Source of the DNA: Candidatus Hydrogenedentota bacterium
GTDB lineage: Bacteria > Hydrogenedentota > Hydrogenedentia > Hydrogenedentales > CAITNO01
Assembly (NCBI GenBank): GCA_012730105.1
Contig: JAAYBJ010000296.1
Coordinates: 1 to 51,444, forward strand
Direction: 5' to 3'
DNA: 51,444 nt
Each line of letters starts with the position of its first letter. The first letter of the stretch is position 1. Made by a program: the position numbers and the translations under genes. This document shows positions 1-51,444 of this stretch, piece after piece. Below the pieces are notes generated by a model. It was not told the origin of the DNA. It did no database searches and worked only from the letters and a program-made list of their open reading frames with translations.

Positions 1-157
1 CGGCGTTCCCGATGCGCCCATCGCGATAATAATGGATATCAGAGCCACATACCCCAACGGCCTCCACGCGCACCAGCACGTCCCGGGGTTTGATGCGGGG
101 CGGGGGCAGATCCACCAACCGCATGGACGCTGATTTATACCATTGCCAGGCTTTCAT
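1..157 (-). CDS. Zinc-dependent polyol/sorbitol dehydrogenase-like MDR protein (N-terminal part only)
   Basis: The minus strand reads from an ATG at 157 off the left edge of the window, giving about 52 residues. They show the start of a medium-chain dehydrogenase/reductase GroES-like fold. The stretch GVCGSDIHYYRDGRIG carries the catalytic-zinc cysteine (GVCGSD) and the HYY signature typical of sorbitol, L-iditol and xylitol dehydrogenases. Such enzymes oxidise polyols with NAD(P)+ in the cytoplasm. The cofactor-binding half is outside the window, so the substrate cannot be fixed; threonine dehydrogenase-like or glucose dehydrogenase-like members remain possible. There is no obvious Shine-Dalgarno sequence directly upstream. 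Confidence 0.75.
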   Translation of the reverse strand, partial: MKAWQWYKSASMRLVDLPPPRIKPRDVLVRVEAVGVCGSDIHYYRDGRIGNA

Positions 158-220
158 TTAGAAAATTCCAATTCAGAAAACTTTGGAATCATTCCACAGT
201 AGGGGCTCTTCTATCCTTAA

Positions 221-256
221 CAAGGACATAAAGGACCAAAAGGACTTAAACGACTG
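221..256 (+). repeat. Four-unit nine-base array (GGAC core)
   Basis: Four consecutive nonamers lie in the gap between the dehydrogenase and queE: caaggacat, aaaggacca, aaaggactt, aaacgactg. The GAC core falls at the same place in each unit. A short hairpin follows directly (ataagcg, loop tta, cgcttat). The same kind of array recurs at 8762-8792, 9166-9195, 9408-9438, 18393-18478 and 40546-40617. There is no sign that it is translated. Confidence 0.6.
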
Positions 257-348
257 ATAAGCGTTACGCTTATGGTACTGGCCCGTTCCCGTATCAGGGA
301 TAGTACAAAAGCTATTATAGCATTCACAGGTGGGCAATATCAGGTGCA

Positions 349-1023
349 TTACACGCCGCGCGTATGTCCCGGCCAAATATACTTGTGCAAGGGCAGCTGC
401 ATCCGCGCGGGCGGCTTGTCCTCCATGATCCATCCCGCCAATTCCGCCGGCTCGAGCCAGCCGGTTACCGGGGAAAACAGGACCGCCGCGCAACGACGGG
501 ACAAATCGTGCCGCTGCATAATCTCCAGCGCCCAAAGGTAATCCGTCCTCGATGCCAGAACGAATTTCACTTCGTCACGGGCGGCAAGTTGATCGAGGTT
601 GCTCCATTCCATTTTTTCGTGCATGCCGCTGTCGGGGCACTTGATGTCCATAATCCGGATAACCCCCGCCGGCAGCATGTCAATAGGCAAGGAGCCATTG
701 GTTTCCACCAGAACGGTATACCCTTCTTCAAGGAGCAGGGACGCGAGCGTGGCGGCATCCGGCTGCAGCAGCGGTTCGCCCCCCGTAATTTCCACCAGCG
801 GCAGGTGCCACTTTCGAACTTCGTCCCGGATCTCGGCCAGGGTCATGGTACGGCCCGCCCCCCGGGAATAGGCGGTATCACACCAGGCACAATAAAAATT
901 ACACCCCGCGAGGCGTATAAAACCACAGGGACATCCCGCCCAGGTGGACTCTCCCTGGATACTGGAAAACAATTCCGTCACCTGCAGGGTTTTCATGCAG
1001 GCGGCAGGGTCAGAAGTATTCAT
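349..1023 (-). CDS. queE: 7-carboxy-7-deazaguanine synthase QueE (radical SAM)
   Basis: The 224-residue product matches QueE, which converts 6-carboxytetrahydropterin to 7-carboxy-7-deazaguanine in the preQ0/queuosine pathway. Visible marks are the N-terminal substrate-loop sequence SSIQGEST, the radical-SAM cluster C41xxxC45xxC48, and the SAM-binding EITGGEPLLQ. Length is normal for the family. It is the last gene of the minus-strand run rpmE-prfA-prmC-queE, 119 bases after prmC, so it may be read through or have its own promoter. The start at 1023 has no clear ribosome-binding site. A second Met at residue 10 (position 996), just before the conserved KTLQVTELF, is an alternative. No other queuosine genes are in the window. 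Confidence 0.93.
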   Translation of the reverse strand: MNTSDPAACMKTLQVTELFSSIQGESTWAGCPCGFIRLAGCNFYCAWCDTAYSRGAGRTMTLAEIRDEVRKWHLPLVEITGGEPLLQPDAATLASLLLEEGYTVLVETNGSLPIDMLPAGVIRIMDIKCPDSGMHEKMEWSNLDQLAARDEVKFVLASRTDYLWALEIMQRHDLSRRCAAVLFSPVTGWLEPAELAGWIMEDKPPARMQLPLHKYIWPGHTRGV

Positions 1024-1142
1024 ATCATAGGCCGCTTTACCATGGCATTACGCGCCGTTTGCCGGTTCTGTTCCGTTCGAAGCACGATTAAACGAATCAT
1101 ACCCTACCTTTTGTGAACAAGCAACTATTCCCGCGCTATTCC

Positions 1143-1976
1143 TCAGGATCGCAGTCCTGAGATGACGCGCTGAATCCCCGCGAGATCCCGGCGGCATTCC
1201 ACAGCGTAAAACCCGTGCGCCGCGAGCAGATCCGCCACCACAGCGGACTGGGTATCCCCGATTTCCAGGGCAAACAGGCCTCCCGGCCGAAGACAACGGG
1301 CCGCATCCGGAACCAGCCGTCGAATACAGTCAAGCCCGTCTTTCCCCGCCAACAGCGCGCCGGGGTCTTCATGACGGGTGATCACCGGCGAAAGTTCCCG
1401 CCATTCGTCCTCGGAAACGTAGGGAGGATTCGCCACAATGATATCGACTTGCGGGGAGAATGCCGATACAAGGTCACCCTGAACCATCTCCAGGAATACG
1501 CCGTGTCGCGCCGCGTTGCGGCGGGTAGTTTCCACGGCGTCCCGGCGCAGGTCAACGGCATACAGCCTATGCCCGGGGGCGTTCCGCGCGATGGCCACCC
1601 CCACGCAACCTGTGCCGCAACAGACATCAACGACCACACAGGGGGACGACTGCCCGAACAGAAAGTCCAGAGCACACTCCACCAGGTGCTCCGTTTCAGG
1701 GCGGGGTGTCAGGAGCGGCGGTACAACATACATGGGCAATCCGAAAAATTCCCACTCACCGAAGATGTAGGCCAGGGGTTCATAGTTCAGCCGCCGCGCA
1801 AGCAGCACCTCGAAGCCGGATGTGTCAGCGGGTTCCCGGAGCCGCGCGAGTAAAGACGCCCGGGAAAGGCCCATGGCGTGGGCGAGGAGCATTTCGGCAT
1901 CGAGCCGGGGCGTCTCGGTAACGGCGGCAAGCCGGCCCGCGCCCTCGGAAAGGATATCCGCGACGGTGGCGGCCAT
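1143..1976 (-). CDS. prmC: Peptide chain release factor N5-glutamine methyltransferase PrmC
   Basis: PrmC uses SAM to methylate the glutamine of the GGQ motif of release factors, which are encoded directly upstream. The 277-residue protein shows an N-terminal helical recognition domain, a Rossmann-type SAM site (VVDVCCGTGCVGVAIA) and the catalytic NPPY motif (VANPPYVSEDEW). The start at 1976 lies one base after the prfA stop codon and has a good AGGAA ribosome-binding site inside the end of prfA. The reading frame continues open upstream to 2006, but a start there would overlap prfA by 29 bases and has less support. The prfA-prmC pairing is widely conserved and supports the assignment. Confidence 0.94.
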   Translation of the reverse strand: MAATVADILSEGAGRLAAVTETPRLDAEMLLAHAMGLSRASLLARLREPADTSGFEVLLARRLNYEPLAYIFGEWEFFGLPMYVVPPLLTPRPETEHLVECALDFLFGQSSPCVVVDVCCGTGCVGVAIARNAPGHRLYAVDLRRDAVETTRRNAARHGVFLEMVQGDLVSAFSPQVDIIVANPPYVSEDEWRELSPVITRHEDPGALLAGKDGLDCIRRLVPDAARCLRPGGLFALEIGDTQSAVVADLLAAHGFYAVECRRDLAGIQRVISGLRS

Positions 1977-1977
1977 G

Positions 1978-3057
1978 CTATTCCTGGTCGGCAAGGCGCG
2001 CGGCACGGTCCGCCACGTTCAAGGCGTCGAACAGACCTCCGAGATCGCCTTCCAGCACTTCGCGCAGTTTGTAAAGGGAAAAATGGATGCGATGATCCGT
2101 GACCCGGTTCTCCGGGAAATTGTAGGTGCGGATTTTCTCGCTGCGATCCCCGGAACGCACTTGGCTGCGCCGGCTTTCCGACCTGACGTCCGCCTCCTCC
2201 TGGATTTTGGCGTCAAGCAGCCGGGCGCGCAGGACACGGAGCGCCTGTGCCTTGTTCTTGTGCTGCGATTTCTCATCCTGGCAGGTGACTACCAGGCCGG
2301 TGGGCTTATGGGTGACGCGGACGGCGGAGTCCGTGGTATTGACACTCTGGCCACCGGGCCCGCTGGAACGGTACACATCAATAATGAGATCGTTGGGATC
2401 GATCTGGATGTCCACCTCTTCCGCCTCGGGCAGCACGGCCACGGTAACGGCCGAGGTATGGATACGTCCCTGGGCCTCGGTATCCGGCACCCGCTGCACC
2501 CGGTGTACGCCCCCCTCCCACTTCAGCAGGCTGTAGACATTGCTGCCGGAGATCTGAAACGATATTTCCTTGAATCCGCCCAAAGCCGTCGGGTTGGAAT
2601 TCATCACCTCAATTTTCCATCCCCGGATTTCAGCGAAACGAGAGTACATCCGGAACAAATCCGCCGCAAACAAGGCCGCTTCTTCACCGCCCGTGCCCGC
2701 GCGGATTTCCACAATGGTGTTCTTGGCGTCCAGGGGATCCTTGGGAACCAGCAGCAGTTTCAGTTCTTCCTCGCGTTCCCGGAGTGATTCCTTGAGGCGG
2801 TCATGTTCTTCCTGGGCGAGTTCCAGCACTTCCGGATCCGGATCCGTGCGCAGAATGCGTTCCGCCTCGCGCAACCCCGACTCCTCGCTCTTATAACGCG
2901 CGAACGTGTGCATCAGTTCGGATAATTCGGCATATTTCTGGGCATACTTGCGGTACGCTTCGGCGTTCATGGCGATTTCGGGGGTTGCCATGGCCTCGGC
3001 AAGGCGTTCATATTCGCCCGCAAGGGATTCCAGTTTTTCGCGCACGCGCGCTTCCAT
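1978..3057 (-). CDS. prfA: Peptide chain release factor 1
   Basis: RF1 recognises UAA and UAG stop codons on the ribosome and triggers peptide release. The 359-residue length is typical. The GGQ hydrolysis motif is at residues 235-237 ([10 protein letters not shown]). The tripeptide anticodon region reads P-D-T at 191-193 within [14 protein letters not shown], the RF1 pattern rather than the RF2 SPF. The N-terminal third is helical and charged, as expected for domain 1. The gene lies 6 bases after rpmE and 1 base before prmC, so the three are almost certainly cotranscribed. PrmC encoded next door would methylate Gln237. Confidence 0.96.
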
Positions 3058-3063
3058 GCGGGG

Positions 3064-3321
3064 TTATTCGCTGGCTTTCGCGGTACCGAATTTCTTCTGG
3101 AAACGTTGCACGCGGCCTTCACTGTCCACAAACTTCTGTTTGCCCGTGAAAAAGGGATGGGAATGGCTTGACAGGTCAAGCGTGAACAGCGGATATTCTT
3201 TGCCCTCGAATTCAATGGTACGGGTCGTGGCGACAGTGGAACGGGTAACCCATTTGATGTCCGCGCCGACATCCATGAAAACCACATCGCGATAATTCGC
3301 AGGATGAATGCCTTTCTTCAA
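3064..3321 (-). CDS. rpmE2: 50S ribosomal protein L31, type B (zinc-free)
   Basis: The 85-residue protein starts MKKGIHPANYRDVVF and contains the conserved SSHSHPFFTGKQKFVD block of L31. It lacks the CxxC pairs of the zinc-binding form, so it is the type B paralogue, often used when zinc is scarce. No Zur-like operator is obvious upstream. The start codon is TTG at 3321. A GGAG ribosome-binding site lies 9 bases before it. Between them sits a two-codon reading frame (ATG CTT TGA) whose stop overlaps the TTG. It is the first gene of the translation cluster. Confidence 0.92.
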   Translation of the reverse strand: MKKGIHPANYRDVVFMDVGADIKWVTRSTVATTRTIEFEGKEYPLFTLDLSSHSHPFFTGKQKFVDSEGRVQRFQKKFGTAKASE

Positions 3322-3484
3322 AGCATGTTTCTCCTATATCAGGTTATTGGATAAACAACTACGGGACGTCGCAATGGCGTTCATCCCGGAAGTAATGAGG
3401 CGAGCACCATTAGTATAGCAAAAATAAAGCACCTATCGCAAGATGCCCTCTCCAGCCCTCTCCGGATGAAAGGGCCCTTATAAT

Positions 3485-3531
3485 CAAAAAACGGGTATGT
3501 GAACCTTCCCGCGGGAGGTTCACACACCCGT
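3485..3531 (-). terminator. Rho-independent terminator of the sorted Ig-domain protein gene
   Basis: On the minus strand a long hairpin (ACGGGT and TGTGAACCT arms closing on AGGTTCACA and ACCCGT, around the self-complementary centre CCCGCGGG) is followed by six Ts at 3491-3486. It lies 24 bases after the gene that ends at 3555. Confidence 0.85.
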
Positions 3532-3554
3532 GAATCTGAAAAAAACAGTGTAAG

Positions 3555-4793
3555 TTACTTGCGGCGGCGAATTCCGGCAACACCGGCCAGAGCGCAGGCG
3601 GAGGCCAGCAGCGTCAGCCCGAATACGCCGGCAACCGGAATCGGAGCATCACTGACGGTAATGTTCACGCTGTCAGCAATGGCACCGGGCACCAGCGCCT
3701 TGCCGCCATCTTCCACCATGATGCCCACTTCAATTCTGTAAACACCGGAGTCTTCCACCTGGGCATTCAGGACTTCCAAGGTAAGGGCGCTGCCTTCCAA
3801 CAATACCCCATCCTTGGTCCAGCGGATATATTCGGGCGCTTCATAATAATTTGCGATCTCGGCACTCAATGACACCGTGCTGCCTATTGCGTAACTGCCG
3901 GAAGTGGCGGAGAGGCTTACTAACGGGTCATAGACCGGCAGTTTCGTATTGGGATCAAAAACTGCGTCGACATACTGCGTCGCGTCATATCCCATTTCTC
4001 CCACAAAATATTGATATTCGGCGTAGTTACTGTCACCATCGCCGTCAGCGTCTCCGTAGGGTCCCAGTTCCGGAATTCCCGTGGTAACGGCTTGAATGCC
4101 ACCTTCAGGCGGGGCTATACCGATATCTTCCAGCAACAAGAGCAACTGGTCTAACGCTGCGTTCGTCTGTTCATCCCGCAGAACGGCAAAACCCGACAGC
4201 ACGCAAAGCAGCGAGGAAACGAGATGGGGGGCCATCAAATTTTCAACGATGGGGCGCAGATCCTTGTTGTTTCCTAGGCTGGTGACATACAGCGCGTACA
4301 ATACCAGTTCACGCAAGTACATGAAATTATCTTGAAAGGCTGTCATCGCGGCGACATGGTACTCATTCCCAGTATTATTGAGCACATAGGCCAACACCCC
4401 CAATTCATACTGCCCGTCCGGGATGCCGTTGGGCGATACGGGGATGTCCGCTTCCATATTCACCGGACCGTTAATATCCATGTACCGGCATTGCACCAGA
4501 TCTGCAAAATCCGCAATCTCTGCAAGCGCGCCGGCCAATGCGGGCAAGGAGCAATAGATCATGTCCGAATAGGCACAAAATTCATACCCTCCCGGTGCAG
4601 GCCACGTCACCGGGTTGTTGAGTTCGGTCTCATAGTCCATATTGAACGCCCAGAAGGGCCGCGGGGTAAAGGGCATGGGGCCACATCCGTCAAAATCCGG
4701 ACCCGGTACCGGCGTGTACGCTTGTGCTGTACCCGCGGTAACGATTACAAAGGCGGGAACCAGCAGAACACAAGTCAGCAGTACTCTCTTCAT
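3555..4793 (-). CDS. Secreted Ig-like domain protein with PEP-CTERM-like sorting signal
   Basis: The 412-residue protein has an N-terminal signal peptide (MKRVLLTCVLLVPAFVIVTAG...AQA). A helical Cys-containing middle region follows. An acidic loop DADGDGDSN, dockerin or EF-hand-like, may bind calcium. At roughly 295-385 is an Ig-like domain with the typical EDSGVYRIEV strand. The C-terminus is a tripartite sorting tail: a PVAG motif, a hydrophobic helix, then RRRK. This resembles PEP-CTERM/IPTL-CTERM anchors cut and attached by exosortase-type proteases, though no such protease is in the window. The middle region is not a family I recognise. It is monocistronic, with its own terminator. Confidence 0.7.
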   Translation of the reverse strand: MKRVLLTCVLLVPAFVIVTAGTAQAYTPVPGPDFDGCGPMPFTPRPFWAFNMDYETELNNPVTWPAPGGYEFCAYSDMIYCSLPALAGALAEIADFADLVQCRYMDINGPVNMEADIPVSPNGIPDGQYELGVLAYVLNNTGNEYHVAAMTAFQDNFMYLRELVLYALYVTSLGNNKDLRPIVENLMAPHLVSSLLCVLSGFAVLRDEQTNAALDQLLLLLEDIGIAPPEGGIQAVTTGIPELGPYGDADGDGDSNYAEYQYFVGEMGYDATQYVDAVFDPNTKLPVYDPLVSLSATSGSYAIGSTVSLSAEIANYYEAPEYIRWTKDGVLLEGSALTLEVLNAQVEDSGVYRIEVGIMVEDGGKALVPGAIADSVNITVSDAPIPVAGVFGLTLLASACALAGVAGIRRRK

Positions 4794-5353
4794 GTTTTTG
4801 TCACTCCTTTACGTTAAGAAAACCTAAAACCATTAATCCTCATATACCTTTTGTATTTTCGCTTAACCGCTCTTGGTCTTTTGCATGTACCGAAGCGGTT
4901 ACCCATCTCTATCCGTTCAAATAAAAGTATACCTTAGAACTGACAATGAAAGCAATAACAAAGAAAATCTTTGGGAACTCGTTTATCTGACTTGGTTCGC
5001 GCAGGTTGGTTTCAAAATAAATATTTACAGTTATATATATAGATTAATTTTTAAAACTATCATCAAAACCGAACAAAAAATTGTGGTGAGCACCCTCTTT
5101 TTTTCTTAAATCAAGCCGGATTTCATATTATCTAAAAATACTCCGACTATGTAGGGTTCTTTTATTAGTATATATTATATATATAAGCATATATATTATT
5201 ATTAAAAAATTCTTATGCCATCGATAAAAAGACGTTTGATATAGGCATGAAACCAAGTATAATACAGTTTAAATTTCCCTTTTATTCTGGCATGATAACT
5301 TTTCTGCCATACTGTTTGGTTTTGCGCTTACCAACGCCTCTGGAATTATTAAA
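4794..5353. other. AT-rich intergenic region upstream of nrpR
   Basis: About 560 bases separate two divergently read genes and are far richer in A+T than the surroundings, with runs of alternating TA around 5166-5203. I see no convincing gene here. A 78-codon open frame at 4873-5109 has a low-complexity translation and no ribosome-binding site. The region should hold the promoters of both neighbours; one candidate for nrpR is listed separately. Confidence 0.6.
5235..5263 (+). promoter_or_regulatory. Candidate promoter of nrpR
   Basis: A perfect -10 box TATAAT at 5258-5263 is preceded at 17 bases by TTTGAT (5235-5240), a partial -35. It would give a leader of about 85 bases before the nrpR start. 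No GGAA-N6-TTCC operator, the archaeal NrpR site, is visible next to it. Confidence 0.45.
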
Positions 5354-6370
5354 ATGGACATACGGGGATTGGACATAAAAACACGAAGACGGACCCTGGC
5401 GATTTTGCGTCTTCTGAACCAGGCGGAATCCAGCCTGGGCAGTGATCGTATTGCCCGGGCGCTGCACCTGTCCGGCATAGAACTCAGTGAACGGGCGGTG
5501 CGCAATTACCTTGCCCAAACCGATGCGCTCGGATGGACCCTTAACCTGGGCCGCCGGGGACGGAAGCTGACGGATAAGGGGCGGGAGGAATTAGATCGTG
5601 CGCTGGTCGTGGACAAAGTAGGGTTTATCGCCGCCAAAGTGGACACGCTCTCTTATAAGATGAGTTTTGACACCGCCACGCGCCAGGGAATGATTATTCT
5701 CAATATCACCACCATTGCGGCAAAAGAGTTTTCGGCGGCGATTCGGATCATGGCCAAGGTATTTGAGGCCCGACTTGGGATGGGCCGATTGATTACCGTA
5801 GCCCGGGCGGGAGAACAGATTGGAGATTTTCGTGTACCCGCCGGGAAAATCGGTATTGGAACCGTGTGCAGCGTCAGCCTGAACGGTATTCTGTTGCACG
5901 CGAATATCGCCACGACATCCCGCTTCGGGGGACTGATTGAATTTGAGGCGGGAAAGCCTACCCGGTTTACGGAGATTATCAACTATGATGGCTCCTCCCT
6001 TGATCCCCTGGAAATCTTCATACGCAGCGGCATGACCTCGGTATCGCTGGCGGCCAAAACGGGGAACGGCATCCTGGGCGCCAGTTTTCGCGAGGTTCCT
6101 TCCATTGCCCTGCCGGAGGTGCATCGCCTTGTCCGGCAGTCGGACAAGCTGGGACTCGGTGGAATTCTTATCATGGGAAGCAACGATCAGCCGCTGCTCG
6201 ATATCCCCGTAACCGTAGGCCGGGCGGGCATGATCGTCTGCGGCGGGCTGAATCCCGTGGCGGCGGTGGTGGAGGCGGGCATCGAAGTGACCAGCGCGGC
6301 GATGAGTTCCTTGTGCGACTACGCTTCACTCAAGGATTACCGGGATTTTTTATCACAGGGCGCGCCATGA
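5354..6370 (+). CDS. nrpR: NrpR-family transcriptional regulator (HTH plus DUF128/NRD domain)
   Basis: The 338-residue protein has an N-terminal winged helix-turn-helix of the NrpR type at about 5-80 (TLAILRLLNQ..., LSERAVRNYL, GRRGRKLTDKG). A single NRD/DUF128 effector domain follows at about 85-330, with repeated GILxA and GxLIEFE-type glycine-rich strands. In methanogens, NrpR represses nitrogen-assimilation genes and is released by 2-oxoglutarate. Bacterial homologues exist in scattered phyla and are little studied. No nif, glnA or amt gene is in the window, so the targets are unknown. The start is preceded by a weak GGA. The membrane-protein gene follows after 28 bases. Confidence 0.85.
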   Translation: MDIRGLDIKTRRRTLAILRLLNQAESSLGSDRIARALHLSGIELSERAVRNYLAQTDALGWTLNLGRRGRKLTDKGREELDRALVVDKVGFIAAKVDTLSYKMSFDTATRQGMIILNITTIAAKEFSAAIRIMAKVFEARLGMGRLITVARAGEQIGDFRVPAGKIGIGTVCSVSLNGILLHANIATTSRFGGLIEFEAGKPTRFTEIINYDGSSLDPLEIFIRSGMTSVSLAAKTGNGILGASFREVPSIALPEVHRLVRQSDKLGLGGILIMGSNDQPLLDIPVTVGRAGMIVCGGLNPVAAVVEAGIEVTSAAMSSLCDYASLKDYRDFLSQGAP

Positions 6371-6398
6371 TAAGATGCGGCCTTCCCAGGAGTCTTGC

Positions 6399-7409
6399 AT
6401 GACGGAATCTGATTCTTCATCCAACCCGACAGCGGATACCCCGCCTCTTCCGGCCTTGAACGCGCGCTGGGCCTCGGCCATCAGGGCGGTTGTTCTTGTC
6501 ATCTTCGGGGTACTGACCGGTTACGGCGCCTATGTGCTGGCCACCAATGACTGGCAGGACATCACAGGCTTCTGGCTTACCCGACGCCGCCTTCTGCTCG
6601 CGGGATTTGCGCTGGCCTCGCTCGATGTCTGCACGGACGGGTTTGTCTGGTACGGCATTTTACGCCAGTATGGCATCCGGCTCGGTCCGGTGCGGGGGCT
6701 TCTCTTGTTCCTGAGCGGCTATGCCGGTCACTTCATGCCGGTACAGATGGGCCGTTTCTTCCGGGCAACAGAACTATCCAGGATATACGGCGTGCCGCTG
6801 GCCACCTCCACGAAAGCGGAAATTACCTTGCTCGCCTTTATTATGATCACCTCGGTGGCCATGTTTTGCGGCGCTTTTTTGTGGCCCTGGCTGTTCGCGT
6901 TGGCCTTCGCCATTCCCCCGCTGCTGACGGCGCTGGCGCTCCTGGTGCTGGGAATCTTTTTCCGCTGGATAAAGAAGTTATCCATTCAACTGCCGGAAGG
7001 CTATCTGCGCCGACCCTCCACCCTGGCTTTATGCCTGTGTACAGGAATCGGCTGGTTTATTAATGGTTTTATCCTGTACCTGATCTTCAGGGAAGTAACG
7101 GAAACACTCCAACTTAACCATGCCATAATGATTATGACCTCAAACCTCTTTATCGGCGTGGTGAGCGGCCTGCCCGGCGGCCTGGGCATTACAGAAAGCT
7201 ATATCGGCGGAATGATGTACTGGCTGGCCACGCCCCCCGAGCACCTGGTCATTGCCGTGGCCGCCTTTCGCATTCTTACCTTCTGGCTCTGGATACCCAT
7301 AGGGTGGATTGCCCTGCTTCTGAACGGACTTTTCTTCGGCAGGTCAAAGCGGTCACTAAAACCGGAGCCGAAAAAACAGCGTCCAACAGAAGAAGCCCGC
7401 GAAGCATAG
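6399..7409 (+). CDS. Flippase-like membrane protein, lysylphosphatidylglycerol synthase TM domain (UPF0104)
   Basis: The 336-residue protein has about eight hydrophobic segments. It shows the family marks of the AglD/MprF-type flippase domain: an early VQMGRFFRATELSRIYGVP loop and a late VVSGLPGGLGITES motif. Such proteins are thought to move lipids or lipid-linked sugars across the inner membrane. No soluble aminoacyl-transferase domain is fused, so lysyl-PG synthesis itself is not implied. The ATG at 6399 follows AGGAG at a good distance. The upstream in-frame ATG at 6375 lacks this and nearly touches the nrpR stop, so I rejected it. The C-terminus is a charged cytoplasmic tail. Confidence 0.82.
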   Translation: MTESDSSSNPTADTPPLPALNARWASAIRAVVLVIFGVLTGYGAYVLATNDWQDITGFWLTRRRLLLAGFALASLDVCTDGFVWYGILRQYGIRLGPVRGLLLFLSGYAGHFMPVQMGRFFRATELSRIYGVPLATSTKAEITLLAFIMITSVAMFCGAFLWPWLFALAFAIPPLLTALALLVLGIFFRWIKKLSIQLPEGYLRRPSTLALCLCTGIGWFINGFILYLIFREVTETLQLNHAIMIMTSNLFIGVVSGLPGGLGITESYIGGMMYWLATPPEHLVIAVAAFRILTFWLWIPIGWIALLLNGLFFGRSKRSLKPEPKKQRPTEEAREA

Positions 7410-7465
7410 AACGTTCATCCCGTAAATCACGGGAAATACCAACCCACAAACAGGAGAACATTGTC

Positions 7466-8731
7466 ATGACCATGATTCGTTTTTTACTGGCGGCGGTCCT
7501 GCTGGGGCTTGCCGCGTTTCCCGCCTCCGCAGCCTCTTTCAAAGCCGCCGCAGCCAAACGCATAATCACGCCCGATCCGCTGCTGCCCGTATCGGGCGGA
7601 GTGGGCACCCCCGAGCCGGCCACCCAAAAACAGGGCGAGCTCTGGGCGCGCGCCCTTGTCTTTGAACAGGGCGGCACGCGCGTTGCCCTGGTAAGCATTG
7701 ACAACCTGGGCTGGCCCCATGTATGGGGCGATAAAACCCGCGCGCTCGTACCCGGCATCCCGCCGCAGAACATTCTGATAGCGGCCACCCATACCCACAG
7801 CGCACCGGACGCCTACGGCTTTCCCGACGAGACAGGGAAGCATCACGCCGACCTGGGGTACCTGGAATGGGCCTGCAAGCAGACGGCGGACGCGATTAAC
7901 GAAGCCGTGGCAAATTTGCAGCCAGCCGCGCTCAAAATCGCCGTGGGCGAGGCAAAGGGCAAGATTGCCTATAACTACTACGCCCCCCAGCTGTATGACC
8001 CGCGCTGCAGTGTGCTGCAGGCGGTCTCGACGGAGGGCGCCGTCCTTGCCACACTGGTCAACTATGCCATCCACCCGGAGGTACTCGGCGATGATAAAGG
8101 CATTATCAGCCCAGACCTGTGCGGCCCCCTGTATGACCGTATTGAATCCAAGGGCGGCGGCATGGCCCTCTTCATGAACGGCGCCCAAGGCGGCATGGTC
8201 ACGGCGGACAACCGCGGCCCGGACGGTGACCAGGAAATCTGGGAAGAATGCGTCCGGATAGGTAAACTGCTCGCGGATGAGGCCATGCACATTGTGGCCG
8301 ACGCGCCATTGCAGCAGGAACCAAGCCTCCTCTGCGCCGCCAGGGATATCCACCTGACGGTGTCTTCGGTATTGATGCAGGTCGTACTGCTGAATTCCCC
8401 CTTGGCGGAGGAAATGCCGGATGTAAACACCGTTCCCACCCGGGTCAACCTCGTCAATATCGGAAGCGCCCAAATTTTAACCATACCGGGAGAAGCCCTG
8501 CCCAATATCGGGTACTATCTGAAACGCCATATGAAGACGCCCCATACATTCCTGTTCGGCTTGACCAACGATGCTTACGGGTATATGCTGACCAAGTACG
8601 ATTTCAACAGTTTCAAGCGTTATGAATACATATCCGAAACAAGCCTCGGGGAAATGGCCGCCGAAGAATATATGGAACAGGCCCTGGGCTTGATTGAAGA
8701 AACGCCCGGGCCGGACGCGGAGGCGAAGTAG
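7466..8731 (+). CDS. Secreted neutral/alkaline ceramidase-like hydrolase
   Basis: The 421-residue protein begins with a signal peptide (MTMIRFLLAAVLLGLAAFPASA). It matches the N-terminal catalytic domain of neutral ceramidases: the opening KRIITPD and GVGTP strands, the zinc-binding ATHTHSAPD loop, a second conserved histidine in NYAIHPEVLG, and FMNGAQGG. Neutral ceramidases hydrolyse the amide bond of ceramide, but many bacterial relatives have unknown amide substrates. It lacks the C-terminal Ig-like domain of full-length enzymes, as is usual for short bacterial forms. The start follows CAGGAG. It lies 56 bases after the flippase-like gene in the same direction and may share its transcript. 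Confidence 0.83.
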   Translation: MTMIRFLLAAVLLGLAAFPASAASFKAAAAKRIITPDPLLPVSGGVGTPEPATQKQGELWARALVFEQGGTRVALVSIDNLGWPHVWGDKTRALVPGIPPQNILIAATHTHSAPDAYGFPDETGKHHADLGYLEWACKQTADAINEAVANLQPAALKIAVGEAKGKIAYNYYAPQLYDPRCSVLQAVSTEGAVLATLVNYAIHPEVLGDDKGIISPDLCGPLYDRIESKGGGMALFMNGAQGGMVTADNRGPDGDQEIWEECVRIGKLLADEAMHIVADAPLQQEPSLLCAARDIHLTVSSVLMQVVLLNSPLAEEMPDVNTVPTRVNLVNIGSAQILTIPGEALPNIGYYLKRHMKTPHTFLFGLTNDAYGYMLTKYDFNSFKRYEYISETSLGEMAAEEYMEQALGLIEETPGPDAEAK

Positions 8732-8761
8732 CCACAGAGACGGTGCTACACCGCTCGGATG

Positions 8762-8792
8762 TATAGGTCGTATAGGACCTATAGGACCTATA
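8762..8792 (+). repeat. Left copy of 31-bp direct repeat (nonamer array)
   Basis: The unit is tataggtcg, tataggacc, tataggacc plus a final tata. An identical 31-base copy in the same orientation lies at 9408-9438, so the four-helix-bundle gene is enclosed by direct repeats. Each tataggacctat is itself a palindrome. The left copy is open in frame with the gene and could encode Tyr-Arg-Thr repeats if an upstream ATG at 8759 were used. Confidence 0.85.
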
Positions 8793-8809
8793 ATCGCAAG
8801 GAACACGCG

Positions 8810-9412
8810 ATGAGTAAAGGTTTTATTCCGTCCCATGGCGGGTACGAAAGTCTGTTGTCCTATAAGAAGGCTAAGATCGTCTACGATGGTACCGTGTGTT
8901 TTTGCAGGCGCTTTCTGGACAAGCGCGACCGTACAGTTGACCAGATGATCCAGGCGGCCCGTTCGGGAAAACAAAATATTATTGAGGCCAGCCAGGCAAG
9001 CGGTATCTCCAAGGAAACGGAAATTAAACTTGTTGGCGTTGCCCGCGCCAGTCTTGAAGAATTACTTGAGGACTACCGAGATTTCCTGCGCACCGCCCAA
9101 CATCCTCTCTGGGACAAAAACTCCGAGGAAGCCCTTTTTGTCCGGCGGTTGGGCTCCAAACCGGATACGACCTATGAGACCTATAGGACCTATATCGAAA
9201 CCCGGCCTGCTCCTGTGGTAGCGAATATCCTCATTTGCCTGATACACCAAGCGAATTTTTTGCTTGACCAGCAACTGCGTCAATTGGAAGATAGGTTTAT
9301 TAAAGGAGGCGGTTTGCGCGAAGGCATGACAAAGGCCCGGCTTCGGGAACGGGAAAGAATGAAGATGCCCAAGACTAACCCCCGGAAAGGCAACGATGAA
9401 CAGGGTATATAG
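8810..9412 (+). CDS. Four-helix-bundle suffix-domain protein (S23/Avd-like family)
   Basis: The 200-residue protein is helical and matches the four-helix-bundle suffix-domain family, related to proteins of 23S rRNA intervening sequences and to Avd of diversity-generating retroelements. Diagnostic stretches are GGYESLLSYKKAKIVYDGT, FCRRFLDKRDRTVDQMIQAARSGKQNI.EAS, and ANILICLIHQANFLLDQQL near the C-terminus. The function of the family is unknown. The start at 8810 follows AAGGA. The gene is unusual because identical 31-bp nonamer arrays flank it, its stop codon lies inside the right copy, and a third, in-frame partial array at 9166-9195 encodes TTYETYRTYI. No reverse transcriptase or variable repeat is nearby, so this is not a retroelement. 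Confidence 0.85.
   Translation: MSKGFIPSHGGYESLLSYKKAKIVYDGTVCFCRRFLDKRDRTVDQMIQAARSGKQNIIEASQASGISKETEIKLVGVARASLEELLEDYRDFLRTAQHPLWDKNSEEALFVRRLGSKPDTTYETYRTYIETRPAPVVANILICLIHQANFLLDQQLRQLEDRFIKGGGLREGMTKARLRERERMKMPKTNPRKGNDEQGI
9166..9195 (+). repeat. Internal nonamer array within the four-helix-bundle gene
   Basis: The units tacgacc (partial), tatgagacc and tataggacc, then tatat, share the phase and core of the flanking 31-bp repeats and are read in frame as Tyr-Glu-Thr-Tyr-Arg-Thr-Tyr. They sit in what should be a loop between the central helices and the last helix of the protein. Confidence 0.75.
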
Positions 9413-9438
9413 GTCGTATAGGACCTATAGGACCTATA
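9408..9438 (+). repeat. Right copy of 31-bp direct repeat
   Basis: It is identical over 31 bases to 8762-8792 and supplies the stop codon (TAG at 9410-9412) of the four-helix-bundle gene. The spacing between the two copies is 615 bases. Confidence 0.85.
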
Positions 9439-9518
9439 CATTTCCCGGCAAACATCGACTTTCTGCGGCACGGTTGCCGTATCGCGCCTTACACGCACCC
9501 CGGTAAAAGAGTCGTTCA

Positions 9519-10193
9519 ATGGCCTATATACAAACAGAAGCAATCGTGCTGCGCAAGGTGGACTTCAGCGAGACCAGCGTGATTGTCACCTTCCTCACGC
9601 CGCAATACGGGCGCATGGCGTGCCTCGCAAAAGGCGCCCGACGCAAGGGAAGCCCCTTGAACGCATCGCTTGACACGTTCAACCGCCTTGAACTGACCTG
9701 CGCCTGGAAAGAAAGCCGGCAGGTGCAGAACCTCATCGAAGCATCCGTAATAAGCGCGTACGGCGCCATAAAGCGAAGCGTGCCGCGCAGCGCGGCGGCG
9801 GCCTTTATCCTGGACACGGTACTTCACGCTTCCTGGGAAAACCATCCCGTTCCGGAACTCTATGAGGCGACGGTTCGGGGACTTGAACTGCTTTCACTGG
9901 AAAATGCCGATCCCTGCACCGCGGCGGCACAGACCGTGTATGCCCTGCTCGAAGCCGCGGGTGTTGCCCCGGGCGACAAGGATGAAGAAAGCCTGCCTTT
10001 CACGCGCGGGAAGACGCCAGCCGAACGCGCGGAAATCCTCAACGCATTGGAACGGCTTGGCGGCACAGAAACGGATCCGGGGCACCGGGAAACGGAGGTC
10101 CTGCTGGATTTCCTGCACGATTACGCGTCGCATCACCTCGAAGCCCCGTTAAAAAGTTACGCGTTTCTAAAAAGCGTCCTTGATTTCGAATAA
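9519..10193 (+). CDS. recO: DNA repair protein RecO
   Basis: RecO loads RecA on single-stranded DNA with RecR (RecFOR pathway). The 224-residue product shows the N-terminal OB fold with the family signature TEAIVLRKVDFSETSVIVTFLT and CLAKGARRKGSPLNASLDTFNRLEL. The C-terminal half is helical. The four-cysteine zinc finger of some RecO proteins is absent. Length is near the 220-260 norm. Upstream is the right 31-bp repeat rather than an operon partner. Downstream, pheA converges with only 26 bases between the two stops, so any shared terminator must be very short. Confidence 0.88.
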   Translation: MAYIQTEAIVLRKVDFSETSVIVTFLTPQYGRMACLAKGARRKGSPLNASLDTFNRLELTCAWKESRQVQNLIEASVISAYGAIKRSVPRSAAAAFILDTVLHASWENHPVPELYEATVRGLELLSLENADPCTAAAQTVYALLEAAGVAPGDKDEESLPFTRGKTPAERAEILNALERLGGTETDPGHRETEVLLDFLHDYASHHLEAPLKSYAFLKSVLDFE

Positions 10194-10219
10194 GGCTTTG
10201 GGGGATGCGCGTACCGGTT

Positions 10220-11290
10220 CTATTCCTGCAATTCGGCCCGGGGAAATGAGCCCAGTATCTTGATGTTCCGCGCGTGATCGCCCACCTCCTCCAAGACTTC
10301 AGCAATCCCCGGATCTTCGATATGCCCCAGGAAATCGATAAAGAACACATATTCCCACGCCTTCTGCTGGGAAGGCCTGGACTCGATGCGCGTCAGGTTG
10401 ATGTTGCGCCGGGCAAAGGGAAGCAGCATATTGTACAGCGCGCCCGGCTTGTCCTTGGCCCATACCAGGATGGCGGTCTTGTCGTCGCCGGTGCGTTTTA
10501 CCATCTGATGCCCCACCACGACAAAGCGGGTGTAATTGTGCGGCGCGTCCTCGATGCGCTCACACTGAATGTCCAGGTTATAGGTTTGCGCGGCAAGGCG
10601 GCTGGCAATGGCCGCCGTGCCGGATTCCGAGGCGGCCCGCCGGGCGGCTTCCGCCGTACTGCTGGTTTCAGTCAGTTCCACACCGGGCAGGTTCGCCCGC
10701 AGCCAGTTTCGGCACTGAAGGAGGGCATTGTCCTTTGAATAGACCCGCTTGATCTGCTTCAGCGGGCAATTGGCCAGCAGGTTTTGCGTAATATGCAGCA
10801 GCACCTCGTTCACAATCTTCAGATGGGAGGAAATAAAACTGTCCAGGGTATCGCTCACGGAACCGCCCATGGAACTTTCCACCGGCACAATGCCGTAATC
10901 AATGCGTTTACGCTCCACTTCGGTAAAAACGTCCAGGAAAGACGGCAGGGGGAAATACTCCGCGGCGACGCCGAATATACGCAAGGCCGCCATGTGGCTA
11001 AAGGTGTCGCGGGGGCCGAGAAAGGCAACGCTTGTCGGTTTCTCAAGGGCACGGATCGCGCTTATAACCTCGCGGTAAATAGACTGAATGGCCTTGTCAT
11101 CCAGCGGGCCCGTGTTGCTTTTCGACAACTTGGTGAAAACGGTCTTTTCCCGCTCCGGCACATAAATGGGCGCATGGGTGTTGCGTTTCAGTTCCCCGAT
11201 GGCCTGCGCCGCCTTGGCGCGTTCATTCAACGCATTGATGATCTGCCCGTCCAAGGCGTCTATCTTTGCCCGCAATTCATCCAGGTCCAC
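10220..11290 (-). CDS. pheA: Bifunctional chorismate mutase/prephenate dehydratase (P-protein)
   Basis: The enzyme makes phenylpyruvate from chorismate through prephenate. The 356 residues hold an AroQ-type chorismate mutase (about 1-88, LRAKIDALDGQIINALNERAK), a prephenate dehydratase domain (about 90-265, VAFLGPRDTFSHMAA, PVESSMGGSVSDTLD, and the catalytic T-R-F in NYTRFVVVG), and a C-terminal ACT domain (about 278-350, GALYNMLLPFARRNINLTRIESRP) that normally binds phenylalanine for feedback inhibition. The start is GTG at 11290 behind a GAAGGA site. It lies 16 bases after the helicase gene and is probably cotranscribed with it. Confidence 0.95.
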   Translation of the reverse strand: MDLDELRAKIDALDGQIINALNERAKAAQAIGELKRNTHAPIYVPEREKTVFTKLSKSNTGPLDDKAIQSIYREVISAIRALEKPTSVAFLGPRDTFSHMAALRIFGVAAEYFPLPSFLDVFTEVERKRIDYGIVPVESSMGGSVSDTLDSFISSHLKIVNEVLLHITQNLLANCPLKQIKRVYSKDNALLQCRNWLRANLPGVELTETSSTAEAARRAASESGTAAIASRLAAQTYNLDIQCERIEDAPHNYTRFVVVGHQMVKRTGDDKTAILVWAKDKPGALYNMLLPFARRNINLTRIESRPSQQKAWEYVFFIDFLGHIEDPGIAEVLEEVGDHARNIKILGSFPRAELQE

Positions 11291-11306
11291 GGCTTCATTC
11301 CTTCTG

Positions 11307-13445
11307 TTATCGGCGTTTTACGATTTCAACCGGCGCCAGCGCCACCATCAGCATGGCCACCCGGCCGCTGTCGAAGCGGACACGCGCCTGCAGTTTCGGC
11401 CCGGATCCTTTTACATATAATACGACACCACGGCCGAACCGTGCATGCCGGATGACATCGCCGATGCCCAGCGCGTCGGGCGACGGCGCCGCGGATTCCT
11501 TTTCGGCGGGTTTCGCGGCCGATTCGCGGCCTTTGGGCTCCCCGTTAAATTCGACAACCTGCAGGCGTTCCCGGCCGGCTTCGTTCAAGAACCGGCTTGG
11601 CCGCCTGCCCTTATTCGTCACCCCGTACAGCATACGGGAGGACGCGGCGGTAAGGGTCAGCGTTTTCCGGGCCCGCGTCATGGCCACGTAACACAGCCGG
11701 CGCTCTTCCTCCAGGTCATCATCCTCATCGTCAAAACGGGACATGGGGAACAGGTCTTCCTCCAGCCCGACAATATAGACATGATCAAACTCGAGGCCCT
11801 TGGCGCAATGGCAGGTCATCAGGGTCACGGTTTCCCCCTTATCCTCCCAGTTGTCCACATCGGAGACCAGCGCCAGTTCCTGGAGAAACTCTTCCAGCCC
11901 CACCTCTTTCCGGGCCTCATGCTGCCTGCATGCGACGATAAATTCGTTGACCACCTCGATGCGGTTGCGCGATTCCTTTTCATCGCTGTGTTCCACATAG
12001 TCCCGGTAGTGAATACGCTGCAGCAGGGTTTCCACGGTGGCCGCCACAGGCTTTACCGTCGCATCCCGGGCCACTCCGTCAATAATCTCAACCAATTCCG
12101 CGGCGGCATGGCGCGCGCGGGTCGACACGGCGTCATTCATTTCACATTCACGAAACGCCTGCAACAGGGATATATGCCGTAACCGCGCGTATTCGTCCAA
12201 CTCCTCCCGGCTGGCGTTGCCGATGCCCCGGGGTGGCACGTTCATGATCCGGCGCAGGGATTCGTCATCGGCGGGATTGACCGCCAGGCGCAGGTAGGCC
12301 AGGATGTCCTTGATTTCCTTGCGGCTGTAGAACTTGATGCCGCCGACCACCGTGTAGGGGATTTGGCGGATACGCAGGGCCTCCTCCACCACGCGCGCCA
12401 GCGTGTGGGTACGGTAAAACAGGGCAACGCTGCCCGGGGACAACCCGCGCCGCTGCATATCGTCCGCCACAAAGGCGGCCTCTTCCCCGGCGTCTTCCGC
12501 AAAAAAGCAACGGACAGGATCGCCGCCGGCCTGCTTTGTAAACAGCGTTTTACCGAGGCGGTTCACGTTATGGGCGACGACGGCGTTGGCCACGTCCAGC
12601 ACCGTCTGGGTGCTGCGGTAATTCTCTTCAAGGCGGTAGACCTGCGCCTCGGGAAAGTCCTGCGCGAAATCCAGAATATTGTTGATGTCCGCGCCGCGCC
12701 AAGAGTATATACTCTGGTCCTCATCGCCCACCACGAACAGATTGCTTTGCTCGCCCAGATTACGCGCGATCAGGTACTGGCTGCGGTTGGTGTCCTGATA
12801 TTCATCCACCAGGATATTGCGGAAACGGTCCCGGTAACGGTCGCGCACTTCAGGAAAGCGTTCGAAGAGAAATGCCGTCAGCGAAGTCAAATCATCAAAG
12901 TCCAGGGCGGCGCCCTTTCTGAGCGTGTCGTGGTAGCGGACCCACAGCTCGCGGCAGGTTTCCTCCTCCGGGCTTTCGGGCGGGTTTTCCCACGCGGGAA
13001 AAGGTTCCGCCTGCTTGATGCGGCTGATATAGCCCAGGGCATCCCGGGGCGATACCGCTATGAAATTTTTGGGAAGTTCCTTGACCAGGCGTTTCATCAG
13101 CGACAGCTGGTCGCCGTCGTCGAATACGATGAAATTACGGGGCCGTTCGACCTGATGCGCCTCACGGCGCAACACCCACAAGCCAAAGGAATGAAAGGTT
13201 CCCAGGAAAGAAGGAACATAGTCGAGTTCTATGCGTTTCGCGAAACGCCGGCTCATTTCACCCGCAGCCTTGTTGGTAAAGGTAAGCGCCAGCAGGCTGC
13301 GAGCGGGCACCCCCCGGTCTTCCACCAGGTGGGCCATGCGCTCTATGATAACGCGGGTCTTGCCGCTGCCAGCGCCCGCCAGTATCAGGACGGGTCCGTC
13401 GGGCGCGGTCACCGCCGCCTGTTGTGTTTCATTCAATGTGATCAT
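11307..13445 (-). CDS. pcrA: UvrD/PcrA-type superfamily 1 DNA helicase
   Basis: The 712-residue ATP-dependent 3'-5' helicase contains the SF1A motifs in order: Q motif LNETQQAAV, Walker A AGAGSGKT, Ia TFTNKAAGEM, II VDEYQDTN, III GDEDQSIYSWRG, IV RLEENYRST, V MTCHCAKGLEFDHVYIVG, VI VAMTRARKTL. The C-terminal tail ends in a Tudor-like module (GDVIRHARFGRGVVLYVKG) as in PcrA/UvrD. It acts in repair and removal of RecA or RNA polymerase obstacles. I chose the start at 13445, immediately before MITLNETQQ. The open frame runs 56 codons further upstream, but that stretch is low-complexity and not conserved in the family. No strong ribosome-binding site is visible. Confidence 0.93.
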   Translation of the reverse strand: MITLNETQQAAVTAPDGPVLILAGAGSGKTRVIIERMAHLVEDRGVPARSLLALTFTNKAAGEMSRRFAKRIELDYVPSFLGTFHSFGLWVLRREAHQVERPRNFIVFDDGDQLSLMKRLVKELPKNFIAVSPRDALGYISRIKQAEPFPAWENPPESPEEETCRELWVRYHDTLRKGAALDFDDLTSLTAFLFERFPEVRDRYRDRFRNILVDEYQDTNRSQYLIARNLGEQSNLFVVGDEDQSIYSWRGADINNILDFAQDFPEAQVYRLEENYRSTQTVLDVANAVVAHNVNRLGKTLFTKQAGGDPVRCFFAEDAGEEAAFVADDMQRRGLSPGSVALFYRTHTLARVVEEALRIRQIPYTVVGGIKFYSRKEIKDILAYLRLAVNPADDESLRRIMNVPPRGIGNASREELDEYARLRHISLLQAFRECEMNDAVSTRARHAAAELVEIIDGVARDATVKPVAATVETLLQRIHYRDYVEHSDEKESRNRIEVVNEFIVACRQHEARKEVGLEEFLQELALVSDVDNWEDKGETVTLMTCHCAKGLEFDHVYIVGLEEDLFPMSRFDDEDDDLEEERRLCYVAMTRARKTLTLTAASSRMLYGVTNKGRRPSRFLNEAGRERLQVVEFNGEPKGRESAAKPAEKESAAPSPDALGIGDVIRHARFGRGVVLYVKGSGPKLQARVRFDSGRVAMLMVALAPVEIVKRR

Positions 13446-13722
13446 GAGAAAAGAATACGATCGCCTTTCATTTTTAGATAGGGTATTGTGGGAACGATCG
13501 GTGCCGCCGGGCTGTGCGGCGGGGTCGCCACACCACCACACCCCGGGAACCGCAACACCCTTGCCGATTCGGGCAAAGAAGCCGCGCACCATCCGGCGGG
13601 CATAGTATACCATAGCCCCGCACTTCGTCCTGTTTTTTGTTTAATGCACATCGGAATCAGTATCATATAGCGTGAAGAGCTATTCGGGAACAACCACAAT
13701 AACCAAAGAGAAAGGGAGTATA

Positions 13723-14223
13723 ATGAGTACTGCAGCGAATCTTCAGGCGGCCTTCGCCGGTGAAAGCCAGGCCAACCGCAAATACCTGGCCTTTGCGAAA
13801 AAAGCGGACCAGGACGGCTTCAAACAGGTTGCCAAACTTTTCCGGGCCGCGGCCGCGGCGGAAACCATTCATGCCCACGCGCACCTCAGGGTGATGAACG
13901 GCATCAAGAGCACGTTGGAAAACCTCGAGGCAGCCAAGGGCGGTGAGGAACATGAATTCCAGAGCATGTATCCCGGTTTTGTGGCGGAAGCCGAACAGGA
14001 AGGCAACAAGGCCGCCCTGGTAAGTTTTAAGAATGCCATGGCCGTTGAGGAGATTCACGCGGGCATGTACGGCGAAGCGATAGATGCCGTAAAGGGCGGC
14101 AACGACCTGCCCGCGACCGCAGTATATATCTGCGAGATTTGCGGCAACACCGTCTATGGTGAAGCGCCGGACAAGTGCCCCATTTGCGGCGTGGGCAAAG
14201 AACGGTTCACGCTTATCGATTGA
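13723..14223 (+). CDS. rbr: Rubrerythrin
   Basis: The 166-residue protein is a cytoplasmic peroxide reductase of anaerobes and microaerophiles. The ferritin-like diiron domain shows paired E..H motifs (FAGESQANRKYLAF, AAAAETIHAHAH, NAMAVEEIHAGMY). The C-terminal rubredoxin-like domain has the two iron-binding CxxC pairs (YICEICGNTVYG, KCPICGVGKERF). The start follows GGGAG at 13723; an upstream in-frame ATG at 13672 has no such site. It is divergent from pcrA, monocistronic, and followed by a strong terminator. Its presence suggests life at low oxygen. Confidence 0.95.
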   Translation: MSTAANLQAAFAGESQANRKYLAFAKKADQDGFKQVAKLFRAAAAAETIHAHAHLRVMNGIKSTLENLEAAKGGEEHEFQSMYPGFVAEAEQEGNKAALVSFKNAMAVEEIHAGMYGEAIDAVKGGNDLPATAVYICEICGNTVYGEAPDKCPICGVGKERFTLID

Positions 14224-14245
14224 TACTATTCTGATTGCGTTCCAT

Positions 14246-14285
14246 GGCCCGGCCCCTCCCCATGCGGCGGACCGGGCTTTTTTTT
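14246..14285 (+). terminator. Terminator after rubrerythrin
   Basis: GCCCGG at 14247-14252 pairs with CCGGGC at 14272-14277 and is followed by eight Ts, 23 bases after the stop codon. Confidence 0.85.
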
Positions 14286-14386
14286 CGGCCGGAGCGCAAT
14301 TTAGCGGCACGGGGAGACCTTTGTTATACTAAGCGCCGTTTCCTTCGTTTCCATGTTCAACCCAAAAACAGAAAAGGGATAGTACC

Positions 14387-15145
14387 ATGCGATTAAAAGA
14401 CAAGGTGGCCATCATAACCGGCGCGGGGCTGGGAATGGGACGTGAAGCGTCCGTTCTGTTCGCCTCGGAAGGCGCCAAAATCATCGGCCTCGACATCAAC
14501 GAAAAGACGCTGAACGAAACTGCGGCCCTCGTGGAAGCGGCAGGCAGCGCATTTCTGCCCGTTGTCGGCGATGTTTCCAAAGAAGCCGATGTCAAGCGGG
14601 CAATTGATGAAGGCGTAGCGCGCTTCGGCGCGTTGAACATCCTCTATGCCAACGCGGGCGTGTTGTGGAAGGATCGGGACCGTTCCGTTATCGAAACTAC
14701 TGAAGAAAACTGGGACATTGTCCAGGCAATCAACCTGAAGGGACCGTTTTTCCTGACCAAGCACGGTATTCCGGCGTTGAAAGCGGCAGGCGGCGGTTCC
14801 ATCATTCTTGTCGGTTCCATTTCAGCACTCGCCGGATTTGAACTGGCCCAGGATTCCTACACCTGCGCCAAGGGAGCGCTCATCTCCCTGACCAAATCCC
14901 TCGCGGTCCAGTTCGGCCCTGACAATATCCGCACCAACATCATTCATCCCGGCATGATCGACACCCCGCTTCAGGCCCCCTATTTGGACGACGCCAAAAA
15001 GAAAAGTATCGCATCGTGCATCCCCAGCCGCCGGCTGGGCGTCCCAAAGGACATCGCCTATGCCGCATTGTACCTAGCGTCAGACGAGTCCACCTTCTGC
15101 AACGGGGCCGAGTTGGTAGTCGACGGCGGCTTTTACGCGATGTAG
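14387..15145 (+). CDS. Short-chain dehydrogenase/reductase (SDR, FabG-like)
   Basis: The 252-residue protein is a classical SDR. It has the cofactor motif TGAGLGMG, an aspartate at the end of the second strand (GLDIN) that favours NAD(H), the structural NAG, the catalytic serine in LVGSISA, and YxxxK as YTCAK. The C-terminus ends GAELVVDGGFYAM as in 3-oxoacyl-ACP reductase-like and sugar or polyol dehydrogenases. The substrate cannot be read from sequence. It is alone between two terminators. Confidence 0.85.
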   Translation: MRLKDKVAIITGAGLGMGREASVLFASEGAKIIGLDINEKTLNETAALVEAAGSAFLPVVGDVSKEADVKRAIDEGVARFGALNILYANAGVLWKDRDRSVIETTEENWDIVQAINLKGPFFLTKHGIPALKAAGGGSIILVGSISALAGFELAQDSYTCAKGALISLTKSLAVQFGPDNIRTNIIHPGMIDTPLQAPYLDDAKKKSIASCIPSRRLGVPKDIAYAALYLASDESTFCNGAELVVDGGFYAM

Positions 15146-15168
15146 TTTATTTTCCTGCCTGTAGAGAA

Positions 15169-15203
15169 AAGCCTGGGAAGCACCTCGTTTCTCAGGCTTT
15201 TTT
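15169..15203 (+). terminator. Terminator after the SDR gene
   Basis: AAGCCTGgGAA and TTtCTCAGGCTT arms around a short loop are followed by a run of Ts ending at 15203, 23 bases past the stop. Confidence 0.8.
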
Positions 15204-15272
15204 GGCATTAATGTGAATATTTAGCTATAGCGTGCGTTTTTTCATGCCGCTGCAACGGCTATCCGCACCGCG

Positions 15273-18185
15273 TTATTTCAACAGCGTCTGCAATATTTTT
15301 GTGACGGATTGCATATCAAAGGGTTTCCCCAGAAAGGCGTCAATAGGTTCCCCCGCAACCCTTGACTCAATCTCCTGCTCGGCATAACCGCTCATCAGAA
15401 CGGCCTTCAGGCCCGGTTTGATGCGCCTCATTTCCACCAGGGTCTGCAACCCGTCCAATTGCGGCATGCTCAGGTCAAGCACAACGCAGGTGATTTCGTC
15501 TGAATGGGATTTGAACATATCAAGCGCCTCAAGCCCGTTTCCCGCAATAAATACGGTATACCCCATGTCCTGCAGCATCAGTTGGGCCAGTTCCGCCATA
15601 TCGGGCTCATCATCCGCAAACAACAGGGTTCCCCTGCCCGTTTGCGGGGAAGGCGTGATATCCCGTTCCTTTTTAGCACTGTCCAACACGGGATTCCCCG
15701 CAACGGGGAAAAACACCCGGACGGCGGTGCCGCCGCCCGGCACACTGTCCACCAGTACGGCACCTTTGTGGGCGCGCATAATGCCAAGCACAGCCGACAT
15801 ACCCAGTCCGCGCCCGGCAAACTTGGTGGAGAAGAAGGGATCAAAGATCTTCTCCAGGGTATCACGGTCCATGCCACAACCCGTGTCGGTTATTTCGATG
15901 CAAATATACTCGCCTTCAGGCGCTCCGGGCATCATGCGGCTTTCGTGCAAGTACGCCTCTGTACAATGACGCGCTGTGACCGACACCGTAACCACGCCAC
16001 CACGGTCGTCATCCGACGCCTCCGCGGCATTGAGAACCAGGTTCATCACCACCTGATGCAGTTGCGCCGTATCCGCTTCAATGGAAGGCAAGTCCTTCTC
16101 TATCTCGGTCTTCAACACAATCTTTTTGGAAATTAGCGGCTTAATAAACTGTACGATCTCCTGCACCGCGTTTCCTGAATCTAAAATATGAATATTAAAA
16201 CTGCTTTTCCCGGCATAAGCCAGCATCTGCCGCGTCAAGTCTTTCGCGCGGTCTATGGATTCCTCCATTCTTTCGAATAAAGAGCGGGCCACATTCGTTT
16301 CCGGCACCACTTTCTGCATCATGTTTAAATTTGCCAGAATGATCTGAAGGATATTATTGAAATCATGGGCGATCCCCCCCGCCAGGATACCCAGGCTCTC
16401 GAGTTTCTGCGCCTGTTGCACCCGGATTTCAAAGCGCTTACGCTCCTCTTCGGTCTTCTTAAGTTCCGTAACGTCCCGGAAGGTGGTCTGGGTCAACCGC
16501 TCATTACCAACATTCACATAGGCGGCCTGGAGCTGTACATCCCGGGTGGCGCCGTCTTTGCGGACTATCCTGAGTTCATAGGACGACGAAATCGGATTTC
16601 CGGCTTCCCGACGTTCTATCCTTTCGCGCACCGCTTCCTTGAACTCCGGCGCCATCAGCGCCAGCAATCCTCCCGGGGGAACTTCATCAACAGAATCATA
16701 GCCGAACAAGTCTAACAACGCCTTGTTGGCGAAAAGAATCTTGTTCCCTTTAGAAATGCCTATGCCCACGATGGAGTCTTCTATCAGAACCCTATATCTT
16801 TCTTCAGATTCACGCAGCGCCTTTTCCGTTTCTTTCCGTTCCGTGATATCATGGTGGAATCCCAAGTAGAATCGTTTGCCGTTGGACTCGATCACCTGGC
16901 AACTGACCTCAAGGGGAAAGGTGGAACCGTCCTTACGGTAATGCTCCACCTCAAAGTTCATTGCTTCGCCACTTTTCAGCCTGCGCAGCCGTTCCGGCGC
17001 TAGTCGCGCACTTTCCGGCGTATCCAGATCCGTCAGTCGCAGATGTTCCATTTCCCGGGGGCTGTCATAGCCGTGCATCCTGGCAAACGCATCATTTACG
17101 ACCAGTGTCGTTCCCTCGATCGGCATGAAGACAATCCCATCCACCGCTTGGTAGAAAAGAGCCTTGAATCGGGCCTCACTTTCTTGGAGCCGGGCTTCCA
17201 CTTCTTTTCTATCCGTAATATCCCGGCCAACACACTGAATTTCCGCCAGGTTACCGGTGGAATCAAAAAAACCACGGTTAACGAACTGCATCCATCGCTC
17301 CGTACCGCGCGCGTCGACGATCCGGTTTTCAATGGCCACGATGGGATTCCGCGTAGAAATCAGGCTTAGCTCGGTTTGCACCCGCTCCACATCATCCGAA
17401 TGCGCCTGTGGAGCCCATAACGTGCCAAGCAGTTCCTCCTTTGAGCGTCCCAAAAAAGTGCAGAATGTATCATTTACAAACAGGAATCTTCCCTCAGGAT
17501 CAAGCCTGCAAATTACTTCCGTCTGCTCTTCCACCACGGCCTGGTAGCGTTTTTGGATGTTCCGCAGTTCTTTCTCCGCCCGCTTGTGTTCTTCAATTTC
17601 CGAACGCAAGAAGCGATTGGCCTCCCTCAGCGCGCCTGTTCTTTCCGCAACCCGCAGTTCCAGATTTTCAGCCGTCTGCTTGTGTTCGGTTATGTCCACC
17701 TCAACCCCGTCCCAAACCAGCCGGCCATCCGCAAGACGGAGGGGGGTGCAGACATGGGTAAACCAACGCAATTGTCCGCTTGGAAGACGATTTTGAACAT
17801 GAACACGTATTGTGCTCATATTCACAAGCGCTTTGTCTTCGCATTCTCGCAACATTAGCCGATATTCCGGGAGCATCTGGCTGTACAACACTTCCGCATC
17901 GGCCAACACCTGCGCCGACGTCAGTTCGTGCAGCCATTCCACCCCGCGGCTGACATAAGTAAACTGACGCCCGCCATCCGGCAAAACAGTCAATTGGTAC
18001 AGCATGGCTGTGGGAAGGCTGTCGGCAAGGTTATAGAGCCGCAGTTCTTTTTCTCCGGGCAGGCTGTCAACGGAAACCCGACTTCCAGCGCCATCATGCC
18101 TCTGGGAAGGCTCGAGCCCGTTTTCGCGGACATACCCCTTGGAATATATTTCCCCTCCGGCAGTCTTGTGATCCAGACGGATCAT
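15273..18185 (-). CDS. Multi-PAS hybrid histidine kinase with C-terminal receiver
   Basis: The 970-residue cytoplasmic kinase has four PAS domains at about 50-168, 212-328, 338-455 and 460-578, each ending in a D-I/V-T-E/D-R/H-K PAC signature. A coiled coil separates the first two (170-212). A HisKA domain follows with phospho-acceptor His607 (GGIAHDFNN), then an HATPase with N715/N719, the DTGCGMD box from D767 and GRGLGMS. A receiver domain at about 852-968 has D858/D859, phospho-site D904, S932 and K954. There is no transmembrane segment, so it senses an internal signal. No separate response regulator adjoins it. The domain plan resembles the kinase at 22014-24035. Confidence 0.9.
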   Translation of the reverse strand: MIRLDHKTAGGEIYSKGYVRENGLEPSQRHDGAGSRVSVDSLPGEKELRLYNLADSLPTAMLYQLTVLPDGGRQFTYVSRGVEWLHELTSAQVLADAEVLYSQMLPEYRLMLRECEDKALVNMSTIRVHVQNRLPSGQLRWFTHVCTPLRLADGRLVWDGVEVDITEHKQTAENLELRVAERTGALREANRFLRSEIEEHKRAEKELRNIQKRYQAVVEEQTEVICRLDPEGRFLFVNDTFCTFLGRSKEELLGTLWAPQAHSDDVERVQTELSLISTRNPIVAIENRIVDARGTERWMQFVNRGFFDSTGNLAEIQCVGRDITDRKEVEARLQESEARFKALFYQAVDGIVFMPIEGTTLVVNDAFARMHGYDSPREMEHLRLTDLDTPESARLAPERLRRLKSGEAMNFEVEHYRKDGSTFPLEVSCQVIESNGKRFYLGFHHDITERKETEKALRESEERYRVLIEDSIVGIGISKGNKILFANKALLDLFGYDSVDEVPPGGLLALMAPEFKEAVRERIERREAGNPISSSYELRIVRKDGATRDVQLQAAYVNVGNERLTQTTFRDVTELKKTEEERKRFEIRVQQAQKLESLGILAGGIAHDFNNILQIILANLNMMQKVVPETNVARSLFERMEESIDRAKDLTRQMLAYAGKSSFNIHILDSGNAVQEIVQFIKPLISKKIVLKTEIEKDLPSIEADTAQLHQVVMNLVLNAAEASDDDRGGVVTVSVTARHCTEAYLHESRMMPGAPEGEYICIEITDTGCGMDRDTLEKIFDPFFSTKFAGRGLGMSAVLGIMRAHKGAVLVDSVPGGGTAVRVFFPVAGNPVLDSAKKERDITPSPQTGRGTLLFADDEPDMAELAQLMLQDMGYTVFIAGNGLEALDMFKSHSDEITCVVLDLSMPQLDGLQTLVEMRRIKPGLKAVLMSGYAEQEIESRVAGEPIDAFLGKPFDMQSVTKILQTLLK

Positions 18186-18392
18186 TGCATGATTTCCTCA
18201 TTGCTACAGGCAGGTATTGTCCGATTTTCTTACACCATCCTCATTTTCATTTTTAACTTTAGACTTACACCCCGTCTAAAAAGGACAAGAAACCCGTGGC
18301 ATTAATATTTTTTGTACAGACCCACTTGATTTTACCACGAAATCGATATTAATACAAATAAGGAAGTTGAATTCTGAAGCGGTTTTCAAACC

Positions 18393-18478
18393 AAAGGACT
18401 TAATGGACATAAATGACCAAAAGGACAGAAAAACTTTCTCCCGGTTGGTGCATCGTTTATATCCTTTAAATCCTTTCT
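18393..18478. repeat. Head-to-head pair of nonamer arrays
   Basis: Plus-strand units at 18393-18428 are aaaggactt, aatggacat, aaatgacca, aaaggacag. After about 20 bases the opposite strand carries aaaggattt, aaaggatat, aaacgatgc (about 18450-18478). The two halves are partly complementary, so the element could fold into a large imperfect hairpin. It shares phase and core with the arrays at 221, 8762 and 40546. Confidence 0.65.
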
Positions 18479-18570
18479 TTTTAAAGGTTTTCCCTGCGTA
18501 ACAGCCGTTTTTAGGATCATCGCTGGATTCGGCAGAATAGAATCGTGGCGCCTGGGGCATACATAAGGCA

Positions 18571-18610
18571 AAGCGGAACCTGCCTTCAGACTCAAAGGCG
18601 GGTTCCGCTT
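18571..18610. terminator. Strong hairpin downstream of icd, probable terminator
   Basis: A 16-bp stem with one G-U pair (AAGCGGAACC at 18571-18580 with GGTTCCGCTT at 18601-18610, extended inward) closes an 8-base loop. It lies about 110 bases after the icd stop on the minus strand. Only three Ts follow on that strand, so termination may be weak or it may protect the 3' end. Confidence 0.55.
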
Positions 18611-18718
18611 GGATCAATTCATGCCTCTGGCGAAATATCTATATCTTGCGCGCTTGTGCGATAGGCGTTTGAAGAATTGAGTACCGCTCCATCCGGCCTA
18701 CAACCGGACAGTTACGCA

Positions 18719-19954
18719 TTAGAGGTTCTGTGCGACAGCACGGGCGAATTCGCTGCACTTGAGTTCCGTGGCGCCCTGCATGAGCCGCGCGAAATCATAG
18801 GTAACCTTCTTTTCCTTGAACGTGCGGGTCAGGGCGCTGATAATGGCATCCGCCACTTCCTGCCAGCCCAGGTATTCGAACATCATAACCCCGGACAAAA
18901 CCACGCTGCTCGGATTTACCTTGTCCAGGTTGGCATACTTGGGTGCGGTGCCGTGGGTGGCCTCAAAGATGGCGTGGCCTGTCTCATAATTGATGTTGGC
19001 GCCGGGCGCGATGCCAATGCCGCCTACCTGCGCGGCCAGAGCATCGCTCATATAGTCCCCGTTCAGATTCATGGTGGCCACCACCTCGAATTCCCGCGGA
19101 CGGGTCAGTACCTGCTGCAGAAAGATGTCCGCGATCGTGTCCTTGACCAGAATCTTGCCGTCCGGTTTGCCGCCGCAATCGTCCCAGCCCACGGCCACAT
19201 CGGAAAACTCCTCGCGCACAAGTTCATAGCCCCACTTGCGGAAGGCCCCCTCGGTATACTTCATGATGTTGCCTTTATGCACCAAGGTCACGCTGGAGCA
19301 GCGGTGCTGTATGGCATGGCGCAGGGCCGCCCGGACAAGGCGCTTGGAGCCGGTTTCGCTTATGGGCTTGATGCCGATGCCGGAATCGGGCCGGATACGC
19401 CAGCCGAACTCCCGTGCGCAGAAGTCTATCAGCCTTGCCGCTTCCGGGGTCCCGGATTCCAGTTCCAGGCCGGAATATACGTCTTCGGTGTTTTCCCTGA
19501 AAATAATCATGTCGACGGCGTCCGGTTCGCATACGGGACTGGGCACCCCCTCGAAGTGGCGGACAGGCCGGACACAGGCGAACAGGTCCAACTGCTGGCG
19601 CAGGGTCACGTTCAGGCTGCGAAAGCCTCCGCCGATGGGCGTGGTAAGGGGCCCCTTAATGGCGATGCCGTATTCACGCACCGCGTCAAGAGTCTCGTCT
19701 GGAAGATACGTCTCATAAATGCCGTTCGCCTTTTCCCCGGCGAAAATTTCCATCCACGCCACGGCCCGCTTCGGACCGTAACAATGCTTTACGGCGGCAT
19801 CGAACAGGAACCGTGAGGCGCGCCAGATATCCGGCCCGGTGCCGTCACCCTCTATAAAGCAAATGACGGGGACGTCCGGCGTAACCAATGTGCCATCGGA
19901 CCCTTTATGAATCTTGTCGCCTGCGGGTATGGTGATGTGGTGATAGTTGCTCAT
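18719..19954 (-). CDS. icd: Isocitrate dehydrogenase, NADP-dependent type
   Basis: The 411-residue TCA-cycle enzyme decarboxylates isocitrate to 2-oxoglutarate. Recognisable parts are [11 protein letters not shown], the substrate-binding loop [35 protein letters not shown], the Lys of [17 protein letters not shown], the metal site [18 protein letters not shown], and [10 protein letters not shown]. The K-T/Y determinants look like the NADP form of E. coli-type enzymes, but cofactor choice is inferred. The ATG at 19954 is directly preceded by an in-frame TTG; GGAGG lies 10 bases before the ATG. serA is upstream in the same direction, 88 bases away. A 15-base palindrome (AACGTGC, A, GCACGTT) at 19990-20004 lies between them. 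Confidence 0.94.
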
Positions 19955-20042
19955 CAAGATAGTACCTCCAAGAATAGTATTCCTGTTTCAACGTGCAGCA
20001 CGTTTAAAGGGGGCAAATAGCCGATCAGGCCTTCGCCAGGCG

Positions 20043-21641
20043 CTAGGCGTCGTGATGCGTTTCAGGCAGGGCCACCAGGCGCACTTCCATGACATGGGGC
20101 ATCTGCCGGATCTTTTCCAGCGTTTCCTCATTCAACGGCGCGTCCAGGTTCAGCACGGTCAGGGCGTGTCCGCCCCTGGCGTCCCGGCCAAGCATAAGAT
20201 TGGCGATATTCACGCCCGCCTCGCCAATCGCCGTGCACACCCGCCCGATGATAAGGGGCTTGTCCTCATTGGCGCATACGAGCATGTAGCCTTCCGGCTT
20301 GGCATCCACGCGCATGCCGTTGATGGTGCAGATGCGCGGATCAGCCCGGTTGAAAAGGGTGCCACGCACATTGTGCACTTCCTGGTCGGTGGCGACGGTG
20401 ATGCCGATTTCAAAAGCATAGCTGGACGATAAGGCGCTGCGCTTTTCGGAGACTTCAACACCCCGTTCATGCAGCTGCGAAGGCGCGCTGACCATATTGA
20501 CCGCCTCCACCACGGGCGTAAGGAAACCGCACAGGATGGACGCCGTGATGGGATAGGTGTCTGTGACCCCCAGGTCGCCCACGTATTCGATTTCGAGGGA
20601 TCTGGGACGGCCGTTAACAAAAAGGGACTGGAACAGCCCCAGGCGTTCACCGAGGTAAAGCAGGGGCTGCAGGGTTTTGCGCGTTTCGCTGTCAAGGCTG
20701 GGCACATTGACCGCGTTGACAATCGCGCCCGTGGTCAGGAACTCTATCATCTGTTTTGCCACGTCCACGGCCACGGTCAACTGCGCCTCGTCCGTGGAAG
20801 CGGCGAGATGGGGCGTCATAATAATATTATCCAGGCCGATAAAGGGATTGTTCTCGAAGGGTTCGCTGGTATACACGTCCAGCGCCGCGCCCGCAATGGT
20901 TTTCGCTTTGAGCGCTTCAGCCAGGTCCTGCTCATTTATGATACCGCCCCGGGCCGTGTTGACAATCCGGCAGTTCGGCTTCATTTTTTTCAACTGGGGC
21001 GCGGCAATCATGTTCAGCGTCTTGTCCGATTTCGGGGCGTGAATGGTAATAAAGTCGGATGTCGACAACAGGGTGTCCAGATCAACCAGTTCCACACCGA
21101 GACTTTCCGCTTTCAGCGGACTCAGGATGGGATCATACGCGAGCACGCGCATTTCGAAGGCCTTGGCGCGCTTCGCAATAGCGCCCCCGATGCGTCCCAC
21201 ACCGATCACCCCCAGGGTCTTTCCAAAAAGTTCCGCACCCATGAATTTCTTGCGGTCCCAGCGCGCCTGTTCCATGGAAACATGGGCGTGGGGAATATTG
21301 CGACACAGGCTCAGCATCAGCGCGAAAGCATGTTCACAGGTGGAAATGGTGTTGCCGCCGGGGGTGTTCATCACCACAATGCCTTTTTTGGTGGCGGCGT
21401 CCTTGTCCACGTTGTCCGTGCCCACGCCTGCGCGGCCGATCACCTTCAGCCGCGTGGAATGCTCCAGGGCGGCAGCCGTAACCTTCGTGGCGCTGCGGAT
21501 GACCAGGCCGTCATAATCGTTAATGATGGCCGCCAGTTCCTGCTCCTTTTGCGGAGCTTTAACATCGGTTTCAATACCGGCCGCCTTAAACAAAGCCACA
21601 CCTTCTTCACTTAAATTGTCAAGCACCAGTACACGCAACAT
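20043..21641 (-). CDS. serA: D-3-phosphoglycerate dehydrogenase
   Basis: The first enzyme of serine synthesis oxidises 3-phosphoglycerate with NAD+. The 532-residue product is the long form: substrate and NAD domains (GVGRIGG at 147-153; catalytic R231, E260, H278), an allosteric substrate-binding domain at about 315-450, and a C-terminal ACT domain at about 452-526 that usually binds serine. The start at 21641 follows AGGAG. The frame stays open 58 codons upstream, but that part contains a terminator-like hairpin and is not coding. The leader has mutually exclusive hairpins that suggest transcription attenuation (see the entry at 21669-21745). Confidence 0.95.
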   Translation of the reverse strand: MLRVLVLDNLSEEGVALFKAAGIETDVKAPQKEQELAAIINDYDGLVIRSATKVTAAALEHSTRLKVIGRAGVGTDNVDKDAATKKGIVVMNTPGGNTISTCEHAFALMLSLCRNIPHAHVSMEQARWDRKKFMGAELFGKTLGVIGVGRIGGAIAKRAKAFEMRVLAYDPILSPLKAESLGVELVDLDTLLSTSDFITIHAPKSDKTLNMIAAPQLKKMKPNCRIVNTARGGIINEQDLAEALKAKTIAGAALDVYTSEPFENNPFIGLDNIIMTPHLAASTDEAQLTVAVDVAKQMIEFLTTGAIVNAVNVPSLDSETRKTLQPLLYLGERLGLFQSLFVNGRPRSLEIEYVGDLGVTDTYPITASILCGFLTPVVEAVNMVSAPSQLHERGVEVSEKRSALSSSYAFEIGITVATDQEVHNVRGTLFNRADPRICTINGMRVDAKPEGYMLVCANEDKPLIIGRVCTAIGEAGVNIANLMLGRDARGGHALTVLNLDAPLNEETLEKIRQMPHVMEVRLVALPETHHDA

Positions 21642-21668
21642 GGGTATTCTCCTAAACGGGACGGTTTC

Positions 21669-21745
21669 AAAAAAAGAACACACGCCAAAGAAAAGGCATG
21701 TGTGCGGATTCGCACGAAAACAGGGCGTTGCCGCGGGCCGCACAC
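21669..21745 (-). promoter_or_regulatory. Candidate transcription attenuator in the serA leader
   Basis: Three competing pairings can be read in the RNA before serA. An anti-terminator pairs 21738-21745 with 21700-21707 (GTGTGCGG with CCGCACAC, 8 perfect pairs). A small hairpin pairs 21711-21715 with 21702-21706 (GTGCG with CGCAC). A terminator pairs 21695-21703 with 21678-21686 (ACACATGCC with GGCGTGTGT) and is followed by seven Ts at 21675-21669, 28 bases before the ATG. The first two share bases with the terminator arm, so formation of one excludes another. No T-box or known riboswitch core is apparent. Confidence 0.5.
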
Positions 21746-21939
21746 TGCCGTGTATCGTCAAGATAATCCCGGGCAAACAGTATCTCTGAGACGCCTCGCC
21801 CCAGCCCTGAATCATCCGCGTCTATTTTCGTGCTTGCGAGTAAGATACCCGAAAAAACGCTTTGGAATCAACTGTTCGCCTTTTAAAATGCGCCGGCGGC
21901 AACGTTTTCCGGGATAACAGGGCATTCTTGTCAAGAAAG

Positions 21940-21966
21940 AAAAAACTCGGGCCTGAAGCCAGCCCT
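21940..21966 (-). terminator. Possible terminator after the second hybrid kinase
   Basis: On the minus strand GGGC (21965-21962) can pair with GCCC (21952-21949) just before six Ts (21945-21940), about 48 bases after the kinase stop. The stem is short. The remaining bases between here and serA hold the serA leader and, at about 21925-21935, a TTGACA that could be a -35 box. Confidence 0.4.
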
Positions 21967-22013
21967 GCCTCCAACCGCAGGCACACCGGGATACGGCACG
22001 CCCGCCTGTCAGG

Positions 22014-24035
22014 TCATCCGTGCTGCTGCCGGTTCAATATCTCACGCACCTTGGCGGCCAATATTTCCAGGGAAAAGGGTTTTGGAATGAAGTCCATACC
22101 GTCCTCGAGAATACCCTGGTGCACCACGTTCTCCGCGGTATACCCGGACATATACAACACGCTTGCATCCGGATGAACGGCGAGGACGCGCTCCGCAAGG
22201 TCCTTACCGTTCATTTCGGGCATAATCATGTCGGTAAGAAGCAAATGAATCCTGCCTTCGTAATTGCGCGCTAGGTCCAGCGCCTTACCCGGGGTGCCGG
22301 CGGTCAACACCTGGTATCCCAACCGTTCCAATATTCTACGGCCCATCTTCAATATGGCCACCTCATCCTCCACCAGCAAAATGGTCTCCCCCGCTCCCGC
22401 GGGAATGTCCTGAACAGCATTTTCCGTCATTGCCGCAACCTCCCCTTCGTGCCGGGGCAAATAAATCCTGACGGAGGTGCCCACCCCCGGCTCACTGTAC
22501 ACGTTGATAAAACCGTTATTCTGTTTCACGATACCGTAAACGGTAGCCATGCCCAGGCCGGTACCCTTATCTACACCCTTGGTGGTGAAAAACGGCTCAA
22601 AGATGCTGTCCAGCGTTTTTCTGTCCATGCCGCAACCGTTATCACTCACAACAAACGTGACATACTCTCCGGGGCGAAACCCGCGATTCGCGGCGCAGTA
22701 GGTTTCATCCAGAGTCTCTCTCGAGGTTTCAATGACGATCTTTCCTCCGCCCGAAATCGCATCACGGGCGTTAACGCACAAATTCGCCAGAATTTGATTT
22801 ATCTGGGCCGGATCCATGTAGACCGGCCACAGGTTCCGTCCCGGCAGCCAGGCGATTTCAATATCTTCCCCGATAAGCCGCCGAAGCATTTTCAAGATGC
22901 CCTCAATGGTCTCGTTCAAGTCAAGCGGCATAAGCGACCGGGTCTGCTTGCGCGCGAAGGCGAGCAGCTGCCGCGTAATATCCGCGGAACGCAACGCAGC
23001 CGTCCGTATCTCCTCCAATAGGGCATGAAAAGAATCCGCCGGATCCACCTGCTCCAGGGCCATCTCCGCATAACCGATAATAACCATCAGCATGTTGTTA
23101 AAATCGTGGGCCACCCCCCCGGCAAGACGGCCGATGGATTCCATCTTCTGCGCCTGTAGCAATTGTGCCTGGAGACGCTCCCGCTCCTCCTCAGTTTTCT
23201 TACGTTCCGTAATATCATCGTACACGGCCACAATCTGATCGGGAGGAATTTTATAGATCCTGTTTTCCCGCCAGCCCTGATGTCGTTCATCGTGATAAAA
23301 CGCGGCTGCAAACTGTTCGGGAACCCCGGTCCGCCACACCCGTTGCAGCACATCCAGCAGGCCAAATTGTTTTACCCCCGGGAACACTTCAGTCAAGGGC
23401 TTTCCAATTATTTTTTGACGTTCCACATTTTCAATGAATTCCACCGCGTTGTTAACGTCTCGTATTAAAAAATCGTCCCCATTGTTGAATGCTTCATAAA
23501 CCACCACGCCGCTGTTCATGTTCTGAAACAGTTCGCGATAACGTTTCTCACTCTCTTTCAGTGCCGTTTCCATCTGCTTGCGGGCCGTGAGGTCCACAAA
23601 GGAAGCCCGTATGCCGGCCAGGCGGCCGGAACGATCCATGAAGGAGTTGGCATATACCTGAGCGTCGAAATGAGTGCCGTCCCGGCGACGTCCCGACATT
23701 TCGCCAGACCAATTTCCATGCTCCAGCACCTGACTGATGACCTGCGTGATTTCCCCCGGTGAACCCAGAAAGGAAATCGCGGATCGACCCAGGATTTGCG
23801 ATGCCTCATCAAAACCCCAGAGGGTCACAAAGGCCTGGTTTACATAAATGAAGGTCCCCTTTTTGTCGCACATCGCGATTCCGTTAAGGGATGAATTGAT
23901 GGCGGACTGAAGCTGCCACAAGGTTTCTTCGAGATCCGCCTCGTCCGATGCCCGCACCTCAGCGGCTATTGGGGCCTCCTCATTTTTCCGAGGAGACGCT
24001 TCCTTTTCCCGGACCCTTTTGCGTGGTCTGTTCAT
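22014..24035 (-). CDS. PAS-containing hybrid histidine kinase with receiver domain
   Basis: The 673-residue soluble kinase has a charged N-terminus, then PAS domains at about 38-155 and 162-280, a HisKA with acceptor His310 (GGVAHDFNN), an HATPase with N418/N422, D465 (SDNGCGMD) and GTGLGMATVYGIV, and a receiver with D602 and K652. Kinases of this AHDFNN class often pass phosphate to their own receiver. The signal and output are unknown. No DNA-binding partner is adjacent. Similarity in layout to the 970-residue kinase 4 kb away suggests paralogues, though the PAS sequences differ. Confidence 0.9.
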   Translation of the reverse strand: MNRPRKRVREKEASPRKNEEAPIAAEVRASDEADLEETLWQLQSAINSSLNGIAMCDKKGTFIYVNQAFVTLWGFDEASQILGRSAISFLGSPGEITQVISQVLEHGNWSGEMSGRRRDGTHFDAQVYANSFMDRSGRLAGIRASFVDLTARKQMETALKESEKRYRELFQNMNSGVVVYEAFNNGDDFLIRDVNNAVEFIENVERQKIIGKPLTEVFPGVKQFGLLDVLQRVWRTGVPEQFAAAFYHDERHQGWRENRIYKIPPDQIVAVYDDITERKKTEEERERLQAQLLQAQKMESIGRLAGGVAHDFNNMLMVIIGYAEMALEQVDPADSFHALLEEIRTAALRSADITRQLLAFARKQTRSLMPLDLNETIEGILKMLRRLIGEDIEIAWLPGRNLWPVYMDPAQINQILANLCVNARDAISGGGKIVIETSRETLDETYCAANRGFRPGEYVTFVVSDNGCGMDRKTLDSIFEPFFTTKGVDKGTGLGMATVYGIVKQNNGFINVYSEPGVGTSVRIYLPRHEGEVAAMTENAVQDIPAGAGETILLVEDEVAILKMGRRILERLGYQVLTAGTPGKALDLARNYEGRIHLLLTDMIMPEMNGKDLAERVLAVHPDASVLYMSGYTAENVVHQGILEDGMDFIPKPFSLEILAAKVREILNRQQHG

Positions 24036-24203
24036 GAATCGTGTTCCGTGTTTCCCTCATTACAATATTACTGTATTCTGAAAAATACACCCCATTTTCC
24101 CAAACCACACATTATTAAAATTATTATATTATAGACTCATTTCCAGGCAAAGGGTCAAATTCATCCCCAGCACAGTCTGAGTGATTATTCCTGCCCAAGG
24201 ACC

Positions 24204-24217
24204 GAAGGCTAGCCTTC
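24204..24217. repeat. Perfect palindrome across the sulfatase stop codon
   Basis: GAAGGCTAGCCTTC is a 14-base perfect palindrome containing the TAG stop at its centre. Flanking GGAC and GTCC extend it imperfectly. No T-run follows, so it is not a standard terminator. Confidence 0.6.
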
Positions 24218-25555
24218 AGTGTCCTGCATCCATACCTGGTGCAGCCGGGACAGTTCTTCGACAATCTCCGGATGATCAACGGCACGGTTTATGGTTTCGC
24301 CGGGATCCTCGTCAAGATTGACCAGGAACATGCCGGGACCGGAAGCCTTCCCAGCCGCTGGCTTGTCACCCGGGACATTGGCGAGAAGTTTCCACGGGCC
24401 TTTTCTGACAGCCCAATGCTCACGAATCATCCAGTGCAGTTCCCCACCGTCCACCGTCTGTTCAGGATGTGCAATAGTCTCCGCGATGTTCCGGCCATCG
24501 AGTTTTATGTCGGGCGACTCCAAGCCGCAATAACCCGCCAGCGTGGGTAGCCAGTCCATGGCAGAAACAACCTGTGCGGAGACCCGGCCTTCGGGCACGG
24601 CACCCGGCCAGGACAGGATGCAGGGCGTCCGAATGCCGCCCTCCCACAAGTCAAACTTGTGCCCTCGGAAAGCGCCCGCACTGCCGCCGCCCTGAAATGC
24701 CCGTTCTTCAACGGAATGACCGTTATCACTGAGAAACAGGATCAGGGTATTTTCACGCAGCCCCAGCGCGTCCACGCGATCAATCACCTGCCCCACGCAG
24801 TGGTCCAGGTTGCTCACGAACGCGGCATAACGGCGCCGCGGCTGGTCCATGCCTTCATACAGCGCTTCAAACTCGGGCCTCGCCTGCATGGGATAATGCG
24901 GCAGGTTATAGGGAAGATACAGGAAAAACGGTTCTCCCCGATGCTCTTCCAGGAAGCGCAGCGCTTCGCGGGTCATCAAGTCGGGAAAAAAGGCCCCGTC
25001 CTCATGCGCCTCTTCGTTGTTGCGCCACAGGTCATGACGGTTCGGGCCGGACCAGTAAAAGAAGTGGGAGTAATTGTCGATACACCCCTCCTTGTGCCCA
25101 AAGAATTCGTCAAAACCACGCGCTGTCGGCGCCATGCCCTCTTTCATGCCCAGGTGCCATTTTCCAAAAACAGCGGTATGATACCCGGCGTCTTTGAACA
25201 GCGTCGCCAGGGTAATTTCGCTTTCCGGAAGTCCCGTGTCCCCACCGGCGTTTGTATCCAAGCCATTACGCCGGGGGTAACGCCCGGTGAGCAGGGCGCC
25301 GCGGGACGGGGAACAAATGGGTGCAGCCACATAGAAACTGGTAAAGCGGGTTCCCCGCGCCGCAAGAGCATCCAAGTTCGGGGTGTGCAGGTCGGCGGCG
25401 CCGTAACAGCCGACATCCGCCGAACCCTGGTCATCAGAAACCATGAGAATCACATTGGGGCGGCGCGAGACAACGCGGGACTCCCCCGCCAGCGCCCAGC
25501 GCACGATGCCCGCCCCGCTCGCAGCCAGAAACGCGCGCCTGCTCCAGGTATTCAT
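24209..25555 (-). CDS. Tat-exported Cys-type sulfatase
   Basis: The 448-residue protein carries a twin-arginine signal (SRRAFLAASGAG), then the sulfatase fold: metal site VSDDQG, and the active-site C81-S-P-S-R-G with ALLTGRYPRRNG, whose cysteine must become formylglycine. Later motifs are FGKWHLG, the second metal site LFLSDNGHS, and GGIRTPCILSWPG. It probably removes sulfate from polysaccharide or glycan outside the cytoplasm. No formylglycine-generating enzyme or anSME is in the window. ATG at 25555 follows GGGAGGA; an in-frame TTG lies just before it. The aldolase gene ends 61 bases upstream, so the two may be cotranscribed. Confidence 0.92.
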   Translation of the reverse strand: MNTWSRRAFLAASGAGIVRWALAGESRVVSRRPNVILMVSDDQGSADVGCYGAADLHTPNLDALAARGTRFTSFYVAAPICSPSRGALLTGRYPRRNGLDTNAGGDTGLPESEITLATLFKDAGYHTAVFGKWHLGMKEGMAPTARGFDEFFGHKEGCIDNYSHFFYWSGPNRHDLWRNNEEAHEDGAFFPDLMTREALRFLEEHRGEPFFLYLPYNLPHYPMQARPEFEALYEGMDQPRRRYAAFVSNLDHCVGQVIDRVDALGLRENTLILFLSDNGHSVEERAFQGGGSAGAFRGHKFDLWEGGIRTPCILSWPGAVPEGRVSAQVVSAMDWLPTLAGYCGLESPDIKLDGRNIAETIAHPEQTVDGGELHWMIREHWAVRKGPWKLLANVPGDKPAAGKASGPGMFLVNLDEDPGETINRAVDHPEIVEELSRLHQVWMQDTEG

Positions 25556-25616
25556 CAACGATTCCTCCCGGTCATGATCACGTTACACCGGAGGCTTTTA
25601 TGCAGGTCCGGTTATC

Positions 25617-26570
25617 CTATACGGCATCATCCACACCGACGAGTTCGTTGTAAAAATCCACGATATCCTGCTGTTTGCCCTCGATACCCGCCTTGACATA
25701 GGCCAGCGCGGGACGGGGATGTTTATTCAACGCGCCGGTAAGCATGAAAGGCAGTTCATAGCCCCACTTCAGTTCCTGTTGCATGCTTATGAAGTACTTT
25801 TCTATCAGCGCCAGTACCGGCGCGAGACGGAATTTCGGGTTCTTGAGAAAAGCGAGAAGCAGTTCCGTCGTGCAATTGCCGCCGCCCCGCCCCATGCCGA
25901 AGATGGACCCGTCCACAAAATTAATGTTCTTGATGATGCCTTCGATGGTATTGGCGAAGGCAAGACGCTGATTGTCGTGGCAGTGAATGCCCAGGGTTTT
26001 GCCAGGCAGCCGTTCATGGTATTTATCCGCCAGGTAGTGAATTTGTTCGGAATAGAAATAACCGAAACTGTCCACAAGATAAACAACATCCACATCCGTT
26101 TTGGCCAGCTGGTCCAGGGCCTCGTCCAAGTCGGGTTCGAGGTTGGTTGAAACGGCCATGATATTGCAGGTAACCATGTATCCCAGGGCCTTGATGTGGT
26201 TGATCAGGTGAATGGCCTTGTCGATTTCCTTGACATAGGTGGCCACACGGAACAGTTTAACGATGGATTCCGAAGCCGGCAGAAAGGCGTCATAGTCGGT
26301 CCGACCCACGTCGCACATGACCGAAATTTTGGTGTCACACTCATAGGCCACCTCACGCAAGTCCTCTTCATCGCAAAAACGCCAGGGGCCGAATTCCTTG
26401 GGCGAAAACATTTTCTTGTCTACCCGGTAACCCATTTCCACGTAATCCACCCCTGCCTCGGCCAGCCCATGAAACACATCCTTGACCATGGATTTCGGGA
26501 ACTGCCAGTTATTCATAAGGCCGCCATCGCGAATGGTGCAATCCACCACTTTAATCTGTGGACGATACAT
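25617..26570 (-). CDS. DRE-TIM metallolyase, HMG-CoA lyase/4-hydroxy-2-oxovalerate aldolase-like
   Basis: The 317-residue protein is a TIM-barrel aldolase. The N-terminal D-C-T-I-R-D-G-G matches the DRE-TIM catalytic and metal motif. The second metal site is HCHDN (LGIHCHDNQRLA), followed by the glycine-rich FGMGRGGGNCTTELLL. These enzymes need a divalent metal and make or break C-C bonds next to a 2-oxo acid. The C-terminal half is unlike homocitrate or isopropylmalate synthases, so the substrate is open. Similar genes in other genomes often sit in surface-sugar clusters, which is weak context here. There is no dehydrogenase partner of the MhpF type nearby. Confidence 0.82.
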   Translation of the reverse strand: MYRPQIKVVDCTIRDGGLMNNWQFPKSMVKDVFHGLAEAGVDYVEMGYRVDKKMFSPKEFGPWRFCDEEDLREVAYECDTKISVMCDVGRTDYDAFLPASESIVKLFRVATYVKEIDKAIHLINHIKALGYMVTCNIMAVSTNLEPDLDEALDQLAKTDVDVVYLVDSFGYFYSEQIHYLADKYHERLPGKTLGIHCHDNQRLAFANTIEGIIKNINFVDGSIFGMGRGGGNCTTELLLAFLKNPKFRLAPVLALIEKYFISMQQELKWGYELPFMLTGALNKHPRPALAYVKAGIEGKQQDIVDFYNELVGVDDAV

Positions 26571-26723
26571 AGTCTGTCTCCCGTAAAATGTTAAAGTAAC
26601 GAATTATCAAGTGTACATGGATACCGTTTAAAGTGTCAAACTTTGGATTGACCGGCTGTTACGGTTCGGATTCGACCCCAGGGAGATTGGAAATACGCGC
26701 GAACGGGATCAGCGCCAACCTGT

Positions 26724-28595
26724 TCAGTTCGCATTGTCCAGGGCGACTTCCTTCCACAGGCCGTCACGGCCGATATAAAGGATACCCACGTCACGCCAGA
26801 AGTTCAGCCGGGCCAGCGTGTGGGTGATAAGGGCCGAGGTAAGACTGTTTTGCGACTGAATGAGGTCATCCTGCGCGTCCACCTGGTCCTGGGCCGTGGA
26901 CAATCCCAGTTCCGAGAGCAGTTTCTGCTCGTCCACACGGCGCTCACTCAATTTAACGCTTTCCAGTGCGACTTCGTAATTTCGGCGGGCCTGCTCCAAA
27001 TTGCGCCAGGCGGCGCGCACTTCAAGTTTGATGGTGTCCTCCGCAAGACTGCCTTCACGCCGGGCCCGCTCGAGGTCGATCAAGGCGGAGCGGTAGGCAT
27101 TATGCTCGGCTTTCTTATCCAGCGGCGGGTCCACATCCAGGCCGATATTCCATTCCGTTCGGTTGAAGTTAAATTTGGCCGGATTGTTTTCCCCGAGGGA
27201 TGCCACCTGCGCGCCCGCGATGATGTCCAGTCCCGGTTTCAGCGCGTTCGCGGCCACATGCACGCGCCGTTCCGCGTCAACGACCCGGTCTTTTTCGTTG
27301 TACAGGTCAAGACGGGACGCCAGCGCGACCTGGATGGCCTCCTCAAGATTCACCTCCGGGTGGTCCAGCCCCTGTTCGCGTAACCTTTCCAGTTCATGGT
27401 TATCGAGCACGAGGGGTGTGTCCGTGGAAAGCCCCAGCAGTATCTTGAACTCGTCCAGGTCTTCCTGGTAACGACGCGCCGCATTGACATATTCATTTTC
27501 ATTGTTCAACTGGAACTGCACCATGCGGCCCAATTCCGCCTGTGTGCGCAGCCCCTCCTGGGCGAAGGCGCGCTCCCGTTCCACGTTCAACATGAAATTC
27601 TGAAGGCTGGTCCACGTGTTGCGCACAACGTCACGCTGTTTGAGCACGTTGTAGTAGGCGGCACATACGTTGACGGTGAATTCCTTGCGGTAATGGGTAA
27701 ATTCACGGAGGGCATACAGGGCGCTGCGCTCGGACTGGGTCAACCGCTCGGCGGCGACGGCGCTTCCGGCCCCTTCCAGCAGCGGCTGGGTAAAGGCCAG
27801 GCCCAGCACGGACCCGGACGCTTCCCGCGGATTTCCGGTAAGAAAACGCAGGAAACTGGTGGTCAATGACGCGGCGATCCGTCCGCCGCCGCGCATCAGG
27901 CGATCCACGCCGATGGAAGCGTCCCCGGTCACACGGCGCTCCTTGACAATGCGGGTTGAGGATTCATCCAGGCCGGCAAGATCGCCCGCTTCCTCAAATA
28001 GATTTGCATAGGCGCGGAGCAAGTCGTTTTGCGAACCGGTCAACTGTTCAAGTTCGCCAATGATGGCGCCTATGCCCCCCATGGTTTCCGGGAACAGGGA
28101 AGCTTCGGTCACTTCGCTGGCATTCCCGCGCAGGGCCGTTTCCAGGCTGCCGGAAAAGATCGGGGTATACCGGTGGCGGTCCAGGGTCAGGGACAGGACC
28201 TGCAGGTAGAGGTTTTCCTTGGAATTTTGATAGGACCGGTTGCGCTGCACGGCAAGCATGATGGCATCTTCCAGGGACACGATCGGAATCCCAGCCGTTT
28301 CCGTAACGGCATTGCCGAGACCGGAATCGGTTTCCGTCAACTTGGGCAGGCCTTCCAGGTCCAGGGGAGCGTCCGCCTCCCCCAGGGTAAAGCCAGGTTC
28401 AGCGCCCGGGACCTCCGCGCTTTTTTCTTCAATGATCTTGTACACTTCCGTGTCGGTGCGCTCACGGCTCCCGGTGGCACACCCCGCCACGGCCAGACCG
28501 GTCAGGATGGCCGTGGCATAGCAACACGCCCTGAGAGGCGTCAACCCGCAGAAGCACAGGTGCTTCCACCTTCGTATTTCTGGTCTTAAATCCAA
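26724..28595 (-). CDS. TolC-family outer-membrane efflux lipoprotein
   Basis: The 623-residue protein starts with a hydrophobic segment and a lipobox (LAVAGC), indicating a lipid-anchored outer-membrane protein. The body shows the two OEP repeats of TolC with long amphipathic helices (VSLEDAIMLAVQRNRSYQNSKENLYLQ, VNLEEAIQVALASRLDLYNEKDRV and the final LSTAQDQVDAQDDLIQSQNSLTSALI). It is longer than the usual 450-500 residues owing to an N-terminal extension and an insert near 130-220. No membrane-fusion or inner-membrane pump gene is next to it. The start appears to be TTG at 28595 with AAGGG upstream. Confidence 0.87.
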   Translation of the reverse strand: MDLRPEIRRWKHLCFCGLTPLRACCYATAILTGLAVAGCATGSRERTDTEVYKIIEEKSAEVPGAEPGFTLGEADAPLDLEGLPKLTETDSGLGNAVTETAGIPIVSLEDAIMLAVQRNRSYQNSKENLYLQVLSLTLDRHRYTPIFSGSLETALRGNASEVTEASLFPETMGGIGAIIGELEQLTGSQNDLLRAYANLFEEAGDLAGLDESSTRIVKERRVTGDASIGVDRLMRGGGRIAASLTTSFLRFLTGNPREASGSVLGLAFTQPLLEGAGSAVAAERLTQSERSALYALREFTHYRKEFTVNVCAAYYNVLKQRDVVRNTWTSLQNFMLNVERERAFAQEGLRTQAELGRMVQFQLNNENEYVNAARRYQEDLDEFKILLGLSTDTPLVLDNHELERLREQGLDHPEVNLEEAIQVALASRLDLYNEKDRVVDAERRVHVAANALKPGLDIIAGAQVASLGENNPAKFNFNRTEWNIGLDVDPPLDKKAEHNAYRSALIDLERARREGSLAEDTIKLEVRAAWRNLEQARRNYEVALESVKLSERRVDEQKLLSELGLSTAQDQVDAQDDLIQSQNSLTSALITHTLARLNFWRDVGILYIGRDGLWKEVALDNAN

Positions 28596-28671
28596 CTTGA
28601 TCCCTTGTTCCCGTCGATGTGAGTAATTGTAGCGTTCCTATCCAGAAAACTCCCTGACGATAGACTGCATT

Positions 28672-31600
28672 TTAATCCTCCTGGTGTCCGTTACGCCTGG
28701 GGAAACGAAAGATGTTGCTTTTAGGAATCGGCGCGGGCCTGTGGCTGGGCAGGCCCATGCCGGAGGAAATATAATAGGAGCCTTCACCAAGCAGCGCCTC
28801 CACCCGTTGCTGCAACTGGGGCGAGTGCGCGGCAAGACACGCGCTGGTGGCGTGAATGACGACTTCACCGTGGGCGGGATGCAGGCAGTGCAGGAAAACA
28901 TCACAATTCCCATAGGTGTTGCCCAGCATCACGGCCAGTTCATGGATAACGTCCCGGGTCTGCTGTTCCGGGGACAGGCAAATGTGCACGGAAGTGGCAA
29001 GTACGGTTTCCGCCTCATCGATTGGATAGAGATTTTCCGCGATAAGTCCGTGTTTTTCATCCCGGATATTCACGCGCGCCCGGCACGCGACAATGGCGTC
29101 TTCGTAGAGCAGGTCTTTTTTCTCCGCATAGAGGCGGGTAAATACGGTTATTTCGCAGGGCCCCTGGAGCGTTTCCAGCGTCAGGAAAGCCATCGGGTCG
29201 CCCTTCTTGCTGTAGATCTTTTTCGCCTCGGTGATGATGCCGATCACCGTAACTTCGTCCCCTTCCTTCTTTTCTGTCAGACTGCCCAGGTCCAGGGTGC
29301 CCAGGCGGTGGATCATCGCCTCATAACTGCGCAGCGGATGGCTCGTCACATAGAGGCCCAGCATCTCCTTTTCGAAGGCGAGCAGGTCCTCTTCGGGCCA
29401 TTCCGGCAAATCAGGCTTGCTGCAGGAGGTGTCGAATTCTTCCCCGCCCCCCTCGATATCAAAAAGGGAAAACTGGCCCGCCTCCCGTTCCTTCTGCAGG
29501 GACTGCCCAAGGCTGATGGCCTGCTCCGTAACTTCCGCCACCTGGCGCCGGTTCCAGCCGGTACCGACAAAGGCGCCCGCCTTGTTCAGGCTTTCGATCA
29601 CCCGGGCATTGATATTCTGCCCGCTCATGCGCGTGCAGAAATCATAAATATCCTTATAGGGCCCGTTTTGATTCCGGTCCTCCACGATGCTTTTGCAGGG
29701 GCCTTCCCCGACATTTTTCACCGCGCCCAACCCGAAGCGGATGGCTTTGCCCTCCACGGAAAAGGAAACTTCGCTGTGATTGACATCGGGGGGCAGCACG
29801 GTGATCCCCAGGTTATGGCACTCATCCACATACAACGCGGTCTTTTTGAGGTCGCCGGACTCACTCGTGAGCAGGGCGCACATGAACGCGACGGGATGGT
29901 TCGCCTTGAGATAGGCGGTCTGATAGGCCACAAAGGCATAGGCCATGCTGTGGGACTTGTTAAAGCCATACCCGGCGAAAGTCTCTATGCGCTTCCACAA
30001 GTCCTCGCCCAGGGCCTGATTGATCGTGTTTTCCTTGCAGCCCTGTATGAAATCCTTTTTTTGCGCCGCAAGGAGTTCTTTATCCTTTTTACCCATGGCG
30101 CGGCGCACGATATCGGCGCGGCCGAGGCTGAAACTGGCGCAGGTCTGGGCCAGCTGCATGACCTGTTCCTGGTACAGGGGAATGCCGTAGGTCTCCTCAA
30201 GCAGGGGCTTGATGATGGGCGGGTTGTACTCGATTTGTTCAATGTGGTGCTTGTTGTGAATATAGGTGTCGATAAACTGCATGGGGCCCGGGCGGTACAG
30301 GGCCACCAGGGCGCTGATCTCCTCGATACTTTCCAGGCCGATACGCTGGGCGATGTCGCGCATCCCGGCGCTTTCCAACTGGAACACACCCGTGGTCGCG
30401 CCGCTGCGCAGCAGCTCGTAGGTTTTCGAGTCGCTGATATCGACATTGTCGATATCCAGGTCGACACCGTAGTATTTCTTGATCAGGCGCACGGCATCGT
30501 GGATCATGGTGAGCGTGCGCAAGCCGAGCAGGTCCATTTTCAGCAGGCCGATTTTTTCCACACCTTTCATTTCGACCTGAGTGGAAATGGTGTCGTTTCC
30601 CGCCGGCTTGAAAAGCGCGATGTGATCCGTCAGCGGGTGGTCGCACAGAACCACGCCCGCGGCGTGCTTGCCGAAACTGTTGATGGTCCCTTCCAGCCGC
30701 AGGGCCAGTTGCCACAAACGCCCGATTTCGCGGTCCTGGTCAACGAGCCGTTTCAAGTCGGGCTCCTTTTCCACGGCCTTGTCCAGAGTCATCTCCAGAT
30801 CTCCGGGAATCAACCCCGCGATACGGTTCGACTCGGAAATGGGCATGCCCAGCACGCGCGCCACGTTGCGAACCACGTTTTTCGCGTTCATGTGACCAAA
30901 GGTGACAATCTGGCTGACACAGTCCGCGCCGTACTTGTTGCGGGAATATTCAATCAGTTCCTCGCGCCGGTTCATGCAGAAATCAATATCGAAGTCCGGC
31001 ATGCTGACCCGTTCAGGATTGAGAAAGCGCTCGAAAAGGAGTTTATACCGGATGGGGTCCAGATTGGTGATCCGCAGGGCGTAGGCGACCAGGCAGCCCG
31101 CGCCCGAGCCGCGGCCCGGACCGACCGGGATGCCTTCCTTACGCGCGTAGTGAATCAGGTCCCATACCACCAGGAAGTAATTGACGAATTTCATCTCCAC
31201 GATGACGCCGAGTTCGTATTCCACACGCTCGCGCACCACGGTGGGGAGCGGGTCACCGTAGCGCTCGCGGAGTCCCTCATATACGTGTTCGCGCAGGAAC
31301 TGCTCCTTGTCCACCCCGTCCGGAACCGGATAATTGGGGATAAGTTTCAACCCGGTGGGAACGGCGGCGTTGCAGCGTTCCGCGATGCGGACGGTGTTGG
31401 TGACGGCCTCCGGCCAGCGGGAAAACCGGCCTTTCATTTCATCGGCCGTGCGGAGATAAAACTCGTCATTGTGGAAGCGCATCCGGTCCGTGTCTTGCAG
31501 CGTTTTTTTCGTCTGCAGGCACAGCAGCACGTCATGGGCCTCCGAGTCGGACCGATCCAGGTAATGGCTGTCATTGGTGGCGATGGCGGTCAAGCCGCGC

Positions 31601-32193
31601 TTCTGCGCCAGATCCCAGAGCATAGGGTTGACGCGTTCCTCTTCGTCCATACCGTGGTTCATCATCTCTACGCACACATTATTGGGCCCGAAAATGCCCG
31701 CCAACCGGTCCAGTTCTTTCTCCGCCTCCTCCGGCTTTCCTCCAAGGAGCAACTGGGGCACCCTGCCGTTCAGGCAGGCCGTCCCCGCGATCAGGCCCTC
31801 ATGATATTCTTCCAGCAGATCCATGTCCACGCGCGGTTTGTAGTGCCACCCTTCCAGATGCGCCTGGGTGCTCAACTTGCACAGATTGTGGTAGCCCTGC
31901 TCGTTCTCACACAGCAATAACAGGTGGTTACAGGAATCACGGCTGCTCTTGGCCGACTTGTCAAAACGGTTGGTCCGCGCCACATAAATCTCGCAGCCGA
32001 GAATCGGCTTGACGCCCGTGCCCTTCGCCTTCTGGTAAAAATCGAGGAGCCCGAACACCGTGCCGTGATCGGTGATGGCGCAGGCGGGCATGTCGTATTC
32101 TCCACAGCGTTTGAGCAGTTCCTCATGCTTGGTAAGGCCGTCCAGCAGGCTGTAATGGGTATGCACATGGAGGTGTACGAAATCGGCGCTCAT
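28672..32193 (-). CDS. dnaE: DNA polymerase III alpha subunit
   Basis: The 1173-residue replicative polymerase shows an N-terminal PHP domain (FVHLHVHTHYSLLDG, AITDHGTVFG), the palm with catalytic acidic residues in MPDFDIDFCMNRREE, GRGSGAGCLVAYAL, thumb and fingers blocks, GYGFNKSHSMAYAFVAYQTAYLKANHP, the helix-hairpin-helix region and a late OB fold (VTVIGIITEAKKIYSKKGDPMAFLTLE). It is the DnaE1 type. Its ATG overlaps the stop of pncC by ATGA, so the two are translationally coupled. A long open frame on the opposite strand is a base-composition shadow. Confidence 0.97.
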   Translation of the reverse strand: MSADFVHLHVHTHYSLLDGLTKHEELLKRCGEYDMPACAITDHGTVFGLLDFYQKAKGTGVKPILGCEIYVARTNRFDKSAKSSRDSCNHLLLLCENEQGYHNLCKLSTQAHLEGWHYKPRVDMDLLEEYHEGLIAGTACLNGRVPQLLLGGKPEEAEKELDRLAGIFGPNNVCVEMMNHGMDEEERVNPMLWDLAQKRGLTAIATNDSHYLDRSDSEAHDVLLCLQTKKTLQDTDRMRFHNDEFYLRTADEMKGRFSRWPEAVTNTVRIAERCNAAVPTGLKLIPNYPVPDGVDKEQFLREHVYEGLRERYGDPLPTVVRERVEYELGVIVEMKFVNYFLVVWDLIHYARKEGIPVGPGRGSGAGCLVAYALRITNLDPIRYKLLFERFLNPERVSMPDFDIDFCMNRREELIEYSRNKYGADCVSQIVTFGHMNAKNVVRNVARVLGMPISESNRIAGLIPGDLEMTLDKAVEKEPDLKRLVDQDREIGRLWQLALRLEGTINSFGKHAAGVVLCDHPLTDHIALFKPAGNDTISTQVEMKGVEKIGLLKMDLLGLRTLTMIHDAVRLIKKYYGVDLDIDNVDISDSKTYELLRSGATTGVFQLESAGMRDIAQRIGLESIEEISALVALYRPGPMQFIDTYIHNKHHIEQIEYNPPIIKPLLEETYGIPLYQEQVMQLAQTCASFSLGRADIVRRAMGKKDKELLAAQKKDFIQGCKENTINQALGEDLWKRIETFAGYGFNKSHSMAYAFVAYQTAYLKANHPVAFMCALLTSESGDLKKTALYVDECHNLGITVLPPDVNHSEVSFSVEGKAIRFGLGAVKNVGEGPCKSIVEDRNQNGPYKDIYDFCTRMSGQNINARVIESLNKAGAFVGTGWNRRQVAEVTEQAISLGQSLQKEREAGQFSLFDIEGGGEEFDTSCSKPDLPEWPEEDLLAFEKEMLGLYVTSHPLRSYEAMIHRLGTLDLGSLTEKKEGDEVTVIGIITEAKKIYSKKGDPMAFLTLETLQGPCEITVFTRLYAEKKDLLYEDAIVACRARVNIRDEKHGLIAENLYPIDEAETVLATSVHICLSPEQQTRDVIHELAVMLGNTYGNCDVFLHCLHPAHGEVVIHATSACLAAHSPQLQQRVEALLGEGSYYISSGMGLPSHRPAPIPKSNIFRFPRRNGHQED

Positions 32194-32702
32194 GAAGTCT
32201 CCAGCAGTTCAAACAATAATTGCAGTGCCGCTTCCGCGGTCTGGGTCTTGACGGCGTCCCGGTCCCCCTGGAACAGACAATGGCGCACCCGTTGGGAAGC
32301 CGGGCCCATCACCGCCAGGTACACCGTACCCACGGGCTTTTCCAGCGTACCGCCGCCAGGCCCGGCAATGCCGGTAACCGCCACGGCGTAATCAGCATCG
32401 AATCGCGCCCGGGCGCCCCGCGCCATGGCCACCGCCACCGCCTCGGCCACGGCGCCCCTCTCGGCGATGACCGCTTCCGGCACATCGAGCAACGCCATCT
32501 TGGCGGCATTGGCATAGGCAACGACACCGCCCAAAAAGACGGCGGACGCCCCCGGAACATTGGTCAGTCGGTGGGCAATCAGGCCACCGGTGCAGGACTC
32601 CGCAGTGGCCAGGCTGCACCCCTTCTCGATGCAACACTTTATAATCGCCTCTTCCACCGGCTTGCTGTCACACATAAACTCGGCCCCTGCGTGTTGGTGC
32701 AT
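32190..32702 (-). CDS. pncC: CinA C-terminal domain protein, nicotinamide-nucleotide amidohydrolase
   Basis: The stand-alone CinA C-terminal domain (170 residues) deamidates NMN to nicotinate mononucleotide in pyridine-nucleotide salvage. Motifs are SLATAESCTGGLIAHRLTNVPGAS with the conserved Ser, GGVVAYANAAK, and AVAVTGIAGPGGGT.EKPVGTVYLA. The N-terminal MoCF-like domain of full CinA is absent. The first Met (32702) has a weak site; the Met at 32675 follows AGGGG and could be the true start. It is coupled to dnaE by a four-base overlap. Confidence 0.92.
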   Translation of the reverse strand: MHQHAGAEFMCDSKPVEEAIIKCCIEKGCSLATAESCTGGLIAHRLTNVPGASAVFLGGVVAYANAAKMALLDVPEAVIAERGAVAEAVAVAMARGARARFDADYAVAVTGIAGPGGGTLEKPVGTVYLAVMGPASQRVRHCLFQGDRDAVKTQTAEAALQLLFELLETS

Positions 32703-33177
32703 TGTGGAAATTCTTCTACCACTTAAAACACAAAGTTAGGTATGTTGTTCACGCTTTAGCGTGCCATGTTATTCAAGGTTCTCGCGTTAACACGCACACT
32801 AAAGTGTGAACAACATACGCTGAATATTTTCTTTCTGAGTTGCGGGTAGCACACGTTAGATAGTTTACAGTTCGTGCTCCCGACAGAGATTGAAACGTGA
32901 AAGCACCGCATACAAAACAGCCTCCGCGGATGCTGCGTTCACTACTGCGGCGCGCCCGCCTATTGTGCCACATCCGCCCCGCTGATGGAAAATCCAAAAG
33001 GAATACCCGAGGATGGCCGGATAGAGGTGTCTTTCAGGCGCAGACGAATTCCAGCGGGTAGCGAATCCCCACCCTGTTCATCCGGATATTGCCACTCGGA
33101 CCCCGAAAAGGACAGTACTTTAAACAGAATTTCTAGAATTCGCAACACAGGCAGTCAAATATTTGAAGCAAGACCTC
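32703..33177. other. Intergenic region with nested inverted repeat
   Basis: This 475-base stretch lies between pncC and the c-haem protein gene, both on the minus strand. It carries the palindromic element at 32740-32818. The rest holds only short open frames (for example 62 and 74 codons on the minus strand) without ribosome-binding sites or recognisable products. I see no further gene. Confidence 0.6.
32740..32818. repeat. Nested palindromic repeat element
   Basis: Two 24-base arms (32740-32763 and 32795-32818) are inverted copies with two differences. Each arm contains its own hairpin: CACGC, ttta, GCGTG on the left and CACAC, taaa on the plus strand, GTGTG on the right. The two differences keep each small stem paired, as expected if the folded form is selected. 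It resembles REP-type dispersed elements. Confidence 0.7.
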
Positions 33178-36100
33178 TCACTCCAGCCCAGGGCCGCTAA
33201 TACGTTCTCCACGCTGCTGGCGCTCCTGGTCGGCGAATTCAAAGGTGCCATAGAACAGGGCGTTGGCGTCCATCCACGTGATAAGACGTTCCCAGTCCTC
33301 ATCTTCGAGTTGGACATCGTGGTGCCCCGCCTCAAGCAATTTCGTCAGAGCGCTGCCTGTCGCGCCAAAGAATCCCGGCTGGGCCAGGGGCTCGCAGTTG
33401 CCCTCCGGAAAGACACCGCCCCGACCCCAGGCGGCATAAGACACCCGGGACACCAGCGCATTGTAGGACTCCGTGTATCGTCCTTCAGGTTTGCCCGTAA
33501 GGCGTATAGGGTTTCCTTCTGGGCCGTCCGCGCGCGTATCGCCGTGGCATTCAACGCAGTGTTTGTCCAGCACGGGCTGCACGAGGATGGGATAACTCAG
33601 GGGCAACGACCCGTCCGGGGCAGGCTCGATGGCAGACGGCGGTCTGCGCAGGGCCAGCGTCTTGACTTCGGCCGGGGGCGGCGCGTCCATGCGGTTTTCA
33701 TGGCAGCCGACGCAGGAGGCCTTTTCCCCCGGCTGGAGGTAGGAAACGCTACGCATGACCTGCACGGCCTGACCTGAGGCGTCCAGCGCCTGGAAGGCCA
33801 GGGCTTTGCCGGCAGGCGCGGTGAAATAGGCGGATCCATCAGTTTCCACGGGCACGGTGCCCAGCACCTGCTTGCCCGGCGAAGCGTTCGCAGCGCCCAC
33901 AGTGGGATTGTTTGCGCCGGAGGTGGACTTGGGCAGGACCTGCACGATGCGCAGGTGGGTAACAGGCGTGTCGGGCGGCAGAGCGGGATCGCTTTCATAT
34001 ACGTTCTGCACATAATAGCTGCCTTCCGCGGGGGCGTCTTCTTCCAACAGGGACGGCAGCGCCGGCGCGGCTTCGCGAGGACGCAGCGGCACGGGCCAGA
34101 GGCTGGCGATGTTCAGGTCGCGGTAGATCAACTCCTGGTTGCCGTGGGCGTCCACCAGGTACAGGCCGAACATATTCGCGAGGTTGTTCTTGGGTTCACC
34201 GATAAGCGGGTCAAAACTGAAGGCGGCCAGAAACACTTCCTCCGACAAGGGCCACGGGCTGCGATAACACTGGCCGGGCCAGCGGTCCATTTCAGGCGAA
34301 GGATTTGGCGGTTCCGGCGCAGGTGTGGCGCGCCAGTGGGGCAGCAGCAGCGCCTCGCTTTCGGGAAAGGGAACGTGAGGCGTCAGGCGCGTCAGGGGTT
34401 CCAGGCCGTCTATGGCCACTGTCGGGTCCACAAGGATAATGGAACCGGCCGTCATGCCGTGATGAGGCGCGGCGGTGGCCATGATCCTGCCGGAACCGGG
34501 AATAGCGCGGGCTTCCCACACGCCCACCGGATTCAGGGTATTGTTGCCGTAAAAGGCGGCAGGCGCCGTGCCGTCCGGCCGGGTCACCCACAGTTGCTGA
34601 TAATGTACGGCGTCGCGGTCCACATAATCCCAACGGGTGTACACAACACGGCCGTCGTTGAGCACCGCCGGATCCCATTCCTGGGTCTCGTGATAGGAAA
34701 CGGTATGGATGGCCGAGCCGTCCCCGTTCATCAAGGCCAGCGTGTACACCTCGCAGCCGGGCGTGCCGCAACGGTGCATGCCGCCGCGCCGGGTGGAGAT
34801 AAATATGTATTGGCTGTTGGGCAGTTCTTTCGGTGAGAAATCATCATAGGCGCCATCCGTCAACTGCCGCCATTCAGCGCCGTCGCCGGTGATTTCGTAG
34901 AGATGATAATAACGTCCTTTGGTTCCTTGAAAGGTATCTTCCGGCGCGGCGTCAGTCGCGCAAAAGGAGACAACGATGCGCCGGCCGTCATGGCTGACTT
35001 CCAGATGCATATAACTACCCTGCGGCATGGTGTCCGCCAGTCGGCGGACCTTCATGTCTTTCCCGGGGCGCTCCAGTACATAAACGCCGCCACCGGGCCG
35101 GGCGTACCGGCCGTAGTATTGGGTCAGCTGGTGGCTGAACATACCGGGCGCCTGTTTCACAAACACGAGGGGGCTCGTATCGGCCAGGGGATGGGAAAAC
35201 ATCAGGTCGCGGCGCAGCTGGTGGGTTTTCCTCCAAAGCGCCTCCCAGGCTTCGCCGTCCTCGGATTCCTTTGACGCACATAAGGCGGCAAAGGCGAAGG
35301 ACAGCGTCCCCCATGCCTCCAAGGCGCGCTCGGAAGATACTCCCGCTTCTTCAAGCGTGGCGGCCAGTGTGTTGCCCCGTTCCAGCGCTTTTTCTGCAGC
35401 CGCCTTAAAGGTGTTTCTCGTCACCCCGGCCCCGATGCCGTCCTGCATGCGCCAGTCCCAGTCAATCAACTCGGCCGTCAACAGCGCATGGTGCGAAACC
35501 TCGCGGGGTGTTGGCGGTGCGGAGGTGTTTGCGGGGGCGGGGAAGAAATCCAGATCTACGGTCTGGTCCGCAGCGGTCAGGTACAGACGTGTCAGCCGCA
35601 CCGCCGTGTCGCCACCTTGTCCTGAAACGCTCAGGCGAACGGTGCTCTCCCCGTCATAGGCATTACCGGAAACGGACAAGGCGCCATGGCCTGACGACAA
35701 GTCCGTATGGCTTGCCGCCTCACCAGGGTACAAGATCAAGGATATGGCCGCCGGGGCGCCGCCCGCATGAGCCGCTTCAGCATGAACTGTAAACGGTCCG
35801 GTTATTGGGCCAATGGGAATATCAATGTGTGGCGACTCGCCTGTCGCGGCGATGAGCGTGCAAAAGCCCAAGGGACGGCAAAAGGCCAGTTGCGTGCCCG
35901 CGTCATACCCGAACAGAGTGTAACTGCCTTCCATGACCATGGGCTCGCCGCCCAGGGAATACCGGGCCTGTCCCACCGCCGGAACACGTCCATCATGAAC
36001 CAGGCAGGCCTTAGCCCAGTTCGCCATATCGCAGGAAAAGCCGTCGGCTCCGTCCAGCGCCGCCAGGCGCAGTTCCCGGGCCCCGGTCAGATCCACCTGC

Positions 36101-36507
36101 ACGGCTTTGGCCGGGTCCGTGTCGCTCATCAGGCCCGAATCAAAGCGTTTCTCGCCGTCCACCCATACTTCAAAGACCACGCTCCCCTTGCCGCCCCCCT
36201 GCCATTGAACACCGACTTCAGCGCTGAAAGAAAGATATCGGCCTTCCAGCGGAATGACCATCTCACCCGGAGCATGATGGCCGAGACCCCGGTCATATTC
36301 CTGCTCCCCAATGCGCAGATGCAGCGGGGCCGCCGCCGGAGACCATGCCGCGGTGTTGATGCCGAGATTGCCCCAGCCTTGCTTGACAACGAGGGTATCC
36401 GCGAATTCATCCAAGTAACGGGAGACACCCGTTTGGGCTGAAACCGCCGATGAGGTAAAAAGAAGAACTGACAGAACAACGATTACGCACAAAGAGTGTT
36501 TATACAT
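33178..36507 (-). CDS. Secreted NPCBM / HzsA-like / di-haem cytochrome c protein
   Basis: The product has about 1109 residues. A signal peptide (CVIVVLSVLLFTSSAVSA) is followed by an NPCBM carbohydrate-binding domain (about 30-170, GVQWQGGGKGSVVFEVWVDG, RELRLAALDGADG) and a helical linker. Next is a large beta-propeller-like region related to the middle domain of hydrazine synthase alpha (SYMHLEVSHDGRRIVVSF, YIFISTRRGG..RCG, VYTRWDYVDRD). The C-terminal cytochrome c part has two haem sites, C932xxC935H and C984xxC987H, and the ending W-M-D-A-N-A-L-F-Y-G-T-F. This class is common in Planctomycetes relatives and has no proven reaction. No hzsBC genes are present, so hydrazine synthesis is not implied. 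The Met at 36507 precedes the signal peptide. Confidence 0.8.
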   Translation of the reverse strand: MYKHSLCVIVVLSVLLFTSSAVSAQTGVSRYLDEFADTLVVKQGWGNLGINTAAWSPAAAPLHLRIGEQEYDRGLGHHAPGEMVIPLEGRYLSFSAEVGVQWQGGGKGSVVFEVWVDGEKRFDSGLMSDTDPAKAVQVDLTGARELRLAALDGADGFSCDMANWAKACLVHDGRVPAVGQARYSLGGEPMVMEGSYTLFGYDAGTQLAFCRPLGFCTLIAATGESPHIDIPIGPITGPFTVHAEAAHAGGAPAAISLILYPGEAASHTDLSSGHGALSVSGNAYDGESTVRLSVSGQGGDTAVRLTRLYLTAADQTVDLDFFPAPANTSAPPTPREVSHHALLTAELIDWDWRMQDGIGAGVTRNTFKAAAEKALERGNTLAATLEEAGVSSERALEAWGTLSFAFAALCASKESEDGEAWEALWRKTHQLRRDLMFSHPLADTSPLVFVKQAPGMFSHQLTQYYGRYARPGGGVYVLERPGKDMKVRRLADTMPQGSYMHLEVSHDGRRIVVSFCATDAAPEDTFQGTKGRYYHLYEITGDGAEWRQLTDGAYDDFSPKELPNSQYIFISTRRGGMHRCGTPGCEVYTLALMNGDGSAIHTVSYHETQEWDPAVLNDGRVVYTRWDYVDRDAVHYQQLWVTRPDGTAPAAFYGNNTLNPVGVWEARAIPGSGRIMATAAPHHGMTAGSIILVDPTVAIDGLEPLTRLTPHVPFPESEALLLPHWRATPAPEPPNPSPEMDRWPGQCYRSPWPLSEEVFLAAFSFDPLIGEPKNNLANMFGLYLVDAHGNQELIYRDLNIASLWPVPLRPREAAPALPSLLEEDAPAEGSYYVQNVYESDPALPPDTPVTHLRIVQVLPKSTSGANNPTVGAANASPGKQVLGTVPVETDGSAYFTAPAGKALAFQALDASGQAVQVMRSVSYLQPGEKASCVGCHENRMDAPPPAEVKTLALRRPPSAIEPAPDGSLPLSYPILVQPVLDKHCVECHGDTRADGPEGNPIRLTGKPEGRYTESYNALVSRVSYAAWGRGGVFPEGNCEPLAQPGFFGATGSALTKLLEAGHHDVQLEDEDWERLITWMDANALFYGTFEFADQERQQRGERISGPGLE

Positions 36508-36929
36508 AACGATACTTTCAACATCTGGGGTAGTCAACAGCACAAGGGTAACCTGATAATCTTACCATCATGCCCGTAAAGAATGCAGGTTTATTATGGT
36601 ACTTGTGGCCGGGTGGAGCGATAACAGATATTATGATTGCGAGATGAGAAACAGGTTGTGACAATGCGCTCTAACTAAGAATGCACCATATCCAAAGCGA
36701 ACCCGCCTTTATTCTGTATCCAGCTTTAAGGCGAATTACGCTCTGCCATTTCAAACATCTCATGCGCCTCTCATATGTAAGTCATAAGAATTTACGTTTT
36801 GTTCGGACTTCGCCCGGAAGAAGCGGCGCCTTCGGCGCAACCGAAACGCAGTATCCCAGTCAGAAAGAAACGCATGAAACATACCCGTATCAACGTATTT
36901 TTCGTTTCATTATAAACAACCTTAAGCAG

Positions 36930-37006
36930 CGTCATTCCGGTTTTTTCGCAGTCTTTGGCCAGCATCGAAGAACATTACTGTACAACGCGAAAAAGACCGG
37001 AATCCA
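36930..37006 (+). repeat. REP/MITE-like palindromic element, copy 1
   Basis: The arm ATTCCGGTTTTTTCGC (36934-36949) is mirrored by GCGAAAAAGACCGGAAT (36987-37003) around a 37-base centre. The edge sequence GTCATTCC...GGAATCC is the form seen at the ends of many dispersed bacterial REP elements. Copy 2 lies 88 bases further on. Confidence 0.75.
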
Positions 37007-37093
37007 GATTCGTCCCGCTGCAATGAATGCCCATTTCTCATCTTAAAAATACATCTGACACGGGCTGTTCCTCACGCACGGCTTCAAAAGATA

Positions 37094-37168
37094 GATTCCG
37101 GTCTTTTCGCGGCTTGGCCCCCCTTCGATACATGTCTTTGCACCCACCGCGAAAAACCGGAATGACGT
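37094..37168 (-). repeat. REP/MITE-like palindromic element, copy 2 (inverted)
   Basis: The arms ATTCCGGTCTTTTCGCGG (37095-37112) and CCGCGAAAAACCGGAAT (37147-37163) match copy 1 when read on the opposite strand, including the GTCATTCC edge. The centres differ, so the arms are the conserved part. Confidence 0.75.
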
Positions 37169-37371
37169 GTTGTTTTTGAATGCTTGAATTAAACAAGAAT
37201 ATAACGTTCCTGCCCGAGAAAAGAACTCTTAATTGATTGTCAGCGAAATCGCCTTAAGCGCCTTGCAGATATTTTCCCACGGTCCGCTTCACCCGGACTA
37301 CGGTACTAAACTGCCGCGCATCATTGTATGTTATACTACCTGAACGCGTAAAAGTAGAATGGAGGTGCCCG

Positions 37372-37617
37372 ATGAATGAACAACTTTTGTTGACACGCAT
37401 CACTTCCAATCCTGATATCTTCGGGGGGAAACCGATAATCCGCGGCCTGCGAATTTCTGTTGAACTGGTGCTGAGCCTTATGGCGCAAGGCGAAAGCATG
37501 GAGGTGCTTTTGGAGGATTATCCTGACTTGACTCAAGAAGATATCCAGGCATGCCTGGCCTATGCACGCGCGGTAATCGCCCATGACAATCTTGATGCCG
37601 TACAGGTTGGGACGTGA
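37372..37617 (+). CDS. DUF433 protein, antitoxin-like
   Basis: The 81-residue protein matches DUF433 (VapB45-like): TRITSNPDIFGGKPIIRGLRISVELVLSLMAQGES and the C-terminal LTQEDIQACLAYARAVI, a helix-turn-helix-like fold. Such proteins are found next to DUF5615 or PIN-like partners and are considered antitoxins. The start follows GGAGG. Its TGA overlaps the ATG of the next gene by one base, which supports a coupled toxin-antitoxin pair. DNA binding and autoregulation are inferred from the family. Confidence 0.87.
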   Translation: MNEQLLLTRITSNPDIFGGKPIIRGLRISVELVLSLMAQGESMEVLLEDYPDLTQEDIQACLAYARAVIAHDNLDAVQVGT

Positions 37618-37967
37618 TGCGATTCCTTGTAGATACATGCGTTGGACATAAATTGGCGCAGTGGTTGCGTGATAAAGGCCACGATGTTCTGGAATCCCGT
37701 GACGAGGGAAATGATCCCGGAGATATTGAGTTGTTACATCGGGCTGTCCGTGAGCAATGTGTGCTGATTACCATAGACAAAGATTTTGGCAAACTGGTGT
37801 TTCTTAACGAAGAAGAACATTGCGGTTTGATAAGACTGCCGGATATCCCGGCATCGCAACGCATAGCATTGCTGCAAAAGGTTATTGACAAATACGAAGA
37901 CGAACTTCGTGATATGTGCATCATTACTATACGCGGAGACCGTATTCGAATTTCGCGTGATACCTGA
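37617..37967 (+). CDS. DUF5615 PIN-like protein, toxin-like
   Basis: The 116-residue protein is a PIN-like (Mut7-C/DUF5615) domain. Acidic residues occupy the expected metal positions: D7 in FLVDTCV, the ESRDEG pair, and ITIDKDFG. Relatives are the putative RNase toxins of DUF433/DUF5615 modules. A GTG at 37614 is in frame, but the ATG at 37617 overlaps the antitoxin stop in the common TGATG arrangement. A strong hairpin follows 39 bases after the stop. Confidence 0.85.
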   Translation: MRFLVDTCVGHKLAQWLRDKGHDVLESRDEGNDPGDIELLHRAVREQCVLITIDKDFGKLVFLNEEEHCGLIRLPDIPASQRIALLQKVIDKYEDELRDMCIITIRGDRIRISRDT

Positions 37968-38005
37968 TGTTTGCCACTCTCAACAAGGCAACTTTGGGGG
38001 GTTAT

Positions 38006-38051
38006 TGTCTTAGCTCAGCGGGAAAAGTCCTATTCCCGCTGAGCTAAGACA
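38006..38051. terminator. 19-bp perfect hairpin after the DUF433/DUF5615 pair
   Basis: TGTCTTAGCTCAGCGGGAA pairs perfectly with its complement across an 8-base loop. It has no T-run on either strand, so it is either a rho-assisted terminator or a mobile palindrome. Its TAGCTCAGCGGGA looks like a tRNA D-arm, but no other tRNA part is present. Confidence 0.5.
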
Positions 38052-38173
38052 GAACATCACGCAACCGGTCATATTCAGGATATGGGTGTACACCCATATA
38101 GTTGGCCTCCATACGTGAATAACAGGATTTTCAGTGTGTTGTCTGTTTTGAGTTCGTAGAGGTCCTTCACATA

Positions 38174-40453
38174 TCAAGGACTTTCCAAATAAACTATCCC
38201 GTTCTCAAAATCCGCTGAAAGTATCACGCCAGTTGCTGTCAGTTCGGCATTTTCTACACTGTTGTAGAGTTGGAACCGTTCCACGCCGCCGGCGGCAATA
38301 GCGGCGGGTACATCGCCGAGGGCGCGCAGGCCGGGCACGTAATAGTGTTCTTCCCACGCGGCGTCATCGTTAATGTCGAACTGGTTCATGTCCGCCAAGA
38401 CGCGGCGGAAACCAGTATCCACAGCCCCGGCGAGTACGCACCAGAGGCCGCCCTGTTCCAGGCCTACCAAATCTACGACCCCGGTCAGGTCATAGCGTGC
38501 CGCGAGGAACGCGCGGGCGGTGAGGATGTCCTGCACGCGGCAGCCGGAATCCGTGGGCATAAAGGTTTCATTAAACTTCTCTGCATTGGAACGGATCCGT
38601 GCTTCGCCGGGGGCGTGGTGTTCGCCCAAGAGGAACACATCTATTAAGAGGACGGCCTTGCCCTTGTCCAGCAGCGCCTTAACCAGGGGCCCCGGCCCGC
38701 CGTTATCGATGTCCGCCAGGAAGGCCTTGCCCCGGCCGTGTACGAGCACAACGGCGTCCTGCGGGGCGGGGTCCACAGCGCGGTAGTAGAGCGCGGGAAC
38801 CCGGTCCCCCGAGCCGCGTCTTCCGAGCGCCCAGCGCTCCAGCACATACCCGTCCCGCTCTTCCATGCCGGTGCGCTCACAGGCGAGATCATTCACCCCA
38901 GGCAGTTCCGCGCCCAGAAGAGCGGCGAAAGTCTCGGACGTTATGGCGCCGGTATTCAGTGCGGCCAGACGCGCTGCGCGGCGTTCCCGGGCCTGTGACA
39001 CGAGCGTGTCAATAAAGGCCGTGCCGGAAAGGTATCCTTCCGGCAACTGGTCGTCGGGGAATACGCGCAGCACATCGTCCGGCGGCTTCACATAGGCCGG
39101 TTCGGTAAAGTTCGTCCAGTCGCCGCCGATCAGGTGTTTGCCCATGAACCGGTACATAGCCTCGCGGCTGGCCTGATTGTAGTTGTGCTCGTAATCGAGG
39201 TGGACATTCTCCACGTTCCCCTCCGCGCCATAGAGCGCATAAATACTGCGGATGGCGGGGTATTCTACGTGGGGCGTTTCGCGGGTCCAGTCGCCCGTAG
39301 CGGAGACCATCAGCAGGGGCCGCGGCGCGGCCAGGGCACCGATTTCCATGTTGGAGTTGTCCAGCCGCAGGATGGGCGCGTTCTCACACAAACAGCCGCC
39401 CTGCATGGTGCTGGAGATCATGTTGACGGGCACAGCAACGCGGATACGTGGTTCCACGGCGGTAACGGCGAAGGTCTGGGTGCCGCCGCCAGACGCCCCG
39501 GTACAACCGATCCGTTCCGCGTCCACATAGGGCAGGCTCGTAATGAAATCAACGGCGCGGAGGCTGGTCCACAACTGCAGGGCAAAGGGATGGAGGCCCC
39601 AGAGTTTTTCGCGCTCCCGGCCCCAGTTGTGGGGCGTCTGTTTGCTGTCCACATAACCGATCATGTCATAGGAAAAGGCCACGGCACCCATGCGCGCCAG
39701 TGTGATACAGCGCGCGGGCACGGAACCGCGGTCGGTTCCTTCCTCGAGCCGGCCGTGCTCCCAATGCCCGTGAGGATTGATAATGCCCGGGAAGGATCCG
39801 TCGCCCAGGGGACGGTACAGGTTGCCCGTGGCCAGAAACCCCGGCCAGGGCTCGAAATAAACTTTGGACACCCTGTAGCCGTCCTGCACACTTTCATCAA
39901 AGACCTTCGCGTTCAGCGGCGTCTTTTCAGGCAGGGGATACAGCCCGGAACCCAGCAGAATGCGCATGCGCAGGAGATCCGCTTTAGCTTCCCAGCTTTC
40001 TTTCGTGTAATGGGGCATGGTAAACACGGTATTAGTGTCCCGCACGATTTCCGCGCGAGCATCCCGGACGGATTGCGGGAGCGGCAGGGCACGGAGGTCG
40101 GACAGCGCCTGTTCCGGATTGAACCCGGCCTGTTTACTCAACGCAATCAGGGCAAGATCCGGGCCGCAGGTAATCTCCACCGCGCCAGCCGAAAGTTGGA
40201 CAGACCCGGCCTGGCGCCATAGCACGCCTTCTTTGGCGTTGTCCTTGTCCGCAGCTGGCAGGTCGAATTGTCTTCCGGCAACGGTTATGGAAGACGTGAC
40301 CCGTGGCGGCGCGCACGCCCATACGGCGTATTCTCCCGCTTCATGCAGGGTAACTGTCTCCCAGGGATAAACCACGCAGGTGGCGGCGGTTTGAGGCAAA
40401 ACGCCCAGGGCGCCATTCATGGATAGAAGTCCCAAAATAAGCATAGAGATCAT
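38174..40453 (-). CDS. Secreted two-module alpha/beta hydrolase, acetyl xylan esterase-like
   Basis: The 759-residue protein has a short N-terminal hydrophobic signal. A first alpha/beta-hydrolase module (about 190-440) carries nucleophile Ser321 in GASGGG, a conserved FPGIINPHGHWEHG oxyanion segment and a histidine in LDYEHNYNQ. It resembles carbohydrate acetyl esterases. A second module (about 560-740) keeps the strand VVLVHGRG, but its nucleophile elbow reads GLEQGG, with Glu666 where serine would be, so it is probably non-catalytic. The start follows AAGGAG. With the sulfatase and the c-haem protein it suggests extracellular polysaccharide processing. The exact ester is unknown. Confidence 0.8.
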   Translation of the reverse strand: MISMLILGLLSMNGALGVLPQTAATCVVYPWETVTLHEAGEYAVWACAPPRVTSSITVAGRQFDLPAADKDNAKEGVLWRQAGSVQLSAGAVEITCGPDLALIALSKQAGFNPEQALSDLRALPLPQSVRDARAEIVRDTNTVFTMPHYTKESWEAKADLLRMRILLGSGLYPLPEKTPLNAKVFDESVQDGYRVSKVYFEPWPGFLATGNLYRPLGDGSFPGIINPHGHWEHGRLEEGTDRGSVPARCITLARMGAVAFSYDMIGYVDSKQTPHNWGREREKLWGLHPFALQLWTSLRAVDFITSLPYVDAERIGCTGASGGGTQTFAVTAVEPRIRVAVPVNMISSTMQGGCLCENAPILRLDNSNMEIGALAAPRPLLMVSATGDWTRETPHVEYPAIRSIYALYGAEGNVENVHLDYEHNYNQASREAMYRFMGKHLIGGDWTNFTEPAYVKPPDDVLRVFPDDQLPEGYLSGTAFIDTLVSQARERRAARLAALNTGAITSETFAALLGAELPGVNDLACERTGMEERDGYVLERWALGRRGSGDRVPALYYRAVDPAPQDAVVLVHGRGKAFLADIDNGGPGPLVKALLDKGKAVLLIDVFLLGEHHAPGEARIRSNAEKFNETFMPTDSGCRVQDILTARAFLAARYDLTGVVDLVGLEQGGLWCVLAGAVDTGFRRVLADMNQFDINDDAAWEEHYYVPGLRALGDVPAAIAAGGVERFQLYNSVENAELTATGVILSADFENGIVYLESP

Positions 40454-40834
40454 GATTTTACTCCTTAGTATGCCGGATGGTGATCAACCGGAAGCCATTG
40501 TAGCGGAAAGGAAATACAGCCGCAAATGGGGTGCGTCAGAATCGGTCGGACATAGTTGGACCCTGCCGGACAGGTCAGACAAGGCCGGCCCCCACCTGTC
40601 AGACTGGTCAGTGGTCCGGGGCGCGCCCAAAATTGACTTTGGGTGGCTCTACCCGTATGATAATCTTTCAGGACCACACGGTTTACCAGGGTATTCCAGG
40701 CATTCGTCACAACGGCATCATTTTCCCAATTTTCCGCATTGCAGGGAGTAATGTAACGCCCGTAGATCCGCGCCAAAATACCCAGGCGACGGGTGGATCC
40801 CCTTTTTGCTTAATCGAAGGAAGGCATTACGATT
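40454..40834. other. Intergenic region between divergent esterase and GH4 genes
   Basis: These 381 bases hold the paired nonamer arrays at 40546-40617. Open frames across the region are short and follow the repeat. Promoters for both divergent genes should lie here; I could not single out a consensus. Confidence 0.55.
40546..40617. repeat. Head-to-head nonamer arrays (TCGGAC type)
   Basis: Plus units tcggacata, gttggaccc, tgccggaca and ggtcagaca occupy 40546-40581. The opposite strand then carries ggaccactg, accagtctg and acaggtggg over 40617-40591. Period and core match the arrays at 221, 8762 and 18393, though the base composition is richer in G+C. Confidence 0.65.
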
Positions 40835-42121
40835 ATGAAACTTACGGTTATCGGCGGCGGCAGTTCCTATACGCCGGAATTATTGGACGGATTATTTTCA
40901 CGGCTGGACCGGATTCCCGTGTCCGAAGTGTGGCTTATGGACAAGGACGAAGCGCGCCTGTCCATCAACCGTGGCTTCGCGGAGCGCATGTCCGCAGGAC
41001 ACGGTTCCCCCTTTCGGGTTCACGGCACCACAGACCTGCGCGAGGCCCTGACGGATGCCCGGTACGTTATCACCCAGATCCGGGTCGGACAGATGGCTGC
41101 GCGCATTGCCGATGAGAAACTGGGGCTGAAATACGGCATTGTAGGGCAGGAAACCACCGGTGTGGGCGGATTCGCCTGCGCCTTGCGCACCATTCCACGC
41201 ATCCTTGAAGTGGCCCGTCTCATGGAAGAGGTCAGCCCGAAAGGTTTTCTGGTCAATTTCACCAACCCGGCGGGCATCAACACCGAGGCGGTGCTGAAAC
41301 ACAGCAAAATCCGCACCGTCGGCCTGTGCAATGTACCCATCGGCATGATCATGGACGTGTCCAAACACCTGGGATACGACCCGCAGGACATAAGCATGGA
41401 CTATGTCGGCCTGAACCACCTGTCCTGGGTACGGCATTTCTACAACAAAGACGAAGATATCACCGCGGCGGTACTCGAAAAATTCATCGAACACGCACGC
41501 CACGAGTGGGAAGAGGACGACACCCGGGAGAACATGATCGAGGCCATCCGCAGCCTGAACATGTTCTGCAACTACTACCTGCAATACTTCTACAGCACGG
41601 ACACCGTGCTGCGCACGCTGCAAAATAAATCGTGCACGCGCGGCGAAGAAGTGGTCGAAGTGGAGCAAGCCCTGTTCACGAAATATCAAGATCCCAATAC
41701 CACCGAAAAACCTGAGGAACTCGGCAAACGGGGCGGCGCCCATTATTCCACGGCCGCTTTTCTTCTGATCGATGCCATCGAAAACGACCGGAAGAGCCGA
41801 CAGGTCGTCTGCTGCCGGAACAACGGCGCGGTGCCCACCTTTGACGACGACGTTTCGGTGGAGGTGTCTGCGACTATCGGCGCCGATGGCGCTGTTGCGC
41901 TGCCCCAGGCTCCCCCGGAGCCGTCCATACGGGGCCTGATGCAACTTATCAAGGCCTATGAAAGTCTGACCGTGGAGGCGGCGGTGCATGGCGACCGGGG
42001 CGCGGCCTTCAAGGCCATGCTGCTGAATCCGCTGATGCCCAACGCACGGGCCTGTCGCGCCCTGCTCGAGGAATTATTGGAGATCAATCGCCCGTATCTG
42101 CAGGATACGTTTTTTAAATAA
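40835..42121 (+). CDS. Glycoside hydrolase family 4, 6-phospho-beta-glucosidase-like
   Basis: The 428-residue GH4 enzyme uses NAD+ and a divalent metal in a redox-elimination mechanism. It shows the NAD-binding VIGGGSSYTPELLDGL, the NFTNPAGINTEAV loop with catalytic and substrate residues, the metal cysteine and histidine in GLCNVPIG and YVGLNHLSW, and the RGGAHYSTAA region. 6-phospho-beta-glucosidases have this pattern; alpha-type GH4 enzymes (CHSV) do not. A sugar phosphotransferase system would normally supply the substrate, but none is in the window. It is followed after 26 bases by purC. Confidence 0.9.
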   Translation: MKLTVIGGGSSYTPELLDGLFSRLDRIPVSEVWLMDKDEARLSINRGFAERMSAGHGSPFRVHGTTDLREALTDARYVITQIRVGQMAARIADEKLGLKYGIVGQETTGVGGFACALRTIPRILEVARLMEEVSPKGFLVNFTNPAGINTEAVLKHSKIRTVGLCNVPIGMIMDVSKHLGYDPQDISMDYVGLNHLSWVRHFYNKDEDITAAVLEKFIEHARHEWEEDDTRENMIEAIRSLNMFCNYYLQYFYSTDTVLRTLQNKSCTRGEEVVEVEQALFTKYQDPNTTEKPEELGKRGGAHYSTAAFLLIDAIENDRKSRQVVCCRNNGAVPTFDDDVSVEVSATIGADGAVALPQAPPEPSIRGLMQLIKAYESLTVEAAVHGDRGAAFKAMLLNPLMPNARACRALLEELLEINRPYLQDTFFK

Positions 42122-42147
42122 CACCAAAACCTTGAAAGGACCGTAAC

Positions 42148-43041
42148 ATGACCAGTAACGTCGTATGTGAAACATCCCTTGCTGATCGCGGCCCGGATAA
42201 ACGGGGAAAAGTGCGGGACATCTATGATCTCGGCGACAAGCTGCTGCTGGTCGCTACGGACCGGATTTCCGCCTTCGACTGGGTAAATCCCGTGGGCATC
42301 CCCGACAAGGGACGCATCCTCACGCAGATATCCCTCTACTGGTTCGAGCAGATGACGGACTTGTGCCGGAACCATCTCATCTCCGCCGATATCGCCGATT
42401 TCCCGGCGCCGTTTCAGGAGCGGGCGGACATGTTCGCCGGGCGGTCCATGCTGGTGCATAAATGCGAAATGCTGCCCGTGGAATGCGTGGTGCGCGGCTA
42501 CCTGGCCGGCAGCGGCCTCAAAGAATATAAAGAAAACGGCACGGTCTGCGGCATCACCCTGCCGGCAGGTTTGGTGGAGGCCGACAAATTGGAAGCGCCC
42601 ATTTATACCCCGGCCACCAAGGAAAGCGACGGGCATGACATCAACATCAGTTCCGAAGAGGCGGGGAAAATCATCGGCGAAGAACTGAACCGGAAGGCTG
42701 CGGAACTGGCTATCGCCATTTACCGGCGCGGCCGCGATATTGCCGGCTCAAAGGGCATCATCCTGTGTGACACCAAATTCGAATTTGGCCTGCTGGACGG
42801 GGAACTGGTCCTGGCCGATGAAATCCTGACCCCCGATTCCTCCCGGTTCTGGCCGGCGGACCAGTATCAGCCCGGTAAGGCCCAGCCCAGTTACGACAAA
42901 CAGTTCGTGCGCGACTATCTTGAAGCCATAAAATGGGACAAGAATTCACCCCAGCCGCCCCTGCCCGCGGACATCGTGGAAAAGACACGGGCGAAATATC
43001 TGGAAGCGTTTCATCAATTAACCGGAAGGCAAAGCCTGTAA
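42148..43041 (+). CDS. purC: Phosphoribosylaminoimidazole-succinocarboxamide synthase
   Basis: SAICAR synthetase joins aspartate to CAIR using ATP in purine synthesis. The 297-residue length is that of the longer, eukaryote-like form. Motifs: RGKVRDIYDLGDKLLLVATDRISAFDWV, ECVVRGYLAGSGLKEY, YTPATKESDGHDINIS, ILCDTKFEFGLLDGELVLADEILTPDSSRFW. The start follows AAAGGA. The purF gene begins one base after the TAA, so the two form an operon. Confidence 0.97.
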   Translation: MTSNVVCETSLADRGPDKRGKVRDIYDLGDKLLLVATDRISAFDWVNPVGIPDKGRILTQISLYWFEQMTDLCRNHLISADIADFPAPFQERADMFAGRSMLVHKCEMLPVECVVRGYLAGSGLKEYKENGTVCGITLPAGLVEADKLEAPIYTPATKESDGHDINISSEEAGKIIGEELNRKAAELAIAIYRRGRDIAGSKGIILCDTKFEFGLLDGELVLADEILTPDSSRFWPADQYQPGKAQPSYDKQFVRDYLEAIKWDKNSPQPPLPADIVEKTRAKYLEAFHQLTGRQSL

Positions 43042-43042
43042 T

Positions 43043-44524
43043 ATGAACGAACCGTATTCGGAAGAAGAGCCCGCCTCAGACCCCCGCCCCATCACCGATG
43101 ACGACCATCCCAAGGAAGCCTGCGGCATCTTCGGGGTGTGCGGCCATCCCGAAGCGGCCAAGTTAATCTACCTGGGGCTTTACGCCCTGCAACACCGCGG
43201 CCAGGAGGGCGCGGGCATTGTCTGCGGCCTTGACGGCAGGCTCACCGTGCATCGCGGCGTGGGGCTCGTGGCCGACGTGTTCAAGCCGCACAAACTGGAA
43301 CGGGTTGTCGGCAATATCGGCATCGGCCACGTCCGCTATTCCACCTTCGGTTCCAGTAACCTGCGCAACGTGCAGCCCCTGGTCGTGGATTATGCGCGCG
43401 GCAGCATGGCGGTAGCCCACAACGGTAACCTGACCAACGCCGCGTTCCTGCGCGAAGAACTGGAAAAAATCGGCGCGATCTTCCAGTCCACCACGGACAG
43501 CGAGGTTCTCATCCACCTCATTTCTCGGTCACAGGGTGTATCCTTCACCGATTGTGTCATTGAGGCGCTGCGACAGGTGGTCGGCGCCTACTCCGTGGTC
43601 ATCACCAACGGGGAAGTGATCGTGGCAGCCCGCGATCCCCACGGGTTCAGGCCGCTCTGGCTGGGACAGTTGGACAACACCCCGGTCGTGGCCAGCGAAA
43701 CCTGCGCCCTGGACATCATCGACGCGGAATGGATCCGGGAGATTGAGCCGGGCGAGGTGGTCACTATCAGCGCGAATGGCTGCCATTCGGTCAAACCCTT
43801 CGAGCAGACCGTGCCCAAACAATGCCTCTTCGAATTCGTCTACGTGGCCCGGCCGGACAGTTATATATTCGGGCAAAGTGTGGACGAGGTGCGCAAGAAT
43901 CTCGGCCGCGAACTCGCGCGCCAGGCGCCGGTCGACGCCGATGTCGTCATGGCCGTGCCCGATTCCAGTAACCCGGCTGCCCTGGGCTATTCCCACGAAT
44001 CCGGGCTGCCCTTCGACATGGGGTTCATCCGCAACCACTATGTGGGCCGCACCTTTATCGAGCCCGACCAGGGTATCCGCGATTTCGGGGTAAAGATTAA
44101 ACTGAACCCCTCACGGAGCGCCGTGGCCGGAAAACGCATCGTCCTGGTGGACGACAGCATTGTCCGCGGCACCACCGCCAAGAAAATCATCAAAACCTTG
44201 CGCCGCGCCGGGGCGCGGGAAGTGCATTTCCGCGTCGCTTCGCCCCGCATCATCAATTCCTGTTATTACGGCATCGACACGCCGAACCGGAACAAACTGA
44301 TCGCCTACAACCACAGCGTGGAAGAAATCCGGGCCTTCCTGGATGTGGATTCCCTGGTATACCTGGACCTGTCCGCGCTGCTCCGGGCCGCCGGCGGCAA
44401 CCCGGACCATTTCTGCACGGCCTGTTTTACCAGCGAATACCCGACCCCCGTGCCGGACGATTACACGGTCAGGGAAAACAACCAGCGCCACGTGGATCAC
44501 AGTACCGCGCAGTACGAGCGTTGA
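43043..44524 (+). CDS. purF: Amidophosphoribosyltransferase
   Basis: The committed step of purine synthesis transfers glutamine amide to PRPP. The 493-residue protein has a 26-residue propeptide before the catalytic Cys27 (EACGIFGVCG), so it is self-processed like the Bacillus subtilis type. The Ntn glutaminase domain contains LYALQHRGQEGAGI and IGHVRYST. The PRTase domain contains VVMAVPDSSNPAALGY and the PRPP loop VLVDDSIVRGTT. Cysteines in the C-terminal FCTACFTSEYPTP block and earlier fit the [4Fe-4S] form. It is cotranscribed with purC. Confidence 0.97.
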   Translation: MNEPYSEEEPASDPRPITDDDHPKEACGIFGVCGHPEAAKLIYLGLYALQHRGQEGAGIVCGLDGRLTVHRGVGLVADVFKPHKLERVVGNIGIGHVRYSTFGSSNLRNVQPLVVDYARGSMAVAHNGNLTNAAFLREELEKIGAIFQSTTDSEVLIHLISRSQGVSFTDCVIEALRQVVGAYSVVITNGEVIVAARDPHGFRPLWLGQLDNTPVVASETCALDIIDAEWIREIEPGEVVTISANGCHSVKPFEQTVPKQCLFEFVYVARPDSYIFGQSVDEVRKNLGRELARQAPVDADVVMAVPDSSNPAALGYSHESGLPFDMGFIRNHYVGRTFIEPDQGIRDFGVKIKLNPSRSAVAGKRIVLVDDSIVRGTTAKKIIKTLRRAGAREVHFRVASPRIINSCYYGIDTPNRNKLIAYNHSVEEIRAFLDVDSLVYLDLSALLRAAGGNPDHFCTACFTSEYPTPVPDDYTVRENNQRHVDHSTAQYER

Positions 44525-44563
44525 CGAGCGGCCGCCTTACCATCGGGTGGCGTGGATGCCGGT

Positions 44564-44593
44564 TTGACACCCCGTAGTTTTTTTTGCTACACT
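44564..44593 (+). promoter_or_regulatory. Promoter of tRNA-Gly
   Basis: TTGACA (44564-44569) and TACACT (44588-44593) are separated by 18 bases. The start point would fall about 8 bases before the tRNA 5' end at 44609. Confidence 0.7.
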
Positions 44594-44608
44594 ACGCGCA
44601 CTGTTTGA

Positions 44609-44683
44609 GCGGGAATAACTCAGTGGTAGAGTGCGACCTTGCCAAGGTCGAAGTCGCGGGTTCAAATCCCGTTTCCCGCTCCA
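44609..44683 (+). tRNA. tRNA-Gly (anticodon GCC)
   Basis: A full cloverleaf can be drawn: acceptor GCGGGAA with TTCCCGC, D-arm ACTC/GAGT, anticodon stem CGACC/GGTCG with loop TTGCCAA (anticodon GCC), T-arm GCGGG TTCAAAT CCCGT, discriminator T and an encoded CCA. There is no intron. A tyrosine integrase follows, so the 3' end of this gene is the likely attachment site of the element downstream. Confidence 0.97.
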
Positions 44684-44743
44684 TTTTATTTTTGCTGAAA
44701 ACATTGGTCGAAACCGATGTTTACGCGGGTTCTCCCGGCGCAG

Positions 44744-44795
44744 CTTAACCCAACCGAAAAGGTATACCGTATACCTTTTCAGACGAAAGGTTAAG
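44744..44795. promoter_or_regulatory. Nested palindrome before the island's first gene
   Basis: A perfect 25-base palindrome (GAAAAGGTATAC, C, GTATACCTTTTC at 44756-44780) is enclosed by CTTAACC (44744-44750) and GGTTAAG (44789-44795). It ends 4 bases before the ATG at 44799. It could be a repressor or recombinase-accessory site, or an RNA hairpin holding the weak ribosome-binding site GAAAGG. A smaller hairpin lies at 44701-44720. Confidence 0.55.
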
Positions 44796-44798
44796 TTT

Positions 44799-44966
44799 AT
44801 GGAGAACCACCAACCCTCCCAGAATCCCCCGTACTGCACAAACACGAGTGTACCCTGTACTGAATGCGCCTTCTCAAGTTATGGCCGTGACTGCCAAAAC
44901 AGGCCCATTAACGCGCATTCCGAAAACGACCAGGATGATACCGACGGAGGGCGGGAAGATGCCTAA
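44799..44966 (+). CDS. Small Cys-rich protein of the island
   Basis: The 55-residue frame has four cysteines (13, 20, 23, 32) that could bind a zinc ion, and an acidic tail. The start is preceded by GAAAGG. It overlaps the integrase start by 8 bases, a layout seen for excisionase-like genes, but no helix-turn-helix is evident and I do not recognise the family. An extension upstream through the tRNA gene is open but not believable. Confidence 0.45.
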   Translation: MENHQPSQNPPYCTNTSVPCTECAFSSYGRDCQNRPINAHSENDQDDTDGGREDA

Positions 44967-46149
44967 AACACACGCACTCCCTAGAATGTGCATGCAGAAA
45001 CGAACCGGCGCCGATGCCCTGGCATATGTTAAGTTGAACGGGGTCAGGCGCTATTGCGGACTATGGGACACCAACGAGGCCCAGCAAGCCTATGAACGGC
45101 TGATAGGCGAATGGCTGCAGCGAGGCCGGGCGCCCGAACTGCCACCGGCACACCTGTGCACCGTCAACGAGGCCGTGGAGGCATATCTCGTTTATTGTGA
45201 GTCGTACTATGCGACAAGCCCCAAACAGACCCTGGATACCGTCATACTGGCATTGCGGAATTTATGCGGGCTGTATGGACGCATGCCCATATCTGAATTG
45301 ACCGGGTTGCACATCAAGGCGCTGAGGGAAACGCTGATCAACCGGCGCGGCAAAGGCGACCCAGACCGCCCTACACTGAACGTAACCACGATCAACCGGC
45401 GCATTGAGATAATCAAGCGCATGGTGAAGTATGCGGTATCTATTGACCTGTGCCCGGCTGAGGTGCTGGTCAAGGTAAACGCCGTCGAGAATCTTGTCCC
45501 TGGCCGATGCGCGGCGCCGTCGCCCAGGAAGGTGATGCCTGTGCCCGTGGAGGATATCGAGGCGACTAAAGAACATCTGAACCGCACGGTATGCGCCCTG
45601 GTGGATCTGCAACTGGCCTGTGGCGCCCGTCCTGGTGAATTGGTGAACTTGCGGCGCTGTGACATACTCCAGGTGTCTGATGATCTTTGGGAAGTCCCGC
45701 TCGAACAACACAAGATGGCCCACCGCGGCCGGCGCCGTGTGTTACTTTTCGGCCCTGCCAGTATTGCAGTCCTGAAGCCCGTGTTGTTACGCACAAAACA
45801 GGACGGCTATCTTTTTCCCGCGTCTGATGGCATGCTCCCCCGCATCGAGGCCGCCCATGGTCACCGGCGACCAAACCAGAAGCCTAATAAGAAAAAAAGC
45901 GACCGGGTAGTCGGTCCATGTTACACGGTCGCCACCTACAGACGCGCCATACACCGCGTATGCGACGAGCACGATATTTTGAAGTGGAGCCCGAACCGAC
46001 TGCGCCACAATTACGGGACCGAGGTAAGACGCCGTGCAAATTTGGAAGCGGCCAGGTTATTGCTGGGTCACGGCGAGCAGAAAACCAGCGAGATATACGC
46101 CGAGCAAGACCTGACCGCGGCGCGGGAATTGGCGCGTAAACTTTCTTAA
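44959..46149 (+). CDS. int: Tyrosine recombinase / integrase
   Basis: The 396-residue protein has an N-terminal AP2-like strand region (ALAYVKLNGVRRYCGLWDT), a SAM-like core-binding domain at about 68-175, and the catalytic domain. Active-site residues visible are the first Arg in ACGARPGELVNLR, a Lys-bearing strand in VPLEQHKMAHRGRRRVLLF, Arg349 in RLRHNYG, His371 in LLGHGEQ, and nucleophile Tyr380 in TSEIYAE. It should integrate the element at the tRNA-Gly 3' end. The start at 44959 follows GGAGGGCGGG; upstream extension would overlap the small Cys-rich gene. Confidence 0.93.
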   Translation: MPKTHALPRMCMQKRTGADALAYVKLNGVRRYCGLWDTNEAQQAYERLIGEWLQRGRAPELPPAHLCTVNEAVEAYLVYCESYYATSPKQTLDTVILALRNLCGLYGRMPISELTGLHIKALRETLINRRGKGDPDRPTLNVTTINRRIEIIKRMVKYAVSIDLCPAEVLVKVNAVENLVPGRCAAPSPRKVMPVPVEDIEATKEHLNRTVCALVDLQLACGARPGELVNLRRCDILQVSDDLWEVPLEQHKMAHRGRRRVLLFGPASIAVLKPVLLRTKQDGYLFPASDGMLPRIEAAHGHRRPNQKPNKKKSDRVVGPCYTVATYRRAIHRVCDEHDILKWSPNRLRHNYGTEVRRRANLEAARLLLGHGEQKTSEIYAEQDLTAARELARKLS

Positions 46150-46165
46150 AATGTAATGAGGTGGC

Positions 46166-46195
46166 TTGACTTGAAGTCACCTGTTATGATATGAT
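46166..46195 (+). promoter_or_regulatory. Promoter with overlapping imperfect operator
   Basis: TTGACT (46166-46171) and TATGAT (46190-46195) are 18 bases apart. An imperfect inverted repeat (AGGTGGCTT and AAGTCACCT, 46159-46182) covers the -35 box. The -10 box ends only 9 bases before the next ATG at 46205, so the transcript would be almost leaderless. Confidence 0.6.
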
Positions 46196-46204
46196 AGAGA
46201 CAAC

Positions 46205-46474
46205 ATGATCGAGAGCGTTACAGACATAACCGAAGATAAGCTCAGCGGCGGTCAGGTGATATATGCACCTCCCGGCCCGGATGAACACATCAAGGTTATT
46301 GCTCGCGAGATTAAAGATGGCGAGATTGCCGTATGGGTAGATACACGGACTGCCCATAAATACCGCACCTTACACGGCCGTGCACAAAAGGCCGGTTTTA
46401 AAGGAAAAGCAAAAACAGCATTTCTTGAGTACCACTACAAGGTGCTCGCAGCAAAATTAAAAGAGCCTTTTTAG
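46205..46474 (+). CDS. Small uncharacterised island protein
   Basis: The 89-residue basic protein has no family I recognise. It is mixed alpha/beta (GQVIYAPPGPDEHIKVIAREIKDGEIAVWVDTRTAHKY) with a Lys-rich C-terminal helix. It directly follows a good promoter but has no ribosome-binding site, which fits leaderless translation. It lies between the integrase and the DUF1580-like gene in the same direction. A terminator-like structure follows it at 46500-46557. Confidence 0.6.
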   Translation: MIESVTDITEDKLSGGQVIYAPPGPDEHIKVIAREIKDGEIAVWVDTRTAHKYRTLHGRAQKAGFKGKAKTAFLEYHYKVLAAKLKEPF

Positions 46475-46499
46475 ACTGTAAGCCCGCCATAGTTGTGTG

Positions 46500-46557
46500 A
46501 AACTCCAGTCTTGTTACGCGTGGTGACATGCGCATTTACAAGACTAGGAGTTTTTTT
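46500..46557 (+). promoter_or_regulatory. Terminator-like hairpin enclosing the ribosome-binding site of the next gene
   Basis: AAACTCCAGTCTTGT (46500-46514) pairs with ACAAGACTAGGAGTTT (46538-46553), with one bulge, giving a stem of about 15 bp. Inside it GCGTG (46518-46522) and CATGC can pair around GTGA, a GNRA-type tetraloop. The right arm contains AGGAG, and a seven-T run (46551-46557) touches the ATG at 46558. The structure could stop transcription or hide the ribosome-binding site. Confidence 0.6.
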
Positions 46558-46884
46558 ATGGACAAGCAGTTTTTGAGTTTGGCCGAGGGGGCCAGGATTG
46601 TACCCACCTGTAATGGGAAAAGGTGCTCCACACAAACCTTATGGCGATGGTGCTCACGGGGCGTAAACGGTCACCGGTTGAAACACTATAGATTCGGGAA
46701 AAGAATCGCCGTCACGCTGGAAGATCTGGTCGAATTCGGGCGTATCCTTGCAGAGGCCCACCCGGTCCCGAATATCAACCCGCCTGCGAGAAAGCCTTCC
46801 GTAAAATCTGTTTCCGACAAACAACGGGAAAAGCAGATTGAACATGCCGAGGCGCGTCTGCGTGCTCGTGGCGTGCTGGACTGA
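46558..46884 (+). CDS. DUF1580-like helix-turn-helix protein
   Basis: The 108-residue protein has an N-terminal MerR/excisionase-like winged helix typical of DUF1580: FLSLAEGARIVPTCNGKRCSTQTLWRWCSRGVNGHRLKHYRFGKRIAVTLEDLVEFG. A basic helical tail follows. Such proteins are common in mobile elements of Planctomycetes relatives and are thought to act as excisionases or transcription regulators. AGGAG is 7 bases before the ATG at 46558 and is locked in the hairpin described at 46500. An upstream in-frame ATG (46528) lies inside that hairpin. Confidence 0.8.
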   Translation: MDKQFLSLAEGARIVPTCNGKRCSTQTLWRWCSRGVNGHRLKHYRFGKRIAVTLEDLVEFGRILAEAHPVPNINPPARKPSVKSVSDKQREKQIEHAEARLRARGVLD

Positions 46885-46898
46885 GGGAGGCGCCACAA

Positions 46899-47255
46899 AT
46901 GAACCAAAAAAAATGGCGGCCCGCAACAGACCGCCGAAATCGCTTATCTAACCACAGCATACCACAACGTGTGCTGAACATCAAACTATCCCTGCCACCA
47001 GTCCTGTTTTACCTGGACGAGATCCAACGGTTTGAGCCCAAGCGAGAAAGCGGCTGGATAAATTCGGGGCTATGCCCATTCCACAACGACAAGAACGTCG
47101 GTAGCTTTTCCGTCAACCTGGACAGCGGCGCCTTCAAGTGTTTTTCATGCGGCACTGCCGGAGGCGACGTTATCGCCTTCTACCGGCTGAAGTATTGCTG
47201 TGATTTTATGACGGCATTGGCCGATCTGGAAGGGAGGTGCGGCTTATGGCGATAG
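46899..47255 (+). CDS. CHC2 zinc-finger protein, detached primase finger
   Basis: The 118-residue protein has the CHC2 zinc ribbon of DnaG-type primases: C59-P-F-H62 and C81-F-S-C84 with the linking strands SFSVNLDSGAFK and GGDVIAFY. It has no polymerase domain of its own. The next gene overlaps its end by 10 bases and begins with a TOPRIM domain, so the two together make up a primase. The first 45 residues are basic and may bind DNA. The start follows GGGAGG. It probably primes replication of the element. Confidence 0.87.
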   Translation: MNQKKWRPATDRRNRLSNHSIPQRVLNIKLSLPPVLFYLDEIQRFEPKRESGWINSGLCPFHNDKNVGSFSVNLDSGAFKCFSCGTAGGDVIAFYRLKYCCDFMTALADLEGRCGLWR

Positions 47256-49282
47256 CAACCCAACCTCAAACATGGCGCCACACCTATTACCGACCTGATG
47301 GTACTGTTCACCACACTGTAATCAGGGCCGACAAACCTGATGGTAAGCGCGGACGGATACGGCGCGAACCGGAAGGCGCGGAAGGCATTTTTCAGGTTTT
47401 GGGCAGCCATGACATTTTACAGACTGCCGCGGGAAACACGACTATTTTTATTTGTGAGGGCGAAAAGAAAGCGCAACACCTCCTGGACCTGGGACTTGTC
47501 GCAACTACCAGCGGCGGCAGCACGTCGGCGCATTCCGCGGACTGGATGCCGCTAGCACGGTTTAATGATGTTGTCATACTGCCAGACCACGACAAGCCAG
47601 GCTCCAAGTATGCCCAGGATGTTGTGAATATCCTGGCCGGATTGCCTGGGCAACGGGATATGTATGTCTGTGACCTGCCAGGGCTGGCCGAGGGTGAAGA
47701 TGTTGCCGACTTCCTGGTAGACCATGATAAAGCCGACCTGCTTGCCGCCATTGAAAAATACGGACTACAGGCACGGCCAGATGTTGTTGAAGTGAACGGC
47801 TGGCCGGAACCGCGGCCGGTTGTGTCAGTTTTGTCAGTGCCCTCACAGGTACTTCCCAAAATGTTGCCGGCGTCCATATGTGACTGGGTGTTTGATGCCG
47901 CTGAACGGATGCAAGGCCCGGTAGATTATGTGGCCGTAAGCGCCCTTGTTTCTATGAGCGCACTTGTGGGCCGGCAGTTATGTATCCGACCGAAAGAGCG
48001 GGATTCATGGGCTGTCGTTCCGAATATATGGGGCGCCATTGTGGGCCCGCCGGCACAAATGAAAACACCTTGTCTGAAAGAGGCACGGCGCTTCCTGGAT
48101 AAACTAGACAGGGAATCCCAGGCAGAATATGAGCAGGCGTTTCAGGCCTACGAGAGGCAAGTCTTGTTTTATGATGTGACATGTAAGGCCGTCAAGGGCA
48201 AGGCTGTCAAAGCCAAGACGCAAGCGGACCGAGAAAATACCCTGGATGACATTCCTGACGCGCCCGAACCGCCGATACGCACCCGCAACTATACACAAGA
48301 TGCAACGGTTGAGAAACTGCAAGACTTACTGAAATCTAATCCGCGTGGATTACTGATGATGCGGGATGAACTTGTCGGTTTTTTGCGGAGCCTGGACAAG
48401 CCGGGGCAGGAAGGTTCACGCGCCTTTTTTCTGGAGTGCTGGGAGGGGAACGGCAGGTTCCTTGTGGACCGTATCGGCCGCGGCTCCTCTGTCATAGACG
48501 GCGCCTGTCTGGCCGTGCTGGGAGGGACCACACCCGGCGGCATAAGCGAATACGTTTATGATGCCATGAGTAATGGAACGGGCAACGACGGACTACTCCA
48601 ACGGTTTAGCCTGATTGCATACCCGGAAATCCTGCCGAACTTCACTTATGTAGACCGCTCACCCAATGACCAGGCGGCCGCCCGTGCTGAAGAGGCATTC
48701 CGTCGCTGTAGCAATATTGACCACGAAAGCATGGGCGCCACTTGCTACCCGGATAGCCTGCCATTCCTGAGATACGACAGCACGGCGCAAGGATATTTTG
48801 AAGACTGGTATACCGACCTGATGGTGCGTTGCCGGCGCGATGATGAGCACCCGGCGATACAGGCCCATATCCAAAAGTTTACGAAACTCGTGCCGGCGTT
48901 AAGCCTGGTGTTTCATGTCTGCGATGGCGGGACCGGACCCGTTAAGCCAGGACCACTCGTCCAGGCGATAGCATGGGCCGAATACGCTGAATCCCATGCG
49001 CGGAAATTATACGAGTCTACCTTCCATGATGCGGCCGTGAGTGCTGCAGGTAGTCTACTGCGCCACATTGACGGAGGCGACCTGGAAAATAATTTTAGTG
49101 CCCGGGATGTGGGACGTAAGTGCTGGACCGGGCTGACAAGCCAGGAGCAGATACAAGGCGCCCTGGATGAATTACTAGACACTGGACACGTTCGCAGGTA
49201 TGCCGACAAAAAACAGGACGGAGGGCGCCCTACCTTCCGTTATGAAATCCACCCGAACTACAGGAGAAATATCGATGAGTAA
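47246..49282 (+). CDS. TOPRIM plus DUF3987 (YfjI-like) replication protein
   Basis: The 678-residue protein has an N-terminal TOPRIM domain at about 60-160 (TIFICEGEKKA with the catalytic Glu, VVILPDHDKPG with the DxD metal site). From about 215 comes the DUF3987 region (VALSALVG-type entry, VGPPAQMKTPCLKEA in place of a Walker A, LLMMRDELVGFLRSLDK, FLECWEGNGRFLVDRIG, LAVLGGTTPGGI, NDGLLQRFSLIAYPE). DUF3987 is a helicase-like ATPase fold. A variable C-terminal winged-helix segment ends the protein. ATG 47246 follows GGGAGG; GTG at 47237 is possible. A nine-base-period array lies at the TOPRIM-DUF3987 junction (47824-47845, VSVLSVPS). Confidence 0.85.
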   Translation: MAIATQPQTWRHTYYRPDGTVHHTVIRADKPDGKRGRIRREPEGAEGIFQVLGSHDILQTAAGNTTIFICEGEKKAQHLLDLGLVATTSGGSTSAHSADWMPLARFNDVVILPDHDKPGSKYAQDVVNILAGLPGQRDMYVCDLPGLAEGEDVADFLVDHDKADLLAAIEKYGLQARPDVVEVNGWPEPRPVVSVLSVPSQVLPKMLPASICDWVFDAAERMQGPVDYVAVSALVSMSALVGRQLCIRPKERDSWAVVPNIWGAIVGPPAQMKTPCLKEARRFLDKLDRESQAEYEQAFQAYERQVLFYDVTCKAVKGKAVKAKTQADRENTLDDIPDAPEPPIRTRNYTQDATVEKLQDLLKSNPRGLLMMRDELVGFLRSLDKPGQEGSRAFFLECWEGNGRFLVDRIGRGSSVIDGACLAVLGGTTPGGISEYVYDAMSNGTGNDGLLQRFSLIAYPEILPNFTYVDRSPNDQAAARAEEAFRRCSNIDHESMGATCYPDSLPFLRYDSTAQGYFEDWYTDLMVRCRRDDEHPAIQAHIQKFTKLVPALSLVFHVCDGGTGPVKPGPLVQAIAWAEYAESHARKLYESTFHDAAVSAAGSLLRHIDGGDLENNFSARDVGRKCWTGLTSQEQIQGALDELLDTGHVRRYADKKQDGGRPTFRYEIHPNYRRNIDE

Positions 49283-49748
49283 GTGGACTACACTTCTTGA
49301 CCAGTATATAAATTTTGAAACAAGCGCCCGGGAATCCACTGACGAAACTGACGAAACCCACACGGAGCATGTTGACGAAACAAGAAAAATAACAAAGCCT
49401 GATAGTTTCGTCAGTTTTGACAGTGACTTTTCAGTCCCGCGTTTTGAAAACACACAAGACGCTGAAACAATCATTGAACGCGCAGCCATCCAGGAATACG
49501 ACGCCGATCTCGAGCGGGACCGGGCAAACATGGAGGCGGCCGCGGCCTATGACCGGAGCCGGCAATCCTATGAACAGGCGAACCCTGGCCGGGATCCGCG
49601 CAACGTGGAAGCCCTGTACCGGGCCTATATCGCCCGTTGGCAACCAGGCCATGAAGGCGACATGCCGGCAGTCCCGCCATGCACCCGCGGGAATGCGGAA
49701 TTGTGGCGGGCATGGTGGCGCAGGGTGGAAGGAGGTTGCCATGCTTGA
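49275..49748 (+). CDS. Uncharacterised island protein with TDE/FVS repeats
   Basis: The 157-residue protein is not recognised. Its first half is low-complexity (ESTDETDETH..VDETRK, then SFVSFDSDFS) and is encoded by nine-base-period repeats in opposing orientations. The second half is charged and Ala/Arg-rich with the conserved-looking ending AELWRAWWRRVEGG, a helical motif often at the end of primase-associated small proteins. It starts after AGGAG, overlaps the previous gene by 8 bases, and runs to 8 bases beyond the start of the next gene. Confidence 0.65.
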   Translation: MSKWTTLLDQYINFETSARESTDETDETHTEHVDETRKITKPDSFVSFDSDFSVPRFENTQDAETIIERAAIQEYDADLERDRANMEAAAAYDRSRQSYEQANPGRDPRNVEALYRAYIARWQPGHEGDMPAVPPCTRGNAELWRAWWRRVEGGCHA

Positions 49749-50214
49749 TTTTAACGGCCAGCCCCTGGCCATGGATTCAGAATCCAACGACCTGATAATC
49801 GAGATGGTGCGACGGGCCGCCATGGGCATATCCCTGGATGAACCGCCGCTTAGAAAAGATGGGCGCATATTTGCGCCCGATGTAACCACAACCGCGGCCC
49901 ACGCGCCGCAAGGGAGCACACGTATGAGCATTTCATTGAACGAGGCAATCGGAAAAACAATCAAAAAGTTTGAACAGGACAAGGCGCGAACCGCCACGGC
50001 AACACGACCGGCGAAGGCGACACCCAAACCGACGAAGATTTCCGCGGCAGTCACCCGGGCCGCGAACGCGGGGCCGGTAACGTGGAACGAAATTGTCGCC
50101 CTCATTGCGAAACGGGACAAGATTTCCTTGAGTGAGGCGGCACGGCGGGCATGCAAGGAATGCCCCGACATTCACCCGATTTCTAAAATTCGGGCCGCAC
50201 GGAGGGCTCAATGA
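49741..50214 (+). CDS. Uncharacterised island protein
   Basis: The 157-residue protein has an acidic N-terminal third and a basic, Ala/Thr/Lys-rich linker (about 80-110). The C-terminal part, TWNEIVALIAKRDKISLSEAARRACKECPDIHPI, resembles a small helical DNA-binding module. No known family is identified. GGAGG lies upstream of the ATG at 49741. The preceding gene overlaps it by 8 bases and the next gene begins at its stop codon, so it belongs to the same transcription unit. Confidence 0.65.
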   Translation: MLDFNGQPLAMDSESNDLIIEMVRRAAMGISLDEPPLRKDGRIFAPDVTTTAAHAPQGSTRMSISLNEAIGKTIKKFEQDKARTATATRPAKATPKPTKISAAVTRAANAGPVTWNEIVALIAKRDKISLSEAARRACKECPDIHPISKIRAARRAQ

Positions 50215-50702
50215 TGACCACACAACAAAAGATTGACGCTATTGTCTGGTTTAAGCGATGGTTCGGCCTGGGGATAAGCGAAAGATTTCGCGCCAATAGG
50301 CTTTGTCCGGTCTGCGGCAGCTGGAGCTGCGCCGTCTCGCACGGCACACATGAGTATGGGCGCCTTCGCCCCGGCTGGGTGTGCGACCGATGCCACAATA
50401 GCGGCGTGGGCGTATTTTCCCTGGTTCGCGCCTTGACCAAAGGCACGCCGACGCTGGCCGCCGCCGCTCGGTGGTTGGAGGGCCAAGGTGTTACTATTTC
50501 GCCCGAAGTCCTGGAGACGGGACACGGCATATTCCCGCTGGGCGAACACGGAGCAAATCTGATGGCGCACCAGGAGGCCGCCCGTCGCGCTTCCGCACGT
50601 AAGGAGCAAAACCAGGTTGAGACGCAACCGACGACCGAAGCGCGAATAGCGGCACTTGAGACTGAACTGGCCGCGCTGAAGGCCGCGAGGGCGAAGAAAT
50701 GA
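50214..50702 (+). CDS. Zinc-ribbon protein with coiled-coil tail
   Basis: The 162-residue protein has two CxxC pairs (C31/C34 in LCPVCGSW and C57/C60 in VCDRCHNS), a zinc ribbon like those of primase-associated proteins. A helical middle is followed by a C-terminal heptad region (ARIAALETELAALKAARAKK) that should form a coiled coil. The second ATG of ATGATG (50214) is 7 bases after GGAGGG and is preferred over 50211. The stop overlaps the next ATG (ATGA). It may bind DNA as part of the replication module. Confidence 0.7.
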   Translation: MTTQQKIDAIVWFKRWFGLGISERFRANRLCPVCGSWSCAVSHGTHEYGRLRPGWVCDRCHNSGVGVFSLVRALTKGTPTLAAAARWLEGQGVTISPEVLETGHGIFPLGEHGANLMAHQEAARRASARKEQNQVETQPTTEARIAALETELAALKAARAKK

Positions 50703-51124
50703 CTCTTGATAACGATGACATCGTTGTCGTCCGCAGGATGATTGCATTGCTCGAAGATGACGCCGCGTTCCTTGCCGGCGAAAACGGCAAAGGCGCCGCA
50801 CGTTTGCGGGAGCAGGAGTTGTCCGTTATGTCGCGCCTGAAGCGGCTCCACGACGACGCTGTGAAGTCTGACAGCAAGCAGCATGATGATGGTCTATACA
50901 CCAAGCCTGTCCCATGTGTTCCGAGGGCCTGCCGGGAGTCCTGCCTGAGCGATGACGACGAACCGCCGCAAAACTTTCGGCGACTCGGACCGCCCCCGCG
51001 GGAAGCCTATGCCGAAAGTGAACCCGAGCCCGAACCGCGGCGACCTGTCACGGGACCGGCTCCGAAGATCATTACCGACTGCAACAGTATACCCCCATGC
51101 TGGGGAAACATATTCGACGATTAA
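50699..51124 (+). CDS. Uncharacterised acidic island protein
   Basis: The 141-residue protein has an N-terminal two-helix region (DDIVVVRRMIALLEDDAAFLAGENGKGAARLREQELSVMSRLKRLHDD) and a disordered Pro/Glu-rich tail (about 85-125, ESEPEPEPRRPV). I do not recognise the family. The ATGA overlap with the zinc-ribbon gene indicates translational coupling. It is the last gene of the packed run from 46899. Confidence 0.6.
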   Translation: MTLDNDDIVVVRRMIALLEDDAAFLAGENGKGAARLREQELSVMSRLKRLHDDAVKSDSKQHDDGLYTKPVPCVPRACRESCLSDDDEPPQNFRRLGPPPREAYAESEPEPEPRRPVTGPAPKIITDCNSIPPCWGNIFDD

Positions 51125-51434
51125 GTCTATCCTCCGTGGATGTGCGCGCGCGAAGCACATCCATAACCGGCGCGGGCGGGGCTGTCAAACACAATTTGGT
51201 TTCGGCAAACATGACAGACGCCCGCGCCACCCGGGGGGATAGGTTCTTCCCGGGCGTTTCCAGCGAGGTTCGGGAACCACCCTCCCCTATGTTTTTGTCC
51301 GCACGCAGCACAAACTCGGTGAACTTGGAAAACGTCAAACAGTTAGATATCTAACATTCAGCCAATGATAGCAGGGCTAAAACAACACGCGGGATAGACC
51401 GTCGTGATCACTATTCGGTGAACAGGAAAACATT
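51125..51434. other. Non-coding stretch in the island
   Basis: I see no convincing gene here. A hairpin GGATGTGC/GCACATCC lies at about 51138-51162, just after the last gene, and may end its transcript. A 14-base palindrome GTTAGATATCTAAC at about 51341-51354 could be an operator. Open frames of 85-88 codons on both strands overlap each other and lack ribosome-binding sites. Confidence 0.5.
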
Positions 51435-51444
51435 ATGACCAGAG
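51435..51444 (+). CDS. Possible start of a further island gene (three codons only)
   Basis: An ATG at 51435 follows AGGAAA at 7-8 bases after a 310-base gap. Only ATG ACC AGA is visible before the window ends, so nothing can be said of the product. Confidence 0.3.

Follow-up and report, generated by a model that had tools for sequence, protein, structure and literature searches.

Tandem short-word arrays as probable ends of mobile elements encoding S23/Avd-like four-helix proteins

Introduction

In a genome of Candidatus Hydrogenedentota (contig JAAYBJ010000296.1), a small gene for a predicted four-helix-bundle protein is enclosed by two copies of the same short tandem repeat; this raises the question of whether the repeat and the protein belong together and whether the unit that they form is mobile. 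A sequence-only reading of the whole stretch of DNA analysed (51,444 nucleotides, hereafter the window) had suggested a partnership between repeat and protein, or a non-classical mobile unit. In the analysis described here both suggestions are borne out, the partnership at the level of sequence; the cassette is interpreted, with a probability of roughly 0.7, as a mobile element ended by tandem arrays, comparable to the REPIN-RAYT systems and built on an S23/Avd-like four-helix protein.

Anatomy of the cassette

The identity of the two flanks, noticed in the sequence-only reading, is complete, the 31-mer TATAGGTCGTATAGGACCTATAGGACCTATA being found letter for letter, on one strand, as the left and as the right array (Table 1). 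These two copies are the source of all the repeated 25-mers within the 51-kb window and, at the strict threshold, the window contains three period-9 arrays, every one of them in the cassette (8762–9438). The internal array is identical to the 31-mer at 25 of 31 positions and its in-frame translation is YETYRTY, while the stop codon of the gene (TAG, 9410–9412) lies inside the right array; both features had been correctly recognised. The left array had been described as open in frame as well, which is true from ATG 8759; its coding as a meaningful feature, however, found no support, since the start that is conserved, ATG 8810, follows an AAGGA, and the homologues begin at the matching position with MSEGFIPPHGGY, so that the left array is, as judged from the sequence, probably untranslated.

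Because the repeat unit is nearly palindromic, the flanks of the cassette can be read either as direct repeats (31/31) or as inverted ones, with 34-bp arms that are 91% complementary (8759–8792 and 9408–9441). An Rfam search of positions 8500–9700 gave no match, and the cassette is located outside 23S rRNA. A CRISPR was considered and rejected: the units abut or have spacers of 2-3 nt, and there is no spacer-bearing array. Elsewhere in the window, a weak period-9 stretch (TTATATCCTTTAAATCC, 18449–18478) is perhaps a decayed array.

Table 1. Positions of the cassette features and of one solo array in the window.
Feature	Position	Strand	Remarks
Left nonamer array	8762–8792	+	TATAGG(T/A)C(G/C) x3.4; same as right array; probably upstream of the true start codon
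Likely ribosome-binding site AAGGA	8798–8802	+	7 nt ahead of ATG 8810; from sequence
Four-helix-bundle protein with TIGR04258 suffix	8810–9412	+	200 aa, start ATG 8810; in-frame ATG 8759 unlikely
Degenerate internal array	9165–9195	+	Codes for residues 119–129, in the linker joining helices 3 and 4
Right nonamer array	9408–9438	+	Same as left array; includes the stop codon
Inserted cassette, probable limits	8759–9441		Neighbours: ceramidase-like gene, with stop at 8731, and recO, with start at 9519
Solo period-9 array AAGGACATAAAGGACC... (AAGGACATAAAGGACCAAAAGGAC)	219–257	+	Cognate word of another suffix gene of this genome, the paralogue L037 on contig C278

The encoded protein

The protein of the window belongs to TIGR04258, the NCBIfam four helix bundle suffix domain (73.1 bits against a cut-off of 40, E=1.2e-20). 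Its matches to the S23 profiles fall below the cut-offs, both for PF05635 (S23; 20.4 vs 33.8 bits, E 5e-4) and for TIGR02436 (S23, 23S rRNA intervening-sequence protein or IVP; 23.8 vs 24 bits, E 3.9e-5), and are confined to the first helices; in terms of sequence, the protein is thus to be regarded as a distant relative of the S23 family. The AlphaFold2 model (pLDDT 86, pTM 0.76) predicts three long helices, a linker and a suffix made of a fourth long helix and a short one. A Foldseek search with the protein returned no significant match, the best S23 entry, 2rld (prob 0.77, E 1.6), being suggestive at most, and a profile comparison against 2gsc gave E=0.03. The latter entry, XCC0516 from X. 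campestris (a species that also has GGGAATC arrays), is a toroidal homopentamer whose subunits are four-helix bundles (PMC4990558, citing Lin 2006).

Searches with Pfam and NCBIfam profiles detected no catalytic domain in the protein of the window and no HUH/Y1 tyrosine transposase domain, nor was a transposase domain detected by profile searches in the four-helix proteins; there was likewise no PADLOC match to a known defence system. Several members of the family carry a C-terminal zinc ribbon of the topoisomerase-I type (Zn_ribbon_Top1), which in its home enzyme binds single-strand DNA.

Avd, the accessory protein of diversity-generating retroelements (DGRs), is a basic four-helix ring, and a plain relative of the protein (i.e., one without the suffix) matches bAvd (PF22296) at 2e-8, below the cut-off of that profile. 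It could be supposed that an Avd-like protein supplies array RNA to a reverse transcriptase (RT) in trans, as Avd does in DGRs, a supposition with which the strong RNA hairpins formed by the arrays and the four RT hits in the window's own genome would agree; nevertheless, retromobility of this kind appears very improbable, since RVT_1 could not be detected in five array-rich and nearly complete genomes (G004, G024, G025, G026, and G038), and the presence of an RT is unassociated with suffix genes (Fisher p=0.19). A DGR proper was rejected, as no RT, TR or VR accompanies these genes and several array-rich genomes have no detectable RT.

Arrays accompany suffix genes

The order-level set was drawn from 40 genomes of the window's order, its own genome among them, and had 55 usable suffix loci; arrays near the gene were found in 41 of them, having period 9 in 34 and period 10 in seven, and none had periods 5–8, while the far flanks of the same loci, of comparable total length, contained only a handful of arrays. 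The arrays lie upstream in 24 loci, within the gene in 17, downstream in 25 and on both flanks in 17; loci lacking them number 14/55 at the strict threshold and 6/55 at a looser one. For an independent set, 84,980 species genomes were scanned, with a yield of at least 573 relatives; the best 80 of these, from about 15 phyla, were analysed. In these 80 named loci period-9 arrays reach 0.352/kb up to 500 bp from the gene vs 0.010/kb beyond 1.5 kb, a 35-fold enrichment, even if over half of the loci have no array at the strict threshold; period 18 is a harmonic of 9, period 14 is slightly raised (four loci), and no comparable enrichment near the gene was seen for the remaining periods from 5 to 17. 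The homologues thus generally carry the arrays, as would be expected from the partnership suggested in the sequence-only reading.

The genome of the window has eight suffix hits above the cut-off and one fragment. Eight of these nine (the window gene, L031, L034–L038, and the fragment) have one distinct word apiece, the words being TATAGGACC, GATCGGACG, GGTGGACAG, ATGGACNNT, GGTCGGACAG (period 10), AAAGGACAT, TATTGACC, and AATGGGACG; the other (L033) is a suffix gene at a contig end, without an array. In a different genome, a suffix gene (L064, G008:C150) is bounded by terminal arrays of GATCGGACG that form perfect inverted repeats of 45 bp.

In G000, arrays occur within 200 bp of the contig end on contigs C241, C269, and C292, and suffix genes near the contig end on C326, C311, and C343. 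Given how often arrays and suffix genes are at contig ends, it is probable that short-read assemblies are interrupted by these sequences and undercount the elements.

The possibility that the suffix genes are phage cargo was discarded, as a single suffix locus was found among 2.9 million viral contigs and the plain-family query had no match in phage records.

Array period and protein architecture

Plain TIGR02436 genes, which have no suffix, obey a different rule: heptamer arrays are present in 22/27 loci and octamers in 2/27, there are no such arrays in the far flanks of these 27 loci, and in 21/24 scorable cases the array of one end is inverted relative to that of the other. The heptamer rule is also seen on plasmids of cyanobacteria and Gemmatimonadota. 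The words of suffix proteins, usually of 7 nt, are spaced by 2-3 degenerate bases, giving period 9 or 10, whereas those of plain proteins abut, giving period 7; in the suffix family, the word carries about 1.3–1.8 bits per position vs about 0.5–0.9 for the spacer. Plain-family genes with octamer arrays include L306 and L338, so that periods 7, 8, 9, and 10 are all present in the superfamily, and one locus (L068) has an 11-mer array nearby.

These observations bear on the simplest view of the arrays, i.e., that they are common microsatellites generated by slippage where intergenic DNA is unstable, with the gene as an unrelated passenger. Array length does differ between close copies, for instance by exactly two heptamers between Trichormus and Scytonema; however, enrichment is limited to periods 7/8 or 9/10, depending on the architecture of the protein, and the word follows protein clade and gene content (see below). 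Moreover, the word is retained while the spacer is free to vary, so that tandem slippage alone is insufficient, and this view, contradicted on each of these points, can hardly be maintained.

The word follows the protein

If each protein has its own word, the two should diverge together, and they do. With protein distance computed on core sequences, which exclude the linker and the tails where arrays are translated, word distance correlates with protein distance over 32 loci (Mantel rho 0.52, p=0.0005), over the 28 non-redundant ones (rho 0.51, p=0.0005), and in pairs below 70% identity (rho 0.40, p=0.0005). The correlation is weak in the narrow clade of the window protein (rho 0.16, p=0.055), because nearly all its members share GGACNNAT(A/G) and the word hardly varies; indeed, homologues of the window protein (57–76% identity) mostly have GGACNNAT(A/G)-like words irrespective of phylum. 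Genomes with several suffix genes show a separate word for each gene, wherever the array is readable. Together with the local enrichment of the arrays, this covariation argues for the partnership of repeat and protein, and the protein may well bind its word.

Solo arrays and hairpins

Arrays are not restricted to the vicinity of the genes. Genome-wide counts, based on pattern searches and on a 400-kb sample of the genome G007, indicate one gene per word alongside tens to hundreds of gene-less arrays of that word. The sites GGAC(N5)GGAC(N5)GGAC have a median of 126 per genome where a suffix gene is present vs 5 where it is absent (p=7e-5); for the reversed pattern, used as a control, the two groups are not significantly different (p=0.09). 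Arrays of TATAGGAC, GATCGGAC, and CACGGAC(N3) (the TATA, GATC, and CAC10 words) are abundant in genomes with the matching gene and mostly absent elsewhere (Mann-Whitney p=3e-4, 5e-6, and 3e-5); some genomes have arrays with no detected gene (5/31 for GATC, for example), which could be incomplete assemblies or relics. The 400 kb of G007 contain GGAC-cored arrays of exactly four types, matching its genes, plus one prominent heptamer, which is that of L309, a plain TIGR02436 locus of G007.

An equal frequency of arrays around unrelated genes had been named as evidence against the partnership. Arrays do occur beside such genes, as that objection supposes; yet they are of types whose genes the genome encodes, which fits a partnership of the REPIN kind. 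Solo arrays are often head-to-head pairs forming hairpins of about 100 bp: about 9/14 CACGGAC sites in G007 are inverted pairs, and five inverted-pair elements fold as hairpins with z from -3.2 to -7.7.

At one intergenic site of G007 (L174 8423–8573, G007:C138) three arrays are adjacent, namely the heptamer GGAGTCT, GTCGGACNN, and GATCGGACN; comparison with G012 shows turnover of array length and type at this site, with no clean empty site.

Mobility

The search for empty sites proposed in the sequence-only reading was successful. The ceramidase-like gene and recO adjoin without the cassette in four relatives (G001, G005, G010, and G015); given that the nearest relatives at this site are only about 70–77% identical, the limits of the cassette are approximate and no target-site duplication (TSD) can be read there. 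The element with the word TATTGACC is found in three congeners (G000, G002, and G003) at unrelated sites, with 83–85% identity ending at the arrays.

Target duplications were read for the heptamer elements of the plain family. The element on plasmid C of Trichormus variabilis has its empty site in Microchaete diplosiphon, with flanks 97-98% identical and a 5-bp TSD, GTAAT; the pair Nostoc ATCC 53789 pNsp_a and pNsp_c gives the 5-bp TSD TTCTA, and a third filled/empty pair has a duplication of 3–5 bp. Three further cyanobacterial pairs (N. edaphicum, C. brevissima, Aulosira) show no clean TSD, owing to divergence. The elements of Aulosira and Trichormus are 82% identical over exactly the element, in unrelated flanks, and insertions of plain elements also part nrdB from nrdA. 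On plasmids of Anabaena sp. 90 and Pseudanabaena galeata (L331, L336), heptamer elements separate cas6 from cas4 in CRISPR loci of type I-D; insertions of this sort, or mis-called arrays, might explain why a figure legend on array-associated proteins in a CRISPR survey lists a 23S rRNA IVP (PMC10910872). In Nostoc ATCC 53789 pNsp_c, a gene-less inverted pair of decayed heptamer arrays (L345), possibly a solo relic, stands where Nostoc C052 has the full element.

Insertion of whole units has to be set against a different function for the protein, i.e., that of a TRAP- or Hfq-like regulator binding its word in RNA or DNA, in which case the arrays would be operators, those of its own gene autoregulatory, and would have spread by slippage combined with locus transfer. 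Words with degenerate spacers do resemble protein sites, arrays are found beside start codons and inside the gene, and regulatory roles have been proposed for the TAACTGA heptamers (PMC4679880); such a regulator is nonetheless rather unlikely to be the full account, as it leaves unexplained the insertion of whole units with TSDs, the homology stopping at the arrays in unrelated sites and the inverted hairpin pairs. Regulation and mobility could coexist.

It may also be asked whether the four-helix protein moves anything, or only stabilises or regulates a decorated MITE displaced by a classical or IS200/RAYT-like transposase encoded elsewhere. This is rather unlikely. In its favour, plain-family elements show TSDs and have inverted arrays at their ends, the solo hairpins are REPIN-like and the four-helix protein is devoid of a catalytic domain; against it, the word code follows the four-helix protein, and no transposase was tied to the arrays in this analysis.

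Proposed mechanism

How an array-ended element could move with a protein of this type can be outlined as follows. The protein is probably a ring, as in its pentameric relative 2gsc, and each of its subunits would bind one word of a single strand, the degenerate bases acting as spacers as in TRAP; the zinc ribbon of several members suggests that the strand is ssDNA, RNA being also possible. On account of the apparently noncatalytic protein, the zinc ribbon and the toroid of 2gsc, it is proposed that the ring presents the ends to other machinery: it would gather the two ends of an element, or the arms of a hairpin, and hand them to a nuclease/recombinase or to replication machinery, supplied either by the host or by some other element, by which the staggered insertion would be made. 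Arrays alone would be sufficient substrates, which would account for the excess of gene-less copies; arrays inside the gene would be tolerated since nonamers preserve the frame and the translated repeats are confined to the tails or to the linker that joins helices 3 and 4.

Comparison with known systems

A link between these proteins and the arrays was not found in open-access papers and may exist elsewhere, e.g., in preprints or NCBIfam notes; on this basis the class of elements, which is very widespread, is apparently undescribed. It would be a class of mobile elements without any recognised transposase. Two plain-family elements share the 5-bp TSDs of IS/TIR transposons, from which they differ in having no transposase domain. 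The plain family is remotely homologous to bAvd, but its genes are accompanied by arrays rather than by an RT, TR or VR as in DGRs. The likeness to TRAP, a ring protein reading short words split by 2-3 variable bases, is an analogy only, the fold being unrelated and TRAP serving RNA regulation, not mobility.

The closest parallel in organisation is REPIN-RAYT, in which a tyrosine transposase of the Y1 type is the partner of REP doublets (Bertels and Rainey 2011, PMC3116915). Common to both are one gene per repeat class, repeats flanking the gene and dispersed gene-less inverted pairs that fold into hairpins and far outnumber the genes; however, the partner here is an S23/Avd-like four-helix protein instead of an HUH transposase, and the arm consists of tandem 7-nt words at fixed period instead of a palindromic REP.

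Dispersed tandem heptamers of unknown function have been described in Xanthomonas and Nostoc (GGGAATC; PMC4692102), in Beggiatoaceae (TAACTGA; PMC4679880), and in Geobacter (GGGACCG; PMC2700814), and MacGregor suggested that the possible mobile element was a repeat-binding protein yet to be identified. These orphan heptamers, including the cyanobacterial STRRs, resemble the present arrays in being short, dispersed and of fixed period; the literature names no protein partner for them, for which TIGR02436 is here a candidate. It is reasonably probable that most orphan 7–10-nt arrays of bacteria have S23/Avd-like four-helix proteins as their partners, which would form a class of array-ended mobile elements with a readable protein-word code, in which the suffix domain would shift the spacing from 7 to 9-10 and the sequence clade would choose the word. 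The cyanobacterial, GGGAATC, TAACTGA, and Geobacter repeats and a large protein family of "function unknown", for which a pentameric structure has been solved, would thereby become one testable system, offering a compact natural code between proteins and nucleic-acid words with dozens of paralogous pairs.

The same generalisation would include the intervening sequences (IVS) of 23S rRNA. In Coxiella, the IVS has terminal inverted repeats and tandem heptamers (GACAGAT) before the S23p ORF (PMC4990558), and thus shares with the elements described here a homologous protein family, terminal inverted repeats and tandem heptamers; it differs in residing in 23S rRNA, from which it is excised by RNase III, while the present elements are intergenic and dispersing. 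Possibly the IVS is one particular form of the array-ended class, and this gives a concrete hypothesis of how intervening sequences arose in 23S rRNA.
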